A stretch of DNA of 64,000 nucleotides, taken from the NCBI GenBank assembly GCA_944326725.1, contig CALVFA010000029.1, positions 1 through 64,000 of the forward strand, written 5' to 3'. The first letter of the stretch is position 1. Each line of letters starts with the position of its first letter. The translations under genes were made by a program, and so were the position numbers. The notes beneath the pieces were generated by a model. The model did no database searches. It saw nothing but the letters and a program-made list of their open reading frames with translations, and was not told where the DNA came from. This document shows positions 1-64,000 of the stretch, one piece after another. The DNA is from an uncultured Elusimicrobiales bacterium. Its GTDB lineage: Bacteria; Elusimicrobiota; Elusimicrobia; Elusimicrobiales; Elusimicrobiaceae.

Positions 1-34
1 AAAACCCCGGCGCCAAGGCCGGGGTAAAAAAACC
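1..34 (-). terminator. Terminator downstream of murG
   Basis: A 7-bp GC stem (5-11 with 18-24) is followed, reading on the minus strand, by a T run. It lies just past the murG stop and would end the long mnmE-murG transcript. The 60 bases between it and the murG stop hold nothing else I recognise. Confidence 0.7.
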
Positions 35-93
35 AGCCGCATTAGACTTTTCTATAAGGCAGCTGCATTAGAGCTTTTTAAAAGACAGATATA

Positions 94-1188
94 TTAGAGA
101 TTTTTGAGCAGTTTGGCTATATTTTCCGTAGCCGTCATGGGGTCTGGCAGGCCCAGCTTGGCATAATTTTCATGCATGGTCTGCAAGATAGAATTGTTCG
201 CTGCGTTTAATATGCGGTCCAGCAGCGTATAAAGCTCCGTCTGCAGATTGGGCCCCTGCTGCACTAGAGCCGCGCAGCCTACGCTTTGCAGCACTTTGGC
301 ATTGTAATACTGGTGATTGGCCGCCGCCGAGGGGAGCGGCACCAAAATAGCTGGCTTTTTGCAATACACCAGCTCGGCTATAGTTCCAGCCCCGCTGCGG
401 CACACCGCCAAGTCGCAGGCATGCATTAAATCATAAATCTCATTGGAATAAGGCAGCACTTTTACGCGCAGGGTTTTACCGTAGTGATTGCAAATGGTTT
501 GGTACCAGCGTTCCCCGCTGATATGCAGAAACTGAAGCTCTTCATTTTCCGAAATCAGCCGCTTGACCGCTTCTATCAGGGCTTGGTTTAGCGCCTTGGC
601 GCCCTGGCTGCCGCCAAAAAGAAGGACCGTTTGATAGTCCGGATTAAGGCCCAAGCCGCCCAGGGTTTCGGCGCGGTTGACCGGCTCTGCAAATTCCCGG
701 CGGATAGGAGTGCCCACCAGCACGGCGTTTTTAATAGGCTCATTTACCGGAAGCCCCAGCAAAAACAACTGCGTCCAGCGGGAGCAGATTTTATTAGCCA
801 GGCCAATTTTAGTATTGGAATCATGCACCGCGGTTTTGATCCCTTTAAAATGCGCGGTAAAAATAAGCGGAAAAGAAATATATCCGCCCGTTCCCACCGC
901 CACGTCCGGCTTAAAATCCGTCAAAATTTGGCGGGTTTGGCAAAGAGCCCGAAAGAATTTAAAAATAAATTTAATATAGCGCAGCGGATTGAAAGAGCGC
1001 GGCAGAGAACAAAAATCTATTTCCTGGTATTTGAGTTTGTTTTCTTCCAGCACCCGGCAGGAAGGGTCCCCCCGGCGCACAATAAACAGTACGCTGCAGC
1101 CTTGTTTATTAAGCAGGCGTCCTAAAGAAAAACCGGGATAAAAATGACCGCCCGTTCCGCCGGCGGCGATTAGAAAACGTTTATTCAT
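94..1188 (-). CDS. murG: MurG, UDP-GlcNAc:lipid I N-acetylglucosaminyl transferase
   Basis: This enzyme transfers GlcNAc from UDP-GlcNAc to lipid I on the inner face of the cytoplasmic membrane, making lipid II. The 364-residue length is normal for the family. The N-terminal glycine-rich loop GGTGGHFYPG (residues 10-19) binds the lipid-linked acceptor. The C-terminal GT-B half carries GGSQGAKALN and the CRSGAGTIAEL nucleotide-sugar site. It is the last gene of the dcw-type operon, starting 2 nt after the ftsW stop. The assignment is secure from motifs and context. Confidence 0.97.
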   Translation of the reverse strand: MNKRFLIAAGGTGGHFYPGFSLGRLLNKQGCSVLFIVRRGDPSCRVLEENKLKYQEIDFCSLPRSFNPLRYIKFIFKFFRALCQTRQILTDFKPDVAVGTGGYISFPLIFTAHFKGIKTAVHDSNTKIGLANKICSRWTQLFLLGLPVNEPIKNAVLVGTPIRREFAEPVNRAETLGGLGLNPDYQTVLLFGGSQGAKALNQALIEAVKRLISENEELQFLHISGERWYQTICNHYGKTLRVKVLPYSNEIYDLMHACDLAVCRSGAGTIAELVYCKKPAILVPLPSAAANHQYYNAKVLQSVGCAALVQQGPNLQTELYTLLDRILNAANNSILQTMHENYAKLGLPDPMTATENIAKLLKNL

Positions 1189-1190
1189 GC

Positions 1191-2414
1191 CTATTTATTC
1201 CTGTTTTTATAATCGGTAAAATCATCTAGGCGGCGCGCTTTGGGGGCCGCTTCGCTGGCGGCTAAATTTAAAATAATCCCCACCATGACCAGCGTCATAA
1301 TGACCGAAGACCCCCCATAAGAAAAGAACGGCAGAGGGATCCCTTTGGTCGGTATCAGGCCGATAGCCATAGCCATATTGAAAAACGCCTGTATGCACAC
1401 CGTCATCGTCAGCCCGAAAATAACCAGGCTGTTAAAACTGTTTTTGGCTACGCGCGCCAAGCTTACCCCGCGCACCAGCAGCCAACAGAAAAAGAAAATA
1501 ACGATGAGCACGCCTATCAAGCCTACTTCTTCACACATTATAGAAAAAATGAAGTCCGTATGGGCCGCCGGCAAATATTCCAGTTTTAGTTCGCTGTTGC
1601 CCAGCCCTTTGCCAAACCACCCGCCGGAGCCCACCGCCAAGAAAGACTGCATCAGTTGATACCCCGCCCCGCCGGCCTGCGCTTCGGGGTTTAAGAAAGA
1701 AAGCAAACGCTCCAAGCGGTACGTGTAAAAAATCAGCTGATATAAAATGACAGGAATGGACAAGGCAAACAAAACCGCCAAATGCTTCAGGCTGGCCCCC
1801 GCCACGTAAAGCATCAGTACCACCACCGCCCCCATCAGCATCGGGGTGCCCAAATCCGGCGCTTTCATCATCAGCGCAAAAGTAACCCCGCTGACCAGCA
1901 AAGGCTTAATGAGCAGTTTCCAATTTTTAGCCAGCTTTCCCTGTACATTACTTAAATAATCGGCCACATAGATCACCAAAGTCACTTTGGCCACTTCCGA
2001 GGGCTGCAAGTTAAAAAAGCCCAAGTTTATCCAGCGGTGCACGTTGGCAATAGGCTCCGTAAACAGCACAATCAGCAACAAAGCCCACGTGCCATACATC
2101 AGCCAAATAGGTTTAATAATGCGCTGCAGCGGCAAATAAGTTTGCGAAAGAAACAGCGCCGCCGCTATGCCCAGCGCGTCAAAAAGCACCTGGCGTTTGA
2201 AATACGCCGTAGAGTCAAAAGCGGAAGAAGAATAAGTAAAAATCAATCCAAAACAAATAAAAGCAAACACAATAAACGCCAGTCGTTTATCAATTTTAAG
2301 CGGCTGCCACGCCTGCTCACTTTGCACCCCGCACCGGGCCGGCTCTTTAAACAAAGCGGGCTTGCGGCGGGCGAATGTGTTTCTGTTTTTAGTTTTGGAA
2401 AATAATTTCACCAT
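1191..2414 (-). CDS. ftsW: FtsW/SEDS lipid II polymerase of the divisome
   Basis: A SEDS-family multi-pass membrane protein of 407 residues that polymerises lipid II into glycan strands at the division septum, with a class B PBP partner. Residues 1-45 form a basic cytoplasmic tail, followed by about ten hydrophobic segments. SEDS signatures are visible: NLGFFNLQPSEVAK, AHTDFIFSIMCEEVGLIG and IPLPFFSYGGSS. It sits between mraY and murG, where ftsW is usually found. murD, which often lies between mraY and ftsW, is missing; that gap is only 19 nt. The partner ftsI is three genes upstream. Confidence 0.96.
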   Translation of the reverse strand: MVKLFSKTKNRNTFARRKPALFKEPARCGVQSEQAWQPLKIDKRLAFIVFAFICFGLIFTYSSSAFDSTAYFKRQVLFDALGIAAALFLSQTYLPLQRIIKPIWLMYGTWALLLIVLFTEPIANVHRWINLGFFNLQPSEVAKVTLVIYVADYLSNVQGKLAKNWKLLIKPLLVSGVTFALMMKAPDLGTPMLMGAVVVLMLYVAGASLKHLAVLFALSIPVILYQLIFYTYRLERLLSFLNPEAQAGGAGYQLMQSFLAVGSGGWFGKGLGNSELKLEYLPAAHTDFIFSIMCEEVGLIGVLIVIFFFCWLLVRGVSLARVAKNSFNSLVIFGLTMTVCIQAFFNMAMAIGLIPTKGIPLPFFSYGGSSVIMTLVMVGIILNLAASEAAPKARRLDDFTDYKNRNK

Positions 2415-2433
2415 ATTTACTTCCCGTCTGGCT

Positions 2434-3519
2434 CTAGCGTATTTTTAAGGAAGCCAGCGCCAAAAGCATCAGCATGGCCCCCATAATCCAAAAGCGGACA
2501 ATGACTTTAGACTCCGGCACCCCGCACAGCTCAAAATGGTGGTGTATGGGCGCCATTTTAAAGAGGCGTTTGCCGTGGGTCAATTTAAAATATCCCATTT
2601 GCAGCATGACAGATAGCGTTTCCAGCACAAAGATACCACCGGCAATGGGCAGGAGCAATTCCTGCTTTACAATTAAAGCCGCCGTACCCAACACGCCGCC
2701 TAAGAACAGGGAGCTGGTGTCCCCCATAAACACGCTGGCCGGATAGGCATTAAACCACAGAAAGCCCAAACACGCCCCCACCAGCGCACCCAGAAATACT
2801 GATATCTCCCCCGCGCCGGGCACGTAAATAATTTTTAAATAATCGGCAAAGTTGACGTTGCCAGCTAAATAAGCAAACACCGCATAGGTAATGGCGGCAA
2901 ACACCATACAGCCGCTGGCCAGCCCGTCCAGCCCGTCGGTTAAATTGGTGGCGTTGGAAGAGCCCACAATCACCAACATGGAAAAGGCAAAGTAAAATAC
3001 CGACAAATCCACAAACGTCTTGCTGATGTAGGGAATAATCAAAGACGTGGCATACTGCCCATTGGGCGGATTTATGGCCAAATATCCCACCACCACTATC
3101 GCCGTAAAAAGCTGTATGGCCAGTTTAACCGAGGAGGACATTCCCTCCGGGTTGCGTTTGACCAGCTTGGTATAGTCGTCCATAATCCCGGCAAAAGCCA
3201 AACACACCGTAGTAAAGACCATCAGGCAAATATAGGCATTGTCCAGCCGCGCCCAAAGCAGTACGCTTAACAGAAGCGTGACCAAAATGAGCAATCCCCC
3301 CATGGTGGGCGTGCCGTTTTTGGAGAGGTGAGACGCGGGGCCGTATTCACGCTCTATTTGCTGTATTTTAAAAGAGCGCAGCTTGCGCACCAAAGCTGGA
3401 CCAAAAAGAAGCGATAAGAGAAACGCCGTCACAATCGCTCCGCCGGTGCGGAAGGTGATGTAATTGAAGATATTTAAAAAGCTGAAATCGTCTTTAAATA
3501 AAGAGAGGTAATAAAGCAT
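2434..3519 (-). CDS. mraY: MraY, phospho-MurNAc-pentapeptide transferase
   Basis: An integral membrane enzyme that links UDP-MurNAc-pentapeptide to undecaprenyl phosphate, giving lipid I. Length (361) is typical. Conserved loops are present: GTPTMGGLLIL near the N-terminus, DDYTKL, NATNLTDGLDGLA with the catalytic aspartates, GFLWFNAYPASVFMGDTSSL, and the MAPIHHHFE loop near the C-terminus. It starts 1 nt after the murF stop, so the two are translationally linked. Confidence 0.97.
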   Translation of the reverse strand: MLYYLSLFKDDFSFLNIFNYITFRTGGAIVTAFLLSLLFGPALVRKLRSFKIQQIEREYGPASHLSKNGTPTMGGLLILVTLLLSVLLWARLDNAYICLMVFTTVCLAFAGIMDDYTKLVKRNPEGMSSSVKLAIQLFTAIVVVGYLAINPPNGQYATSLIIPYISKTFVDLSVFYFAFSMLVIVGSSNATNLTDGLDGLASGCMVFAAITYAVFAYLAGNVNFADYLKIIYVPGAGEISVFLGALVGACLGFLWFNAYPASVFMGDTSSLFLGGVLGTAALIVKQELLLPIAGGIFVLETLSVMLQMGYFKLTHGKRLFKMAPIHHHFELCGVPESKVIVRFWIMGAMLMLLALASLKIR

Positions 3520-3520
3520 T

Positions 3521-4867
3521 TTATATCTCCTTCAGCAGGGTTTCAAACTGCATGCCGCGTGAAGCCTTCAGCAGGCACACCCCGCCGCGTTTGGCTAACA
3601 ACTTTTTTAACTCCGCCGTCCAGCCCGCCGGCGTAAGGCTGTAAGCTACAGTGACAGAAGTATCTGCCTTCAGCGCATCTGCGGCGTATTTCATTTCCGC
3701 CCCGGCTAAGAAAGCATAATCTACTTTATTGTCCAGCAGCCAGCGCGCCACCAGGCGGTGATAATTTTTAGAAGTTTCACCCAGTTCTTTCATATCGCCC
3801 AACACAGCAATGCGCGGGGAGCCGGTCTCCTGCCCTAAAATTTCCAACGCATTTTGCATGCTGGCGGGGTTGGCATTGTAGCAGTCCAAAATAAATTCCG
3901 TTTCCCCCCGCTGCATACGCTCCATGCGCATGGGCATGGGAGTATATGAGAGGAGCCCCTTTTTAATATCGTCCATAAACAGCCCCAGCGCAATGGCAGC
4001 TGCGCAGGCGGCGGCGGCGTTTAGTTTGTCGTGCCGCAGCAAATGCACATCTATGACGTAAGCTTCGTTTTTATAAGTAAAAGAGAAATTCTCCGTTTCT
4101 AAAATGCGCAGGTCCGCATTGGGTGAAAAACCAAAGCTAATGGCTTTGCCTTTATAGGCGCCCAGGCGGCGCAGCATTTCATCGTCTACATTGTACACCA
4201 ACGTACCTCCGGCGGCAATGCAAGGCACAATTTCCGTTTTAGTTTTATAGACGGTTTCCAAATCTTTAAAAAACTCCAAATGCGCCGCCGACACATTGGT
4301 AATTACCGCCACGTCCGGCACGGTCAGGCAGGCGGTTTCGGCAATGTCGCCCGGGTGGGAGGCGCCCAATTCAAAGACACCAAACTTGTGTTTGGGCTGT
4401 ATCTCTAATAAAGAGAACGGCACGCCGAATTGATTGTTAAAATTGCCCATATTAGCCACCGTTTCCCCCGCTTGCTGGCAAATGGATTTAAGCATTTGCT
4501 TGGTGGTGCTTTTGCCGTTGGATCCGGTAATGGCGGCTATTTTCAGGGTGCTGTTTAAACGGTGGTATTTGGCTAAAGCCTGCAAAGCGCGCAAGGAGTC
4601 CTCCACTTCCAACGTGTCCACCCCGGCGGCGGCAGCCTCTGCCAGGCGGCCTTTTTCCCCGATAATCAGCGCCGCGCCTTTCTGCAGCACCTGGGGTATA
4701 AACGCATGCGCGTCATGCTGACGGCCTTTAAGCGCCCAAAAAGCGTCCCCCGCGGCCAGTACGCGGCTGTCTGTTACAAAAGACTGTACTTTGGTCTGCG
4801 GGTCTTTGGCGTGCAATACCCCTCCGGTTACGGAAGCAAGTTTGGATAAAGACAAGTTTAATTTCAT
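3521..4867 (-). CDS. murF: MurF, UDP-MurNAc-tripeptide:D-Ala-D-Ala ligase
   Basis: A cytoplasmic ATP-dependent ligase that adds D-Ala-D-Ala to UDP-MurNAc-tripeptide, completing the pentapeptide precursor. Mur-ligase architecture is visible: N-terminal UDP-binding domain (about 1-100), central ATPase with a P-loop GSNGKSTTK around residue 115, and a C-terminal domain with LDCYNANPASM. The P-loop reads GSNGKS rather than the commoner GTNGKT, a conservative change. murE normally precedes it but is absent: ftsI ends 22 nt upstream. 448 residues is normal for the family. Confidence 0.96.
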   Translation of the reverse strand: MKLNLSLSKLASVTGGVLHAKDPQTKVQSFVTDSRVLAAGDAFWALKGRQHDAHAFIPQVLQKGAALIIGEKGRLAEAAAAGVDTLEVEDSLRALQALAKYHRLNSTLKIAAITGSNGKSTTKQMLKSICQQAGETVANMGNFNNQFGVPFSLLEIQPKHKFGVFELGASHPGDIAETACLTVPDVAVITNVSAAHLEFFKDLETVYKTKTEIVPCIAAGGTLVYNVDDEMLRRLGAYKGKAISFGFSPNADLRILETENFSFTYKNEAYVIDVHLLRHDKLNAAAACAAAIALGLFMDDIKKGLLSYTPMPMRMERMQRGETEFILDCYNANPASMQNALEILGQETGSPRIAVLGDMKELGETSKNYHRLVARWLLDNKVDYAFLAGAEMKYAADALKADTSVTVAYSLTPAGWTAELKKLLAKRGGVCLLKASRGMQFETLLKEI

Positions 4868-4889
4868 ACGTTCTCCTTAGCGTTTACGG

Positions 4890-6608
4890 TCAAATCTTTT
4901 TCTTTTTCGGCTCAGGCTGCAGCTCTTCGGGCCGGTCCGGCGCCACCGCCTGCATAACCAGCAAACCTTCCGCCACTTCTTTAAACACCGGGGCGGCCGC
5001 CGTGCCGCCAAAGGTGTATTTGGCAGGGTTGTCTAACACGACCAAAATGGTAAAACGCGGGTCTTCTATCGGGGTAAACCCGCAGAAAGACACCACGTGA
5101 TGGCGTTTGGCATAGCCGCCTTCTTTGCTCAGTTTTTCTGCCGTACCGGTTTTGCCGGCTACGCTGTAGCCCTTAATTTGTGCTTTTTTGCCGGAGCCTT
5201 CTTTTACCACGTGCTCAAGCACCTTTTTCATGGTTTGCACCGTTTCGGGTTTAATCACGCGGCGTATGCGCTGCACTTCGGCTTTTTTCTGCACGCGCCC
5301 GTCGGCGTATTCAATGCGGTCCACCAAATGCGGTTGCATCAGATAGCCGCCGTTGGCAATGGCGGAATAAGCGCCGATAAGCTGTATAGGCGTCAGCGCG
5401 ATGCCATAGCCGTAGCCTTTGGTGGCGGTATCCACCACCGTCCATTTATTATACGGCGGCACGGAGCCTTTGGATTCCCCGTTAAAATTGATGTCCGTCT
5501 TGGTGCCAAAGCCAAAAGCCTTGATATAATAAAACAGGTTTTTAGCGCCCAGTTCCAATGCAATTTTGCCGGCGCCGATGTTGGAGGACACCGCCATAAT
5601 CTCCGGGATAGTCAGGGCGTCTTTGTCGTGCTGGTTGTCGCGCACCACCACCCCGCGGGCTATTTCCCACTTGCGCCCGCTCATATCTATGGGGTCATTA
5701 ATAGACACCACGCCCGCGTCTAAAGCCGAAGCGATGGCTATGGTTTTAAAGGTAGACCCCGGCTCATAGGTAAACTGAAAAGCCAGCGATTGCCCGTCCT
5801 TGCGCGGGTAGGAAGCCGCTGCCAAAATGCGCCCCGTCTGCGGCTGCTGCACCAAAATCAGGCCGTGTTCCGGCTCATAATCTTTGACTGCTTTTTCCAA
5901 TGCTTGCTCGGCGTAATACTGCGCCAAAATATCAATCGTCAAATAGACGCTTCCTACGGAGCGTTCTTTTTTTAAACTGCGGTCATAAATCAATTCTCCC
6001 CGGCGGGCGCGCTTGGCGCGGCGGCGGCTGATTTCTTGGCTGAGCTCGCTGTTAAACATCAGCTCTATGCCCGAAAGACCCAAATTTTTGGAATTAGCCG
6101 CCCCTAAAATATCTATGGCGCTGTCTCCGTAAGGGTGCACGCGTTCATATTCCGGAGTTAAATCCAACCCTTGCCCCAGCGACGTGCGCAAAACAGGCTG
6201 TATATTCATATACACATCGGGCTTTATCTTTTTAGCCACAAAAAAGAAATTGCGGTTGCGGTTCCATTTGCGCTCTATATCTTTGCGGGAAATCCCTAAA
6301 GTCTGAGAGAGAAAATCCAGCGTTTTTTTCTTATCTTTCACATAGCGTTTGCTGATACCGCAGGAATGGGTGCGCACCGATTCAGCCAAAAATTTGCCGT
6401 TTGTATCGTAAATTTTACCGCGCAGGCGGTCCTCATCTAAAAAATTGTAAATGGCACGCTCGGCTTTGGACACAAATTCATCGTGCAAAAACGTCTGCAT
6501 GTAAAACAAACGCACCCCAATGCACAAAGGCGCCAGCAAGCACAACAGCCCGCATATTTTCATGCGGGTTTTGACATTATAAGAAAAGGGGTTGTTTTTT
6601 TTGAGCAT
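4890..6608 (-). CDS. ftsI: FtsI-type class B penicillin-binding protein
   Basis: A septal peptidoglycan transpeptidase, anchored by one N-terminal membrane segment (about residues 18-38) and acting in the periplasm. A PBP dimerisation domain is followed by the transpeptidase domain, with the catalytic triad of motifs SxxK (S285-TFK), SSN (341-343) and KTGTAEK near residue 465. The C-terminus ends in a run of lysines. The start abuts the ftsL stop, so the two are co-translated. At 572 residues it fits FtsI; no PASTA domain is seen. Confidence 0.95.
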   Translation of the reverse strand: MLKKNNPFSYNVKTRMKICGLLCLLAPLCIGVRLFYMQTFLHDEFVSKAERAIYNFLDEDRLRGKIYDTNGKFLAESVRTHSCGISKRYVKDKKKTLDFLSQTLGISRKDIERKWNRNRNFFFVAKKIKPDVYMNIQPVLRTSLGQGLDLTPEYERVHPYGDSAIDILGAANSKNLGLSGIELMFNSELSQEISRRRAKRARRGELIYDRSLKKERSVGSVYLTIDILAQYYAEQALEKAVKDYEPEHGLILVQQPQTGRILAAASYPRKDGQSLAFQFTYEPGSTFKTIAIASALDAGVVSINDPIDMSGRKWEIARGVVVRDNQHDKDALTIPEIMAVSSNIGAGKIALELGAKNLFYYIKAFGFGTKTDINFNGESKGSVPPYNKWTVVDTATKGYGYGIALTPIQLIGAYSAIANGGYLMQPHLVDRIEYADGRVQKKAEVQRIRRVIKPETVQTMKKVLEHVVKEGSGKKAQIKGYSVAGKTGTAEKLSKEGGYAKRHHVVSFCGFTPIEDPRFTILVVLDNPAKYTFGGTAAAPVFKEVAEGLLVMQAVAPDRPEELQPEPKKKKI

Positions 6609-6863
6609 TTAATCTTCCAGCACGATGACGTTTTGCGGCGGCGTACGGCGCAGGTGCAGCTTTTCCTGTGCCATTTGCTGCACCGTCTGCGGGCCTTGCA
6701 GGCGGATGACTTCCAACTCCAAATACTGGTTGCGCGCGCGTTTGATTTCCACTTCATTTTGAAGCTGGCCTATTTCCCTCCCGGAGCGGTTGATTTCAAT
6801 ACGCATCATCACTACTCCAAAGGCAAAAACGCTAATGGCAAATACTATTCCAAATAATTTCAT
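6609..6863 (-). CDS. ftsL: FtsL-like division protein
   Basis: A short protein of 84 residues with one N-terminal membrane helix (about 3-20) and a following amphipathic coiled-coil stretch (about 25-60). This is the build of FtsL, which with FtsB and FtsQ activates the FtsW/FtsI pair. Sequence identity in this family is weak, so the call rests on topology and position. It lies between rsmH, which it overlaps by 4 nt, and ftsI, which follows directly. Confidence 0.8.
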   Translation of the reverse strand: MKLFGIVFAISVFAFGVVMMRIEINRSGREIGQLQNEVEIKRARNQYLELEVIRLQGPQTVQQMAQEKLHLRRTPPQNVIVLED

Positions 6864-7741
6864 ACGCGCTCTATCACCCGCAGTTTGGCGCTGCGGGCCC
6901 TCGGGTTACGGCGCACTTCGTCATAGGCGGGCGCCACTACATGTTTAGTCATCAGCCGCCAGCCGCCGCCGGCAGCCAAATCTTTAAACCGGTTTTTAAC
7001 CAAGCGGTCCTCTAGAGAATGAAAGGTAATAATTCCGGCGCGTCCGCCCGGTTTAATGATATTTTGCAGCACTTCCAGCACAGTGCGCACGCAGCCCAGC
7101 TCGTCGTTTACCGCAATACGCAACGCCTGAAAGGTCTGGGTGGCCGGGTGTATTTTGCCGCGCCCGCGCACCACGCTTTCCACCACTTTTTTCAAATCAA
7201 AAGTCGTTTCTATGCGCCCCTGCCGCCGCGCCGCCATAATGGCCATGGCGATGGCGTGGGCGTTTCTCTCTTCGCCAAAATCGGTCAAAATACGCTCCAA
7301 ATCCGCAAGGCCCCATTCATTGACTATCTGCGCCGCCGTCAGCGGAGAGGACAAATCAAAACGCATGTCCAGCGGCCCGTCGCGCAACAGGCTAAAGCCG
7401 CGGGCGGGATTATCCAGCTGGTAAGAGCTCAGCCCCAAATCAAACAAAGCCCCGTCCGCTCCGTCTACACCGGCCTCTTGCAACACGTGCGCCGTCTGAG
7501 TGTAAGAAGCGTGCACGGCAGTTAAACGCGGGTCATTTACCCGCTCACGCGCCATAGCCAAAGCCTCTTCGTCTTTGTCAAACCCAAATATGCGCGCCTG
7601 CGGCCCCAAACGCGCCAAGAAATACGCCGTGTGCCCCCCCAGCCCCAACGTGCCGTCCACATACACTCCGTCTGTACGGGTCAAAAGAAGCTGGGCCGTT
7701 TGCTCAGCAAGCACGGGGATATGCGTCCACTCTTGGGTCAT
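6860..7741 (-). CDS. rsmH: RsmH, 16S rRNA (cytosine-1402-N4)-methyltransferase
   Basis: An S-adenosylmethionine-dependent methyltransferase that modifies C1402 in the 16S rRNA decoding centre. It carries the SAM loop DGTLGLGGHTAYFL near residue 30, DLGLSSYQLD, ARGFSLLRDGPLDMRFD, and FHSLEDRLVKNRF near the C-terminus, all diagnostic. The 293-residue length is slightly short but complete. It opens the dcw part of the operon. mraZ, the usual gene before it, is replaced by a metallopeptidase-like gene whose stop overlaps the rsmH start. Confidence 0.97.
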   Translation of the reverse strand: MTQEWTHIPVLAEQTAQLLLTRTDGVYVDGTLGLGGHTAYFLARLGPQARIFGFDKDEEALAMARERVNDPRLTAVHASYTQTAHVLQEAGVDGADGALFDLGLSSYQLDNPARGFSLLRDGPLDMRFDLSSPLTAAQIVNEWGLADLERILTDFGEERNAHAIAMAIMAARRQGRIETTFDLKKVVESVVRGRGKIHPATQTFQALRIAVNDELGCVRTVLEVLQNIIKPGGRAGIITFHSLEDRLVKNRFKDLAAGGGWRLMTKHVVAPAYDEVRRNPRARSAKLRVIERV

Positions 7742-9033
7742 TAAAAACCCCCCTTGTAGCCGTTGGTTTCCACCAACTTCAATTTAGGGATAACTGTTTT
7801 CTGCGGGGTTTTGGCCTGCGCCGGCTGTTTTTTAGGCTGCGGCGCGGGGACGGAAATTGTCTGCGTAGAAGAGAGAACCTCCGCCGGCACCGGTTCTTTA
7901 GGTGCTTTTGTTACAAACAAGTGCCCCTTGGGGTGTTTGGCCAAATCATGCAGCCAAACGTTTTGCAACACAGACACCTTGGTAAACGGCATGCCGTACG
8001 CGCGGTAGAGCGCCTGGTGCAGCGGGGCGCCGGATTTCAGTTCATTACAGAAGCGGTAGAACTCGTCGCGGCTGCGCTCATTAAGCAAATAGTCCACCAC
8101 GCTGTAGGCTTGGCTGTACCACATTTCAGCCTGCTCGGTGGTTAAAGAGGATAAATCTTCCATTTCTACCAATGTTTCCAGCGGGATATAGCGTCCCTGC
8201 AAGACATTATTTAAGCTCTTATCTACCCAGCTGGGCTTTTGGCGCGTGGCGTAAATCTGCATGTAAACCGCCATACCCTCTGAAAGCCACAGCGGAGAAA
8301 TCGTAGGCAGAAAATACCCGTCAAAATACAAATGCGTCAGCTCGTGCACGGAAAGCGGATAAAAGCTTTTCCCTTCCAGCACATACATCGTATCGGCCTT
8401 CAAGTCGGAGGCCGCGCCGGACCAGGGCGGGCGTTTGGTAAAATTCATATAACTTTCTCTTTGGGCAAAAAGCATAACTAAAATTTTATTAGGCTTAGAC
8501 ACCAAGGTAAACGGCGTCAAATCCAACATCAGGTTGCCGTGTATGGTATCCAGCACAGATTTAAGTTTCTCTTGCACCGGGTCTTTCTCCCGGTAAATTA
8601 AATAATTAAACGTTTCTCCGGTCATAAATCCCGGCGGCGGCGGCAGCCAGCGCACTTTTTTCTGTGGGTTAGGCGCCGTGCGCACTTGGGCAGGCACGCC
8701 AACGATACGGTGTTTCTCTTCCGGAACCGCCACTGAGCCTACTTGCTCCAAACCGGAAATCAATTCTTTAAATTCCGCCTCCACCGCGGCACGCTGTTCC
8801 GGGGTTTCTGATTTATATTCTTCAAAGAGCTCATCAAAAATCTGGGGATCAATTTTTTGTTTTCTTACAGGATCGGCAGCGTTTGCAGCTGTTTTCTGTT
8901 CGGGTTTGTTTACCACTAACACTTTCTTATACACTTCTTTGACGTCAATATTAAAATAACGCAACACAGGCGGGGCGATTAAAATAGCGCCCAGCACCCA
9001 CAGCAATATGGTTATCTGTTTGACGACGTCCAT
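7741..9033 (-). CDS. Membrane-anchored gluzincin-like metallopeptidase (Peptidase MA type)
   Basis: One hydrophobic segment at the N-terminus (about 5-23) probably anchors a periplasmic protein. A zinc site HELTH lies near residue 229, followed by WLSEGMAVYMQIYA, where the glutamate of SEGMA fits the third zinc ligand of gluzincins. The last 70 residues are Pro/Lys/Gln-rich and probably disordered. It lies inside the operon, 3 nt after rsmG and overlapping rsmH by one base, so it is co-expressed with cell-wall genes. The substrate cannot be told from sequence. Metallopeptidase is an inference from the motif; the exact family is uncertain. Confidence 0.7.
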   Translation of the reverse strand: MDVVKQITILLWVLGAILIAPPVLRYFNIDVKEVYKKVLVVNKPEQKTAANAADPVRKQKIDPQIFDELFEEYKSETPEQRAAVEAEFKELISGLEQVGSVAVPEEKHRIVGVPAQVRTAPNPQKKVRWLPPPPGFMTGETFNYLIYREKDPVQEKLKSVLDTIHGNLMLDLTPFTLVSKPNKILVMLFAQRESYMNFTKRPPWSGAASDLKADTMYVLEGKSFYPLSVHELTHLYFDGYFLPTISPLWLSEGMAVYMQIYATRQKPSWVDKSLNNVLQGRYIPLETLVEMEDLSSLTTEQAEMWYSQAYSVVDYLLNERSRDEFYRFCNELKSGAPLHQALYRAYGMPFTKVSVLQNVWLHDLAKHPKGHLFVTKAPKEPVPAEVLSSTQTISVPAPQPKKQPAQAKTPQKTVIPKLKLVETNGYKGGF

Positions 9034-9036
9034 ATC

Positions 9037-9693
9037 CTATTGCTCTCCCCCCGGCGCTTGTTTGGCAAACACCGCCAAATAACGCGCTTTTTCTTCCCCC
9101 GGCAGAGTATATGCCACCGGCTCTTTTTCCATTAGACCAAAGCGCTTCGCCAACGCCCTGTCCGCCTGGGCGGGCTGGCTTTGATAGGCGGCAAACAGAC
9201 CGCCTTCTTTTACGGCACACGCCACCAAAGGCAAAATATCGTTAATCTGCCCCATGGCACGCTCTGTAACAAAATCAAACGGGCCTGTTTGTTTTTGGCC
9301 CAAACGCATACATACTACACTAACATTTTTTAAGCCTAATTTTAATACGGCCCAATTTAAAAAAGAACATCTCTTCTCCAGGCTATCCACCAGACTTACC
9401 CGCGCCTGCGGCAAAGCCACCGCGCAGGCCAGGCCAATGTAGCCCGCCCCGGAACCCATATCCGCCAAGGAAAACGCTTTTTTTTCCCCCGCCGCCTGCT
9501 TAAAAAAAGCCGCCGCGGCCAGACCGTCGCAAATATGGCGGGTAAAAATTTCTTCTTTATCGGCCACGCTGGTCAAATTTAAAAAACCTTTTTTTTCCCA
9601 CACCAGCTCCGCATACGCGGCCAGCTGCTGCGTCTGCTGCGCATTTAATTCCAACCCCAAAGAAGCGGCAAACTCACGCATTTTGTTTTGCAC
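9037..9693 (-). CDS. rsmG: RsmG, 16S rRNA (guanine-527-N7)-methyltransferase
   Basis: Also called GidB, it methylates G527 of 16S rRNA using SAM. Visible features are NLTSVADKEEIFTRHICDGL near the N-terminus and the SAM loop ADMGSGAGYIGLACA. Length (218) is typical. Its start lies within the last 20 nt of mnmG, the usual arrangement in bacteria. Confidence 0.95.
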   Translation of the reverse strand: MQNKMREFAASLGLELNAQQTQQLAAYAELVWEKKGFLNLTSVADKEEIFTRHICDGLAAAAFFKQAAGEKKAFSLADMGSGAGYIGLACAVALPQARVSLVDSLEKRCSFLNWAVLKLGLKNVSVVCMRLGQKQTGPFDFVTERAMGQINDILPLVACAVKEGGLFAAYQSQPAQADRALAKRFGLMEKEPVAYTLPGEEKARYLAVFAKQAPGGEQ

Positions 9694-11458
9694 GGTTCAG
9701 CCTCCGGTAGCGCTCTATGTGAATAGCCAGCAGCTGTATATCCGCCGGCGTCACGCCCGGAATACGCGCCGCCTGCCCCAATGTGCGCGGGCGGACGGTT
9801 TTCAGCTTTTGGCTGCTCTCTATCAAAATGCCTTTGACGGCAGAGGGGTCAAACCCTTCCGGAATGACAATGTTTTCCGCCTGGGCCAGTTTTTCAGCGT
9901 CTTTGCGGTTGCGCTCGTAATAGCCAGCGTATTTTTGGAACACGTCTACATGAAAGCGCACTTTTTGCTCCGTCCATGGGTACATGTCCGTTTCGTCCAC
10001 CGCATGGCGGGGGTCTGCTTTAAGCAACTCCACCTGCTTTTGATAATTTTCAAACGCTTTTTTGTATTTTGCGTCCAGCGTGCCCAGCTTAAAGCCGTAA
10101 GGGCACAAGCGCAGGTCGGCATTATCGTTGCGCAGCAAAATGCGGTATTCGGCGCGGGAAGTAAACATGCGGTAGGGCTCATTGACGCCTTTGGTTACCA
10201 GGTCGTCTATCAGCACGCCGATATACGCCTCGTCGCGGCGCAGCACAAAAGGCTCTTGGGCGCGGGTTTTGCGCGCGGCGTTGACGCCGGCCACAAAGCC
10301 CTGCCCGCCGGCCTCTTCATAACCGGTGGTGCCGTTGATTTGCCCGGCGCAGAAAAGTCCCGGAATTATTTTGCTTTCCAAAGAGGGAAACAAATCCATC
10401 GGGTCGGAAAAATCATACTCTATGGCATAGCCCGGGCGGGTAATGGAAGCGTTCTCCAGCCCCGGCACCGATTTTAACAGCGCCCGCTGCACTTCTTCAG
10501 GCATACTGGTGGAAAAGCCCTGTATATAAAATTCTTCGGTATTATTGCCCTCCGGCTCCAAGAAAAGCGGGTGGCTTTTTACGTCCGGGAATTTTTTGGT
10601 TTTATCTTCCACCGACGGGCAATAGCGCGGCCCCAAGGCATGTATTTTGCCGCTGTACATGGCGGAGCGGTTTAAATTTTCGCGCAAAATTTTATCGGTT
10701 TCTTCCGTGGTGCGGGTAATGTAACAGCTTAAAAAATGACGCTTAGACTGCTCTTTTGCGTCGGTAAAGTGCGAAATGGGCTGCAAGGGGTCGTCTGAAG
10801 GCTGCAGGCGGAATTTGGAAAAATCAATTCCGCGCGCATTGACGCGCATAGGCGTGCCCGTTTTAAAGCGGATAATATGCAAGCCCAGTGATTTTAAAGA
10901 GTTAGAAAGCTCATTGCTGGGCATATCGTTGTAACGTCCGCCGGGGAACACCTCTTCGCCTATATGAATGGTGCCGCCTAAAAAAGTGCCTGTGGTCAGC
11001 ACCACGGTCTTAGCGCGGTAAAACGTATGGCGCAGGGTCATCACGCCCGACACCGCCCCGTCTGAAGTGGTGATTTGGGCCGCTTCGTCTTGCATAATAT
11101 CCAAGTTGGGCTGGCGCTCCAGGGTGTGTTTAAAGTTGAATTGATAGGCTTTTTTATCGCACTGCACGCGCGGGGAATGCACGGCAGGGCCTTTGCCGGT
11201 GTTGAGCATATGGTAATGCACGGCGGCGCTGTCGGTCACCAGGCCCATAGCCCCGCCCAGGGCGTCTATTTCCCGCACAATTTGCCCTTTGGCAATACCG
11301 CCGATGGAAGGGTTACAGGACATTTGGGCTATGGTGTCTAAGCTTTGGCTGATAAGCAGCGTTTTGGCGCCGGTTTTGGCCGCCGCCAAGGCCGCCTCAC
11401 AGCCGGCGTGCCCGCCGCCGATGACAATAACATCATACTCATGTGGATACTGATACAT
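9674..11458 (-). CDS. mnmG: MnmG, tRNA uridine-34 5-carboxymethylaminomethyl modification FAD protein
   Basis: Also called GidA. With MnmE it installs the carboxymethylaminomethyl group at C5 of wobble uridine 34. The FAD-binding loop is VIVIGGGHAGCEAALAA at residues 10-26; further signatures are MSCNPSIGGIAKG, GTFLGGTIHIG, the GQINGTTGYEEA block and a C-terminal helical domain ending in LLAIHIERYRR. At 594 residues it is a little shorter than the usual 620-630. The gene starts 6 nt after its partner mnmE and overlaps rsmG. Confidence 0.97.
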   Translation of the reverse strand: MYQYPHEYDVIVIGGGHAGCEAALAAAKTGAKTLLISQSLDTIAQMSCNPSIGGIAKGQIVREIDALGGAMGLVTDSAAVHYHMLNTGKGPAVHSPRVQCDKKAYQFNFKHTLERQPNLDIMQDEAAQITTSDGAVSGVMTLRHTFYRAKTVVLTTGTFLGGTIHIGEEVFPGGRYNDMPSNELSNSLKSLGLHIIRFKTGTPMRVNARGIDFSKFRLQPSDDPLQPISHFTDAKEQSKRHFLSCYITRTTEETDKILRENLNRSAMYSGKIHALGPRYCPSVEDKTKKFPDVKSHPLFLEPEGNNTEEFYIQGFSTSMPEEVQRALLKSVPGLENASITRPGYAIEYDFSDPMDLFPSLESKIIPGLFCAGQINGTTGYEEAGGQGFVAGVNAARKTRAQEPFVLRRDEAYIGVLIDDLVTKGVNEPYRMFTSRAEYRILLRNDNADLRLCPYGFKLGTLDAKYKKAFENYQKQVELLKADPRHAVDETDMYPWTEQKVRFHVDVFQKYAGYYERNRKDAEKLAQAENIVIPEGFDPSAVKGILIESSQKLKTVRPRTLGQAARIPGVTPADIQLLAIHIERYRRLNRAKQNA

Positions 11459-11464
11459 TTGCTT

Positions 11465-12823
11465 CTACTTCCCCATACAAAATTTAGAAAAGATAATTCC
11501 CAGCACATCGTCGGGGGTTACTTCCCCGGCCAATTCTTTTAACGCTTTGAGCGCGCCGCGTATATGCTCTGCGCACAGCTCCAACCCCGCGCCGCTTTGC
11601 AAACGCACACAGGCGGACTCCACTTCGGTTTGCGCGTCCAGCACCGCCTGGTATTGGCGCAGGTTGGAAATCATTACACCGTCCTGCCCCTGCGCTTGCG
11701 GCGCGGAAACAAAAGCCAAAATTTGCTTTTTTAACGCTTCCAGCCCTTCCCCGCTTTTGCAGGAAACATACACCGTATATTGGGCTTTTCCTTCCAGCTC
11801 ACAGCGGCCCTGCGGCGCTTGGTCGGTTTTGTTGAGCACCAGCACCACCGGCTTATTGGCTTTTTGCACGTCGTCCCACAGGGCCTCTTCCTGCGGGGTA
11901 AGCTCCCGCGTTAAATCCGCCACGAAAAGTACGACGTCCGCCTTTTCTATGGCGCGCAGGCTGCGCTTCATTCCTTCCTGCTCCGCCGGGTCTAGGGCGT
12001 GCTCGCGTATGCCGGCGGTATCGGTTAAAATGATTTTTTGGCCCTCTAAATCCAGCGTTTCTTCCACCGTGTCGCGCGTAGTACCGCTTTGGGCAGACAC
12101 AATGGCCCGGTCAAAACCTACCAGCGCGTTAAGCAGGCTGGATTTGCCGCAGTTGGGCGCTCCCACAATAGCGGCTTTAAGGCCTTCTTTTATCAAACGT
12201 CCGACGGAAAATGTGTCCGCCAGCCGCGCCAGCACCCCGGCTTGCTCCAGTAAATCTTTTTCTGTTTTTTCCGTATCCAGCGGGGGCATTTCTTCGTCCA
12301 CATCGTCCAGGCGCGCTTCCAGCTGGGCCAAAGTTTCAGCCAAGGTGTTTTTCACGCCGTTTAATTTCTCGCTCAAGCGTCCGTCTAAAGAGGACAGGGC
12401 CAAGTCGTGCGCGGCTTTATTGCCGGCGGAAATTAAATCACACAAACCCTGCGCTTCCAGCAGGTCCATTTTGCCGTTTAAAAAAGCCCGGTAGGAAAAT
12501 TCCCCCCGCTTGGCAGGCTCCGCCCCGGCGGCACACAACAGCTCCAGCAGCCGCCCGCGGATATAGGGCGAACCGTGCACCGCAAATTCCACCACGTCTT
12601 CCCCGGTAAAACTGCGTGGAGCAGGGAAATAGGTAACCAACGCCTCATCTAGCACGTTTTTCCCGTCGTATAGACGGCAAAATACCTGCTCGCGCGGCGG
12701 AAATGTTTTATCTGCGGCGGTAATTTTATGCAGTACAGCCAAGCTCTCCGGCCCGCTGAGGCGTACTAAAGCAATGGCACTCTGCCCCGGCGCGGTAGCC
12801 GGAGCGCAAATGGTGGTAGTCAT
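11465..12823 (-). CDS. mnmE: MnmE, tRNA modification GTPase
   Basis: A GTPase that partners MnmG in wobble-uridine modification. It has an N-terminal tetrahydrofolate-binding domain (APATAPGQSAIALVRLSG), a central G domain with P-loop GAPNCGKSSLLNAL and NKTD, and a C-terminal helical domain ending in CMGK. That ending corresponds to the usual C(I/L)GK, with the cysteine kept. It is the first gene of the 11-gene operon. The ATG lies 6 nt from a -10-like TAAAAT and has no Shine-Dalgarno sequence, suggesting a leaderless transcript. Confidence 0.97.
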   Translation of the reverse strand: MTTTICAPATAPGQSAIALVRLSGPESLAVLHKITAADKTFPPREQVFCRLYDGKNVLDEALVTYFPAPRSFTGEDVVEFAVHGSPYIRGRLLELLCAAGAEPAKRGEFSYRAFLNGKMDLLEAQGLCDLISAGNKAAHDLALSSLDGRLSEKLNGVKNTLAETLAQLEARLDDVDEEMPPLDTEKTEKDLLEQAGVLARLADTFSVGRLIKEGLKAAIVGAPNCGKSSLLNALVGFDRAIVSAQSGTTRDTVEETLDLEGQKIILTDTAGIREHALDPAEQEGMKRSLRAIEKADVVLFVADLTRELTPQEEALWDDVQKANKPVVLVLNKTDQAPQGRCELEGKAQYTVYVSCKSGEGLEALKKQILAFVSAPQAQGQDGVMISNLRQYQAVLDAQTEVESACVRLQSGAGLELCAEHIRGALKALKELAGEVTPDDVLGIIFSKFCMGK

Positions 12824-12835
12824 AGCTATATTTTA
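12824..12835 (-). promoter_or_regulatory. Predicted leaderless promoter of mnmE operon
   Basis: The minus strand reads TAAAAT (12835-12830), six bases, then ATG (12823). That spacing would start the mRNA at the A of the start codon. No convincing -35 box is seen. The remaining 300 bases up to 13140 hold no gene I recognise. Confidence 0.45.
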
Positions 12836-13141
12836 TAAATTTTAAGCAATTTGTGGGGGTTCTTTTCCGTACGCGCGCGAAAAATGTCATTTAAAGAAAC
12901 TATCCCTCTATAAGGCAATAGCCCATGCCCCTCTAATTATTATTAAAAGCATATGGTTTGCCAAGAAGTCCCCGCCCAAAACCAGCCGCGGGTACAGTGC
13001 CCAATTCATATTTGTCGGCATTTACCCCTGGCTACTAAGCAACAGGAGCGGCAAGAAATAATTTAGAAACGTATATTATCCACCGCCTCTTAGACAGCAG
13101 GCTGTTTATAAAAAAGCAACCCGCAGGAAAAGTGATATAAA

Positions 13142-13166
13142 AAATGCCCGCTTGGAGCGGGCATTG
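13142..13166 (-). terminator. Terminator of secreted hydrolase-like gene
   Basis: An 8-bp stem (13144-13151 with 13157-13164) is followed on the minus strand by a T run. It lies 15 nt past the stop of the gene at 13181-14167. Confidence 0.75.
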
Positions 13167-13180
13167 AAAACAGCTAAAGT

Positions 13181-14167
13181 TTAATGCTCTTTGGGCAGTG
13201 TAGGGGCAAAAGTTTTGCCGCTGTTCGCCTTAAAAAACGCCGCCGCGTCCGCCCAGGCCGGCTCGGCTCCCTTGCCGTAATACAAATGCGTTTGCACCGC
13301 CGCGCCGCTTTGGCGCAGCAAGGCGGCGATGTTATTGTAACGCTGGGTTAACGAAAGACCGAAGATATCCAAGGCTTCCTCCGCTTCTTCTTTGCCCAAG
13401 AAGCTCTCAGTAGCCAGCTGGAAATTTTTATCCCGCGCGCCCATATAATAAAACTGCGGCGTTTTTTTCCAGTTTTTGAAGTCAAAATTCTCCCCGCTCC
13501 AAGCTTTCATTTCCGCCGTACCCAATGGATAGCGCAGGCGGTGGCCGTTCCATTCCTCCAAAGGCAGCGGCACCAGGCCGTCTGTGCCGCCGCAAACGGC
13601 GGCCTGCACGGTTTTAGGGTGCAGGAAAGTAAAGCGCGTGCAGAAATCCCCCGATGGGCCAAACCCGTTTAACCAGATTTTTTTATAGGTTTTTATTCCC
13701 TCTTTTTTCAAGCGTTTGCGTGCGTCTTTGAGCATAGCCAAAAACTGCAAATCTGGGCGTTTCAAAGAGCCTTCTTTTATTTGCATAATCTCGCGGTCTA
13801 AGCCGCCGGGGCGCAGGGCCGGGGCCGAAGGCACCCGCGTAAAAACCGGCATAATCACGGGAGTTTTCAAGCTTTCTAAAAACGGATAAGCCTGCAAAAA
13901 ACCCAAGGCGCCCGCCGTCTGGTCGGCCCGGCCGCCGCTGAGTTTAAACAGACCGGGGTCCGCTTCCGCCAGCAAGAAATACTTTTTATCGCGCTCCAAA
14001 TTGCGCGGCACCGCCAGGAAATAGCCGTTGGAAAAGCCTTCTTCCTCATTAGGGCCGACGTATTGTATCCACAATGTATCGGTATAAATTTCCCCGGTGC
14101 GGCTTTGGCTCCAACCCGCACAGGGCAGTAATAAAAGGGCTAATAAAAAGTAGAGAAATTTTAGCAT
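13181..14167 (-). CDS. Secreted alpha/beta-hydrolase-like protein, function unknown
   Basis: An N-terminal signal peptide (about residues 1-19, hydrophobic LYFLLALLLLPCAGW, then SQS) directs export. The start is the ATG at 14167, 5 nt after AAGGAG; the in-frame GTG two codons upstream is less likely. The body (about 328 residues) has alternating strands and helices. A GFGPSGDFCTRF segment, preceded by KIWLNG, resembles the nucleophile elbow of esterase-type alpha/beta hydrolases, with serine as candidate nucleophile. I cannot name a substrate. It is a single-gene unit between two operons with its own terminator. Confidence 0.6.
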   Translation of the reverse strand: MLKFLYFLLALLLLPCAGWSQSRTGEIYTDTLWIQYVGPNEEEGFSNGYFLAVPRNLERDKKYFLLAEADPGLFKLSGGRADQTAGALGFLQAYPFLESLKTPVIMPVFTRVPSAPALRPGGLDREIMQIKEGSLKRPDLQFLAMLKDARKRLKKEGIKTYKKIWLNGFGPSGDFCTRFTFLHPKTVQAAVCGGTDGLVPLPLEEWNGHRLRYPLGTAEMKAWSGENFDFKNWKKTPQFYYMGARDKNFQLATESFLGKEEAEEALDIFGLSLTQRYNNIAALLRQSGAAVQTHLYYGKGAEPAWADAAAFFKANSGKTFAPTLPKEH

Positions 14168-14355
14168 AAACACTCCTTACAAAAAGTATTGTAGCATAAA
14201 TCACGGGCAAGACCAGGCGAAATAAATACTGAAAAAAATTGCCGTCAAAATAAACCCGCCGTGCCGGCACTTTTGCCGGCCTGCATACGGCATTTTGGTT
14301 AGAGGGCACAACACCCCTAACCTTTCCCCAGAGTTTATAGTGAGCGCTGAGTATA

Positions 14356-14388
14356 AAAAATCCCCGCCGGATTGGCGGGGATTTTTTA
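14356..14388 (-). terminator. Terminator of rpmH-jag cluster
   Basis: A near-perfect stem AATCCCCGCC/GGCGGGGATT flanked by A and T runs on both sides, so it could act in either direction. It sits 16 nt past the jag stop. Confidence 0.8.
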
Positions 14389-14403
14389 AAAAACAAATAC
14401 GAA

Positions 14404-15777
14404 TTAATTGCCCTGAGGTTTGTGTTCTTGCGCGCTTTCTGCCGCTTCAAACAACGGGCCGCACGCACAACCGCTTTGGTTTTCTGCCGCAGGCTCTTGC
14501 ACAGGGCAGGCCGCAGAAAGCGTTTCAGCGGGATTCTGCGCTTCTTGGGCCGAGTTAGCGGACGCTTGTGCAGCAGGCTCCTGGTGCGCTTCTTGCGCCA
14601 CAGACGGGGCCGCGTTTTCCGCCGCTTCCGCCGCCGGAGTCTGCTCTGAGGCAGACGCTTCCGGTGCGGTTACTTCCGTAGCCGGCTGGTGCACCGAAGC
14701 CGCGTCAACACACGGCGTTTGGTTAGGATTTTGCGCCCCTTCTGCAGCGGGGGCTTGCACAGGCGCCGTTTCTTGGGCCGGAGCAGACGCTTCAGCCTGC
14801 GTTTCTGGCATTTCAGGCGTTTGCGGAGCCAATGGCTCAGCGGCCGCAGAAGTTGGCGCCGCCTCTTCCGTCTGCGCTTTCTGCACGGGCTGATCCGCCG
14901 GGCGCGGGCGCAAGGTGACTTTGCGCCACTGGCCTTCCCCTTCGGAAACGGTAATAACAAATTCATTATTTTCCGCTGCGCGGTGTATGTAGCGGCGCAG
15001 CTGCGCGCTCATCGGGCGGAAGCGGTAGACGCTGTAGCCGTTTTTGATTTGGTTGATACCGTATTCCAAATCCGCATTGATTTTATCTTCGGCTTTGCGC
15101 CAATAGTTTTGCGTATCGGCAATCACAGAGATGGGCTTGTCAAAATGGCGGCTGAGGCTCAGTGTGGCCAAGTATTGCAAGGATTCCAGCGTTTTGCCTT
15201 CTTTGCCGATGACGATAGCCGGGTGGTCGCAGTCAAACGTCAGCAAAATGCGGTTCTGTTTTTCGTCCCACCAAGCGTTCAGATTTTCTACTTTAACGCC
15301 CATATGCTCCAGCACATTAGCCAGGTAATCTTTGGCTTCCTGAAGAGGAGCTTTCAAGAAATCCGGGATAACGGCATTTTGGATTTGCTCGCTGGGCAAC
15401 AACTGGGGCTCGTTGACTTTAGGCGCTTTCTCCGCGCTATGGCGCGTGCCGTAAGCGCGGCGGCCGCCGCGTTTAATTTCGCGCACGCCGGACTCTTCCC
15501 CTTTGCGGGAGCGGGAGCGGCCCCCGCGGCCCCGGCCGGAAGCGGACCGCTTCTTTTTGGGCACGTCCATATAAATTTGTGAGTCTAAATTGTCAGACAC
15601 CCAACGTTTTTGGCGCAGTTCCACCACTGCCGGGCGCGCGCCGATACCTAAAAAGCCTTTGCGCGGGCTTTCCAGCACGGTTACTTCCACCTGGTCGCGG
15701 CGCAAACCCAATTTTTTTAGTCCTTTTTCAATAGCTGAAGAAACTTCTTTGTCTTCTACTTTAATTTTGTGCGGCAT
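14404..15777 (-). CDS. jag: Jag/KhpB RNA-binding protein with long Ala/Pro/Glu-rich C-terminal tail
   Basis: An RNA-binding protein usually found beside yidC. The Jag-N domain is at residues 1-56 (SPRKGFLGIGARPA), then a basic Arg/Gly/Ser linker (72-112), a KH domain with VIGKEGKTLESLQ at 189-201, and an R3H domain around 225-292 (RFRPMSAQLRRYIHRAA). Residues 294-457 form an Ala/Pro/Glu/Gln-rich tail with no fold, ending in a small cysteine cluster (CACG). Typical Jag proteins are 200-350 residues, so the tail is unusual. It has a good SD (AAGGAG) and follows yidC. Confidence 0.92.
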   Translation of the reverse strand: MPHKIKVEDKEVSSAIEKGLKKLGLRRDQVEVTVLESPRKGFLGIGARPAVVELRQKRWVSDNLDSQIYMDVPKKKRSASGRGRGGRSRSRKGEESGVREIKRGGRRAYGTRHSAEKAPKVNEPQLLPSEQIQNAVIPDFLKAPLQEAKDYLANVLEHMGVKVENLNAWWDEKQNRILLTFDCDHPAIVIGKEGKTLESLQYLATLSLSRHFDKPISVIADTQNYWRKAEDKINADLEYGINQIKNGYSVYRFRPMSAQLRRYIHRAAENNEFVITVSEGEGQWRKVTLRPRPADQPVQKAQTEEAAPTSAAAEPLAPQTPEMPETQAEASAPAQETAPVQAPAAEGAQNPNQTPCVDAASVHQPATEVTAPEASASEQTPAAEAAENAAPSVAQEAHQEPAAQASANSAQEAQNPAETLSAACPVQEPAAENQSGCACGPLFEAAESAQEHKPQGN

Positions 15778-15792
15778 AAAATAAACTCCTTG

Positions 15793-17379
15793 CTATTTCT
15801 CTTTAGCAATTTTTTTGTTGGCAATAGTCTGGATCCCAAAGGTAATGAGGCTGTTGGTCAGCCAGTAAAGCACCAAGCCGGACGGGAAATTCATAAACAG
15901 CAGCGTAAAAATCAGCGGCATATATTTAAACATCGCGGCCTGGGTGGGATCCATACCGGCGGGCATGGTGGCCCGCTGTTGGAAAAACATGACAGCACCC
16001 ATTAAAATGGGCAAGATATAATACGGGTCTTTAGAAGACAGATCCGTAATCCACAACACAAATCCAGCCCCGTGCAAAGACCAAGACGTGCGCAACGCAT
16101 TAAACAGCGCCAGGAAAATAGGCAGCTGTATCAGCAGCGGCAAACAGCCCGAGAGCGGATTAATTTTATGTTTTTGGTACAAAGCCAGCATTTCGCGGTT
16201 GAGCGCTTCCGGATTGCCTTTATATTTCTCCTGCAGGCGTTTCATTTCCGGCTGCACTTTTTTCATCTGCGCGCTGGATTTAAGCGACATCAGCGTAAAC
16301 TTAAACAGTATCAACTGCAACAGCACCGTCAGCATAATAATAGCTACGCCGTAATTGCCCGTCCAGCTGTAGAACAATTCCAGCACATTGCGCGCCAAAC
16401 GGCCCAACGCGCCAAAAAAGCCAAATTCAATACTGCGGCTTAAGTGGTACGGCATTTTTTCAAACGCTTGGTAATCTTTCGGTCCGAAATAAAAATCGGA
16501 TTTCAATTCCAAAGAAGATTTAGCCGCCAGCGTTTTAGCGGGGACGTTAATCAGCAGCTGCGGGCCGCTTACTTGCGCCTGGCCAAACAGCCCCCACATA
16601 CGTTTGCGGGTGGTAACGTCTTGTTTATCGGTTTTTAAGGTGCCCGCCGTCCAATTCTGCGGAATCAGCACGCTTAAGAAATAGCGGTTTTGCACGCCGG
16701 CCCAAATCCAGTCTTTGCCGGAAGCAGGGGAATCTTCCGTCTTGGTAAATTTCACCAAAGTCGGGTTTTTCTTTCCGCTTTCCTGCATTAAATAGACGGC
16801 TTTGGATTCGCGTTCATTGTCAGACATTTCGCTCTTGGTAGTGGCTAAACCGGGGCCGAAGTTAAAGGCAAAAGCCGGAAGCTCCACATCGGAGGAAGTC
16901 TTGTTATTGAAGGTAATGTTGAGGTTATTTATCCCGTTTTTATTAAAACGGTAAGTCTTTATCACTTCCACACCGGCAGCCAAATCGGCGCTGAAAGTAA
17001 TGGAGTCCTGCGTGCGCTGGCTCTCGGCAAAGTCCAGCTGCGGCAACGTGGCAAAATACCCTTCCCCTTTATAAGGAGTCAGGTCCAAATCACCCAACAC
17101 ATCGTCAAAAAGAAATGTTTTTATCCCCGCGCCTTTGGAAGAAAAAGTAATTTGCGCGGTGGGAGATTGAAAATGAATCAGTTCTTCAGGAAGAGAAGAA
17201 ACGGCGGTTTTGCTCAGTGCCGGGGCCGCGGCGGAATGAGAAAGCTCCTCTTGGGCGGCGGCCAGTTGTTGCTCGGCGGCTTGTTGCTCACGCTGCATGC
17301 GGGGAATGGTAACAAACTGGTTATACCCCGTTACCAGCAGCAGAAAAAACAGCGCCGCGAGTAAAAAGTTTCTGTTCAT
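15793..17379 (-). CDS. yidC: YidC membrane protein insertase
   Basis: Inserts and folds inner-membrane proteins, alone or with SecYEG. The Gram-negative form is seen: N-terminal membrane helix (2-20), a large periplasmic beta-rich domain (about 50-330), then five membrane helices containing the hydrophilic-groove region around LFKFTLMSLKSSAQMKKVQPEM and KHKINPLSGCLPLLIQLPIF. 528 residues is normal for this form. The large periplasmic domain supports a two-membrane envelope. It has a good SD (AGAGGA). Confidence 0.97.
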   Translation of the reverse strand: MNRNFLLAALFFLLLVTGYNQFVTIPRMQREQQAAEQQLAAAQEELSHSAAAPALSKTAVSSLPEELIHFQSPTAQITFSSKGAGIKTFLFDDVLGDLDLTPYKGEGYFATLPQLDFAESQRTQDSITFSADLAAGVEVIKTYRFNKNGINNLNITFNNKTSSDVELPAFAFNFGPGLATTKSEMSDNERESKAVYLMQESGKKNPTLVKFTKTEDSPASGKDWIWAGVQNRYFLSVLIPQNWTAGTLKTDKQDVTTRKRMWGLFGQAQVSGPQLLINVPAKTLAAKSSLELKSDFYFGPKDYQAFEKMPYHLSRSIEFGFFGALGRLARNVLELFYSWTGNYGVAIIMLTVLLQLILFKFTLMSLKSSAQMKKVQPEMKRLQEKYKGNPEALNREMLALYQKHKINPLSGCLPLLIQLPIFLALFNALRTSWSLHGAGFVLWITDLSSKDPYYILPILMGAVMFFQQRATMPAGMDPTQAAMFKYMPLIFTLLFMNFPSGLVLYWLTNSLITFGIQTIANKKIAKEK

Positions 17380-17454
17380 AAAATCCTCTGAAAGTAAGCC
17401 GTCTGGACGGCGGACTTCATTTCAGCGGGCTTTCAGAACATGGAAAAGCGGGCT

Positions 17455-17691
17455 TTAAGGCACCGGGTCGTAACCGCCCTGGTGAAACGGATGGCATTTG
17501 CTTATACGGCAAAGCGCCAGCCACGTCCCCTTAAAAACCCCGTATTTGGTTATCGCCTCTTTGGCATACTGGCTGCAGGTGGGCGTAAAACGGCACACCC
17601 CGCGCGGCCCCAATAACGGCCGCACCAGCAGCATAAAAGCGTTTAGCAAAAAAAGCAGAACTTTTCTGCTTAGCAGCGAAATCTGTTTCAT
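17455..17691 (-). CDS. yidD: YidD, membrane protein insertion efficiency factor
   Basis: A small protein of 78 residues with an N-terminal amphipathic helix and the family signature [24 protein letters not shown], plus the [12 protein letters not shown] ending. It aids YidC-dependent insertion. The start overlaps the rnpA stop by 4 nt, as in most bacteria. Confidence 0.96.
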
Positions 17692-18080
17692 AACTCTGCG
17701 CGGGACTCTGGTCCCGCAGGCAAAGACGGCACCAAGCCGGCTTTACGGCACAGGCCGAGCAAAGCGCATTCCGCTGCATCGGCCGTGGCCAAACTGTCGC
17801 TGTTGCGGGGGCTGATAATGTAATCCACCCCGCTTTGTAATCTTTTCCGATTGAGTCTGAAAGCTTCGCGAAGAAGCCTCTTGACGCGGTTGCGCACAAC
17901 CGCACTTCCCAGTTTTCTGGATACGACAAGCCCCATTCTTACGTCTTCTTTTCCCAGGGGGGCAGGCTTCCACCACAGCACAAGGCCGAAACCCTGTATT
18001 TTATGGCCGCTTTGGATAATGTTCTTAAAATCGTTTTTAAGATGCAAGCGGCGGCTCCGGGGGAAGCCCTGGGCAGTCAT
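17688..18080 (-). CDS. rnpA: RnpA, ribonuclease P protein component
   Basis: The protein subunit of RNase P, which helps the RNA subunit remove 5' leaders from pre-tRNA. It has the central RNR signature [22 protein letters not shown] and an N-terminal [12 protein letters not shown]. The C-terminus beyond residue 105 is not conserved. It begins 4 nt after the rpmH stop and overlaps yidD. I did not recognise the RNase P RNA gene in this window. Confidence 0.95.
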
Positions 18081-18084
18081 AGCA

Positions 18085-18222
18085 TTAGGCCTTGATTAAT
18101 TCGTGGCGGCCTTTGGCTCTTCTGGCGCTGAGGACTCTGCGTCCGCCGGCGGTGGCCATGCGGGCACGAAATCCAATGTGTTTAGCTCTTTTAGCTTTAT
18201 TCGGTCTGTATGTAGGCAGCAT
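18085..18222 (-). CDS. rpmH: Ribosomal protein bL34 (too short for a 60-residue ORF cutoff)
   Basis: Read directly from the minus strand: 45 residues beginning [18 protein letters not shown] and containing the diagnostic [10 protein letters not shown] and [13 protein letters not shown]. It is a component of the large ribosomal subunit. It heads the rpmH-rnpA-yidD-yidC-jag cluster. A -10 box TATAAT lies 8 nt before the ATG and no SD is present, predicting an almost leaderless mRNA. dnaA, the usual divergent neighbour of rpmH, is not here; recO is. Confidence 0.95.
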
Positions 18223-18236
18223 GTGTTTCAATTATA
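18223..18236 (-). promoter_or_regulatory. Predicted near-leaderless promoter of rpmH
   Basis: Perfect TATAAT on the minus strand (18236-18231), 8 nt before the ATG; no clear -35. The divergent intergenic stretch to 18442 otherwise shows only a weak extended -10 (TGCTACATT) for recO. Confidence 0.5.
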
Positions 18237-18442
18237 CGGGCGGAAATTACGGCTCAGTTTCAGGCCCGTACACTCCTGTTATTAAGTTAAATTCTCCTTT
18301 ATCTGCGCGGCCTGCGCGCAAAAAGGACACATATATTATAACTTATCTCGGCGGCGCTGTCCAACGGGTTTTTCATCTTTTCCAGTCCGTTTTACTCTAT
18401 TTTATACGCGGTCAGCCTATAAAATATGCTACATTAATACTT

Positions 18443-19162
18443 ATGATATTTACCGACCAGGGCATCGTACTTTTCCGGCAGGATTTCCGCGAGGCGGACC
18501 GCATTATCTCTCTTTACACCTTACAACATGGGCGGATTAATTTGCGCCTGCCGGGGGTTAACCGCGCCAAGGGCAAGCTCAAAGCGTTGAGCGAACCTTT
18601 AAGCTGCGGGGCTTACCGCATATACGCCCGTAGTGCCCATGTTTTGGGGACGGTAACCGGAGGGAAAATAGAGCAGGTTTTCCCCCACATTCGCTGCGAC
18701 ATCAACCGGCAGGTTTTGGCACTGCATTTTTGCGAACTGTTTATGCGCCTGACCCCGCTGCACCAGCCCAGCCCAGAGAAATACCGCCTGCTGCTGCAGG
18801 CCTTAACAGAGCTGGAGCTCTCTGCCCCGACCCCGGCCTTTGCCCCGGCTTTTACCCTGCGCCTGATGGCGGCAGCCGGATTTGGCTTAGACCACCCGGT
18901 GCTGCAGATTACGCCGCAGTTTTGGAAACGCATGCATGAAGACGCTTTTTCTTCATTAAATTTTACCGAGGCGGAAGATTTGCTCTCTCTAAGCAAGTGC
19001 CATGAGGTTTGCCGGCGGTTTTTAAACCAAATCCTAACTTATCCGCTGCAAACACTTCGGCCTTTTACGCTGCCGGCGGAAGACATGGCCCCTTTATCTT
19101 CGCAAAAGCATTCCTCCTCCCAAGATACAGAGAGCAAGCTGGCCGCCGCGTCGGCTTCTTAA
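18443..19162 (+). CDS. recO: RecO, DNA repair and recombination protein
   Basis: RecO loads RecA onto SSB-coated DNA with RecR and RecF. The N-terminal OB-fold reads MIFTDQGIVLFRQDFREADRIISLYT, followed by GRINLRLPGVNRAKGKL and a helical C-terminal domain (239 residues). The zinc-cysteine pattern seen in some RecO proteins is not obvious. The same frame stays open upstream through the antisense of rpmH, but homology begins at this ATG. No SD is present; a TGCTACATT -10-like sequence ends 8 nt upstream. The C-terminal tail is Ser/Ala-rich. Confidence 0.88.
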   Translation: MIFTDQGIVLFRQDFREADRIISLYTLQHGRINLRLPGVNRAKGKLKALSEPLSCGAYRIYARSAHVLGTVTGGKIEQVFPHIRCDINRQVLALHFCELFMRLTPLHQPSPEKYRLLLQALTELELSAPTPAFAPAFTLRLMAAAGFGLDHPVLQITPQFWKRMHEDAFSSLNFTEAEDLLSLSKCHEVCRRFLNQILTYPLQTLRPFTLPAEDMAPLSSQKHSSSQDTESKLAAASAS

Positions 19163-19202
19163 TGACGCTTCCACTCTAAAGTTAAACTTCTTAAAGACAT
19201 AA

Positions 19203-19232
19203 AATACCCCAGGCCCAAGCCCGGGGTTTATT
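19203..19232 (+). terminator. Terminator of recO
   Basis: An imperfect GC-rich stem (CCCC...GGGG around CAAG) followed by TTTATT. The T run is weak. Confidence 0.5.
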
Positions 19233-19243
19233 GTGAATTTTTA

Positions 19244-19274
19244 TCAAAAAACCCGGCTTTGCCGGGGTTGTTTT
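19244..19274 (-). terminator. Terminator of HAD hydrolase unit
   Basis: AACCCCGGC/GCCGGGTT stem with one bulge, followed by a six-T run on the minus strand, just past the HAD gene stop. Confidence 0.7.
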
Positions 19275-19289
19275 GTATAATCTGCAAGA

Positions 19290-19946
19290 TTATGAAAGCA
19301 GTTCATCCATGTCCGGCTGCATATCACACATAGATTTATAAATGCGAAACGCATTGGCGCGAACAAAGGAATTGGGCTGTTTTAAATCCGGTATGACAAC
19401 CGTGCGCATGCCTGAGGATATGGCTGCCGTGGCGCCGGCGACGGAATCTTCTATAGCTAAGCATTGGCTGACATCCGCCCCCAAATTCTGCGCAACCCGC
19501 AAATAAACTTCCGGATCTGGCTTAGGCTTGCTCACATGGTCAGAAGTCACTACAGTAGAAAAGTAAGAAGCAATCTGGGCCTTTTCCAACAATTTCTCCA
19601 CCCAGCGGCTGATATTAGACGTAGCTACCCCCATTTTAAGCCCCCGGCGGCGGAAATAATCCAACATTTCCTTGGCACAGGGTTTCATAGGAATAGGGTA
19701 GCTTTCCATGTATTTTTCAAAATTGCGGACGCATTGCTCATACAAATAGGCCACATCTACGTCTCTGCCGAAATAACTTCTGACCAGTTTGGAAGAGTCT
19801 TCCACGCTCATACCGATACAGCTTTCAAACAGCTCAAAGGTAAATTTAAGCCCCATAGGCTCTGCAGCCTGCTGGTAACATTTAAAATAAATCGGCTCAG
19901 TACTAAAAAGCGTGCCGTCCATATCAAAAATAACACTGGTAATCAT
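19290..19946 (-). CDS. HAD-superfamily hydrolase, beta-phosphoglucomutase-like
   Basis: A cytoplasmic phosphatase or phosphomutase of the HAD superfamily. Motif I is FDMDGTLFSTEP with nucleophile Asp, motif II is VATSN, and the motif III/IV region is KPKPDPEVYLRVA and AIEDSVAGATAA. The helical cap between motifs I and II (about 20-85) fits the beta-PGM/phosphatase subgroup; substrate unknown. GGAG lies 5 nt before the ATG at 19946, so that start is preferred over the one at 19949 or an upstream start inside the preceding gene. It is the second gene of a two-gene unit. Confidence 0.85.
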   Translation of the reverse strand: MITSVIFDMDGTLFSTEPIYFKCYQQAAEPMGLKFTFELFESCIGMSVEDSSKLVRSYFGRDVDVAYLYEQCVRNFEKYMESYPIPMKPCAKEMLDYFRRRGLKMGVATSNISRWVEKLLEKAQIASYFSTVVTSDHVSKPKPDPEVYLRVAQNLGADVSQCLAIEDSVAGATAAISSGMRTVVIPDLKQPNSFVRANAFRIYKSMCDMQPDMDELLS

Positions 19947-19957
19947 CATTTCTCCGT

Positions 19958-20692
19958 TTAACGTCTGCTCCAAACCCAACGCAAATAATTTTCTGTTTCC
20001 CGGGCTTTATTAAGCTCCTTAATTAAGCCGGGGCGTTGTTTAAGCTCCGGATGGGCGGCAATGCGCGCCAAGAAAGAAGCGCTTTGTTCATAGGCATAAA
20101 TTTCCTGCTCCTTGCGCGGGATATCCAGCCGCGGGTCAAACGCATATAAATAAGCGTGCCCATATATCTCATGAGCCAGTAAAGCAGAAAGTTTGGCCAA
20201 AGCTTCTTCCCGCTTGGCTTGCATCAACGGGAAGACCAAAGGCTCATCGCCCAAAATCAAATCGGAAGCAATCATGACAAATAATTTTTTAAAACCAGTA
20301 TTTTTTTGAGTCAGCGGCAAGGTGACGCCGTTTGTTCCGGCAGGCAAAACCATATCGGGGTTGAAGCCGGACCCGCGCAAAGTTTGGCGCAGTTTTTCAG
20401 AAGGAGCAATATAAATATAGATATGGGCGTTGGGCATATCGGTTTGTTTTAAATCAAACACCGCTTTGCGGCCCTGCGGCGGAAACACGAGCAAAAAGTT
20501 AAACGCCTGTTGATAGAGGAACTCTTCTTCTTTATCCTTCATATCATTCTGATACAGCGTAACCGCCGGGGCAGACGCCTGCTGTAAAGCCACCGCAAAG
20601 GCAGCCTCCTGCCGGCCCGTGTTTGTAGCAGCCGCCGCGCAAAGCTCGGCAGAAAACAACAATAAAAAAGAGAAAAATAAAGTTCTGTGCAT
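19958..20692 (-). CDS. Secreted protein with an HExxxH motif, function unknown
   Basis: A signal peptide (about 1-20) precedes a 224-residue mature protein. The motif LLAHEIYGHAYLYAF near residue 172 resembles a zinc-peptidase helix, but the spacing is HExxxH, not HExxH. It is therefore either an atypical metalloprotein or not a protease. ENYLRW near the C-terminus is the only other distinctive stretch. I do not recognise the family. The -10 TAAAAT ends 7 nt before the ATG with no SD, so the mRNA is probably leaderless. It is co-transcribed with the HAD hydrolase. Confidence 0.6.
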   Translation of the reverse strand: MHRTLFFSFLLLFSAELCAAAATNTGRQEAAFAVALQQASAPAVTLYQNDMKDKEEEFLYQQAFNFLLVFPPQGRKAVFDLKQTDMPNAHIYIYIAPSEKLRQTLRGSGFNPDMVLPAGTNGVTLPLTQKNTGFKKLFVMIASDLILGDEPLVFPLMQAKREEALAKLSALLAHEIYGHAYLYAFDPRLDIPRKEQEIYAYEQSASFLARIAAHPELKQRPGLIKELNKARETENYLRWVWSRR

Positions 20693-20729
20693 ATTATTTA
20701 TTTTACCTTTAGCGCGTGCTTCTCTACAA
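20693..20729 (-). promoter_or_regulatory. Leaderless promoter of the secreted HExxxH gene
   Basis: Minus strand: -35 TTGTAG (20729-20724), 18-bp spacer, -10 TAAAAT (20705-20700), 7 nt, then ATG at 20692. Confidence 0.55.
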
Positions 20730-20837
20730 GGGTCAAAATACCTAGAAAGTCTTAGGTCTTTTATTACGTCTAGGCTGATTTTCCGCTCATAAATTTTCCC
20801 ATTTTCTCCTTTCCAGCGCGACGTACGGCGGATTTTA

Positions 20838-20853
20838 TATAATATAGTTACTT
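20838..20853 (+). promoter_or_regulatory. -10 box of glyQS, near-leaderless
   Basis: TATAAT at 20838-20843 lies 10 nt before the glyQ ATG; no SD and no obvious -35. The predicted leader is about 4 nt. No T-box or other riboswitch fits in so short a leader. Confidence 0.5.
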
Positions 20854-21741
20854 ATGAAATACGGAAAAAATTTTCAGGATATTATTTCTTCTTTAAACGA
20901 ATACTGGAAGAAACAGGGCTGCATTCTCGTGCAGCCTTACGACATGGAAAAAGGCGCGGGCACCTTTAACCCCGCCACCGTGCTTGGGGCCCTGACCAAG
21001 ACCCCCGTCAACCGCGCTTATGTGGAACCCTGCCGCCGCCCTGCCGACGGCCGCTACGGCGAAAACCCGAACAGACTGGGCAAATATTACCAATATCAAG
21101 TCATTATGAAACCGGCCCCGGCCAACATTCAGGAAATCTATTTAAACTCTTTAAAAGCCATTGGCCTGGACCCCAAAGAGCACGACGTGCGCTTTATTGA
21201 GGACGATTGGCAGTCCCCCACCTTGGGCGCCAGCGGCGTCGGCTGGGAGATATGGCTTGACGGCATGGAAATTACGCAGTTTACCTATTTCCAAAACATG
21301 GCCGGATATTCTTTAAACCCCATTACGGTGGAAATTACCTACGGCTTGGAACGTATTGCAATGTACTGCCAAAAGGTGGACAATGTTTTTGATATTCGCT
21401 GGAACGACACCGTCACCTACCGCGATGTGCACCACGAAGGGGAACGGCAGTTTTCCCACTATTATTTTGAAGAGTCCAATGTGGAGCGTCTGCGCCGCGA
21501 TATTGAAGAAAACGAAGCCGAGTGCCACGCCCTGTGCAAAAAAGGCCTCTACCTGCCCGCCTACGAATGTGCGATGCGCGTATCGCATTTGTTTAATATG
21601 CTGGAAGCGCGCGGCGCCATTTCCGTATCGGACCGCACCAACATCATCACCAAAATCCGCAACCTGGCCAAAGCCTGCGCCAAAGTGTACGTGGAAAGCG
21701 TAGAGCCCAAAGAGGAAAAGAAAGAGGAGGCCGCCCAATGA
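20854..21741 (+). CDS. glyQ: Glycine-tRNA ligase alpha subunit
   Basis: The catalytic subunit of the bacterial alpha2-beta2 glycyl-tRNA synthetase. The family opening [31 protein letters not shown] is clear (split here as residues 6-36), as are [17 protein letters not shown] and [18 protein letters not shown]. Length 295. It overlaps glyS by 4 nt, matching the fixed stoichiometry of the two subunits. Confidence 0.97.
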
Positions 21742-23816
21742 ACGCATTTTTGGAAATCGGCTGCGAACATTTGCCGTCCCGTTTTGTAAAACCCGCTTTA
21801 AACCAAATAGAAACCTTAGCCAAGCAGCTTTTGCAAGAGCACCGCATAGGCTATGAGCGGGTGGAAGCCTTTGGCACCTACCGGCGGCTGTGCCTGATTG
21901 TGGAAGGCATTGCAGATAAATCTGCCGACGTGCAAAAAGAAGTCAAAGGCCCCCCGGCTAAACTGCTTAAAGACGCACAAGGCAACTTTACCCCCCAGAG
22001 CGCGGGCTTTGCCCAGAAAAACGGCATTAAGCCTGAAAAACTGGTCATCAAAGAAACCGAAAAAGGCCCCTTTATTTTTGCTGAGCTCAATATCAAAGGC
22101 GAAAAGACGGCCAAGCTCCTGCCGGAAATTTTTGTCAAAATCATTACCGGTATGGAATTTGCCAAAAATATGGTCTGGGAAGAAAGCGGCCTGAAATGGG
22201 GCCGCCCGATACGCAGCCTCATCGGCCTTTACGGCAGCAAGATTGTGCCCTTTGAAATCGCCGGCGTAAAGTCCAACCGCTTTACCTACCCCATTACCTC
22301 TTTTGGGCGCAAACCCATTCGGGTGGAAAAAGCAGATAAAGACTATTATGTAGAGCTCTTAAAATCCCAGCCGCAGCCCATTTTGGTCCTGCCGCAGGAC
22401 CGGCGCGAAGCGTTAATCCGCGGTGTAATGAACGAAGCCAAAGCCCGCGGTTACCACGCGGATTTGGACCAAAATCTGGTGGAAGAAACCGTCTATTTTA
22501 CCGAACACCCGGTGGCAGTGGGCGGCGATTTTGATTTAAAATTCTTAACCCTGCCCAAAGAACTGATTACCACCGTGTTTAAAACCCAGCTTAAAATGTT
22601 CCCGGTGGTGGACGGCAGAAACGACATACAGCCTTATTTCATCGCCGTGCGCGACGGAGTGTCTGCCAACCAGACCGAAGTGCGCGAAGGCTTTAAAAAA
22701 GTGATGTCAGCGCGTTTGTCTGACGCGGTATTCTTCTACGAGAACGACAAAAAAGAAGGGCTGGACCACTTTAAAAACAAACTGGTAGAACGCACCTTTG
22801 TGGAAGGGTTGGGCAATTTATTGCAAAAATCCGACCGTACGCGCGACTTGGCTATGTGGCTGTGCGACCGCTTGGGTCAAGACGCCATTAAAGACAGCGT
22901 AACCTATGCCGCCGGCTATGCTTATGCGGATTTGGCCAGCTCGGTAGTCTATGAATTCCCGGAACTGCAAGGCTATATGGGCGGACGCTACGCAGAGCTG
23001 GAAGGCCACCCCGAAGAAGGGCAGGCTATGGCGCAGTTTTACTGGCCGCTCTCGTCCAATTCTGAGCTGCCGGATACGCTGACGGGCTCTATTGTGTCTT
23101 TGGCGGGCAAAATGGACACCTTAGCAGGCAACTTCCTCATTGGGCAGATCCCCACCGGGAGCGAAGACCCCTTTGCCCTGCGCCGCCAGGCTTTTGGCGC
23201 GGTGCGCATTTTGCTGGAGAATAAATTAAATGTATCTTTACAGGAACTGACGCAAAAAGCGCTGGCTCTGTATGAAGGCAAAGACGGCGCAAAAGCCGAA
23301 GAAGAACTTAAAAACTTCCTCTTCCAGCGCTTGTCCTTGATTATGCAGCAGCGCGCTCACCAGCCCGGCACGGTGGAAGCGGTCAATAACTGGTACAGCC
23401 TGCCGCTCTCTTCGGTGGAAACGCTGGTCAGCACTTTGGAAGAAAACCGCGAAGGCGAAGCCTTTAAATCCGCCGCAGAAGCGGCCAAACGCGTCTGCAA
23501 TATTTTAAAGAAAGCAGACGCACCACAAGGCAGCGTCCAGGAGCAGCTTTTAGAACTGCCGGCGGAAAAAGAGCTTTTTGCCGCCGTGCAGAAAGCGCAG
23601 GAAACGTTGGCGGGTTTAGCAGGCAAAGAACAAAACGCCGCTTCTTATCAGCAAATACTGCACGTTTGCGGCAGTTTTGCCTCTCCGCTGGCGCAGTTCT
23701 TTACCGATGTAATGGTAAACGTAGAGGACGCCGCCGTGCGCCAAAACCGCTTGGCACTGCTGGCCCAAGTGCGTGCTATTTTGACGCAAGGCGCAGTAGA
23801 TATTACCAAGCTGTAA
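21738..23816 (+). CDS. glyS: Glycine-tRNA ligase beta subunit
   Basis: The tRNA-recognition subunit of glycyl-tRNA synthetase, 692 residues, near the family norm. Recognisable stretches are [18 protein letters not shown] at the N-terminus, GPIRS-like [13 protein letters not shown], and [16 protein letters not shown] in the HD-like domain. The C-terminal DALR-like anticodon-binding domain contains [22 protein letters not shown]. The start ATG overlaps the glyQ stop. Confidence 0.97.
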
Positions 23817-23839
23817 TCTGCTTTACCTGCACCTTCTTC

Positions 23840-23870
23840 CCCCGCCGCTGCAACCGGCGGGGTTTTTATT
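23840..23870 (+). terminator. Terminator of glyQS
   Basis: Eight-bp stem CCCCGCCG/CGGCGGGG (23840-23847 with 23855-23862), followed by TTTTTATTTT. From here to 24164 I see no gene. Confidence 0.9.
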
Positions 23871-24164
23871 TTGTCTATCTTCACAAAAAACAATTTTTCT
23901 GTTTACAATTTTTCCTTTTTCTGCAACAGAAATTGAAAGTTTATGCCGTTACTTCCGATAAAAGCCCCGTTTTACTGTGCCCACGCCGCCAGGCCATGTT
24001 ATTTTCGCTTCCCGCGCATAGAGTGGCTCTCTCCCGCTAAGCTCTGCTTTCAGCCCCAACCGGCACCACGCCCTCGCCTCGCCACGCCCTCTCTCATGGA
24101 AAACTTTTCCATATCCCTTTTTTAGCACAAAAATAAATACAGACAATAAACCTTAAAAAACCCC

Positions 24165-24192
24165 TTGACAATTTTTCAAACCCGCTTATAAT
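24165..24192 (+). promoter_or_regulatory. Perfect-consensus promoter of the unassigned RNA
   Basis: TTGACA at 24165-24170, a 16-bp spacer, and TATAAT at 24187-24192. It is the only promoter in the window with both hexamers perfect. The predicted start is near 24199. Confidence 0.85.
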
Positions 24193-24198
24193 ACTAGT

Positions 24199-24566
24199 GA
24201 GACAGTCCCAGGTTGGGTGCGTGGGGCAATGGTAACTGCGAAGGAAGGAATGCGGGTAGGAAAGCGGACTGACCGGATGCAGGGCTGTAACAACGAGCGG
24301 ATGTGAGAGCCGCTGTTACAGAGCGTATAAACAAGACGTTGCCGCTGGAGCCAGCGAAGAAGTGCTTGAAGTGGCGCGGTTTGGCGGCAGGGTAGTGTGA
24401 AGACGTAAGATGTTTCGCAGAGGTTGATGTAAATGGTTCGGCCTGAGCGGAGCATGCGGTTACCGGACGGAGCCTGTGGCAATAAGTCGCCCGGCCTGAC
24501 TTAAAAAGGAAGAGTGAATGAAAGAGTCGACGTGAACCCCCCGGTGGAATATCGGGGGGTCTTTTT
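24199..24566 (+). ncRNA. Structured RNA of about 370 nt, family not recognised
   Basis: A standalone transcript between a perfect promoter and a strong terminator, with no convincing ORF. Helices can be read by eye: CAGTCC/GGACTG enclosing the first 65 nt; CTGTAAC/GTTACAG (24285-24291 with 24315-24321), stacked on AGCGG/CCGCT (24296-24300 with 24310-24314); and TGCCGC/GCGGCA (24340-24345 with 24384-24389), enclosing GCTGG/CCAGC. Purine-rich single-stranded segments lie between. I looked for RNase P RNA, tmRNA, SRP RNA and group I/II intron hallmarks and found none. Size and promoter strength suggest an abundant RNA. Confidence 0.65.
24535..24566 (+). terminator. Terminator of the unassigned RNA
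   Basis: Stem ACCCCCCG/CGGGGGGT (24536-24543 with 24553-24560) with a 9-nt loop, followed by CTTTTT. Confidence 0.92.
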
Positions 24567-24663
24567 ATGCATTATTGAACGCAATTTAAGATGTACGATA
24601 TTTTACATTCCCGCTCCTATATCCAGTTGTTTGTCATTTCTCAAATAGAGTGTTATATACATT

Positions 24664-24705
24664 AAAAATCCCGCGCTTTGACAATAGCAAAGCGCGGGAA
24701 AATAT
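24664..24705 (-). terminator. Terminator of the cysteine-rich protein gene
   Basis: A 12-bp perfect stem (24669-24680 with 24688-24699), with ATTTTT following on the minus strand. The 100 bases between it and the RNA terminator show nothing. Confidence 0.85.
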
Positions 24706-24723
24706 TCACTCTATCGGTTTATT

Positions 24724-26157
24724 TTATTGGATTTTATTAATAAGATCACTTGCCACAACATTACCGTCAACAAAGGTAACATCTCCTATTACAAAGTCTA
24801 CTTTGTTCCATAAAGGCAAACATTTTTCTCCAGGGCAGCAGGTCAGATTGCGGAGTTGATAAGTCTCTTCGCCTTCTTTTCTGCAGGCAAGCTCTCTTTT
24901 ATATCTTGTGATATGACATTTAAAACCATAATAATAACCATTCAAAAAATCCCAATAATGATTACACGAAGACGAACTGCCGCCAACAAGGTCAAAAGTC
25001 TCCACTGGACGACTAATTGCTCCACCTCCGATCTCGCTGGACTCTCCGTCATTCAACACGCCGTAGCATTCGTTCGCGTCAGTATATGGGGCTACATAAT
25101 AGTCGCAAAAATACTTAATCCCATTTTCAGCAATAATCTGAGATTTACTTTTTCCACTAAAATCAGATTTAACTCTGCAAAGAGGCAAGCTTTCATCAGA
25201 CAAATAGCTGCAACCCCATGGAGCCATATCTCCTCCTGGCACACAACTTCCTCGTATGGCACACAAATGGTTTTTGTAGTCGATACTGAAAGCATAAACG
25301 TCTCTGCAGTCTTTGGTTACCGTTCCATCACATCTATACTGATTAGTTAAATCTCCATCGCAGGTATCAGTGTAATAGTCTCCTTCCGCAATCTCTACTG
25401 CCGGGGAAGTAACGTGGGAGGTTTCCGTTGCAGAGCTGGTAACCTTTCTAATGTCTCTGCACTCTGTCTTTTTGCTCACTGTACTGCAGTCAAAAGCATT
25501 TTCTTTATCCCCGTCACAAGTATCTATGGGTACAATAGAAATATCCGTCCACGAGCCACAAGATTTTTCACAATCTTCCTGACAAGATTCAAACCCCAAA
25601 ACCTGGTAATTTGTAGTGGCTCCGTCTTCTTCAGCCGCATAAGAAAACCAGTCCAGATTTTGACACGTGCTGCCCGGAGGAGGAATTAAATTCCCGCCTA
25701 ACGTTAAACCGCTGGCTTCATTGTTATTATAATCCAGTGCGGTTTCCCCCGTCACAGACACATTGCCCAAACGCAAAATATTGGCTCTGACGCGTAATTC
25801 TTCCCCTGAAGTTAAAGAGGAAATATCAGACTCTCCTGACGGGCTGATAAACATCGCCGGACCGCTGCTGTAAAGAGTATGGGCTACAAAGCGGGTTTGC
25901 GGCATATAGATCTTCCCTTCCACATTGGTAGAATCTATTTGGTAATTGGCGTTATTATTAATATCAACAGTTCCTTTAGACTGCACAACCACCGCCTGAG
26001 ACTCTATACCACCTTTGCTTGTCAACGTATCAGAAACTTTTAACACGTCATAGCGGCCTAAACGGGCCGGGTTGAACGTCACCGTATCAATCGTTTCCGC
26101 CATACCATAAGGAGCGCAAAAAAGCACGCCCAACACAATCATAAAATATTTTTTCAT
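24724..26157 (-). CDS. Cysteine-rich secreted protein with an internal DTCDGD repeat, function unknown
   Basis: A signal peptide (1-20, ending in GMA) precedes a 457-residue exported protein. The first 140 mature residues are cysteine-free and rich in short beta-like segments. The rest holds 22 cysteines, so disulfides in the envelope are likely. A repeat of the form DTCDGD-x(4)-x-C-...-C-R-D occurs twice, at residues 212-235 and 264-286. I do not recognise a family. The N-terminal part, with NATNY-like short repeats and glycine turns, could be a surface beta structure. SD GAGG lies 7 nt before the ATG. The upstream region resembles that of the pilin gene at 37187. Confidence 0.75.
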   Translation of the reverse strand: MKKYFMIVLGVLFCAPYGMAETIDTVTFNPARLGRYDVLKVSDTLTSKGGIESQAVVVQSKGTVDINNNANYQIDSTNVEGKIYMPQTRFVAHTLYSSGPAMFISPSGESDISSLTSGEELRVRANILRLGNVSVTGETALDYNNNEASGLTLGGNLIPPPGSTCQNLDWFSYAAEEDGATTNYQVLGFESCQEDCEKSCGSWTDISIVPIDTCDGDKENAFDCSTVSKKTECRDIRKVTSSATETSHVTSPAVEIAEGDYYTDTCDGDLTNQYRCDGTVTKDCRDVYAFSIDYKNHLCAIRGSCVPGGDMAPWGCSYLSDESLPLCRVKSDFSGKSKSQIIAENGIKYFCDYYVAPYTDANECYGVLNDGESSEIGGGAISRPVETFDLVGGSSSSCNHYWDFLNGYYYGFKCHITRYKRELACRKEGEETYQLRNLTCCPGEKCLPLWNKVDFVIGDVTFVDGNVVASDLINKIQ

Positions 26158-26166
26158 AGGGCCACC

Positions 26167-26195
26167 TCTGTATATTTATTTACCCTTACAAGAAG
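26167..26195 (-). promoter_or_regulatory. Upstream motif shared with the pilin gene at 37187
   Basis: The minus strand reads CTTCTTGTAAGGGTAAATA then ATATACA. The promoter of the pilin gene at 37187 reads CTTCTTGCAAGGATAAATA, six extra bases, then ATATACT. Here the TTGTAA-TATACA gap is 11 bp instead of 17, so it may not work as a promoter in its present form. Confidence 0.4.
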
Positions 26196-26261
26196 TTTAA
26201 CAAAAAAACCTATAATAATCAATACATAAAATTATATTTTTCTGAAACGAATTTTACTCAA

Positions 26262-26294
26262 AAAACTCCCCGCATCAAACACCTGCGGGGAAAG
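26262..26294 (-). terminator. Terminator of nadE
   Basis: Stem CCCCGCA/TGCGGGG (26268-26274 with 26284-26290), followed on the minus strand by GTTTTTT. Confidence 0.8.
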
Positions 26295-26296
26295 TT

Positions 26297-27808
26297 TTAT
26301 TTATCCAACGAAACAATTTTTTTGGCTATAGGCCGCAGCCGCTCACTAAGGCAAAAGCGGCTGGTCTGCGTAATGGGCGGGCATTGGCGGCGTTTAAAAT
26401 CCATAGCGTCTATACGGCGCAGGACATCGGCCACCACCGCTTTGGCTATTTTATATTTTTTCACGATATCCGCCGCAGGCAGCAGCTCTTCCCAATAGGC
26501 ACGGATAATTTTATCCAGCACCGGATAAGGAGGCAAAGAATCCTGGTCTTTCTGTCCTGGGGCCAGCTCCGCGCTGGGAGCGCGGTCTATAATGCCTTGT
26601 GGGATAATTTCTTCGTCTTTGTTAATATAGCGGGCCAATTTATATAAATCACTCTTATACACGTCCCCCAATGGCATCAGGCCGCCGCAGGTGTCGCCAT
26701 ACAAGGTGCAATAGCCCACCGCGGCTTCGCTTTTGTTGCCAGTAGAAAGCACCATGCCTCCCAGTTCGGCAGAGAGCGTCATCAACACCACACCGCGCAA
26801 ACGGGCTTGCAAATTCTGCTCCGTTAAATCTTTCGGGTGGGAAGATATGTGCAAGACACCGCTTTTTACCGCTTCAAACGCCGGCCCTATGGGAATACGC
26901 TCGTGATTGATTTTCAAATTATGCGCCAGCTTTTCCGCCAGCTGTTTGCTCAGCTCGCTGGTATAGCGGAAAGGCAGCCCCACGGCAAATACGCTTTCCC
27001 CGCCCAGCGCACGCGCAGCAAGCACCGCCACCACCGCTGAGTCCAACCCGCCGGAAAGCCCCAAAATTACCTTGTCCATGCCGCATTTGGTTACCTGGTC
27101 TTTGATGGAAAAAGACAGCGCTTCCAAAAGCTCCGCCATATCATCATATTTAAACGCGTAGGGCTGCGTCCGCTCTTCGGGTTCCCAAATAAAAGACTGC
27201 TCTTTAAACGGCGCGCTGACAAAAGTATATTCCCCTTTGCGGTTCAGCGAGGCGCACACCCCGTCAAACACCAAGCCGTCCCCCCCTCCCAGCAGGTTTA
27301 AAGAAAGCAGCGGCGCGGCGGCCTTTTTAGCCGCTTTTTTCAGACTTTCAATGCGCGCAGGCGTTTCCCCGCGCCGGTAGGGCACCGCACAAGGGTTTAG
27401 TACTACGTCTGCCTCAGAGAAATTTTTGTACTGCGCCATATCGCCCGGGCAGATTTGCAGGGTTTGCCCCATAAAATCCACCGTTTCATCATCAAAAATT
27501 TTGGTAATTTTCCCTTTGTAGATAAAAGCTATCGCGCTGGCGGGAGCTTTGTCTAAATAATCAATATACCCCAGCACGCAGGCAATGTCTTTGGTATGTT
27601 TGGCAATTTCTTTGAGTGCGTCTAAATTCTGTTTAACAATGCGTTTGTCTTCAAACAAATCATACAGCGGGCAGCCCGTTAAGGCCGCTTCCGGCAATAA
27701 GAGCAAATCCGCCTGGGCAGAAGCCGTTTTAAGCAAGCGGATAATATTTTCTGCGTTGGCGGCAATATCGGCCACACGCGGATTAAAAGAAGTAGCGTAT
27801 ATTTTCAT
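26297..27808 (-). CDS. nadE: Glutamine-dependent NAD+ synthetase
   Basis: Makes NAD+ from deamido-NAD+ and ATP using glutamine-derived ammonia. The N-terminal nitrilase-like glutaminase domain (about 1-225) has LLLLPEAALTGCPLYDLF and NPCAVPYRRGE. The C-terminal synthetase domain has the ATP loop GLSGGLDSAVVA and STGNKSEAAVGYCTLYGD. The start is the ATG at 27808, preceded by GAGGAAAATT; a longer in-frame reading has no SD. The glutaminase nucleophile segment reads ICPGDM, where ICEDMW-like is usual: the cysteine is kept but the neighbouring acid is changed. 503 residues. Confidence 0.93.
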   Translation of the reverse strand: MKIYATSFNPRVADIAANAENIIRLLKTASAQADLLLLPEAALTGCPLYDLFEDKRIVKQNLDALKEIAKHTKDIACVLGYIDYLDKAPASAIAFIYKGKITKIFDDETVDFMGQTLQICPGDMAQYKNFSEADVVLNPCAVPYRRGETPARIESLKKAAKKAAAPLLSLNLLGGGDGLVFDGVCASLNRKGEYTFVSAPFKEQSFIWEPEERTQPYAFKYDDMAELLEALSFSIKDQVTKCGMDKVILGLSGGLDSAVVAVLAARALGGESVFAVGLPFRYTSELSKQLAEKLAHNLKINHERIPIGPAFEAVKSGVLHISSHPKDLTEQNLQARLRGVVLMTLSAELGGMVLSTGNKSEAAVGYCTLYGDTCGGLMPLGDVYKSDLYKLARYINKDEEIIPQGIIDRAPSAELAPGQKDQDSLPPYPVLDKIIRAYWEELLPAADIVKKYKIAKAVVADVLRRIDAMDFKRRQCPPITQTSRFCLSERLRPIAKKIVSLDK

Positions 27809-27935
27809 AATTTTCCTCTGTATATATTTTACTATTTTCTTCTCTTGCACGGCTAAATACTCTGTGTTTTCCAGAAGAGCACAATCGCCGAAATATATTT
27901 TCCCACTCAAAAAAATCTTAGGACATTAAAAAATA

Positions 27936-27966
27936 TTGACTTTTTTCTTACAAAAAAAGCTACAAT
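27936..27966 (+). promoter_or_regulatory. Promoter of the surface-repeat protein gene
   Basis: TTGACT at 27936 and TACAAT at 27961-27966, with a longish 19-bp spacer. It is followed by an AAAGGAG ribosome site before the ATG at 28003. Confidence 0.5.
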
Positions 27967-28002
27967 AACCGGGTCAGTATTTTTTAAAAGGAGAAAGCGT
28001 AA

Positions 28003-28566
28003 ATGAAAAAACTAGTTCTTATGCTTGCTTTGGCTGTAGCGGCGCTGCCGGCTATGGCTGCCAGCGGAGATGCCAACTTCAAACTCTCTCTGTGGGACCG
28101 CATCGCAGTAGGTATTCCCAACAACATTGACAGCGTGACCGGTGTGGATTTGGGTATCGGCTCTGTAGCTGACCATGTGTCCGGCGTGCAGCTTGATATC
28201 CTCTATGCCAACGCCAAAAATGATTTAGTCGGTATACAGTGGGCGTGGGGTTATACCGTTACACCCAATTTTACGGGTTTTCAGGCTGCCATCTATGCCA
28301 AATCTGACAGCTTTTTAGGGTTGCAGTCAGGCATTGTGGCGCAAAACACCCAGGATTTTACCGGTGTGCAATGGGGCGGCGTGAACTTGACCGACTCCTT
28401 TACCGGTGTGCAGCTGGGCTTTGTCAACGTGGCTAAATCCGTCAACGGGTTGCAATGGGGCTTTGTCAACTATACCGAAGACATTTACGGTTTGCAGATT
28501 GGCTTGCTCAACATTGCCCGCAACGGCTGGCTGCCCGCAATGGTGTTCATCAACGGCCGCTTCTAA
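28003..28566 (+). CDS. Secreted surface-repeat protein (LA_2272-like repeats)
   Basis: A signal peptide (1-19, ending in AMA) is followed by a compact protein built from short repeats of the pattern G-hydrophobic-Q-x-G-hydrophobic-V/L-N: TGVQWGGVNL, TGVQLGFVNV, NGLQWGFVNY, YGLQIGLLNI. These resemble the LA_2272-type surface repeats named from Leptospira. Repeat regularity suggests a beta-solenoid or outer-membrane/surface role; no catalytic residues are evident. It is a single-gene unit with its own promoter and terminator. Function is unknown. Confidence 0.75.
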   Translation: MKKLVLMLALAVAALPAMAASGDANFKLSLWDRIAVGIPNNIDSVTGVDLGIGSVADHVSGVQLDILYANAKNDLVGIQWAWGYTVTPNFTGFQAAIYAKSDSFLGLQSGIVAQNTQDFTGVQWGGVNLTDSFTGVQLGFVNVAKSVNGLQWGFVNYTEDIYGLQIGLLNIARNGWLPAMVFINGRF

Positions 28567-28584
28567 GCAAACTCCTTGTTTTAC

Positions 28585-28613
28585 ACCGCGCCCCCAAGGC
28601 GCGGTTTTTTTTG
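28585..28613 (+). terminator. Terminator of the surface-repeat gene
   Basis: Stem ACCGCGCC/GGCGCGGT (28585-28592 with 28598-28605) followed by eight T. The T run leads directly into the extended -10 of rpsB. Confidence 0.88.
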
Positions 28614-28750
28614 CTATAATATCTGTAGGTTTATGACTGGCAGGGCGCAACCTGGTTGCAAATCAAAGTCCTTCCTCTCTTAAACCCGGGCAAAAACCGC
28701 CGGGGAATCCCCTTCCCTAATTTTGGTTTACGCCCCACAAGGAGAGTATA
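28613..28750 (+). promoter_or_regulatory. Extended -10 promoter and leader of rpsB
   Basis: TGCTATAAT (TATAAT at 28615-28620) has the extended TGn form and no -35, since that position is inside the preceding terminator. The leader to 28750 is about 125 nt and GC-rich in its second half. It could hold an S2 autoregulatory structure, though I cannot match a known leader. SD is GGAGAG. Confidence 0.55.
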
Positions 28751-29812
28751 ATGAGCAATGTATCCATGAAGTCCATGTTGGAAGCGGGTGTGCACTTTGG
28801 ACACCAAACCTCCCGCTGGAACCCCAAAATGAGCCGTTTTATTTTCGGCGAACGCAACGGGGTGCATATCTTAGATTTACAGAAAACCGCCAAAGAACTG
28901 AAAAAAGCCTGCGCTTTTGTAAAAGAAGAAGCGAAGAAAGGTTCTAAATTTTTGTTCGTCGGCACGAAAAAGCAGGCCCAGGAAGCCATCGCTACCGAAG
29001 CGGCCCGCGCCGATGTGTATTGCATTCACGAAAAATGGCTGGGCGGCACGCTGACCAACTTCCAAACCGTCAAAAAATCCATTGAACGCATGAACGAGCT
29101 GGAAAAATGGGAAGCCTCCGGCGTATTCAAAGCCATTTCCAAAAAAGAAGCCAGCCGCTTGAGCAAAGAGCTCAACCGCTTGCAGAAATTGTTGGGCGGC
29201 ATCCGCGAGATGAAAGTATTGCCGGATGTGGTATTTGTCATTGACCCGGTGGATACCGCCGGCGCCGTGCGCGAATCCCATGTGTTGGGCATTCCTGTGG
29301 TAGCTGTCTGCGACACCAACTGCGACCCCGATTTGATTGACGTGCCCGTGCCGGGCAACGACGATGCGGCCCGCTCCATTAAACTGTTCTGCGCCGCCAT
29401 TGCCGATGCCGTGTTAGAAGGCCGCGCCGAAGCCGAAGCCGCCAAACAGCCGGCCCAGGCCGCCGCTGCCGAAGAAGGCGAAGCCGCCCCGGCCAACCCG
29501 GCCATGGCCCAAGCCTTTGAAAGCATTATGCTGGCCGGTGAAAAAGCCGAAGAAGCCAAAGCGGAAGAAGTAAAAGAAGAAGTAAAGGCCGAAGAAGTAA
29601 AAGAAGAAACCAAACCCGAAGCCCAAGCGGAAGAAGTAAAAGAAGAAGCCGCCCCGGCTGAAGAAAAAAAGGCCAAAACCGCCAAAAAAACCACGGCTAA
29701 AAAACCCGCCGCCAAAAAAACCACGGCTAAGAAAACCACGGCTAAAAAAGCCGTAAAAGCCGAAGAAAAAGCAGAAGAAGCCAAAGAAGAAGCCGCTTCT
29801 GAAGCCAAATAA
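28751..29812 (+). CDS. rpsB: Ribosomal protein uS2 with a long charged C-terminal tail
   Basis: A small-subunit protein. Residues 1-230 are a standard S2: [61 protein letters not shown]. Residues 230-353 are an extension absent from most S2 proteins. It has an Ala-rich part, an acidic KAEE/VKEE stretch (265-305), a basic block of TAKK repeats (about 307-335), and a final acidic stretch. Its gene is followed by tsf, the conserved order. Confidence 0.97.
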
Positions 29813-29824
29813 ACTTTCCGTCTC

Positions 29825-29844
29825 CGGGCCGCTGTTGCGGCCCG
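29825..29844 (+). promoter_or_regulatory. Intercistronic rpsB-tsf hairpin
   Basis: A perfect 8-bp GC stem CGGGCCGC/GCGGCCCG with a TGTT loop and no T run after it. It may be a processing or attenuation site setting the S2:EF-Ts ratio; that role is inferred. Confidence 0.5.
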
Positions 29845-29876
29845 GACAACCGATTTAACTGGTTTAGGAGAATACC

Positions 29877-30701
29877 ATGTCTTTAGCTGAAAACATTAAG
29901 ATTTTAAGAGAAAAAACGGGCGCCGGTCTTATGGCTTGCAAAAAAGCCCTGGAAGAAAACAACAATGATATGGAGCAGGCCGTCGTCGCTCTGCGCAAAA
30001 AAGGCTTGGCCGATATGGCTAAACGCGCCGATAGAGCCACCAAAGAAGGCCGCGTCTCCGTCAAGACCGACGGCAAACGCTTTGCTATGGCCTATCTGGG
30101 CTGCGAAACGGACTTCGTGGCCAAAACGCCGGACTTTATCGCTTTGGCTGACGCTATTGCCGATTATGTCTTGCAGCACCCTGAAATTGCCGACTATACG
30201 GCTGATGAACACATCAAAAGCATGATTGTGGAAAAAGCCCCCAAATTCGGCGAAAACACCACCTTCAAAGGCGCTTACAACTGGGTAGCCGCTGACGGCG
30301 ACGTGATTGCCTCTTACGTCCACTCCGACAACAAAAAAGCCTCTTTATTGGAAATTGCCGCCACCGGCTGCAAAGACACCGAAAAAGTGCACGAGATTGC
30401 CCGCGGCCTGGCTATGCACACCGTAGGTATGCAAAGCATGTGGGTAGATGCCAAAGACATTCCGCAAGCCGACATTGACAAAGAATTGGACATTTACCGC
30501 ACCCAAGCCAAAAATGAAGGCAAAGCCGACGAAATGATTGCCAAGATGTTGCCCGGCAAAATCAAAAAGTTTGCCAAAGAAACCTGCCTCTTGGAACAGC
30601 CGACCATTAAAGACAACAAAAAAACCGTTGCCGATTACCTGGCCGAAGAATCCAAAGCGCTGGGATGTGAACTCAAAGTAGTTCGTTTCGTTCGCTTCTA
30701 G
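29877..30701 (+). CDS. tsf: Elongation factor Ts
   Basis: The guanine-nucleotide exchange factor for EF-Tu. It opens with LAENIKILREKTGAGLMACKKALEE, the UBA-like N-terminal domain with the EF-Tu-contacting TGAG segment. It continues with the core domains (YLGCETDFVAKTPDF; KEICLLEQP-like KETCLLEQPTIKD). 274 residues. SD TTAGGAG precedes the ATG. It is second in the rpsB-tsf unit, with its own terminator. Confidence 0.97.
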   Translation: MSLAENIKILREKTGAGLMACKKALEENNNDMEQAVVALRKKGLADMAKRADRATKEGRVSVKTDGKRFAMAYLGCETDFVAKTPDFIALADAIADYVLQHPEIADYTADEHIKSMIVEKAPKFGENTTFKGAYNWVAADGDVIASYVHSDNKKASLLEIAATGCKDTEKVHEIARGLAMHTVGMQSMWVDAKDIPQADIDKELDIYRTQAKNEGKADEMIAKMLPGKIKKFAKETCLLEQPTIKDNKKTVADYLAEESKALGCELKVVRFVRF

Positions 30702-30703
30702 TT

Positions 30704-30732
30704 TTAAAGCCCCTCGCAAGAGGGGCTTTTTT
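30704..30732 (+). terminator. Terminator of rpsB-tsf
   Basis: Stem AAGCCCCT/AGGGGCTT followed by a T run. The stretch to pyrH (about 265 nt) contains only a pyrH promoter candidate near its end. Confidence 0.88.
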
Positions 30733-30962
30733 CTGCCCGGGCGAAACTCGCCTGGGCGGGAAAAAGCCTCTCCACCCCGCCGGCACAGATGTTTGGGCCG
30801 CTTTTATGGGCAAGGAGTATCTGCTGACGGTGCCGCCTATTTCGCAGCGGTAAACAATTAGGAAAGCTAACTAAAAAAAACGGACCGGCAGACCGTAAAA
30901 AACAGACCAAAAGGCTGGTAAAATTAAAAGAGAGAAAAGGGAAGTATTTTCCCCCCGTTTTT

Positions 30963-30970
30963 GCTAGAAT
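30963..30970 (+). promoter_or_regulatory. Extended -10 of pyrH
   Basis: TGCTAGAAT (hexamer 30965-30970) with no clear -35; SD AGAGGA follows before the ATG. Confidence 0.4.
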
Positions 30971-30995
30971 AAAAAAAACCCAAAGAGGACACACT

Positions 30996-31715
30996 ATGGC
31001 AAATAAAAAACCGTGCAAAAGAAGAATTTTACTTAAACTCTCCGGCGAAGCGTTAAGCCAAGACGGCTGCCGGGGCGTAGATCCCAAGCCGCTTAAAGAA
31101 ATTGCCCAAGAAATCGCCCAAGTGCACAAAACGGGCTGCCAGCTGGCTATTGTGATAGGCGGCGGCAACATTTGGCGCGGCCTGCGCGACGGCGGCGGCG
31201 TCATTGACCGGGTAAATTCCGACGGTATGGGTATGCTGGCTACCGTCATTAACGCCATAGCTCTGCAGTCTGCGCTGGAAGAAATCGGCGTGCCGACCCG
31301 GGTGCAAACCTCCGTCAATATTTACCAAATGGCAGAGCCTTTTGTGCGCCGCCGCGCGCTGCGCCACTTGGAAAAGGGCCGCATTGTCATCTTCGCAGGC
31401 GGTACGGGTAACCCCTATTTTACCACCGACAGTGCCGCGGCGCTGCGCGCTTCTGAAATCAACGCCGACGTTCTGTTAAAGGCCACCCAGGTGGATGGCG
31501 TTTACGACAGCGACCCCAAGAAAAACCCCAAAGCCAAACGCATTAAGAGAATTTCTTTTAAAGACACCATCGCCAAACATCTGCAGTTTATGGATACGGC
31601 GGCTTTGGCTATCTGTATGGAAAACAAAGTGCCTGTGCAAGTGTTCAACCTGCACAAAAAAGGCAACATCAAACGCGCCGTCTGCGGCGAAGATATTGGC
31701 ACGGTCATTTATTAA
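30996..31715 (+). CDS. pyrH: UMP kinase
   Basis: Phosphorylates UMP to UDP with ATP in pyrimidine nucleotide synthesis. The amino-acid-kinase fold is clear: RRILLKLSGEALS, VIGGGNIWRG, GGTGNPYFTTDSAAALRA and LLKATQVDGVYDSDPKKNP. 239 residues. It is in the rpsB-tsf-pyrH-frr order common to bacteria, except that a lipoprotein gene is inserted before frr. Confidence 0.97.
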   Translation: MANKKPCKRRILLKLSGEALSQDGCRGVDPKPLKEIAQEIAQVHKTGCQLAIVIGGGNIWRGLRDGGGVIDRVNSDGMGMLATVINAIALQSALEEIGVPTRVQTSVNIYQMAEPFVRRRALRHLEKGRIVIFAGGTGNPYFTTDSAAALRASEINADVLLKATQVDGVYDSDPKKNPKAKRIKRISFKDTIAKHLQFMDTAALAICMENKVPVQVFNLHKKGNIKRAVCGEDIGTVIY

Positions 31716-32527
31716 TGAATAAAAATATTCATTTTTGGATTTGGGGCACGCTCTTGGCGGTTTTACTGGTGGGTGGGTGCTTGTTTGAAAAGAACACCCA
31801 AAACCCGCTCTCCCCCCAAGAAGCGGCCCCAGTTTCTTTGGAGCCGGTCCAAACGCCCCAAGACGCGCCAACCCCCACGAGCCCTTCCGCAGAAACATCT
31901 GCTCAAGATGAGTCCTTACCTGCTGCGTCCCAAGACACCTTCTTAACCTCTCTGCCTGCCGCAGAAACGGACGCACAGTCCACCTGGCAGGCCATAGAAT
32001 GTGCTTCTCTTTCTTTGCCTCAGCAGACGCAGGGCCGCTTGATTTGCCGCCGCTCTGAACAAGCTTTCTGTGCGCTCTTTGAGAAAAACGGACAAATTTT
32101 TTATTGCAAAACCCAAGACGGATCTTTGTCACACCAAAGCAATATTTGGGGGTCTTCTTTGACGGTAACTTATTACGACTCACACGCCCGCCCGCTCAGC
32201 CAGCGCTACTATGCCAACGCAGAGCTTACCCGTGCGGTAGACTTTGACTACGAACAAAACCAAGTAGCGCGCTACTGGTGGGACGAGGACCAAATCCGTT
32301 TTTACCAAGAGGACACCCGCGGCAAAACGCTCAACAAATTTTATTTCCGCCCCGGCAAGCCCTATATTCAATATCCCGACGGCAACGACATGGGCGAGCG
32401 TAACGGCACCTGGGAGCAAAAAGACGGGCAAATCTTTATTGACGGCGCTTGGCTGTGTACTTTGCCCCAGCGCACCCCCGCACCAGATAGCTGCGCCGTA
32501 TTTGCCGGCGCCTGCACCGCACAGTAA
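31715..32527 (+). CDS. Predicted lipoprotein between pyrH and frr, function unknown
   Basis: A type II signal sequence with lipobox LLVGGC (lipidated Cys about residue 22). Next comes a 60-residue Pro/Ser/Thr/Gln-rich spacer, then a C-terminal domain of about 170 residues rich in Tyr, Trp and charged residues, with repeated short strands such as YYDSHARPLSQRYYANAEL. That repeat style recalls MORN/YD-type beta hairpins, but I cannot assign a family. The ATG overlaps the pyrH stop (TAATG), so it is translationally coupled to a cytoplasmic enzyme, which is unusual. Confidence 0.75.
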   Translation: MNKNIHFWIWGTLLAVLLVGGCLFEKNTQNPLSPQEAAPVSLEPVQTPQDAPTPTSPSAETSAQDESLPAASQDTFLTSLPAAETDAQSTWQAIECASLSLPQQTQGRLICRRSEQAFCALFEKNGQIFYCKTQDGSLSHQSNIWGSSLTVTYYDSHARPLSQRYYANAELTRAVDFDYEQNQVARYWWDEDQIRFYQEDTRGKTLNKFYFRPGKPYIQYPDGNDMGERNGTWEQKDGQIFIDGAWLCTLPQRTPAPDSCAVFAGACTAQ

Positions 32528-32545
32528 CACAGCGCAAAACAGAAT

Positions 32546-32554
32546 TGCTATAAT
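32546..32554 (+). promoter_or_regulatory. Extended -10 of frr
   Basis: TGCTATAAT (hexamer 32549-32554) in the gap before frr; SD GAGAGGA follows. It may give frr its own transcript. Confidence 0.5.
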
Positions 32555-32581
32555 AAATAAAACTCAATACGAGAGGAAAAT

Positions 32582-33145
32582 ATGGAAGGCATTAACGAAT
32601 TTATCAGCAAAGGCAAAACCGAAATGACCGGACATGTGGAAAAACTCCGCCAGGATTTATCCACCATTCGCACCGGCCGCGCCAGCGCACAGCTGCTGGA
32701 AAATATCCGTGTAGACTATTATGGCACCCCCACCCCGCTTAAACAAATGGCGATGATTAACGTCTTAGACGCCAAAACGCTGGAAATACAGCCGTGGGAT
32801 ATGTCCGCCTTAAACGATATTGACAAAGCCTTGCAAAAGGCCGATTTGGGCGCCAGCCCGGTTAATGACGGCAAAGTAGTACGCATTACTCTGCCTTCCA
32901 TGACCGAAGACCGCCGCAAAACATTGGCTAAAAACATCGCCAAAATGAGCGAAGATTTTAAAGTGGCCGTGCGCAACACCCGCCGCGACATTTTGGAAAA
33001 AGTCAAAAAAGCCCAAAAAGCCGGCGAAGTGACTGAAGACGACCTCAAACGCTACGAGGCCGATGTACAAAAAGCCACCGACGCCAACATTGCGCAAATT
33101 GACAAACTGGTGGCAGACAAAGAAGCCGAAATCATGAAAGTTTGA
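32582..33145 (+). CDS. frr: Ribosome recycling factor
   Basis: Splits post-termination ribosomes together with EF-G. It has the family pattern LRQDLSTIRTGRASAQLLENIRVDYYGTPTPL (here residues about 21-52) and DMSALNDIDKALQKADLG, and ends in the helical KYEADVQKATDANIAQID-like segment. 187 residues is standard. Confidence 0.97.
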   Translation: MEGINEFISKGKTEMTGHVEKLRQDLSTIRTGRASAQLLENIRVDYYGTPTPLKQMAMINVLDAKTLEIQPWDMSALNDIDKALQKADLGASPVNDGKVVRITLPSMTEDRRKTLAKNIAKMSEDFKVAVRNTRRDILEKVKKAQKAGEVTEDDLKRYEADVQKATDANIAQIDKLVADKEAEIMKV

Positions 33146-33161
33146 GTTTTAACAAAAAACA

Positions 33162-33201
33162 AAAAATCCCGGCTGGCTAAAGGCGAAGCCGGGATTTTTA
33201 T
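33162..33201. terminator. Bidirectional terminator between frr and a pilin gene
   Basis: Stem AATCCCGGCT/AGCCGGGATT (33165-33174 with 33187-33196), with A runs before and T runs after on both strands. It serves the converging frr and pilin units. Confidence 0.85.
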
Positions 33202-33209
33202 GAACTCCG

Positions 33210-33773
33210 TTATTTAGCATGAGACGAATTATAGGCCTTACAAAAGCTCATATAATCTGAACTAGCCGCCATACATAAAGTGCCATACTCCGTCACATAC
33301 AGATTGTAGCCGGAACCGGAAGAAATAGAAGAAGGAGAAGATGTAATCAAATTAAGAGAAGAATCCGATATACAGCTTCCCATTCCTTCCACGCATTCTT
33401 TTGCATTTTTAAGCCCTATAGGAATCACATTTCTTAACGATTTAATAGCGGCTATTTTGCTGGTATAATTACTTCCCTTTCTGGAAACTTCCACCACCGG
33501 ACCGCCATAAAAATTATAATCCCAATATTTGCTTTCCGGTTTCTCTATAGACAACATATCCCATGTTGCCGGGCCGGAGGAAGCCAGCTGCGCTTCTTTA
33601 ATGGCGTTGAGAATAGCCCTGCCGTTCACCATCGCTTCCGCCGTACGTGATTTTTCTACAGCCTTGGTATATTGCGGCAAAGCAATAGCCGACAATATGC
33701 CGATAATTAATACCACCACCAAAAGCTCAATGAGCGTAAAACCCTCTAAACGCTCCACAGAAACCCGTTTCAT
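33210..33773 (-). CDS. Type IV pilin-like (pseudopilin) protein, orphan 1
   Basis: An N-terminal class III signal sequence: short basic leader, cleavage between G and F in [18 protein letters not shown], glutamate at mature +5, then the hydrophobic spine and LPQYTKAVEKSRTAEA. The C-terminal domain has four cysteines and ends around a CMAASSDYMSFC loop, which may form a D-region-like disulfide. No prepilin peptidase or assembly ATPase gene is nearby. The ATG is preceded by AGAGGTAAG. Upstream lies the shared T12-spacer promoter, but here the leaderless ATG position reads TGTAAAC and the gene uses an SD start further downstream. Confidence 0.88.
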   Translation of the reverse strand: MKRVSVERLEGFTLIELLVVVLIIGILSAIALPQYTKAVEKSRTAEAMVNGRAILNAIKEAQLASSGPATWDMLSIEKPESKYWDYNFYGGPVVEVSRKGSNYTSKIAAIKSLRNVIPIGLKNAKECVEGMGSCISDSSLNLITSSPSSISSGSGYNLYVTEYGTLCMAASSDYMSFCKAYNSSHAK

Positions 33774-33784
33774 CTTCTTACCTC

Positions 33785-33841
33785 TTTTTTGATAAATTTT
33801 GTTTACAAATCAAAATTTATCAAAAAAAAAAAACAATGCAA
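33785..33841 (-). promoter_or_regulatory. T12-spacer promoter with palindrome, copy 1 (pilin at 33773)
   Basis: Minus strand: -35 TTGCAT (33841-33836), a 16-bp spacer TG-T12-GA, -10 TAAATT (33819-33814). A palindrome TTTTGATAAATTTTG/CAAAATTTATCAAAA (33787-33801 with 33811-33825) covers the -10 and predicted start, with a 9-nt centre. Confidence 0.7.
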
Positions 33842-33917
33842 GCATTTTAATTCTCTTCTACGAAAAGTCTTCTGTCAGGCACCTAATAAATGATTTTAGA
33901 CAAATACAAGGGCATAC

Positions 33918-33953
33918 AAAAAGCGCGGCTGCCAAAAGGAACCGCGCTTTGTC
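33918..33953 (-). terminator. Terminator of typA
   Basis: Stem AAAGCGCGG/CCGCGCTTT with a 13-nt loop, followed on the minus strand by TTTTT. Confidence 0.8.
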
Positions 33954-33980
33954 TTTAGAACGTATTTTGTTGAAAAAAGC

Positions 33981-35834
33981 TTAGGCTTCTTCTTCTCCTT
34001 CCAGCATTTTTTCTTCGGCTATCGCCGCGCGTTTGCGCAGGTGGTGCACCAAAATCTTCTTGCGCAGGCGCAAGGACTTGGGCGTAATTTCCACCAGCTC
34101 GTCCGGAGCGATGTATTCCACCGCCTGCTCCAAGCTCATCTGCCGCGGCGGGGTAAGCGTATAGGACTCATCGCTGGAGGAGCTGCGCATATTGCTTAAA
34201 TGTTTGGCTTTGCAGGGATTGACCACCAGGTCATTGTCGCGGGAGTTTTCCCCCACGATTTGGCCTGCGTACACTTTTTCGCCGGGGCCCAAAAACAGTT
34301 CCCCGCCGTTTTCCAGCGCAAACAGAGCATAGGCAGTGGTAACACCGTCCTCTTTAGCCACCAGCACTCCGTTGTGGCGCAGCGGCGGCAGGTTGACCTT
34401 GGGGTAAAAGCCGTTAAAGCTGTGGTGCATAATGCCGGTGCCGCGGGTGCCGGTTAAAAAGTCGTTCTTAAAACCAATCAGCGCGCGGGACGGAATTAAA
34501 TATTCCAGCCGCAGGCGGTCTTGGCCCTCCGCCACCATATTTTCCAGCCGCGCCGCCCGCTGGCCCACCAGCGTAAACACCGCGCCCTGGTATTCGGATT
34601 TAATATCCAGCACCAGGTATTCCATAGGCTCTAAAAGCTGCCCGTTTTCTTCTTTATAAATCACTTCCGGGGAGGACACCGCCAGCTCAAATCCTTCGCG
34701 GCGCATATTCTCAATCAGCACGGTTAAATGCAGCTCTCCGCGTCCGTATACTTTAAATTTGCCCTCGCCTTCCAGCGGCACCACTTTCAGGCCCACGTTG
34801 GTTTGGGCTTCTTTTTCCAGGCGGTTTTTGAGGTGGCGGCTGGTCACAAATTTGCCTTCTTGGCCGGAGAACGGGCTGTCGTTGACCATAAAGTCCATAG
34901 ACATCGTCGGCTCATCAATAGCCAGCGGCGGCAGCGGCATAGGGAAATCAGGCTGGCAGACCGTGTCGCCCACGTCCACCCCTTCCAACCCGGCAATAGA
35001 CACAATGTCGCCGGCCTGGGCGCTTTCCACTTCTTTTTTGCCAAGCCCTTCAAACATTTCTATTTTGACCGCTTTGGCAGGCGTTTGTTTGCCGTCGTGG
35101 TGAATGAGCACTACGCTCTGCCCGCGGGTAATTTTGCCGGCCAAGATGCGGCCTATGCCGACGTGGCCCAAAAAGTTGTTGTAATCCAGCATGGTTACCT
35201 GCATTTGCAGCGGGTCATTAGGCATAGCCACCGGGGCGGGCACGTGGGAAATAATGGTGTCTAAAAGAGGCGCAATATCTTTGCCTTTCTCTTCCATTTT
35301 TACGCTGGCCCAGCCTTCACGGCCGGAAGCATACAAAATCGGAAAGTCCAGCTGTTCATCGGTGGCACCCAACTCCATAAACAGGTTAAACACTTCGTCC
35401 ACCACTTCGCTGGGGCGGATATGTTCGCGGTCCATTTTATTGATCACCACAATCGGGCGCAAGCCCAAAGCCAACGCTTTGCGCAGCACAAAGCGGGTCT
35501 GCGGCATGGGGCCTTCCACCGCGTCCACCATCAAGATAGCCCCGTCCACCATGCGCAGTACGCGCTCCACTTCGCTGCCGAAGTCGGCGTGTCCCGGGGT
35601 GTCTACGATATTGATGGTATGGTCTTTATATTTTACAGACGTGCATTTAGCTAAAATGGTAATGCCGCGCTCACGCTCCAACGGGTTGGAGTCCAGCACA
35701 GTCTCCTGTGCCTGGTCGTCTTTTACATTAAACTCGCCGGCCAGTTTTAAAAGGGCGTCCACGACGGTGGTCTTGCCGTGGTCCACGTGGGCGATAATAG
35801 CCACATTGCGTACGTCACTGCGAACATTGCTCAT
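33981..35834 (-). CDS. typA: TypA/BipA translational GTPase
   Basis: A ribosome-associated GTPase of the EF-G family involved in 50S assembly and stress adaptation. G1 is [14 protein letters not shown], switch II region is [10 protein letters not shown], and NKMD is present in [16 protein letters not shown]. The TypA-type C-terminal domain contains [16 protein letters not shown] and [22 protein letters not shown]. 617 residues is standard. It is monocistronic with its own terminator. Confidence 0.97.
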
Positions 35835-36015
35835 AAATTCTTCTTTCTTCCGTAACTTAAAATTTCAGCAAAAAATAACCTCGCCGCTGCGCAGGAGGTT
35901 TTTGTCTGCGGTTTTGCCGCTTTCTTTCACTTTGCAGATAATATATTTTATCATTTTTCGCGCGCGTACGAAAGGCACCCCCGGGGCTATCCTATCCGCC
36001 GGAATATATTTTTAT

Positions 36016-36027
36016 TATAATGAAACT
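36016..36027 (+). promoter_or_regulatory. Leaderless promoter of the membrane protein gene at 36028
   Basis: TATAAT at 36016-36021, six bases, then ATG at 36028. No SD and no clear -35. Confidence 0.5.
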
Positions 36028-36663
36028 ATGGAACAACTTTCTTCTATTTTGCTGGGCTTGGCCCTACTGTATGTGTTTTATATTTTAATTGCCGGAAAGT
36101 GGGACTATGCCTCCCAGGCTAAAAATGCCGAGTTAAAAGAACAGCTTAAAGAACAAGGCCTTTCCGTGCGATACTATTTTATCCCGGCGGGGAGGCTGCT
36201 GCTTTTTAATATCTTAAGCGGCGGGCTGTTTTTGTTTTATTGGATATACAAGCAGTGGCAGGCTGTTTTGTCCGGCTATAAAAACTCCGCAGGCACCCCT
36301 TTAAAATACGGCCCCGTACTGCGCACATTATTTGCTTTTATTTCCTTTTACCAGCTCAATGCCATTACCAACCGCACTTGCCTGTATATGCACAAACGGC
36401 CAACGCTTTCCCATTGGTTTTGGGGCACGGCGCTGTGGGCGGGATTAGCGGCGGCGTGGACCCCGGTTTTGCCGCGGGAATGGCGGATATTGGGCGGTGT
36501 TTTGTTTATTATAGCGCCTAGCGTCTTGCAGCGGCGCATCAATGCACTGCCTAAGGAGCTGCCCCCCTTTAGGCTAAAACTTGCGGAAATTTTGTGGCTG
36601 ATTGTTTGCTGGATTTTTCTGGCGGCGTGCTGGCGGGTGCTGGCTCATCAGGGCATACTGTAG
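36028..36663 (+). CDS. Multi-pass membrane protein, possibly DUF4234-like
   Basis: A 211-residue inner-membrane protein with about five hydrophobic segments. The stretch [21 protein letters not shown] resembles the G-L-x-x-x-YW-x-YK-W core of DUF4234-type membrane proteins (residues about 54-74, split here), though I am not certain. The frame stays open far upstream as antisense of typA, but the first plausible start is this ATG. The last 16 nt overlap the 3' end of the converging pilin gene. Function unknown. Confidence 0.65.
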
Positions 36664-37187
36664 CGGTCAAAGGTGCCCACCCAACTTTCAAACGTACCGA
36701 TTTTCTCCCCGCCGTATCCTTCGCATACGCTGGCGGCAATTTGATTATTTTCCAAAGCCAAACACTCTTTTTGTTTGGCTCTTTCCGGGTGCTCGGTAGG
36801 AAAATCGTAATACATCAAAAATCCGTTGATATCCGTAAATCCGGCCACGTCGCCCAGCACGTCCATATGCCCCACGTCATATTTGGTGTTATTGGAGCAA
36901 ACGGCCTGCCCGCCCCCCTGGTCCACGCACCCTTTTGGCAAGGCCTGCCCGGAAGCACTTAAAGAATCTATATAACTTCCGCGGGACATTAAACGAAATT
37001 CCTGCGATTCCTTTAACGCACGCGTCACATTCATTACTGTAGTTAAACGGCTGGTCGCCACCGCCACCTGATACTTAGGCAAAGCCATCGCTACCAGCAC
37101 GCCAATAATCAGCACCACCACCAGCAGTTCTACTAATGTAAAACCGCTGCGGTGAGGCAAATGAATAAAGGGGCCAAAAGATCTCAT
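36648..37187 (-). CDS. Type IV pilin-like (pseudopilin) protein, orphan 2
   Basis: Class III signal: leader [15 protein letters not shown] then [19 protein letters not shown], with Glu at mature +5 and [13 protein letters not shown] following. The C-terminal domain has four cysteines (KGCVDQ, AVCSNN, KECLAL, ASVCEG), which could pair. The start chosen is the ATG at 37187. A -35/-10 pair places the transcription start on its A, so an upstream in-frame start at 37268 would not be transcribed. Its 3' end overlaps the membrane-protein gene. It lacks the T12 promoter of the other three pilin genes. Confidence 0.85.
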
Positions 37188-37222
37188 AGCCTTAGTATAT
37201 TTAAAAATATTTATCCTTGCAA
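37188..37222 (-). promoter_or_regulatory. Leaderless promoter of pilin orphan 2
   Basis: Minus strand: -35 TTGCAA (37222-37217), 17-bp spacer, -10 TATACT (37199-37194), six bases, then ATG at 37187. The block CTTCTTGCAAGGATAAATA recurs upstream of the cysteine-rich gene at 26157. Confidence 0.65.
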
Positions 37223-37283
37223 GAAGAAAAGAGTTTATTAAAAACCCACTCCCCTCTTTTTGCGTCATTCTTCCCCTTTATAA

Positions 37284-37318
37284 ACAAAAAAAACCGCCCC
37301 TTACGGAGCGGCTTTTTA
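37284..37318 (-). terminator. Terminator of the NifU-like/GGGtGRT operon
   Basis: Stem CCGCTCC/GGGGCGG reading on the minus strand, followed by eight T. Confidence 0.75.
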
Positions 37319-37331
37319 CAAATAAAACAGC

Positions 37332-38327
37332 TTATTTGGCTTCGGACACGGCCACCGCAACGGCTACCGTCGCGCCGACCATAGGGTTGTTGCCCATACC
37401 GATAAGGCCCATCATTTCCACGTGCGCAGGTACGGAGGAAGAGCCGGCAAACTGCGCATCGCTGTGCATGCGGCCCATGGTGTCGGTCATGCCGTAAGAG
37501 GCAGGGCCGGCGGCCATATTGTCCGGGTGCAGCGTACGGCCCGTACCGCCGCCGGAAGCCACGGAGAAATATTTCTTGCCGTTTTCAATGGCCCATTTTT
37601 TGTAGGTGCCGGCTACCGGGTGCTGGAAGCGGGTGGGGTTAGTGGAGTTGCCGGTAATGGACACGTCCACCCCTTCGTGGCGCATAATGGCTACGCCTTC
37701 GTTGACGTCGTCTGCGCCGTAGCATTTCACTTTAGCGCGGTCCCCGTCGGAGAAGGCCTTCTCGCTGACGATTTTAAGTTCGCCGGTTTTGTAGTCATAT
37801 TCCGTTTCCACGGAGGTAAACCCGTTAATGCGGGAAATGATGTAGGCGGCGTCTTTGCCCAAGCCGTTCAAAATAACGCGCAAAGGTTCTTTGCGCACTT
37901 TGTTGGCGGTGCGGGCAATGCCGATGGCGCCTTCCGCAGCGGCGAAGCTTTCATGGCCTGCCAAGAAGCAGACGCATTTGGTTTCTTCGCGCAAAAGCAT
38001 AGCGCCCAAGTTGCCGTGGCCCAAGCCTACCGCGCGCTGGTCAGCCACAGAGCCGGGAATGCAGAAGCTCTGCAAACCCACGCCGATTTTTTCGGCGGCT
38101 TCCGCGGCGGATTTGACGCCGGATTTCAAAGCGATAGCCGCACCGACCGTATAGGCCCACACGGCATTGTCAAAAGCGATAGGCTGAATGCCTTTGACGA
38201 TTTTTTCCACGTCAATGCCTTTGTCGAGGCAGATTTGGCGCGCTTCTTCCAAATCTTTAATGCCGGCGGCTTTGAGCGCGGCGTTAATTTTGTCAATTCT
38301 TCTTTCGTATCCTTCAAACGTAATCAT
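37332..38327 (-). CDS. GGGtGRT protein, function unknown
   Basis: Matches the conserved uncharacterised family named for the motif SGGGTGRTLHPDNMAAGPASYG, seen here around residue 256 (quoted in two parts: SGGGTGRTLHPD and NMAAGPASYG). Other conserved-looking blocks are FCIPGSVADQRAVGLGHGN and CFLAGHESFAAAEGAIG. 331 residues, no signal peptide, cytoplasmic. It follows a NifU-like scaffold gene by 17 nt, with SD AGGAGA. The pairing suggests a role around iron-sulfur clusters, but no reaction is known to me. Confidence 0.88.
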   Translation of the reverse strand: MITFEGYERRIDKINAALKAAGIKDLEEARQICLDKGIDVEKIVKGIQPIAFDNAVWAYTVGAAIALKSGVKSAAEAAEKIGVGLQSFCIPGSVADQRAVGLGHGNLGAMLLREETKCVCFLAGHESFAAAEGAIGIARTANKVRKEPLRVILNGLGKDAAYIISRINGFTSVETEYDYKTGELKIVSEKAFSDGDRAKVKCYGADDVNEGVAIMRHEGVDVSITGNSTNPTRFQHPVAGTYKKWAIENGKKYFSVASGGGTGRTLHPDNMAAGPASYGMTDTMGRMHSDAQFAGSSSVPAHVEMMGLIGMGNNPMVGATVAVAVAVSEAK

Positions 38328-38344
38328 AAATTTCTCTCCTGGGC

Positions 38345-39046
38345 TTACTCTTTGCGGGGGTCAATTTTCTTGACGGCTTCGTCAAAGCGGCCGTAGGTTT
38401 TGACGTTGTCTTCAAAGGCTTTCTTTGCGTCGGTGCCCTTTTTAATCGCGTCCATCATCTTACCCAGGTTGACGAATTTATAGCCGATGATTTCGTTGTT
38501 TTTATCCAAACCGATTTCCAGCACATACCCTTCCGCCATTTCCAAATAGCGGGGGCCTTTGGCTTCGGTGCCGTACATCGTGCCCACCTGGCTGCGGTGG
38601 CCTTTACCCAAGTCTTCCATGCCGGCGCCGATGGGCAGCCCGTCATCGGAAAAAGCGCTCTGCGTGCGTCCGTAGACAATTTGCAGGAAAAGCTCGCGCA
38701 TAGCGGTGTTGATAGCGTCGCAAACCAAGTCGGAGTTTAAGGCTTCCAAAATGGTTTTGCCCGGCAGAATTTCCGCCGCCATAGCGGCAGAGTGGGTCAT
38801 GCCGGAGCAGCCCAAGGTTTCCACCAGGGCTTCTTTAATCACGCCGTTTTTGACGTTGAGCGTGAGTTTGCAGGCGCCCTGTTGCGGGGCGCACCAACCC
38901 ACACCGTGGGTCAAACCGCTGATATCGCCAATTTGTTTGGCTTTAACCCATTTTCCTTCTTCAGGAATCGGGGCCGGGTCATGCTTGGCGCCTTTGCAGA
39001 CGCAGCACATTTCTTTGACTTCGGGGGTGCATTTTTCGCAGCTCAT
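38345..39046 (-). CDS. NifU/IscU-like iron-sulfur cluster scaffold protein
   Basis: An N-terminal cysteine cluster (C3, C6, C14, C15, C17) is followed by an IscU-like core: GWCAPQQGACKLTLNVKNGVI, LGCSGMTHSAAMAAEIL and a later DAINTAMREL. The C-terminal half (about 150-233) is extra relative to IscU. IscU-like cores bind transient Fe-S clusters through three cysteines; here the candidates are WC, AC and GCSG. It is first in a two-gene operon with the GGGtGRT gene. No cysteine desulfurase is adjacent, so it is not a standard isc/suf set. Confidence 0.82.
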   Translation of the reverse strand: MSCEKCTPEVKEMCCVCKGAKHDPAPIPEEGKWVKAKQIGDISGLTHGVGWCAPQQGACKLTLNVKNGVIKEALVETLGCSGMTHSAAMAAEILPGKTILEALNSDLVCDAINTAMRELFLQIVYGRTQSAFSDDGLPIGAGMEDLGKGHRSQVGTMYGTEAKGPRYLEMAEGYVLEIGLDKNNEIIGYKFVNLGKMMDAIKKGTDAKKAFEDNVKTYGRFDEAVKKIDPRKE

Positions 39047-39064
39047 GAAAGTCTCCTAATGAAA

Positions 39065-39093
39065 ATAATAAATCTTACCCATATATTTTACAA
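39065..39093 (-). promoter_or_regulatory. Promoter of the NifU-like/GGGtGRT operon
   Basis: Minus strand: -35 TTGTAA (39093-39088), 17-bp spacer, -10 TATTAT (39070-39065), then SD AGGAG before the ATG at 39046. An inverted repeat ATCCCGT/ACGGGAT (39100-39132 region) lies just upstream. Confidence 0.65.
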
Positions 39094-39167
39094 TATTTAA
39101 TCCCGTCCCCATAATAACATTGACAACGGGATCTGTGATTTTACAGAAAAATAGACTCTATAGACTT

Positions 39168-39692
39168 TTAAACATGTATTACATAAAGATTATTTTCATC
39201 CTTAAAGCCTAGACTTTTACAAAAAGCTGCGCCTTCTTTGCTTGTTACAACAACACAAACCAAAATATTCTCCGTTGGAACTAGCCTCATAATTTGCCAG
39301 CCAAAGGAATATTTAATATTACAGGCAAAATTCCCGTTTCCTCTGTTATCAAAAGAACAATATCCCCAAGGATACCAATAATCAACTTCTGCTCCTGAGC
39401 TTGTTATGCGTTCCCATTTAGGTATTTCAATATCCAAATCTTCTATAGACGTAGGATATTGTCCGTTGGCCATATAATACACGTCAAGAGCCTTTTTCAT
39501 ACCCATAAGCAATGTGATAGCCTGAGCGGAACGGGCTTTATCTACTGCTCTTGTATATTGCGGCAGGGCAATAGCGGCCAAAATGCCGATAATCAGCACC
39601 ACCACCAAAAGTTCAATAAGAGTAAAGCTTCCAACATGGAGTTTTACGGGGGTTTTTATATTGGAAATATTTTTTTGATAAATTTTGCTCAT
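39168..39692 (-). CDS. Type IV pilin-like (pseudopilin) protein, orphan 3
   Basis: The leader begins MSKIYQKNISNIKTPVKL, with cleavage before [19 protein letters not shown], Glu at mature +5, and LPQYTRAVDKARSAQA. The C-terminal domain has four cysteines, the last two in the NILVCVV...AAFCKSLG stretch. The ATG at 39692 sits at the centre of the promoter palindrome, six bases from the -10 box, so translation is probably leaderless. The right arm of the palindrome encodes SKIYQK. The in-frame TTG two codons upstream would precede the transcription start. Confidence 0.88.
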   Translation of the reverse strand: MSKIYQKNISNIKTPVKLHVGSFTLIELLVVVLIIGILAAIALPQYTRAVDKARSAQAITLLMGMKKALDVYYMANGQYPTSIEDLDIEIPKWERITSSGAEVDYWYPWGYCSFDNRGNGNFACNIKYSFGWQIMRLVPTENILVCVVVTSKEGAAFCKSLGFKDENNLYVIHV

Positions 39693-39726
39693 ATGCAAAA
39701 TTTATCAAAAAAAAAAAACAAAGCAA
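39670..39726 (-). promoter_or_regulatory. T12-spacer promoter with palindrome, copy 2 (pilin at 39692)
   Basis: Minus strand: -35 TTGCTT (39726-39721), 16-bp spacer TG-T12-GA, -10 TAAATT (39704-39699), six bases, ATG at 39692. Palindrome arms are 39670-39687 and 39696-39713, perfect over 18 bp, with the ATG in the 8-nt centre. Confidence 0.78.
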
Positions 39727-39843
39727 GCCCCTTTAAAAACAGTATCGGCAAACATCTAGACCTTATGACTTAATCTGAGCAGCTACATGCCCCTTTTTTC
39801 ATTTTCCTGAGATTTTGAGTAATTTCTAATAGTGAATAAACTC

Positions 39844-39872
39844 TTGCATTTTGGCCTAAACCTTTTTACAAT
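39844..39872 (+). promoter_or_regulatory. Promoter of serC operon
   Basis: TTGCAT (39844-39849), 17-bp spacer, TACAAT (39867-39872); the predicted start is near 39879 with SD AAAGGAG before the ATG at 39901. Confidence 0.75.
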
Positions 39873-39900
39873 GGGGGTAGACGTAAAAAAGGAGATGAAT

Positions 39901-41076
39901 ATGACTGTGAAAATACCGACTGAGCAACTGCCCACTTCCACCTTTACCTGCGGTCCCAGCCAGGGCCACCCCGTCGTGCGGGAAACGCCGCTTTATAAAA
40001 CAGCTTTTGAACGCAGCCACCGCGCCAAAGACATTTCCACAGACGGTCTGTATAAAGAAGCCGCCGACAATTTGCGCACGCTGCTGGATTTGCCCGCCGA
40101 TTATACGGTCATTTTCTTTATGGGCGGCGCCACGCCGGCTTTGGACGCCGTAGCCTGGAGCCTGACCAAAAATTCCATTTCCGGCCTAAGCTTTGGGGCG
40201 TTTTCCAAACTGTGGTGCAAAAAAATTGCTTCCTGCTTAGAAGACAGCGTCACGAAAGATTTTAAAGAACCCGCCGAAGGTGAATTTTTCCCCGCGCAAA
40301 AACCCGACTACAATGCCAGCCTGGTGGTGCTGACCCCCAACGAAACCTCCACCGGCACGCAAATCCCCAATGAGTATTTGGAAGAAGCCTGGAAAAGCAA
40401 AGGGCCTGACACCTTAATCGCCTGGGACTGCACTTCCTGCGCCGGCGGACGCGATTTGCCCAAAAACAAATTTGACGTCATGGTGTTTTCTATGCAAAAA
40501 TGCTTTGGCGTAGGTGGCGGCAGCAGCGTGATTATCTTAAGTCCCGCCGCGGTCAAACGCATAGAAGAGGCCAAAAAATACCGCCGCATTCCTTATTCTT
40601 TGGACCTGACGGAAGCCGTCAAGAAAGCACAGGAAAAAGCCCAAACCGTTAACACCCCCTCTACTACCAATATTTGGATGTTTAATGAGGCCTGCAAGTG
40701 GATGAACGACAACGGCGGCCTCAAAGCCATGGACGCGCTGTGCCGTGCCCACTATGACTACCTGATGAAATGGGTGGAAAGCACCGACTGGCTGGCCCCG
40801 CTGATTAAAAACCCGGCTAACCGCTCCTACACCACGCTGACGCTGGAAATCACAGACCCTAAACTTGACTGCGCCGAAATCAGCAAAGCGCTTAAAGCCA
40901 CCGGCCTGCCCAATTTGCAAGACGGCATAAAGAAATATTCTTCCGTCAAACAAAACTCCCTGCGCATAGCGTGTTTCCCGTTTGTGGATATACACGGCAC
41001 GCAGCAATATGAAAAACTGACCAAAGCCGTTGACGCTATCGTGGCGGATTTACGCGCCAACGCGGAGGGCAAATGA
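39901..41076 (+). CDS. serC: Phosphoserine aminotransferase
   Basis: A PLP enzyme of fold type I that converts 3-phosphohydroxypyruvate and glutamate to phosphoserine. Recognisable parts are FTCGPSQGHPVVRETPLY, VIFFMGGATPALDAV, NETSTGTQIP, DCTSCAGG, and the PLP lysine in FSMQKCFGVGGGSS. The start is set by AAAGGAG 6 nt before the ATG at 39901; a longer frame begins before the promoter's own transcription start. 391 residues. It overlaps serA by 4 nt. Confidence 0.93.
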   Translation: MTVKIPTEQLPTSTFTCGPSQGHPVVRETPLYKTAFERSHRAKDISTDGLYKEAADNLRTLLDLPADYTVIFFMGGATPALDAVAWSLTKNSISGLSFGAFSKLWCKKIASCLEDSVTKDFKEPAEGEFFPAQKPDYNASLVVLTPNETSTGTQIPNEYLEEAWKSKGPDTLIAWDCTSCAGGRDLPKNKFDVMVFSMQKCFGVGGGSSVIILSPAAVKRIEEAKKYRRIPYSLDLTEAVKKAQEKAQTVNTPSTTNIWMFNEACKWMNDNGGLKAMDALCRAHYDYLMKWVESTDWLAPLIKNPANRSYTTLTLEITDPKLDCAEISKALKATGLPNLQDGIKKYSSVKQNSLRIACFPFVDIHGTQQYEKLTKAVDAIVADLRANAEGK

Positions 41077-42026
41077 AAATACTGATTGCAGACAAATTCC
41101 CCGCCCACTGGGCCGAAGTGCTGGCCAAGCAGGGCCACCAGATTACCTCCGACCCGTCTTTAGACGAAAACACACTGGTCTGCGCGATCAAAGACAATGA
41201 AATTTTAATCGTGCGCAGCACCAAAGTGCCCGCCGCCGTTATAGACGCGGGCGCGGCCTTAAAGCTCATTATCCGCGCCGGAGCAGGCACCAACACCATA
41301 GACGTCAAACACGCCGCCCAAAAGGGCGTAGCGGTGTGCAACTGCCCGGGCACCAATTCTATTGCTGTGGCAGAGCTGACAATGGGGCTTATGCTGGCTT
41401 TGGACCGCCGCATTTATCATAACACCAAAGACCTGCGCGAAGGCAAATGGAACAAAAGCGAATACGGCAAGGCCAAAGGGCTTTTTGGACGTACGCTGGG
41501 CATTATCGGGCTGGGGGCGATTGGCAAAGAGGTAGCCAAACGCGCCGAAGCATTCGGTATGAAAGTGGTGGCCTATGACCCCAACGACAAAGCCGAAGAA
41601 TTTATCGCTGCTGGGGTTACGCCGGAGCCGGACATTTATACCTTAGCCGGTATGTGCGATGCCATTACTGTGCATGTGCCCGAAACGCCGCAGACCAAAG
41701 GCTTGTTTAACAAAAAATTCTTTGACGCCATGAAGCCGGGCGCCATCTTTATCAACGCCGCGCGCGGCGGGCTGGTGGTGGCAAAAGACCTAGCCGAAGC
41801 CGTCAAAACCAAAGGCATTAAGGCCGGGCTGGACGTATATGAAACCGAGCCCAAAACCAATGATACGGCTTTTGACTATTCCCCCTACGAAGGGGCCGAA
41901 AACATATACGGCACGCACCACATCGGCGCCAGCACCGACCAGGCGCAGGACGCGGTGGCAGAATGTACCGTTAAAATTATCAACGAATACGCCGCTACGG
42001 GCAAGTTTCTACACAAGGTGAACTAA
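41073..42026 (+). CDS. serA: D-3-phosphoglycerate dehydrogenase
   Basis: Oxidises 3-phosphoglycerate with NAD+, the first step of serine synthesis. The NAD-binding loop GIIGLGAIGKEVAKRAEAFG is typical of D-2-hydroxyacid dehydrogenases, with the catalytic Arg in RAGAGTNTID, Glu in DVYETEP, and His in GTHHIGAST. 317 residues: it is the short form without a C-terminal ACT domain, so serine feedback control through ACT is not expected. It is fused by overlap to serC and DUF1015. Confidence 0.95.
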   Translation: MKILIADKFPAHWAEVLAKQGHQITSDPSLDENTLVCAIKDNEILIVRSTKVPAAVIDAGAALKLIIRAGAGTNTIDVKHAAQKGVAVCNCPGTNSIAVAELTMGLMLALDRRIYHNTKDLREGKWNKSEYGKAKGLFGRTLGIIGLGAIGKEVAKRAEAFGMKVVAYDPNDKAEEFIAAGVTPEPDIYTLAGMCDAITVHVPETPQTKGLFNKKFFDAMKPGAIFINAARGGLVVAKDLAEAVKTKGIKAGLDVYETEPKTNDTAFDYSPYEGAENIYGTHHIGASTDQAQDAVAECTVKIINEYAATGKFLHKVN

Positions 42027-43258
42027 TGGCTATTGTTAAACCTTTCCGGGGCTACCGCCCCGACGGACACGCAGAGCAAATTGCGTGCCCGCCTTATGAC
42101 GTGATTAACTCGCGCGAAGCGCGCGAAATGGCAAAAGGAAATCCGCTCTCTTTTCTGCACGTGGAAAAGCCGGAAATTGATTTGCCCGAGAATGTGGATT
42201 TATACGACGAGCAAGTCTATGCCAAGGGGCGTGAAAATCTAGACAAATTCATCGCGCGCGGCATTTTAAAACAAGACAGAAAACCCTGCTTCTACATTTA
42301 CGCGCAGACGATGGACGGACGCACCCAGTACGGCTTAGTCGCCGCGGTGAGCGCCGAAGAGTATGACAAGGGTATTATCCGCAAGCACGAACTGACGCGC
42401 AAAGACAAAGAAGAGGACCGCACCCGCCACGTAGACACCTTGGGCGCCACCACGGGCCCGGTGTTTCTGACCTATCCGCACCAACAGGAAATGGACGACT
42501 TAGTCAACACGCTGATACAAAACCCGCCGCACTATAAATTCACCATGCCTGACGGCATAGGGCATACCTTTTGGGTCATGCATGAGGATAAAGACATTGA
42601 CCGCGTGATTAAAATCTTTGACGCGCTGCCTGTTTTGTATATTGCAGACGGGCACCACCGCTCCGCCTCGGCAGCCAATGTGGCGCGCAAACGCAAAGCC
42701 GCCAACCCGCACCACACCGGGCAGGAAAGCTACAACTTTTTCCTGGCGGTTATTTTCCCGGCGGAACAGCTCTACGTCATGGACTACAACCGTCTGGTTA
42801 AGGATTTAAACGGGCTGTCTAAAGAGGCATTTTTGCAAAAAATAGCCCAAAAATTTGACGTACAGCCCACAGGTAAAGCCAAGCCGGAAGGCCGCCACCA
42901 GTTTGGCATGTATTTAGACGGGCAATGGTACACACTCAGCGCCAAGGAAGGCTCTTTTGACGCCCAAGACCCGGTAAAAGCGCTGGACGTGAGCATTTTG
43001 CAAGACAACCTGCTGGCCCCGGTGCTGGGCATTGGCGACCCGCGCACCGACAAACGCATTAACTTTGTCGGCGGCATACGGGGGCTCAAAGAGCTGCAAA
43101 AACGCGTGGACAGCGGCGAATACAAGGTGGCGTTTTCTATGTATCCGACATCTATGGAAGAGCTGATGAAAGTGGCCGACGCCCACCTGATTATGCCGCC
43201 CAAATCCACCTGGTTTGAGCCCAAACTGCGCAGCGGGCTGGTAACGTATAAATACTAA
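42026..43258 (+). CDS. DUF1015 family protein
   Basis: Begins VKPFRGYRPDGHAEQIACPPYDVINSREARE (residues about 4-34; the CPPYDVI block is typical of DUF1015). It contains LYIADGHHRSASAANVARKR, a strongly conserved segment. 410 residues, cytoplasmic, no membrane segment. Its start overlaps the serA stop (TAATG), so it is made together with SerC and SerA. No serB is in the window; a role in the serine pathway is suggested by context only. Confidence 0.85.
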   Translation: MAIVKPFRGYRPDGHAEQIACPPYDVINSREAREMAKGNPLSFLHVEKPEIDLPENVDLYDEQVYAKGRENLDKFIARGILKQDRKPCFYIYAQTMDGRTQYGLVAAVSAEEYDKGIIRKHELTRKDKEEDRTRHVDTLGATTGPVFLTYPHQQEMDDLVNTLIQNPPHYKFTMPDGIGHTFWVMHEDKDIDRVIKIFDALPVLYIADGHHRSASAANVARKRKAANPHHTGQESYNFFLAVIFPAEQLYVMDYNRLVKDLNGLSKEAFLQKIAQKFDVQPTGKAKPEGRHQFGMYLDGQWYTLSAKEGSFDAQDPVKALDVSILQDNLLAPVLGIGDPRTDKRINFVGGIRGLKELQKRVDSGEYKVAFSMYPTSMEELMKVADAHLIMPPKSTWFEPKLRSGLVTYKY

Positions 43259-43287
43259 TCCGCCGCCTAAAGCAGCCGTTTTTGGCA

Positions 43288-43330
43288 AAGCAATCCGCCC
43301 CTGCAAACCGGGGGCGGATTTATTTTTAAA
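43288..43330 (+). terminator. Terminator of serC-serA-DUF1015
   Basis: Stem AATCCGCCCC/GGGGCGGATT (43292-43301 with 43311-43320) followed by TATTTTT. Confidence 0.85.
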
Positions 43331-43423
43331 TTCCAAGGCAAAGAGCTCTGCCTAGATAGGCTAACTGTCCCCGGAGGGGCCGGGGAATAAGAAACAGAAA
43401 ATATCTGAGACAAGAGCGCTTGT

Positions 43424-43957
43424 TCAAGTGCCAACCAAGTAACAAACTCTGCTGTCTCCCCCAATACCGCACGGCTTGCTTCCAAAAGAACGGCATACTT
43501 TTGTTCCCTGCTCTTTATATTCATCGCTAGCAAAACAACGGCGTTGCAAGGTTCCTTGATACCAATTCCATTCAAAGAAAGCATGAGTTGCTCCAAACTG
43601 AGAAAATCCCCATGTTCCAAAATTATGACAGCTCATACTTATTCCGCTGGCAGGTTTCTTAATGCTTAAAGCGTCCAAATCACAAGTATAGGACCCATTG
43701 GCTAAATAATATTCCATTTGGGCGGTGTAGAAAGCATCTAAAGCAGGGATAGCGCGGGTAAGCTTGGCTTTTTCTACGGCTATGCGGTACTGCGGCAAAG
43801 CAATAGCCGCCAAGATACCAATTATCAGCACAACCACCAAAAGCTCAATAAGCGTAAAGCCGCCTAATTTGCCTTTGGCGGGGGTTTTAGTAAAGAAGGT
43901 TTTTTTTGATAAATTTTGTTCATAGACAAAATTTAACAAAAAAAAAAAACGAGTCAA
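43424..43957 (-). CDS. Type IV pilin-like protein, orphan 4; start is out of frame (possible phase-off allele)
   Basis: The body is a normal pilin: [37 protein letters not shown], and a C-terminal domain with several cysteines ending near SRVCYLVGT. The open frame extends to a TTG at 43957, but that TTG is the -35 box itself, so it cannot be the start. The ATG at 43923, placed exactly as in orphan 3, reads MNKIYQK, crosses an eight-A run, and stops after 19 codons. One extra A, or a -1 slip in that run, would give a leader matching orphan 3 (KTP before the pilin motif). The gene is therefore either switched off, expressed by slippage, or decaying. Confidence 0.75.
   Translation of the reverse strand: MTRFFFLLNFVYEQNLSKKTFFTKTPAKGKLGGFTLIELLVVVLIIGILAAIALPQYRIAVEKAKLTRAIPALDAFYTAQMEYYLANGSYTCDLDALSIKKPASGISMSCHNFGTWGFSQFGATHAFFEWNWYQGTLQRRCFASDEYKEQGTKVCRSFGSKPCGIGGDSRVCYLVGT
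43900..43957 (-). promoter_or_regulatory. T12-spacer promoter with palindrome, copy 3 (pilin at 43923)
   Basis: Minus strand: -35 TTGACT (43957-43952), 16-bp spacer CG-T12-GT, -10 TAAATT (43935-43930), six bases, ATG at 43923. Palindrome arms are 43900-43918 and 43927-43945, with one mismatch. Confidence 0.75.
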
Positions 43958-44163
43958 GGCCTTCTAAAAATCCCAGCCTGCCCACCACTTTTTACTTTTT
44001 TCCAATCAATCAACAAGCCCCCTAGGAAAAGGCCTATGTTTCTTTTATAATCTCTGCTTCAAACTGTTCTGCCTGCCGCCAAAGCCCTAAAGGGGCCTAT
44101 TCTCCTATGCCGGGTCCTCAGGCTCTTGCTTTGAGGAAATGCTTGTAGTAAAAGACATTGCAA

Positions 44164-44199
44164 ACAGCCCCACGCTGTTTGCCGCGTGGGGCTGTTAGT
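44164..44199 (-). terminator. Terminator of the ankyrin lipoprotein gene
   Basis: Twelve-bp stem (44164-44175 with 44184-44195), but only a short T run on the minus strand. The stretch from 43958 to here shows no gene. Confidence 0.6.
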
Positions 44200-44211
44200 G
44201 AGGATTTAGAA

Positions 44212-45441
44212 TTATTTTGTCTTAGTATATTGCTGCAGGAGATTTACAATATCCGCATATCCTTTTTCTTTGGCCATAGAAATGGCTGTTATGCCTTCCA
44301 AACTGTAATCCGGGTCGGCTCCTCCTTCCAATAAAACGCGTGCGGTTTCTAACTGTCCATTCTGGACCGCCCACCACAATGCCGGCTGTTCAATTTTGCC
44401 CACGAAATTGGGATCAGCTCCATTTGCCAGCAGCAAACGCACCAGTGCAACATTTCCATCAGCAGAGGCTGTCATCAGCGGGGATTTGTGGGCATAATTT
44501 ACCACATTGGGGTTGGCGCCGTTTTGCAGCAAAAATTCAATAACCTCCAAATTAGGGTTCTTCATAGACACCAACATATCCAAAACATCAAAGTCTTCTG
44601 TTTGCATGGCAGCGCCATACTTTAACAAAAGCTTTATAATTTCAAAGTCGGGGCTTTCGCTCAGAAGAACATAGTACAAAGGAGACCGACCAAGAACATC
44701 CGTTTGATTTACATCTGCCCCCGCATCAATCAACAATTTTATAATTTGCGGATTAGGATTACTTGGCTGTAAAGCCTCTAACGCTCCTTGTTTGAGTGGC
44801 TCATCTTCCGCATTGGGATTTTTCAACAAAAACTCCACAGTAACGGGATTAGGATTTCCTATAGAAACAGCATGGTGCAAAGGAGACCGACCAAGAGCAT
44901 CCGTTTGATTTACATCTGCCCCCGCATCAATCAACAATTTTATAATTTGCGGATTAGGATTATTTAGCTGTAAAGCCTCTATCAACGCTCCTTGTTTGAG
45001 CAGCTCATCTTCCGCATTGGGATTAGCCCCATATTTCAACAAAAGCTCCGCAATTTCCACATCTGCCGCTTGCCTGTACAGAGCGTCTATTAAAGCTTTG
45101 TTCTGTGCTTCGTTTCCTTGATTTTCCGCTCCAGCTTTAAGCAATATTTCTATAATATCTAGGTTTACAGGTTCAGAATAAATAGCCACCTTAAGAAGGG
45201 AGAAACCATATTCATCTGTTTGATTGAGATTAACTCCTTCTTTTACTAAGTTTTGCACCGCCTCCGTGTCGGATTTCGTAATGGCTGAGACTAAAGCGTT
45301 AAAACGCTCCGGCTCCATTAATATTTGTTCCTGCTGGGAAACGGCAGAAACCTCGTCAACAGGGATACTATCCTGTTTATCATCCTTTGTATAGCAGGCA
45401 CATAACGCCAGAGCCAAAAGACATACTCCTAGTTTTCTCAT
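44212..45441 (-). CDS. Ankyrin-repeat lipoprotein
   Basis: A lipobox (LALCAC, lipidated Cys about residue 14) anchors it in a membrane. Residues about 45-405 are roughly ten ankyrin repeats, seen as LLIDAGADVNQTDALGRSPLHHAV, LLLKYGANPNAED and LLEGGADPDYSLEGITAISMAKEKG (quoted as separate short units). Ankyrin stacks bind proteins; the partner is unknown. Two repeats are nearly identical at DNA level (44678-44820 and 44879-45024), a recent tandem duplication with a 9-nt deletion in one copy. SD AAGGAG. Confidence 0.9.
   Translation of the reverse strand: MRKLGVCLLALALCACYTKDDKQDSIPVDEVSAVSQQEQILMEPERFNALVSAITKSDTEAVQNLVKEGVNLNQTDEYGFSLLKVAIYSEPVNLDIIEILLKAGAENQGNEAQNKALIDALYRQAADVEIAELLLKYGANPNAEDELLKQGALIEALQLNNPNPQIIKLLIDAGADVNQTDALGRSPLHHAVSIGNPNPVTVEFLLKNPNAEDEPLKQGALEALQPSNPNPQIIKLLIDAGADVNQTDVLGRSPLYYVLLSESPDFEIIKLLLKYGAAMQTEDFDVLDMLVSMKNPNLEVIEFLLQNGANPNVVNYAHKSPLMTASADGNVALVRLLLANGADPNFVGKIEQPALWWAVQNGQLETARVLLEGGADPDYSLEGITAISMAKEKGYADIVNLLQQYTKTK
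44678..45024. repeat. Tandem duplication inside the ankyrin gene
   Basis: Two direct copies, 44678-44820 and 44879-45024, start 201 bp apart (67 codons). They differ by about a dozen changes, one being a 3-nt insertion in the second. Both keep the reading frame. Confidence 0.85.
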
Positions 45442-45909
45442 TATGATTCTCCTTTACGCACTCATTAGAATAGTTTATGTTATTCTATGTCTCCACATTG
45501 CTTAAGAAACCCGGCAATATCTTTCGCCCAAAAACTCCGCAAGGCACAGAAGAAGGGACTCCTTCCGTCGTTGTACCATTACTACAAGCTTTTGCTTTTA
45601 GCTATAAGCGCGCCTATTCCCCTTTTCCGCCTCTGCCGGTTTTTCTAGCGTCTTGTGGTGCTAGACTAATAACCGCCCCGCACACAAAAGCGATTTCCCT
45701 TTTCTATAAGAGGTGGCCAACGGAGGCATTTTTACTCTCTTAGCGCATATAAGGGACTTTGTTCCTTATGTACGTGGGGAAATTTCCGCCCTATGACACT
45801 CCAAAACGGATTGGTTTGGCAACACTTCCGTCCGGCAAAACAAAAAGAAAACATCATTTTACCTTTTGGGCTGGCAATCTACGCAACAATTTTGCTCTGC
45901 AAAACCTGC
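45442..45909. other. Intergenic stretch without recognisable gene
   Basis: About 470 bases between the ABC transporter stop and the ankyrin gene start. Short open frames here have no SD and no protein-like composition. A small inverted repeat ATAAGG/CCTTAT lies near 45750-45770. No terminator is evident for the ABC transporter. Confidence 0.5.
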
Positions 45910-47727
45910 TTAACGGTGCTTAAACTGGGCGTTATAAAGAGCCTTATAAGCGCCGTCTTCCAGCTTAAGCAATTCTTCGTGCGTGCCGCTTTCCACAATT
46001 TCCCCGCCGTTAAGCACTACAATTCTGTCGGCATTAATTACCGTAGAGAGGCGGTGCGCAATCACAAATACCGTGCGGTTTTTCATCAGGTTATCCAACG
46101 CTTTCTGCACTACTGCCTCGGACTTATTGTCCAGCGCGCTGGTGGCTTCGTCCAACACCACAATGGGGGCATTGCGGATAAACGCGCGCGCAATGGCCAC
46201 GCGCTGGCGCTGCCCGCCAGAAAGCGTCAGGCCGCGCTCGCCCAATTCGGTGTCCAGGCCGTCTTTAAGGGTAGAGAGGAAATCTTCCAAGTGGGCATTT
46301 TTAACCGCTTCTTGCAAATCCTCTTCCGTGGCGCCTTTGCGTCCAATCAGAATATTGTCACGAATGGTGCCGGAGAACAGGAAATTATCCTGAAACACCA
46401 CGGCGATTTGGTCACGCAGGGAAGCCAACGTAAAATCCCGTATATCACGCCCGTCAAAGGTGATGCGCCCTTGCTGCACATCATAAAAACGGGGCAGCAG
46501 GTTGACCAGCGTACTCTTTCCGCCACCGGAGTTGCCCACTATGGCCAGCGTGCTGCCCACCGGAACCGTCAGATTGATATTTTTCAGCACCGGGAGGCCT
46601 TCTTTATACGAGAAAGTCACATCTTCAAATTTAATCTCACGGGAAATGCCGGTCAGCTTTTGTGCGTTTTTAGTGTCTTTAATAGCTGGCTTCAAAGCAA
46701 AAATTTCAAAAATACGGTCTATAGCCAGCAGGGCTTTCTTAATGTCCACATAATCGTCCCCCACCGTTTTAAGCGGTGTATAAAGCAACAACAGGGCCGC
46801 CACAAAAGAGGTAAAGTTACCGCTGGTAATGGTCCCCTTGACGATTAAAGAGCTGCTCTGCCAGATGACAAACGCCAACCCCAAAGAGATAATAAAATGC
46901 ATCACCGGGGAAAGCCAGCCGGTGTGCTTTACAATGCCCATATTTAAGTTAAAAATACGCTCCATCAGCGAATTGAAGCCTTTCTGTTGGTCTTTTTGCA
47001 GGTTATAAGCCGCGATGGTGCGGTTGCCGCTGAAAACCTCGTTATAGGCTTTCATCGCTACAGAACCCACTTTAATAGTATTGCGCACCAATTCTTCCAT
47101 TTTACGCCGCACAATATAAATAGGCACAAACGCCACCAACACCGCGCCTACGGCGATAATGGTCAGCTGCCAGGAGTTATAAAACAGCACGCACACCAAA
47201 GCCACAGAAGAGAACACTTTGGAAATAACCAGGCGGACATTGTTAATCAGGCCGTTGCAGGCGGTGTCGGCGTCGGTGTTAAAGCGCATCATCACATGGC
47301 CGGAATCATTGGCGTCAAAATAAGCGGTATTAAGAGAAAGCAGTTTGGCAAAAAGTTTTTTGCGCACGTCGAGCGTGATTTTGTTTCCCACCCAGGTGGT
47401 CAAATATTTTACGCTGTAATTTAATATACTTTGCACCAATACAAAGCCGATAATCAACAGCGGAATATACGCAGCAAACGTGGCGTTTTTGGCCACTAAC
47501 ACGTCATCGGTATAAGGTTTTAAAAATAACGCCACTATAGAGTCCAGCGCCCCCACCGGTATAGCCAACGCTACACCTAAAAAAGCCCTGAACCAATAAG
47601 GCTTTATATAAGGCCACATGCGTTTATAATTTACAATCAAAGAATTTTGACCCAACAACTCTTTTATCGGGGTGTTTAATATATTTTTCATGCCGGCGGC
47701 ACGCTCCATGCTAGAGATAGATATCAT
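45910..47727 (-). CDS. MsbA-like ABC exporter (fused membrane and ATPase domains)
   Basis: A homodimeric half-transporter: six membrane helices (about 40-320) followed by an ATPase domain with Walker A IVGNSGGGKST, Q-loop VVFQDNFLF, signature LSGGQRQRVAIARA, Walker B IVVLDEATSALD and H-loop AHRLST. MsbA-type exporters flip lipid A-core or other lipids. The likely substrate is a lipid or drug-like molecule, not provable here. Start is uncertain: the -10 TATAAT ends 2 nt before the first ATG (47727), so ATG 47709 or 47691 may be used. Confidence 0.88.
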   Translation of the reverse strand: MISISSMERAAGMKNILNTPIKELLGQNSLIVNYKRMWPYIKPYWFRAFLGVALAIPVGALDSIVALFLKPYTDDVLVAKNATFAAYIPLLIIGFVLVQSILNYSVKYLTTWVGNKITLDVRKKLFAKLLSLNTAYFDANDSGHVMMRFNTDADTACNGLINNVRLVISKVFSSVALVCVLFYNSWQLTIIAVGAVLVAFVPIYIVRRKMEELVRNTIKVGSVAMKAYNEVFSGNRTIAAYNLQKDQQKGFNSLMERIFNLNMGIVKHTGWLSPVMHFIISLGLAFVIWQSSSLIVKGTITSGNFTSFVAALLLLYTPLKTVGDDYVDIKKALLAIDRIFEIFALKPAIKDTKNAQKLTGISREIKFEDVTFSYKEGLPVLKNINLTVPVGSTLAIVGNSGGGKSTLVNLLPRFYDVQQGRITFDGRDIRDFTLASLRDQIAVVFQDNFLFSGTIRDNILIGRKGATEEDLQEAVKNAHLEDFLSTLKDGLDTELGERGLTLSGGQRQRVAIARAFIRNAPIVVLDEATSALDNKSEAVVQKALDNLMKNRTVFVIAHRLSTVINADRIVVLNGGEIVESGTHEELLKLEDGAYKALYNAQFKHR

Positions 47728-47752
47728 TTATTATAACAATATCTGCCCCCTC

Positions 47753-47781
47753 TTGCATTGCTTGTTCGGATTTGCTACATT
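47753..47781 (+). promoter_or_regulatory. Promoter of the DksA-like gene
   Basis: TTGCAT (47753-47758), 17-bp spacer, TACATT (47776-47781, with TGC before it). It is divergent from the ABC exporter -10 at 47730-47735. Confidence 0.65.
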
Positions 47782-47839
47782 AATCAAACGGCACGCAAAT
47801 AAAGGCCGCAAGATTTGCATTATTAAAGGAGTACCCGAA

Positions 47840-48217
47840 ATGGTCACAAAGAAAAACAACAAAGACGCCCTGACAGCGGCGGAAATTAAAGAAATTAAAC
47901 AGCATTTGGAAGAATTAAAAGCAGACGCCGAGAAAAGATTAAAAGACAAAAAGAACTTGGATATGCCGGAAGCGGAAGTAGGAGACCCTATTGACGCGGC
48001 CAGCCAAAGCCTGGACAAAGAGATTTTGTTTGAGCTATCCGGCAATTCCCACAACACCATTGGGCAAATTGAAGCCGCTCTGCGCAAAATAGAAAAGGGT
48101 ATTTACGGCCGCTGTGAGCTCTGCCGCCAGCCCATTCCCAAAAAACGCATTAAAGCGCTGCCGTTTGCGCGCTATTGTGTCAACTGTCAGCACTCTTCTG
48201 AGCGCCACAACGGCTAA
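47840..48217 (+). CDS. DksA/TraR-type zinc-finger protein
   Basis: 125 residues: an N-terminal coiled coil (about 10-75), then GDPIDAASQS, matching the acidic DxxDxA tip of DksA that reaches into the RNA polymerase secondary channel. The C4 zinc finger is CELCRQPIPKKR...YCVNCQ. It probably modulates transcription with ppGpp. The start is the ATG at 47840 after AAAGGAG; a longer frame begins upstream of the promoter. It could equally be called a TraR/DksA or YteA-like protein. Confidence 0.88.
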   Translation: MVTKKNNKDALTAAEIKEIKQHLEELKADAEKRLKDKKNLDMPEAEVGDPIDAASQSLDKEILFELSGNSHNTIGQIEAALRKIEKGIYGRCELCRQPIPKKRIKALPFARYCVNCQHSSERHNG

Positions 48218-48221
48218 TTTT

Positions 48222-48295
48222 TCCCCCGCCTAAGAGCGGGGATTTTATTTTATAGAGACCCCCCTGGATTAAGCGGGGTTTCTTTTTTTACGGCG
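48222..48295 (+). terminator. Terminator(s) of the DksA-like gene
   Basis: First stem CCCCGC/GCGGGG (48224-48229 with 48236-48241), followed by ATTTTATTTT. A second, weaker CCCC/GGGG stem precedes TTTCTTTTTTT at 48283-48293. Confidence 0.75.
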
Positions 48296-48388
48296 GAAAA
48301 AACTTAGCGGCAATACCCAGGTACACTTTGAGCCTTGATAAAGCCAACAAAACATCGTTTGATACTTCCTGCCGGCTCTGCTACAAAA

Positions 48389-48420
48389 AAACCTTCCGCT
48401 GCAAGACGGAAGGTTTTTAG
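48389..48420 (-). terminator. Terminator of the RDD protein gene
   Basis: Stem ACCTTCCG/CGGAAGGT (48391-48398 with 48407-48414), followed on the minus strand by a T run. Confidence 0.8.
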
Positions 48421-48434
48421 AATAAAAACAACTT

Positions 48435-49274
48435 TTAAGGATAAGAAACCCGTGTTTTGTTGATGTCTTTTGCCCGGGCTTGAATTTTATATCCTTTTTC
48501 GCTCACGCCAATGCGGAAATCCCGGTTGTGCAACACTTTATGCGTATCGCGCTGGAATTGTACTGGATCGCCTGACAAAATAGACAGGCGAAGCAAATCG
48601 TTGGTATAGTAACCAAAATAAACGCGGTGGATTTCTTCCAAATAGCCTATTTTTTCCAAATGATTTTGGGCGCGATTAATTAACTGTTTCTGCGCCATAG
48701 AGCCGCCGGAAAATATCTGGGAATAAAAATAAGACATAAACAAAGCCATCAATACAAATCCCGTTACGCTAAGCACGGTTTTTTCCAGCCAGCCTTTGGG
48801 ACGGGCCTGCATTACTTCTGAGCCCGCCAAATAGTCATGCAAGGCTCTGTGGCGGGTATCAATAAATGCCAGCAAGAACCCACACATCAGCAAGGCCGCA
48901 CTAATAAAATACCCTACAGCACGCACAAAAGCGCGCCACAGAGAAAGCGGCTGCCCGGTCTGCACATTTTCCACTCGGATTCCTACCAGCAATTTTCCTA
49001 AAGTGCTTCTGCCACCGCAGGTGAAAAAGGTTTCATACAGTATGAAGGGAATAATTACCCCGGCAAATACCAAATAAATCTGTTCCAAATCCAACGAAGC
49101 GTGCTTAATATAAAAAGCCGCCAACAATTGATAAACCGTGTTGACCAGGCCGAAATCTATCAAAAGTGCAATAAAACGCTCTGTTATACCGGCTACTTGC
49201 GGTTGAAATTCCGCTTGTTCCTGTTCCGCCTTAGAAGGTGTATCTTCCATAATATTTATACGGTGTTCTTCCAT
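48435..49274 (-). CDS. RDD-family membrane protein with a soluble C-terminal domain
   Basis: The RDD module spans about residues 30-165: ITERFIALLIDFGLV with Arg and Asp, a membrane pair, then GRSTLGKLLVGIRV and the RHRALHDYLAGSEV loop. A further membrane helix (about 170-190) is followed by a soluble domain of about 90 residues (NRAQNHLEKIGYLEEIHRVYF onward) that I cannot assign. RDD proteins are of uncertain function, some in ion or solute transport. SD AGGGAGA lies before the ATG. Single-gene unit. Confidence 0.82.
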   Translation of the reverse strand: MEEHRINIMEDTPSKAEQEQAEFQPQVAGITERFIALLIDFGLVNTVYQLLAAFYIKHASLDLEQIYLVFAGVIIPFILYETFFTCGGRSTLGKLLVGIRVENVQTGQPLSLWRAFVRAVGYFISAALLMCGFLLAFIDTRHRALHDYLAGSEVMQARPKGWLEKTVLSVTGFVLMALFMSYFYSQIFSGGSMAQKQLINRAQNHLEKIGYLEEIHRVYFGYYTNDLLRLSILSGDPVQFQRDTHKVLHNRDFRIGVSEKGYKIQARAKDINKTRVSYP

Positions 49275-49360
49275 AAAATCTCCCTCTTCATCCTATTTGT
49301 ATTATAAACAAGTTTTTACTACGGCGCAAGAATTTTTTACTTCACACGCAAAACGACAAT

Positions 49361-49392
49361 AAAAAAGCGCACCCCGAAAGGTGCGCTTTTAA
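49361..49392 (-). terminator. Terminator of the sodium/solute symporter gene
   Basis: Eleven-bp stem AAAAGCGCACC/GGTGCGCTTTT (49363-49373 with 49380-49390), with T run on the minus strand. Confidence 0.88.
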
Positions 49393-49409
49393 AAACCAAG
49401 TCAATAGAA

Positions 49410-51038
49410 TTATGCAGCAATGCCGAATTTGGAGAAAATCACATATGCGACAAACACACACAATACTATCGCCACACTCATCACTACGCCTCTGTTCCAC
49501 GGGGTAGTGTCCACAATATGCAAGTCTTTAGCGTCATCATACTGGTTAGTGGAAGGATAGAATTTACCCGCCAGATACATAAAGGCAATGGCTATCACAA
49601 ACAGTATGGCCATCACATGCAGGAAGTGGATGGATTTGAGCCACCCCAGCACAGGTACGCTGGAAGTCCAATCCATCGGAATCTGGGTTAAACCATATGC
49701 AATGATAAAGAATACCAGCGTAATTTTGGCAGACCACGCCGGAGCGGTTTTATTGAGCATGCCGAAAATAATCAGCGTAAAGATAGGCACGTTGTAAAAG
49801 CCGTTTACCATCTGTAAATAGTTAAACAAGCCAGACGGCGCCTTGGCAATCAGCGGCGCTACACACATAGAGAAAATAGCCAAGATAACAGCCACCACTT
49901 TACCGGCCACCACTACTTGTTTATCCGTTGCGTCCGGCTTAATATAAGGCTTATATATGTTGAGCATAAACAAAGTGGAGGTGGAGTTCAGCGCGGCGTT
50001 AAAAGAGCTCAAAATAGCGCCGAAAAGCACCGCCGCAAAGAAGCCCGTCAAATAGAAAGGCAATACTTTGTTGACCAACATCGGATAGGCCATATCACCG
50101 ATTTTAAGCGGATTATCCTGAAAAATATGGAAGGCCACAATCCCAGGAATGATTAAATACAACGGGCCAAACAATTTAAACACAGCCGCCAGCAGCAAGC
50201 CTTTTTGACCTTCTTTGAGGTTTTTAGCCGCCAAAGCGCGCTGGATAATGGTCTGGTTGCAGCCCCAGTAAAAGAGGTTGACCAAAATCATACCGGTAAA
50301 CATCGTAAAAAAGGGCACCGGGTCGTTGGGGCCGCCGATAGCGTTAAATTTTTCCGGGTGGGCTTCTACCACCGTTTTTAAACCGCCCAGCATGTCTCCT
50401 CCGCCCACATACATCAAAGCAAATACTGGGATCATCAACCCGCCGACAATCAAGCCAATGCCGTTTAATGTATCGGCAATAGCCATAATGCGCAGGCCGC
50501 CGGCCAAGCTGTAAATCACACCTAAAACGCCAATGGCTACCACCACGATGATAATAGCCGTCATATAATCTACGTTAAAGGTGCCCATAATATCAAAAAT
50601 ACCACCCATACCGATGGCGCCCGAATACAGCACCGTAGGAAGCAAAATGAGCACATAGCCGGCCAAGAAAAGGAAGTTTACCATTTGCTTGGTAGCGCCG
50701 TCATAACGGTCCCCAATAAAATCAGGAATGGTCGCATAGCCTTTTTTCAAGTAGCGGGGTAAGAAGAAAAAGGCCACCACAATTAATACCAGTGAGGCCC
50801 CTAATTCATAACCGATACCTGACATATTGAACATATAGCCTTGTCCGTTCAGGCCGACCATTTGCTCTGTCGACAAGTTGGTCAGAAGCAAAGAGGCCGC
50901 AATAATCCAGCCCGTCAGACCGCGCCCGGCAAGAAAGTACCCCTCTTGGGAAGAGGTATCATTTTTGCGCGTCAGGAAATAGGATATTCCCAGCACCAAC
51001 GCGGTAAAACCTACGAATGATATGATGGTTAGCAACAT
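49410..51038 (-). CDS. Solute:sodium symporter (SSS family)
   Basis: 542 residues with about 14 hydrophobic segments, matching the SglT-like SSS family that couples Na+ entry to uptake of sugars or other small solutes. Typical parts are EGYFLAGRGLTGWIIAASLLLTNLSTEQ near the N-terminus (residues about 32-60, abridged), YALAGGLR-like VIYSLAGGLRIMAIADTLNG, WGCNQTIIQRALAAKNLKEGQKG, and FGAILSSFNAALNSTSTLF. The WGCNQ-x-x-QR block is typical of the sugar-type subgroup. Substrate is not determinable. SD GGAGG. Confidence 0.9.
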   Translation of the reverse strand: MLLTIISFVGFTALVLGISYFLTRKNDTSSQEGYFLAGRGLTGWIIAASLLLTNLSTEQMVGLNGQGYMFNMSGIGYELGASLVLIVVAFFFLPRYLKKGYATIPDFIGDRYDGATKQMVNFLFLAGYVLILLPTVLYSGAIGMGGIFDIMGTFNVDYMTAIIIVVVAIGVLGVIYSLAGGLRIMAIADTLNGIGLIVGGLMIPVFALMYVGGGDMLGGLKTVVEAHPEKFNAIGGPNDPVPFFTMFTGMILVNLFYWGCNQTIIQRALAAKNLKEGQKGLLLAAVFKLFGPLYLIIPGIVAFHIFQDNPLKIGDMAYPMLVNKVLPFYLTGFFAAVLFGAILSSFNAALNSTSTLFMLNIYKPYIKPDATDKQVVVAGKVVAVILAIFSMCVAPLIAKAPSGLFNYLQMVNGFYNVPIFTLIIFGMLNKTAPAWSAKITLVFFIIAYGLTQIPMDWTSSVPVLGWLKSIHFLHVMAILFVIAIAFMYLAGKFYPSTNQYDDAKDLHIVDTTPWNRGVVMSVAIVLCVFVAYVIFSKFGIAA

Positions 51039-51143
51039 CCGTCCTCCGTATGAAGTAAGTTAAACATCACTACCAAATGCGCCACTGGGCACATTTGCCC
51101 TGCAAATCGGTTTTCAGCAAAGAGCAAACACAGCAAAACGGAC

Positions 51144-51172
51144 TTGATAAAAAGAAAATTAACGGCTATACT
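51144..51172 (+). promoter_or_regulatory. Promoter of the LemA-like gene
   Basis: TTGATA (51144-51149), 17-bp spacer, TATACT (51167-51172); SD GGAGGA before the ATG at 51235. Confidence 0.75.
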
Positions 51173-51234
51173 GTCGGTATACTTTCATTGTAAAAATAAA
51201 ACGACACTGCGTCAATTTTTTTTTGGAGGATTCT

Positions 51235-51774
51235 ATGCTGGTATGGTTTTTATTTGGATTTATGTGTGCGGCGGCTGCTGTGGCGGCGGCGGCTTATTTT
51301 AAATTTGTTTCTTTGCGCAAAGCCGTTTACCGTGCCCAACGCCGGCTGGAAGTATGCCTGCGCAACCGCCGGGAACTCTTGCCTTCTTTGGCCTGGTCTT
51401 CGGCGGCGCTGCCGGAACTGGAGAGAGAATTTTCTTATGCATTAGGAAAAATGAAAGAGAAATGTGCTGAAGCCGACACCATGCAAAAACGCATTGCCTG
51501 TGAAACCGAAGTCAGCCAAAACATTAAAACGATGTTTGGCAAACTGGCAGAGCACGAAGAATTAAAAAAAGACGAATACTTTTTAAAATTACAACGCAAT
51601 GTGTTGGCTGCAGAAAGCAAAATACAACTTTGCAAAAAACGCTATAACAGCGCCGTGCGCGACTTTAATACGCTGGCGGGCGTTTTCCCGCTCAACTGGA
51701 TAGCGCGCACACTGGATTTTGACAAGTATGAATACTTTGATTTTGAGCCCAGTTTAGATAAAATCATACACTAA
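51235..51774 (+). CDS. LemA-like membrane protein (divergent paralogue)
   Basis: One N-terminal membrane helix (about 3-22), then a helical bundle of LemA type: FVSLRKAVYRAQRRLEVCLRNRRELLPSL where canonical LemA has the same F-x-x-L-x(3)-V-x(2)-A pattern, and the ending AVRDFNTLAGVFPLNWIARTLDFDKYEYFDF. The start is the ATG after GGAGGA; the TTG four codons upstream overlaps the SD. It converges on the htpX-lemA operon, so two LemA proteins are encoded within 3.4 kb. 179 residues. Confidence 0.82.
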   Translation: MLVWFLFGFMCAAAAVAAAAYFKFVSLRKAVYRAQRRLEVCLRNRRELLPSLAWSSAALPELEREFSYALGKMKEKCAEADTMQKRIACETEVSQNIKTMFGKLAEHEELKKDEYFLKLQRNVLAAESKIQLCKKRYNSAVRDFNTLAGVFPLNWIARTLDFDKYEYFDFEPSLDKIIH

Positions 51775-51782
51775 AAACCTAA

Positions 51783-51815
51783 AAACTCCCGCCGAAAAAG
51801 CGGGAGTTTTTATTT
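51783..51815 (+). terminator. Terminator of the LemA-like gene
   Basis: Stem AACTCCCGC/GCGGGAGTT (51784-51809 overall), followed by TTTATTTT. Confidence 0.85.
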
Positions 51816-51900
51816 TAAACTGCTTTTAATTTTTACGCTCTTAATCCCAACACCCTGCAGAAAACCTATTATTTTCTCTAAAAACCCCGCTCCTTTTACA

Positions 51901-51936
51901 ATAAAAACCCGCTTACAACAAAGCGGGTTTTTTATT
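51901..51936. terminator. Terminator at the end of the lemA-htpX-htpX operon
   Basis: Stem AAACCCGCTT/AAGCGGGTTT with A and T runs on both sides; it can act on the minus-strand operon and as back-up for the plus-strand gene. Confidence 0.8.
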
Positions 51937-51963
51937 AACTGGGAAAAGCAGCTAAGAAAAACG

Positions 51964-53031
51964 CTAAAAACCACCGTCCATGCGGCGCAAGGCCTCTATA
52001 CGTTCAGACATATCAGGGTGCGTAGAAAAAAAGCCGGACAAATATAAAACCAGGCTGGATTTGCCCCTGGGATTGGCAATGCACATGGCCGCCATGGTGG
52101 GGTGATTATTTAAAACCGACACATAGCTATCTTGTCCTATTTTTTCCAGCGCACTGATTAAAGCCTGCGGCTGGCGGCAGATCAATACCGCTTCCGCATC
52201 TGCATTCAGCTCACAGGAACGCGACAGCGCCAAGCGCATCAAAGGGAGAGCAAACCACCCTATTACCCCGCACAATACCCCCAACACAAACCCCACTATC
52301 ATACTGACAAAACCGCCCTTCTTCGGATTAAAAGACAACAAAAACATAGTTTCCGATAAGAAAGAAAACAGCAAAGCGCTGCTTAAACCGGCCATCATCA
52401 GGCGCACATCGCCGTTGCGCAAATGAGCTACTTCATGGGCCAATACGGCTTCTAATTCAGATTTAGAGAGCTTGTTTAGCAACCCCTGCGTAAGCACTAT
52501 CCCAGCCGTATCGTCAGAAATTCCGACGGAAAACGCATTCAGGCCGCGGTCCGATATTACATACAGCTTGACCGGCTTTATCCCAGCCCCTATGCAAGCC
52601 GTACCCGCCAGGCGGTACAACTCCCGGTGTTGTTCCTCTTGCAAACGCACCGCATGGGAAGCATTAAGCGCCATAGATACAGCCAGCCGCTCCCCCCCTT
52701 TCAGCCACAACACCGCCAACAGTAGTACAAACGCCACAGCACCCAAGGCAAATTGATGGGCCTTTTTCTGCAATGTTTTCGTATCAGGAAACACAAAATG
52801 GATTTCTTGCGCATCCGCATTTGCCACGGAGTCCACCACATATTCCGCCACGGCACCACCGAAACGGGACAAATAACTTTTCTCTCCGTCTATATCCTCA
52901 TACGCATACGTGTGCAGCGCATAAGCGTAAGCCACTATATACACCGCCAGCATAAGCAATACAACAAATGCCGTAAAAAGAAAGAATACTTTGCGCCGGT
53001 TGGAGGCGCGTATATCATGGGCTGTTATCAT
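51964..53031 (-). CDS. HtpX-like M48 membrane metalloprotease, second copy
   Basis: 355 residues. Membrane helices near 18-36 and 95-112 flank a periplasmic loop. Next come the zinc helix VLAHEVAHLRNGD (about residue 198), two more helices (about 215-260), and the third ligand in SRSCELNADAEAV. M48 proteases degrade or trim misfolded membrane proteins. The start overlaps the stop of the first htpX copy by 4 nt. Compared with that copy, the loop after helix 1 is shorter and the N-terminal sequence differs. Confidence 0.88.
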   Translation of the reverse strand: MITAHDIRASNRRKVFFLFTAFVVLLMLAVYIVAYAYALHTYAYEDIDGEKSYLSRFGGAVAEYVVDSVANADAQEIHFVFPDTKTLQKKAHQFALGAVAFVLLLAVLWLKGGERLAVSMALNASHAVRLQEEQHRELYRLAGTACIGAGIKPVKLYVISDRGLNAFSVGISDDTAGIVLTQGLLNKLSKSELEAVLAHEVAHLRNGDVRLMMAGLSSALLFSFLSETMFLLSFNPKKGGFVSMIVGFVLGVLCGVIGWFALPLMRLALSRSCELNADAEAVLICRQPQALISALEKIGQDSYVSVLNNHPTMAAMCIANPRGKSSLVLYLSGFFSTHPDMSERIEALRRMDGGF

Positions 53032-54041
53032 ACCGCTCTGTCCATTTGTATTAAAGCGGCGATACGCTTTTCTATCGGCGGGTGAGTGGCAAACAGGCCG
53101 GAAAGAGAAGCAAACAAACTGTGTTTAGTCAACGGGTTGGCTATGCACATAGCCGCCATGCTGGCATGCTGGTCTAATACTTCCACTTGGGAATCTTCCG
53201 ATATTTTACGCAAAGCCCGGGCCAGCGCCTTAGGGTTGCGCGTCATTAAAGCGGCTGACGCGTCTGCCTGATATTCTCTGGTACGGGAAACCGCCAAACG
53301 AATCAACGGAGCGATTAAAAAGCCGTATATGGCAAAAAATACGCCCAAGGCAAAAAAGAGCAAAGCCCCCTGACCGCTGTTTTTTCTGCTGCTTCGGCTG
53401 CTGGAAATCCCCATGCGAAAGCAGGCTTCCGAAAGAAAAGTAAAAAAGGAAATCCCCGCTACAGTAATAAGCATCAGTCGGATATCGCGGTTTTGAATAT
53501 GGGAAAGCTCATGCGCCACCACTCCCTCCAGCTCCACCCGCTCCAGTTTTGTCACAATGCCTTTGGTCAGCGCTACGGAAGCGTGCTGCGGGTCGCGCCC
53601 GGTGGCAAAAGCATTTAATGAGCTGTCATTAATAATATACACCCGCGGCATGGGAAGACCTGAGGCGATGCAAAGGTTTTCCACCAGCCGGTAAATTTCG
53701 GGTTGGTCCTCGCGGTGTATTTCTATGGCTCCGGCCCCGCGCAGCAGCATATGATCACCGGAAAAATAAGCAATCACTATCCACAGCATAGCCGCCAGCC
53801 ACACCCATGGCAAAACCTCAAGCGCAGTTTGGTTGGCCTGGGTCAAAGTAGTGTTAAAAGAAGGAGCATCTGCGCGCACATACTCTGCGTTCTGTGTATC
53901 ATAACGATAAGAGGCCGAGGAAAAATGATGATACCCCAGCAAGAACACATAGGCCAACAATACAAATGTCAGCGGAAACAACAAAACAAGCAGCCATGTG
54001 CGCCGCTTGTTTTGTGCAATAAAATCGTAGGTGGTAGCCAC
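53028..54041 (-). CDS. HtpX-like M48 membrane metalloprotease, first copy
   Basis: 337 residues with the same layout as its downstream neighbour. Zinc helix VVAHELSHIQNRDIRLM is near residue 173, the third ligand is in SRTREYQADASAALM, and a C-terminal THPPIEKRIAALI ending is typical of HtpX. It starts with GTG; AAGGGG overlapping the lemA stop serves as SD. The lemA-htpX pairing is common; two tandem htpX copies are less so. Confidence 0.9.
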   Translation of the reverse strand: MATTYDFIAQNKRRTWLLVLLFPLTFVLLAYVFLLGYHHFSSASYRYDTQNAEYVRADAPSFNTTLTQANQTALEVLPWVWLAAMLWIVIAYFSGDHMLLRGAGAIEIHREDQPEIYRLVENLCIASGLPMPRVYIINDSSLNAFATGRDPQHASVALTKGIVTKLERVELEGVVAHELSHIQNRDIRLMLITVAGISFFTFLSEACFRMGISSSRSSRKNSGQGALLFFALGVFFAIYGFLIAPLIRLAVSRTREYQADASAALMTRNPKALARALRKISEDSQVEVLDQHASMAAMCIANPLTKHSLFASLSGLFATHPPIEKRIAALIQMDRAV

Positions 54042-54051
54042 TTAAAGCCCC

Positions 54052-54618
54052 TTAAAATTTAACAGCAACGGGTTTTTTGGCGGCAGCAGCTTCTTCTTCG
54101 TCCAGTTCAAAAAATTCTTGTTTTTCAAAGTGGAACCAGCTGGCCACCATATTGCTGGGGAACATTTCGGCCTTGGTGTTATAAGCCAGCACATTGCCGT
54201 TGTAAAAACGCCGCGCCGCCTGCAGTTTGTCTTCCGTATCACGCAGTTCGCGCTGCAGTTCCAAAAAGTTTTGGTTGGCTTTCAACTCCGGATAGCTCTC
54301 ACTCAAAGCAAAAAGGCTTTTCAACGCGCCGGAAAGCATGTTCTCGGATTTGGCCACTTCTTTAATATCGGCATGCGCACCCATAGCCATATTACGCGCT
54401 TGAATGACTTTTTCCAGCGTACCGCTTTCATGTGCGGCATAGCCTTTCACTGTTTCTACCAAATTGGGGATTAAATCGTAGCGGCGTTTCATCTGCACTT
54501 CAATGTCACTCCACGCCTCTTTAACCCGGTTGCGAAGCGTCACAAACCCGTTGTAAGTAACAATAAAATACAACCCTATAACAACCAAAATGATAACAGC
54601 TATGCCAATTCCGCTCAT
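54052..54618 (-). CDS. lemA: LemA family membrane protein
   Basis: 188 residues: one N-terminal helix (3-20), the canonical YNGFVTLRNRVKEAWSDIEVQ and QMKRRYDLIPNLVETVKGYA blocks, and a C-terminal YNTKAEMFPSNMVASWFHFEKQEFFE. LemA proteins have a short outside N-terminus and a helical domain; role unclear, but linked by neighbourhood to HtpX. First in the lemA-htpX-htpX operon. Confidence 0.93.
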   Translation of the reverse strand: MSGIGIAVIILVVIGLYFIVTYNGFVTLRNRVKEAWSDIEVQMKRRYDLIPNLVETVKGYAAHESGTLEKVIQARNMAMGAHADIKEVAKSENMLSGALKSLFALSESYPELKANQNFLELQRELRDTEDKLQAARRFYNGNVLAYNTKAEMFPSNMVASWFHFEKQEFFELDEEEAAAAKKPVAVKF

Positions 54619-54650
54619 TTTTTTCTCCTGTTTATTAATTTACTTCTCTA

Positions 54651-54679
54651 ATTATGATAATTTTAACATATATTTGCAA
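54651..54679 (-). promoter_or_regulatory. Promoter of lemA operon
   Basis: Minus strand: -35 TTGCAA (54679-54674), 17-bp spacer, -10 CATAAT (54656-54651). Confidence 0.5.
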
Positions 54680-54720
54680 CAAGTCTTTTGTACAAAGCTC
54701 AACATATTGTACTAGAGAGT

Positions 54721-56742
54721 TTATTGGTCTTTCTCGTCTTTCTTCTGGTTATGGTACGATAAATATTTAGAGGTTTCAAACAGTCCGCGCGTCATTTTCT
54801 TCATATATTCATAGCGCTGCGGCTCTTCTTGGGCCAAATTGCGGTTGAAATCTTTTTCCGCGTATTTATACAGGCCGTCCTGTCCGTCGGTACCTAAAAT
54901 AGTGTAATAGTATTCCCCCTGCACAAAGCCCATCGGGTGCGGGTTCTGCGCCCAGGAATAAATGAAGGCACCCGGCTCCCGGTTGGGGTTGAGCGCGTCG
55001 CGCCCAATGGTGCGGGTAAAATACGGGCGGCCCAAAATGCCCATAATGGTCGGGATAATATCTACCTGGCTGGCGGTTTCTTCTATCACCTGGGGTTCAT
55101 CCACCACCGGGCCGGCTAAAATAAGCGGCACCTGGTGGTTAATCAGGTTCAGCTCCACATAACCGCGGGGCATGTTTTCAGATTCCGGGGCAGAAAGACC
55201 ATGGTCGCCGAAAATAACAAAGAGCGTATTTTTATAATAGTCCGACTTTTCCGCCATACGGAAGAACTCCGCCAAAAAGTGGTCTGAGAGCTTGAGCGAG
55301 TTAAACTCCGCCACGCTGACAAAGCTGCGCTTTTTGGCTTGGGCTTCCGTCAGGGTGGTATTTGGCACAAAGCCGGCATTGTCATCGGGAATAGTGTAGG
55401 GGCGATGATAGCCTGCCGTCTGGATTACCGCAAAGAAAGGCTTGCCGGTTTCTTTTTGGTCTTTTTCCAAAATACGGTTCGCCTCGCGGAACAGGTCCAA
55501 ATCGGAAATGCCCCACACGTCGTTGCGGCTTTCGTGCTCAAATTTTCCTTCTTCATACATATGCACATCGGTTAAGTTATGCTCAATCACGCCGCGTATA
55601 TTGCCCCAGCTGGAGCTGCCGCCGATGAAATAATACTTCTCATAATCATCTAACGCATTAGTCGGCATATGCTGGTCCACAATCAGCGGATTGCGGGAGC
55701 TGGTTTCCACCGTGGTCACGTCCGGCAAGCCGGTCAGCGTGGCAAACACCGCACGCGCCGTGGCGGAAGTGGGCGTAAAGAAATTGGTAAACAAAATAGA
55801 TTTGTCCGCCAGCTGTTTAATAAACGGGGTCGGGTCCAAATCCGGGTTGGTAAACGAGGTCTTATTCCACGCCAAAGATTCCATAAAAATGACGACTACG
55901 TTGTAATCTTTTGGCGTTTTTGAACCGGCAAACGTGCGCGTAAAATCCAAGGTTTCTTCATTGGGGTTATCCACCTGCAAAAATGCAGACACTTCCGGAT
56001 AATACTTGCGCACCTGGTTTTCATCGTACTCTTTGGTACGGGCGAAGCGGTAGGTATCAAAGAGGTTCAAAGCCGGGTTTAACGTCAGGTTGCAGATAAA
56101 ATTGTTGGTAGAGTGGTAGGCGTTGCTCCAGCGCAGCGGATACTGGCTGATTTGCCCAAACATCAAAGCGCCCGTCAGCAAAAGCCCGGCAAAAAACCAG
56201 CCCAAGTTGCCTTTCCAGCGGTATTTATCATCGCGCCCAAAGGCATAAGTCAACAATTTTTTGGTAAAGAAATAGCCTAGGGTCCCCCACACTAAAAGCC
56301 CCAGCACAATCCAGATAATCGGATAGGTTTCCCACAGCATTTGAGCGGAAATCAGTGCATTTTCTGCATAGCTAAACACAGAGGAATTAATGCGCATGGA
56401 AATATAGGCATAATGTCCAAAATCAGCAAAATACACCGCCATGACCAGCGCTTCAAGCAAAGCACACACCCAGCACATCACTTTTTTAATGCGGGAGGCT
56501 CTATGCCAAAACGCATACACCGTCAAATACAGCCCCAGCGGAATAGCCACCGCCCCCGCCAGGCGCATATCAAACTTAGCCCCGATATAAAAAGTGGTCC
56601 ACAGCTCATGATAATGCTGCGGCGTAAGCGCACCGCGAAACACATATAAGAAAATCACACGCAGCAACCCAAACACCACCCAGTTGCTAAACATAAATAG
56701 GAAATAAGACTGTATCCAACGGGGTACGACCAATTTTTTCAT
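54721..56742 (-). CDS. LTA-synthase-like membrane sulfatase (phosphoglycerol/phosphoethanolamine transferase type)
   Basis: Five N-terminal membrane helices (about 10-190) lead to a periplasmic alkaline-phosphatase/sulfatase domain. VVIFMESLAWNKTSF holds a metal ligand. The catalytic Thr lies in TPTSATARAVFATLTGLPD (about residue 324). Further metal ligands lie in FVIFGDHGLSAP. Enzymes of this family transfer phosphoglycerol or phosphoethanolamine to glycans or lipids; in a two-membrane cell, modification of periplasmic glucan or LPS is plausible. 673 residues. SD GGAGG. No terminator is visible before lemA. Confidence 0.85.
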   Translation of the reverse strand: MKKLVVPRWIQSYFLFMFSNWVVFGLLRVIFLYVFRGALTPQHYHELWTTFYIGAKFDMRLAGAVAIPLGLYLTVYAFWHRASRIKKVMCWVCALLEALVMAVYFADFGHYAYISMRINSSVFSYAENALISAQMLWETYPIIWIVLGLLVWGTLGYFFTKKLLTYAFGRDDKYRWKGNLGWFFAGLLLTGALMFGQISQYPLRWSNAYHSTNNFICNLTLNPALNLFDTYRFARTKEYDENQVRKYYPEVSAFLQVDNPNEETLDFTRTFAGSKTPKDYNVVVIFMESLAWNKTSFTNPDLDPTPFIKQLADKSILFTNFFTPTSATARAVFATLTGLPDVTTVETSSRNPLIVDQHMPTNALDDYEKYYFIGGSSSWGNIRGVIEHNLTDVHMYEEGKFEHESRNDVWGISDLDLFREANRILEKDQKETGKPFFAVIQTAGYHRPYTIPDDNAGFVPNTTLTEAQAKKRSFVSVAEFNSLKLSDHFLAEFFRMAEKSDYYKNTLFVIFGDHGLSAPESENMPRGYVELNLINHQVPLILAGPVVDEPQVIEETASQVDIIPTIMGILGRPYFTRTIGRDALNPNREPGAFIYSWAQNPHPMGFVQGEYYYTILGTDGQDGLYKYAEKDFNRNLAQEEPQRYEYMKKMTRGLFETSKYLSYHNQKKDEKDQ

Positions 56743-57008
56743 ACGGCCTCCAATGTAAGTGCTTAGTTATATTTTATCAAAAAGCTTTTGTACCCGGCTA
56801 GCTAATCGCCCCTGTTGGCTCTTGGCTGCCCGCCCGGGCCCCCAAGCATTCTTCTGCCATGCCACCCGCCACCGAATTTTTACACGAAACCCCGTTCAAG
56901 CTTATCCCACCAGACTCCTGCCCCAAAACCCCATTTTTGTGGCGCTTACACATATATTTGCCAGGCTCGTGTCCGTGCCCGAGCACCCCGATATATCATG
57001 AAACATAT
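56743..57008. other. Intergenic stretch without recognisable gene
   Basis: About 265 bases between the LTA-synthase-like start and the etfA terminator. Beyond an AT-rich patch at 56758-56785 I see no promoter pair, RNA or ORF with an SD. Confidence 0.4.
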
Positions 57009-57052
57009 TAAAAAAAACCCGCGTCCTGGCTAAGCCAAAACGCGGGTATTAC
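57009..57052 (-). terminator. Terminator of the SpoIID-GT4-acd-etf operon
   Basis: Outer stem ACCCGCGT/ACGCGGGT (57017-57024 with 57040-57047) plus inner TGGCT/GCCA, with eight T following on the minus strand. Confidence 0.85.
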
Positions 57053-57065
57053 ACAACAGAGAGCT

Positions 57066-58055
57066 TTATTTTTCCAGCGCTTCCAACATGGCCGGCACCA
57101 CTTCATACAGGTCGCCCTGCACCGCGTAATGCGCCAGCTTCATGATGGGGGCCTGCGGGTCTTTGTTAATAGCAACAATCACGTCCGCGCCCGAGCACCC
57201 CGCCATATGCTGTATTTGGCCCGAAATACCGCAGGCAATATACAGCTTAGGCTTTACGGTGCGCCCGGTAAGGCCGATTTGGCGGCGGTATTCCACCCAG
57301 CCGCTGTCCACCGGTGCGCGTGAGGCAGCCACCGCGCCGCCCAGCCGTTTAGCCAACTTTTCCAGCAGGGCAAAACCTTCGGGCTTACCCAGCCCGCGCC
57401 CGCCGGCTACGATGACCTCCGCTTCAGACAAATCCAATCCTTCGCCCTCGCTTTTGATAAATTTCAAAAATTTAGCCAAAGACGTAAAATCCTGCTCATT
57501 AAACGCAAATTCCACCACCTCGCCGCTTCTGCCCGGCGTGCGTTCGGCTTTGGCATAAGACATCGGCCGCAGGGAGCACATCTCCGGGCGCGTATGGGCG
57601 CAGGTAATGGTAGCCATCAGGTTGCCGCCAAAGGTCGGGCGCGTGGCGTGCAGCTGGCCGTCCTCTTTATTAATAAGCACCTCGGTAGCGTCTGCCGTCA
57701 GGCCGGTACCGGCAAAAATAGCCGTCTTGGCGGAAAGAGAGCGGCCCATATTGGTAGCCGGCAGCAAAAACTTGTTGGGCTTATACTGCTTAATCATACC
57801 CGCCAGGGTTTTGGCATACACGTCGTCTATATAATTTTCCAGCTGCGGGGCGTCGCACACGTACACCACGTCGGCTCCGTGCTCAAACAAATCCGCCGCA
57901 AATTTTTTGACGTCTTTGCCCAAAAGCACCGCGCAGAGTTTCTCCCCCAGCGCGTCCGCCAGGCCGCACCCGGCGTTTAACAATTCATAAGCCGTAGGGC
58001 TTAGCTTGCCCCGCGACACTTCTGCCAAAATCCATACGTTTTTCCAATCTTTCAT
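57066..58055 (-). CDS. etfA: Electron transfer flavoprotein alpha subunit
   Basis: Binds FAD and, with EtfB, carries electrons from acyl-CoA dehydrogenase. The C-terminal FAD signature is clear: GRGLGKPEGFALLEKLA, AASRAPVDSGWVEYRRQIGLTG (abridged to 20: ASRAPVDSGWVEYRRQIG), YIACGISGQIQHMAG and VAINKDPQAPIM. 329 residues. It lies 49 nt after etfB in an acd-etfB-etfA order. Whether this ETF bifurcates electrons cannot be told from sequence by eye. Confidence 0.93.
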   Translation of the reverse strand: MKDWKNVWILAEVSRGKLSPTAYELLNAGCGLADALGEKLCAVLLGKDVKKFAADLFEHGADVVYVCDAPQLENYIDDVYAKTLAGMIKQYKPNKFLLPATNMGRSLSAKTAIFAGTGLTADATEVLINKEDGQLHATRPTFGGNLMATITCAHTRPEMCSLRPMSYAKAERTPGRSGEVVEFAFNEQDFTSLAKFLKFIKSEGEGLDLSEAEVIVAGGRGLGKPEGFALLEKLAKRLGGAVAASRAPVDSGWVEYRRQIGLTGRTVKPKLYIACGISGQIQHMAGCSGADVIVAINKDPQAPIMKLAHYAVQGDLYEVVPAMLEALEK

Positions 58056-58104
58056 AAAATACTCTCTGTTTTAAAATCAACCGCCCGGCACCCGCCGCGC
58101 ACAG

Positions 58105-58902
58105 TTAAATATATTTGTTCTCTTTTAACAATTCCACCAGTTTGGCGGCTTTTTCTTTGCCATTGGCGCCTTCTACTTCTACGGCGTTGCTGTCCCGCTT
58201 GGGGGCAAAAGATTTGACCACGCGGGTGGGGCAATTTTTTACGCCCAGCTTGGTTTTGTCGGCCCCGATGTCGTCGGCGGTCCATTTGACCACTTCGGCG
58301 CGTTTGGCAGCCATGCGGCCTTTTACGCTGCGCACGCGGGGGTTGCTGATTTCCTTGACCACGCTGATCACGCACGGATAAGGCAGCTGCAGCACTTCGG
58401 TGCCGTCCTCGGTCAAGCGCTCTACCGTAATGCTGTTTTCGCCCGCTTCCACCACGCGGCGCACAAAGGCGGCGTTAGGGATGCCCAGCCAGGCGGAAAT
58501 CTGCGGGCCGATGTGCCCGGTGTCGCTGTCGTTGGTTTGCTTGCCGCAGATAATCAAATCCACTTTTTGCCCGGCGTTGATTTTTTCTACCCCTTTAGAC
58601 AGGGCATAGCTGGTGGACCAGGTGTCCGATCCGGCAAAAGCCATATCGCCCAGCTGGTAGACTTTGTCTGCGCCGCGGGCAATACTGTCACGCAATACAT
58701 TTTCCGCCGCAGGGGGCCCCATGGTGATGACCGACACCGTACCGCCTACTTGTTCTTTAAGCGTAACGGCTTCTTCCAGGGCGTATTCGTCAAAAGGGTT
58801 CATCGCGCTTTCGGCGCCGGAGCGGATTAAGCAGCCGGTAGCCGGGTCAATTTTCACATTGTCGGATTTGGGGGTTTGTTTGACGCAAGCCAAAATGTGC
58901 AT
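58105..58902 (-). CDS. etfB: Electron transfer flavoprotein beta subunit
   Basis: Partner of EtfA, holding AMP or a second FAD in bifurcating types. Visible family blocks are CVKQTPKSDNVKID at the N-terminus, ALEEAVTLKE, GKQTNDSDTGHIGPQISAWLG, and the C-terminal VVKEISNPRVRSVKGRMAAK. 265 residues, SD GGAG, 2 nt after the acyl-CoA dehydrogenase stop. Confidence 0.94.
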   Translation of the reverse strand: MHILACVKQTPKSDNVKIDPATGCLIRSGAESAMNPFDEYALEEAVTLKEQVGGTVSVITMGPPAAENVLRDSIARGADKVYQLGDMAFAGSDTWSTSYALSKGVEKINAGQKVDLIICGKQTNDSDTGHIGPQISAWLGIPNAAFVRRVVEAGENSITVERLTEDGTEVLQLPYPCVISVVKEISNPRVRSVKGRMAAKRAEVVKWTADDIGADKTKLGVKNCPTRVVKSFAPKRDSNAVEVEGANGKEKAAKLVELLKENKYI

Positions 58903-58904
58903 AC

Positions 58905-60134
58905 TTATTCTCCTTTGGCGGCGTATTCTTTGATTAAAGCCGCGATGATTTCATTTTTCTGGATATGGACGGTGCCTTCGTAAATCTGGGTAATTTTGGC
59001 ATCGCGCATATATTTCTCCAGCGGGAAATCGCGCATATACGCCACGCCGCCGCACAGGGTGACGCATTCGTCAGCCACTTCCATAGCGGTATTGGCGCAG
59101 AACAATTTGGCCATAGCGCTGTATTTAGTCCAGCGGCCGCCTTTGATTTTTTTCAGCTCATCGTGCACGGTGGTACCGTTTTCCAGCGCGGCTTTGACCG
59201 CGGGCAAAAATTCTTCGTCCATGCGGTGCGTAATGCTGTAGACCAGCGCGCGCCCGGCCTCCGTTTTGGCGGCCAGTTCCGCCACTTTATGCGCCAGCGC
59301 CTGGAAGGTAATAATGGGCTGCCCAAACTGTTTGCGGGTGCGCAAATAAGGTATCGTTTCGTCCAGCGCGCCCTGCGCAATGCCTACCGCCTGCGCCGCC
59401 ACGCCCGGGCGGGAATAGTCCAGCGTTTCCTGCACATACAGCAGGCCGCGGCCTTCGCTTCCCAAGAGGTTTTCTTTAGGGACGCGGACATTTTCAAAAA
59501 TCAGTTCATACGTCGGGTTGGTGCGGATACCCATTTTTTCCTCTTTTTTGCCAAAGGAAAAACCGGGCGTGCCCTTTTCAATCACCAGCAAAGAAATACC
59601 GCGCGCGCCGCGGGCCGGATTGGTATTGACGGCTACGGTGTAAAAGTCGGCCTCTTTGCCGGTGGAAATAAAGTGTTTGGTGCCGTTGACTATGTAATAG
59701 TCGCCGTCTTTTAAAGCGGTGGTTTTCAGCGCGCTGGCGTCAGAGCCGGCTTCCGGCTCGGTCAAGGCAAAGGCCCACAGTTTTTTGCCGCTGGCCAGGT
59801 CATAGCACCAGCGCTCGCGCTGTTCTGCGGTGGCGGCTAAAAACATCGGGATAGCGCCCAAAGCCGTTGTACCCGGCGTCAGCGCCAAGCCCGCACATAC
59901 GCGCGAAAGCTCTTCAAAGGCCATCGCCAGGCAGGTAATCCCCCCACCCAAACCGCCGTATTTTTCCGGCAACCACAGGCCAAACATACCGCTTTTGCGG
60001 AATTCTTCATACATCTCTTTGGAAAATTGTTCCTTGGCGTCCATTTCCGCGCGCAGGGGTTTTAGTTTTTTCTGCGCCAGTTCGCGGGTGGCGTTTAGGG
60101 TTTCCTGCTCCATTTCATTGATAGCGTAATCCAT
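58905..60134 (-). CDS. Acyl-CoA dehydrogenase (butyryl-CoA dehydrogenase-like)
   Basis: An FAD enzyme that oxidises acyl-CoA to enoyl-CoA or, in anaerobes, reduces crotonyl-CoA through ETF. Motifs: WAFALTEPEAGSDASALKT and FISTGKEADFYTV for the flavin site, and the catalytic Glu in KITQIYEGTVHIQKNEI near the C-terminus. 409 residues. It forms a complete acd-etfB-etfA set, but thiolase, crotonase and hydroxybutyryl-CoA dehydrogenase genes are not nearby. The start overlaps the glycosyltransferase stop by one base. Confidence 0.92.
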   Translation of the reverse strand: MDYAINEMEQETLNATRELAQKKLKPLRAEMDAKEQFSKEMYEEFRKSGMFGLWLPEKYGGLGGGITCLAMAFEELSRVCAGLALTPGTTALGAIPMFLAATAEQRERWCYDLASGKKLWAFALTEPEAGSDASALKTTALKDGDYYIVNGTKHFISTGKEADFYTVAVNTNPARGARGISLLVIEKGTPGFSFGKKEEKMGIRTNPTYELIFENVRVPKENLLGSEGRGLLYVQETLDYSRPGVAAQAVGIAQGALDETIPYLRTRKQFGQPIITFQALAHKVAELAAKTEAGRALVYSITHRMDEEFLPAVKAALENGTTVHDELKKIKGGRWTKYSAMAKLFCANTAMEVADECVTLCGGVAYMRDFPLEKYMRDAKITQIYEGTVHIQKNEIIAALIKEYAAKGE

Positions 60135-61375
60135 TATCTTTTCTCTCCCGTGGGATTAGTAAATTTGCGCCGGGCGCCGTATTTGCGGCGGCGGAAAAAC
60201 GGCTTCTTGCCGCTGCGTTTGCGCGGCGACAGAGAGCGGTAGAGCTGCTCCTGGCGGCGTATCATAACAGGAACGGTAAATTCCCCAAAGTCCCGCCGGG
60301 CGATATTTTCTTTAAAACGCTCCCGCAGGCCGTTGTTGCGCAGCAACGCTTTTATTTTTTCCGCCAAAGCGGAAATATCATTGACTTTGACTAAAAAGCC
60401 AGTGCGGTTGTCAGACACCACTTCACTGATGCCGTCCACATCATAGCACACGGCGGGCACGCGGTGGGCCTGCGCCTCTAAAACAGACATTGGCACCCCT
60501 TCGCGCAAAGAGGTGCTGGCATACACGTCTGCCATAGCCAACAGCTCATCGGTATCTCCGCGCCAGCCCGGGAAAATGACCTGGCGGTCAATGCCCAGGT
60601 GGGTGGCTAAGTTGGTGGCGGCCTCTTTCAGCGGGCCGTCGCCGGTATAAATAAAGCAGACGTTTTTCATTTGCCCCAACACTTTATAGGCCGCCAGCAC
60701 AAAGTGAATGGGGTTTTTAAGCGGTTTAAAATTGGCAATAGAGAGCACCACCCGCGCCGCCGGCGGAATTTTTAAAGCGGTTTTTTTGGAGGCCGGATTA
60801 TAGTTGGGCGGCAGTTTGCGCTCAAAATCTATGCCGGCGCGGATAATCTGGCTGCGCACGCCTTTGCCAATGCCCAGGCTGGCGGCTTCGGCGGCGTTTT
60901 TCTTAGATACAAACACCAAAACATCGGTCAAAGAAGAGCAAAACTTTTCCGTCCTGACAAAGAAATTAAAATGCTTTTCCCCGTGTTCTTTGGCAAAGCC
61001 CAGTCCATGAAATGTATGCACCACTTTGGCCTTGCGCCAAAAAATGCGCGCGGCAATGCGGCCCAGCACACCGGCTTTGGGGGAGTTGGTATGGATAATA
61101 TCGGGGCGGATTTTGCGCATTAACAGCCCCATTTGCACCAAAGCCAGCGCGTCGTGCAGGCAGTAGCGCGGGCGCACGTCGTGCTTTAAAGCCGGGATAA
61201 AAAAGAGGTTTTTGACTTCCCGTTTGGTTTTGCCGTCCAAACGTCCGCCGCGGCCGGCGGCCAAATAGGGCTCAAATTCCCGCTTGTCCAGGCGCTTCAT
61301 GGTGGTCAGCACGCTGTTTTGCGCGCCTCCTTGGTCCAGGGCTGTAATGAAATACAAAATTTTGGTCTTAGACAT
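60134..61375 (-). CDS. Glycosyltransferase family 4 protein
   Basis: GT-B fold enzyme using a nucleotide sugar. The N-terminal acceptor half contains LDQGGAQNSVLTTMKRL and IIHTNSPKAGVLGRIAAR. The C-terminal donor half has STSLREGVPMSVLEAQAHRVPAVC (given as SLREGVPMSVLEAQAH) and an E-x7-E pair ending in DGISEVV. The last 30 residues are extremely basic (KRSGKKPFFRRRKYGARRK) and may contact membrane lipid or nucleic acid. Acceptor unknown; surface polysaccharide is a guess. It overlaps its neighbours by one base on both sides. Confidence 0.9.
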   Translation of the reverse strand: MSKTKILYFITALDQGGAQNSVLTTMKRLDKREFEPYLAAGRGGRLDGKTKREVKNLFFIPALKHDVRPRYCLHDALALVQMGLLMRKIRPDIIHTNSPKAGVLGRIAARIFWRKAKVVHTFHGLGFAKEHGEKHFNFFVRTEKFCSSLTDVLVFVSKKNAAEAASLGIGKGVRSQIIRAGIDFERKLPPNYNPASKKTALKIPPAARVVLSIANFKPLKNPIHFVLAAYKVLGQMKNVCFIYTGDGPLKEAATNLATHLGIDRQVIFPGWRGDTDELLAMADVYASTSLREGVPMSVLEAQAHRVPAVCYDVDGISEVVSDNRTGFLVKVNDISALAEKIKALLRNNGLRERFKENIARRDFGEFTVPVMIRRQEQLYRSLSPRKRSGKKPFFRRRKYGARRKFTNPTGEKR

Positions 61376-63642
61376 CAGTGTAACTCTCCGGTTTGGGTAT
61401 CAAGAATGCGGGCATTAGGGAAATAATATTTGATAATGCCCTGGTAATCGCTTCCGTCCCCGGCCAAACCTTCGGCCCCGGCCACACACAAGCCCACGCC
61501 GGTGCCGCTGTCATAACCGCGCACCAGCACGCGCTGTATATTTTTGCCTTTGTACATCGGCACAAAATCAAAAAATGTGGAACGCATGGTGCCCGCACTT
61601 AACAGGTACTCCACCTCTTGCGGCGTTTGGGCCAAATAACTGTCTTTGCTGCCCTCAAAGCGCATAGAGAGGATACGCCCCTGAGGCGAAAGTTTCTGCG
61701 GCACCAGCGCGCGCAGCTTGCCTATATCGGCGCGCGCATTGACGCGCGCGGCGATTTCGTCCCCGTCATAGAGATACACCCACTTGACGGCGGACCATTG
61801 GGTCGGGTCCTGCGGCGTGGAATACAAATCCGCCGGAGGATTGGAAAGCATATACTTAGAAAGGTTGGCAGGGGAATAGGTATAATTGGGGCGGTTTTCC
61901 GTATTGGCAACAGTATCGTAAGACACCGTACCGCAGGAAGCGTAATAGCCCAAGTCCGTATTGGACAACTCTAGCCCGCGGGAAGATTTGACCGCTTCCA
62001 ACATAGCCTGTACGGTTAAATTAATGCCTTTAAATTTGAAATAAACATCATTGTCCGTAATATGGTAGGGCTGGTCGGCATTCTTTTGGGCGGCTTCCTG
62101 CAAGGCCGCGCGGAATACCACAGACAAAGCCTGCAAGGCAGCCGGCTCTTTAATGTCGCGCGCCTGAGTGGCCAGCAGCGCCGGGATTAAATCCTCCGCC
62201 GGCACTTCATTGACCAGCAACATGCCATTAGATACCGGCAGCACTAACAGCTGGCCTTTGAGCTCTTTGTCGCTAAAGTCCGCGGCAAATAAATCTTGCG
62301 CGGTGGCATTTTTGACCAGCAGGGTTTTTTCCTCTTTTACCGGACGAATGATAAAAGGCCTCCGGGCGGAAAACTCCACATGCCCGCGGCCGTCTTTAAA
62401 GTCAATACCTTTGGTTTCTTCGTTAAATTCCAGCACGCGCGTGACGTAAGAGGGCGCTTTAAGCACTTCACCCAAGCGCTCGTCCCACACGCTCATTACC
62501 CCAGAAGACATCAGCGTCACGCTTTTGAGCGCCACGGGCTGCTGCCAGCGGTCTGCATACAAAGCCATTTTGATATTTTCAGACGGCACCGAAGGCAAAT
62601 CCTGCACGATAGGCTGGTCCAACCGCAGATAGAAAAGATAAGAGGCCGGGTCCGCCTGCAAATCCTCGGCAAATTTGGTCACTTTTTTGCCGGCTTTTTC
62701 GTTGGTGGGATCTAAGCTAAATAAAGTGGAATAATACTGAAAAGAGGCCGTTTTGTTTTTCTTATCTTTTTCAGACAGCTGCGCCAGCAGCTGCATAGCC
62801 GGGTAATTGTGCCCGTCGTGGCTGAGGGCCTGCTGCAAAAACACCGGGGCCAGCTTGCGCGAGTCTTTGCGCTCAGAAGCGATTTGGCCCATCATGTACG
62901 CCGCAAAAGAAATCAAATACGGATTAGAGGTATAAATATATTGGAAATCCGCGGCGGCCTGTTTTTGGTTTCCTTCAAAATAATACGCCAGCGCGGTGCC
63001 CAGTTTGGCTGAAGAGGAGTATTCAAAATCCGCCGTCAGATAAAGCATATCGGCAAAGGATTTGCGCGCCTGTTTATACTTGCCGGCGGAGAAAAGCGTC
63101 CAGCCGCGCGTAAGCTCTATAAACGGGTCTTCCGGCGCCAAGCGGGCGGCTTTATCAATATACGCCAGCGCCTGCTTGACCAGCCCGCGCTGCAAAGACA
63201 TGACGGATAGCTCTAAATTGGCCTGCGCGGCTACAGCGGGGTCTTCGGCGTTTTCAAAGGCTTTGTAGGAGAAATAACATTCGTCGCTGTCCCCCCCGGC
63301 GCATTTTTCCGCCACGTCTTTTAATGCGGCGGGCAAAGAATAATCTAAAACGGTGGAATGTAAAATATTATCGCTTAGCTGCAAATCCACCCGCGCCACC
63401 AAAGAGCTTTTGGTTACGGCGCCGGCGGTATGTTCTTCGCCGGGAGCGGGGGCGGTCTGCTCGGCATACGTCACTTCGCCCACGGCCGGCGCAGAGGAAG
63501 CCACCGTAGAAACGGCGGCCGCCGTTTGGGCCGAGGCAGTTTCTCTCTCCTGCGCAGCAGCAGAAAGCGCTTGCTCTTGAGCGCACAAACCGGGCAGGCA
63601 AGCCCAAAGTAAAAAGGTAAACAGCAGGGTCTGTTTTCTCAT
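61375..63642 (-). CDS. Secreted TPR protein with a SpoIID/LytB-like domain
   Basis: Signal peptide (about 1-20, ending CAQ), an Ala/Thr-rich linker, then TPR-like helical repeats (about 105-320: AALELSVMSLQRGLVKQALAYID-type units) and a C-terminal SpoIID-like domain from about 440. SpoIID signatures are degenerate: LVNEVPAEDLIPALLATQARDI for the usual VVPSEMP stretch, and GVGLCVAGAEGLAGDGSDYQ for the final H-G-V-G-M block, where the His is missing. It may bind or cleave denuded glycan strands. The -10 TATAAT lies 6 nt before the ATG, so a leaderless start at 63642 is favoured. Confidence 0.8.
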   Translation of the reverse strand: MRKQTLLFTFLLWACLPGLCAQEQALSAAAQERETASAQTAAAVSTVASSAPAVGEVTYAEQTAPAPGEEHTAGAVTKSSLVARVDLQLSDNILHSTVLDYSLPAALKDVAEKCAGGDSDECYFSYKAFENAEDPAVAAQANLELSVMSLQRGLVKQALAYIDKAARLAPEDPFIELTRGWTLFSAGKYKQARKSFADMLYLTADFEYSSSAKLGTALAYYFEGNQKQAAADFQYIYTSNPYLISFAAYMMGQIASERKDSRKLAPVFLQQALSHDGHNYPAMQLLAQLSEKDKKNKTASFQYYSTLFSLDPTNEKAGKKVTKFAEDLQADPASYLFYLRLDQPIVQDLPSVPSENIKMALYADRWQQPVALKSVTLMSSGVMSVWDERLGEVLKAPSYVTRVLEFNEETKGIDFKDGRGHVEFSARRPFIIRPVKEEKTLLVKNATAQDLFAADFSDKELKGQLLVLPVSNGMLLVNEVPAEDLIPALLATQARDIKEPAALQALSVVFRAALQEAAQKNADQPYHITDNDVYFKFKGINLTVQAMLEAVKSSRGLELSNTDLGYYASCGTVSYDTVANTENRPNYTYSPANLSKYMLSNPPADLYSTPQDPTQWSAVKWVYLYDGDEIAARVNARADIGKLRALVPQKLSPQGRILSMRFEGSKDSYLAQTPQEVEYLLSAGTMRSTFFDFVPMYKGKNIQRVLVRGYDSGTGVGLCVAGAEGLAGDGSDYQGIIKYYFPNARILDTQTGELH

Positions 63643-63654
63643 ATACAAATTATA
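63643..63654 (-). promoter_or_regulatory. Leaderless -10 box of the SpoIID-like operon
   Basis: Minus strand: TATAAT (63654-63649), six bases, then ATG at 63642. No clear -35 hexamer. The stretch up to 63826 shows no gene. Confidence 0.5.
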
Positions 63655-63825
63655 ACAAATTGTAAGCGGAAAAACCCCTGTTCAGACGCCCCCGGGCTGA
63701 TCCAAAGACAAGCGCGCGGGCACCGTTTTTTGCGCTTTCCCCCCGGCGCGCCCCGTGGCGGGTGCAGGAAGCATGAGACGCGCAATCTGTTTCTCTCTGC
63801 CAAATGGGGCGGAGGCGGACAGAGA

Positions 63826-63864
63826 GCAAAAACCCGCCCCAAGCGGCGCAAGGGGCGGGTTTTA
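63826..63864 (-). terminator. Terminator of the gene at the right edge
   Basis: AAAACCCGCCCC/GGGGCGGGTTTT stem (63829-63862), followed on the minus strand by TTTTT. Confidence 0.85.
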
Positions 63865-63900
63865 AATTCATCGCGGTGCCTGTGCAAGCACAGCCGCGGT

Positions 63901-64000
63901 TTATTTTTTGCGGCGGGCCGCGGCACGCGTTTTAGTTTTGGCTTTAGCCTTTGCTTTGAGCTGGGTGGCTACCTGAGCTAGAGCGCGGCGCACGGCGGAT
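63901..64000 (-). CDS. Partial CDS, basic C-terminus of a small protein
   Basis: The frame runs off the right edge; the visible 32 residues read SAVRRALAQVATQLKAKAKA onward and end TRAAARRKK before TAA. The strongly basic, Ala/Lys-rich tail fits a nucleic-acid-binding or ribosomal protein, but no family can be named from this fragment. The strong terminator 37 nt downstream supports a real gene. Confidence 0.55.
   Translation of the reverse strand, partial: SAVRRALAQVATQLKAKAKAKTKTRAAARRKK

Follow-up and report, generated by a model that had tools for sequence, protein, structure and literature searches.

A structured RNA locus with a consensus promoter

The window, meaning the whole 64,000-nucleotide stretch of DNA that was analysed, carries on its plus strand a promoter followed by a structured transcript and an intrinsic terminator. 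The promoter (24165..24192, +), identified by sequence scan and homologue comparison, comprises a -35 box TTGACA, a 16-bp spacer and a -10 box TATAAT. It had been described as the strongest promoter in the window and is the sole perfect 12/12 match to the sigma-70 consensus in the 64 kb, the runner-up scoring 11/12. The 5' end is readable in 39 homologues. The best promoter site in each of these has a 16-bp spacer and takes the form TTGAxx-16-TATACT/TATAAT, with one TTAAACT-like -10 variant at locus L116. From this promoter we infer that the RNA is strongly transcribed and abundant.

The transcript was placed at 24199..24566 (+), starting 6-7 nt past the -10 box and ending at the T tract, which gives an RNA of approximately 365 nt in the window. 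The intrinsic terminator consists of ACCCCCCGGTGGAATATCGGGGGGT followed by CTTTTT (24536..24566, +). Its stem of 11 pairs (24536-24560) begins directly after a stop codon and runs into the T residues, in agreement with the strong terminator that had been predicted. The original prediction also stated that the locus contains no ORF. An ORF scan found no plus-strand ORF of at least 60 amino acids within the transcript, and to that extent the statement stands; it does not hold for a conserved five-codon frame with a Shine-Dalgarno (SD) sequence that abuts the terminator. The sole long ORF, an antisense frame with a TTG start (24186-24482, minus strand), was rejected as a protein gene: it was matched in 4 of 40 loci, and conservation of the RNA explains it.

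The RNA matches no known family

A search of the window with Rfam 15 returned no family at or above its gathering score and only chance matches at E values up to 10. RNase P RNA and tmRNA are encoded separately in this genome, on contigs C49 (217 bits) and C27 (131 bits) respectively, and ARAGORN found no tmRNA, tRNA-like domain or CCA end in the RNA. These two known RNAs, whose hallmarks had not been seen in the sequence, are excluded by their presence elsewhere, and the suggestion of a highly diverged known RNA found no support. The OLE, ROOL, GOLLD and raiA motif (RF03072) classes likewise gave no Rfam match in the window, all four being assumed to be present in Rfam. The lack of Rfam similarity excludes a 6S-like RNA weakly, as no 6S RNA was found in the genus for comparison: the Rfam 6S model detected none in six genomes of the genus (G000, G068, G029, G014, G027 and G015) or in G091, from another Elusimicrobiaceae genus. 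This model misses 6S RNA in many phyla, making its silence in these genomes weak evidence, and the lineage may either lack 6S RNA or possess a diverged form. A cis-regulatory leader or riboswitch would precede, and point the same way as, the gene it controls, and this does not fit a downstream gene that is convergent in most genomes. The open-access literature yielded no paper joining Elusimicrobia with such RNAs, nor any family of structured RNAs in which a mini-ORF of fixed length is conserved.

The RNA is conserved within a single genus

A DNA search found relatives of the RNA in the same genus only. The homologous records bear such names as uncultured Elusimicrobium sp., Elusimicrobiales bacterium, Elusimicrobiaceae bacterium and Elusimicrobia bacterium UBA1436, and their source, where named, is usually the animal gut. 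A core pattern matched 27 of the 66 genomes of the genus; one extra match, L042 in G022, was rejected as unrelated. Alignment of the 3' module from 27 sequences (A1) was used to build a covariance model, R1, which gave one strong match in each of 56 of the 66 genus genomes (E <= 5e-8). An orthologue in G069, located by its position beside glyS, raises the total to 57. In other Elusimicrobiaceae genera and other genera of the phylum, R1 produced nothing above a background of approximately 30 bits; across the phylum the 3' model matched in one of 71 genera, with none in the 70 other genera sampled. In other genera of the family and order, the region following glyS yielded no equivalent RNA.

Most genomes of the genus retain the gene order glyQ-glyS-(0 to 2 genes)-RNA-small lipoprotein-lipA. 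Insertions between glyS and the RNA alter the spacing and leave the order unchanged, and this conserved order indicates that a single locus has been inherited vertically. In loci L100-L139, small genes, pilin-like ones among them (clusters c7, c8 and c10), often lie between glyS and the RNA. The small lipoprotein-like gene, of approximately 100-150 amino acids and with the motif CAGNPPxWWNP, is convergent to the RNA beside lipA in most genomes within the same set of loci, and may share the terminator region of the RNA. In the window, the neighbour of the RNA is a different minus-strand gene, again convergent, in place of the lipoprotein-lipA pair. The downstream gene is convergent in most genomes; which gene occupies this place varies, and the RNA persists.

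Ten genus genomes gave no R1 match. The copy in G069 is diverged and was missed by the model; in most of the others glyS is missing or the contig ends nearby, so clear loss is not shown in the R1-negative genomes. In G075 the RNA was not found in the 1,849 nt readable downstream of glyS. A search of the RNA's own genome with the core pattern, allowing up to three mismatches, returned only the locus itself; thus, no long complementarity to rRNA was seen. A mobile or phage element was rejected as the source: the core has no match in viral contigs, and each genome has one copy of the RNA, at a constant syntenic position. The RNA is fast-evolving and vertically inherited, and these syntenic orthologues in 57 of the 66 genomes make it almost certain that the locus encodes a real conserved RNA.

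A closing rod encloses a variable domain and a conserved core hairpin

The predicted fold of the RNA has a free energy of -139.4 kcal/mol against a mean of -117.1 for shuffled sequences (z -4.5), and none of 100 shuffles folded as well. The 5' end pairs with the segment preceding the SD to form a long closing rod. Its closing helix is formed by a 5' strand, CAGGTTGGGTG (24209..24219, +), and a 3' strand, CGCCCGGCCTG (24488..24498, +). Swapping closing-helix strands between species weakened the pairing: cognate strands gave a mean of -35.5 compared with -29.4 for permuted strands (z = -8.8), and none of 20,000 permutations did as well. Immediately before the 3' strand of the helix lies a conserved RUAARU element (24482..24487, +), on the 3' strand of the rod, where most homologues have a 5-nt RUAAR-type bulge. 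The rod encloses a variable branched domain and a core hairpin, GGUUGA-UGUANNUGGU-UCGGCC (24422..24443, +), which is the most conserved stretch of the family.

A subclade of 13 sequences (A3) has 147 consensus pairs, which are paired in 97.5% of cells. In this alignment 28 pairs are changed on both sides, compared with 10.2 in shuffles and no more than 8 in slid controls. Covariation analysis had been proposed as a check; compensatory change is seen here as well as in the closing helix, and it supports the structure. With conservation, synteny and no Rfam match, the compensatory change favours the view, raised at the outset, of a lineage-specific large RNA or new class.

From just past the -10 box to the terminator, the homologues span 220-541 nt, most of them measuring 345-541 nt with a branched insert. 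The family thus remains orthologous across this range of lengths and shows why sequence searches miss such families. Two minimal versions of 220-223 nt, L118 (4924-5146) and L124 (3685-3904), consist of no more than the rod, a single hairpin arm, the core hairpin, mini-ORF and terminator, and are the best targets for structure work. The RNA (24199-24566) is G-rich and C-poor, with 36.5% G and 18.3% C, and G exceeds C in 40 of 40 sequences with the homologues included. As the RNA is nevertheless highly paired, many G-U pairs are used; the composition could also help it to escape Rho.

A five-codon reading frame abuts the terminator

The elements 3' of the closing helix follow a set order: an open SD, an ATG, exactly four more codons, a stop codon and the terminator stem. 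In the window, the SD is AAGGAA (24506..24511, +), 6 nt upstream of the ATG of a mini-ORF with the sequence ATG AAA GAG TCG ACG TGA (24518..24535, +), which encodes MKEST and directly abuts the terminator. An SD is present in all homologues, at a distance of 3-8 nt from the ATG (mostly 5-7 nt), and the stop codon lies 0-2 nt from the terminator stem in all of them.

The mini-ORF was first noticed when about ten homologues were read side by side. All core-pattern matches found later in the genus conform to the five-codon frame; the search expression used for them demanded that frame, and every core match with a full 3' end passed. The 26 most divergent covariance-model matches were fetched after the idea had formed and were read without this filter. 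Among them, 24 carry a frame of exactly five codons, and the remaining two have frames of four and eight codons. When any length between 1 and 14 codons was accepted, tabulation yielded 58 rows, representing 56 loci. The frame has five codons in 56 rows and 54 loci, the two remaining loci having four and eight. The 58 rows hold 38 distinct ORF DNAs and 35 different peptides, which are uniformly hydrophilic and share no motif; the stop codon is TGA in 44 rows, TAA in 8 and TAG in 6. The last sense codon also varies (AAG, AAC, AAA, AGA, AGT, TGC and others). Searching with a pattern of SD, five-codon ORF and CCCC recovered this RNA within the genus; elsewhere in the order it gave no more than background.

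Five codons are not absolute. The mini-ORF of L123 has four codons (MSNS), and eight are found in a sister lineage comprising L114 (4735-5154) and L210 (G069:C146), in which the peptides differ (MSSCKIEQ and MGCCSGAV). The G069 copy resembles L114 at its 5' end, and mini-ORF length seems to be fixed within each lineage.

SD sequences are in general use in this organism, preceding 31 of the 47 ORFs in the window compared with 11% of random 17-mers. The region of the SD and mini-ORF has a predicted unpaired fraction of 0.59, compared with 0.35 upstream, and is the more open of the two in 36 of 37 homologues; some SD sites, for example in L119 and L138, are predicted to be partly paired. The length, start, stop and SD of the mini-ORF are conserved and its peptide is not. 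The strongest sign that ribosomes read the frame is the interchange of all three stop codons around an unconserved peptide, and on these comparative grounds the mini-ORF is very probably translated.

Relationship to orphan RNAs, dual-function RNAs and minigenes

The wider kinds of RNA that border this family, large orphan RNAs and dual-function RNAs, are already known. The family itself is new and confined to one genus, and its unusual feature is a conserved, apparently translated five-codon frame. It resembles OLE, ROOL, GOLLD and the raiA motif/ModT RNA, whose functions are unknown or recently found, in being large, folded, free-standing and, to judge from its promoter, strongly expressed. 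It differs from these four classes in having no match in the Rfam search, in diverging faster, in being restricted to one genus and in carrying a conserved SD and five-codon ORF, which we have not seen reported for them. The abundance of the raiA motif/ModT RNA rivals that of rRNA (PMC11706538). OLE, GOLLD and ROOL assemble into RNA-only complexes, and binding to ribosomes has been reported for GOLLD and to ribosomal protein S21 for OLE (PMC12286853; PMC12054373). By analogy, these ribosome links make a ribosome-directed function of the present RNA plausible, while proving nothing here.

tmRNA (SsrA), which acts on ribosomes, is likewise structured, comparable in size and equipped with a short frame that ends in a stop codon; the present RNA, by contrast, has no tRNA-like domain or CCA end, and its frame has its own SD and ATG. 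Dual-function sRNAs with small-protein genes, such as SgrS/SgrT, RNAIII/delta-haemolysin, SR1/SR1P and VcdRP, share the architecture of a structured regulatory part and an SD-driven ORF before a Rho-independent terminator on one transcript (see PMC8672173 and PMC8501984). They encode conserved proteins in ORFs of tens of codons, whereas here the SD, the ATG, the stop and the length of the five-codon frame are conserved and its product is not. The mini-ORF also recalls minigenes and drop-off ORFs, among them lambda bar, the rRNA E-peptide and the axe-txe minigene, which are few-codon frames with their own SD (see PMC8708949). Those are isolated cases inside mRNAs or rRNA; the present frame, by contrast, is a constant component of orthologous structured RNAs throughout the genus.

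Ribosome docking as a possible function

As the SD, the ATG, the frame length and some stop codon are kept while the peptide is not, initiation and termination by ribosomes at this site would appear to matter. We propose that the 3' end of the RNA recruits a ribosome, which would dock between the rod on its mRNA-exit side and the terminator hairpin on its mRNA-entry side. An initiating 70S ribosome extends to approximately position +15 counted from the ATG, and the stem of the terminator starts at about +19 to +21, so five codons may be approximately the shortest frame that admits a ribosome and spares the terminator. The stop codon would release elongating ribosomes, none of which would then run to the 3' end for rescue by tmRNA. 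The large 5' domain would thereby be presented to the ribosome, and would either modulate it or be protected and localised by it. We give a probability of roughly 50% to the explanation as a whole, namely a structured RNA that is specific to the genus and strongly transcribed, ends in a translated mini-ORF whose length is fixed, and docks a ribosome. That docking, over the alternatives below, is the purpose of the mini-ORF we put a little short of an even chance from the comparative data. It is the simplest reading, and one of several, of a frame in which translation seems to matter and the peptide does not.

The same 3' position would suit a role in stability or insulation. Ribosomes beside the terminator would then shield the RNA against RNases or set its rate of decay, and the 5' structured domain would account for the entire function, on the pattern of other large orphan RNAs. 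In favour of this reading, the ORF occupies an open linker at the very 3' end, a strongly conserved core lies within the structured domain and the peptide is unconserved; yet in most bacterial RNAs a terminator hairpin protects the 3' end without such an ORF, and simple protection does not need an ORF of near-invariant length. We regard this reading as unlikely, if worth keeping in mind. Quite improbable, in our estimate, is a minigene effect. The RNA would then be made in quantity, and repeated initiation and termination or peptidyl-tRNA drop-off on its five codons would sequester ribosomes, the initiator tRNA or particular tRNAs and so adjust translation capacity. Minigene translation is known to cause peptidyl-tRNA release (PMC3856088; PMC10192219), and the strong promoter, strong SD and very short ORF would fit. 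The varying last sense codon argues that no single tRNA is targeted, however, and the large conserved structured domain is left unexplained.

The RNA might instead serve to make the pentapeptide, which could for instance be a formylated signal peptide specific to each species, its translation being controlled by the structured domain in the manner of a riboswitch. Fixed length with rapid divergence would suit specificity, and the peptides are uniformly hydrophilic, but with 35 different peptides lacking a shared motif and eight residues in a sister group, with an SD predicted to be open and not switchable, and with glyS and lipA as neighbours and no exporter, protease or receptor gene linked, we regard this as very doubtful. 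We hold it highly improbable that the RNA is a much diverged 6S RNA, a regulator of RNA polymerase, with an added 3' tail: the closed rod, the smallest members of 220-223 nt and the failure of Rfam to find 6S RNA in six genus genomes or in G091 agree with it, whereas most members have 345-541 nt and a branched insert, a size and branching that do not fit the 6S rod of about 180-200 nt with its central bubble resembling an open promoter, no 6S similarity appears in Rfam at E values up to 10, and 6S RNA has no SD or mini-ORF. A leader (5' UTR or attenuator) of the downstream gene, which a structured RNA with a short ORF and a terminator superficially resembles, is contradicted by gene order, the next gene being convergent in most genomes including the window and the downstream neighbour varying while the RNA stays; we consider this almost certainly wrong.

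Somewhat more tentatively than docking itself, the RNA may represent a new class of bacterial RNA in which a mini-ORF fixed in length and independent of sequence is translated as a docking device, with the ribosome and not the peptide as the ligand. It would then be a stoichiometric ribosome-associated factor of one gut-bacterial clade, acting for example in hibernation, quality control or localisation. Bacterial RNAs are usually classed as coding or noncoding. Here the frame is strongly selected though its product is not, which implies translation itself as the function. The RNA offers a directly testable case of ribosomes being recruited by way of an ordinary start site. It is also a natural experiment on minimum ORF length, with five codons as the rule and four and eight as exceptions.

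No protein partner of the RNA was found. A separate observation in the window concerns rpsB (28751-29812, +), which encodes a ribosomal protein S2 of 353 amino acids with a Lys-, Ala- and Glu-rich C-terminal tail (EEVKEE...) that is unusually long, at approximately 110 residues. S2 lies near the mRNA exit side of the 30S subunit, so a link between this tail and a ribosome-docked RNA could be asked about.
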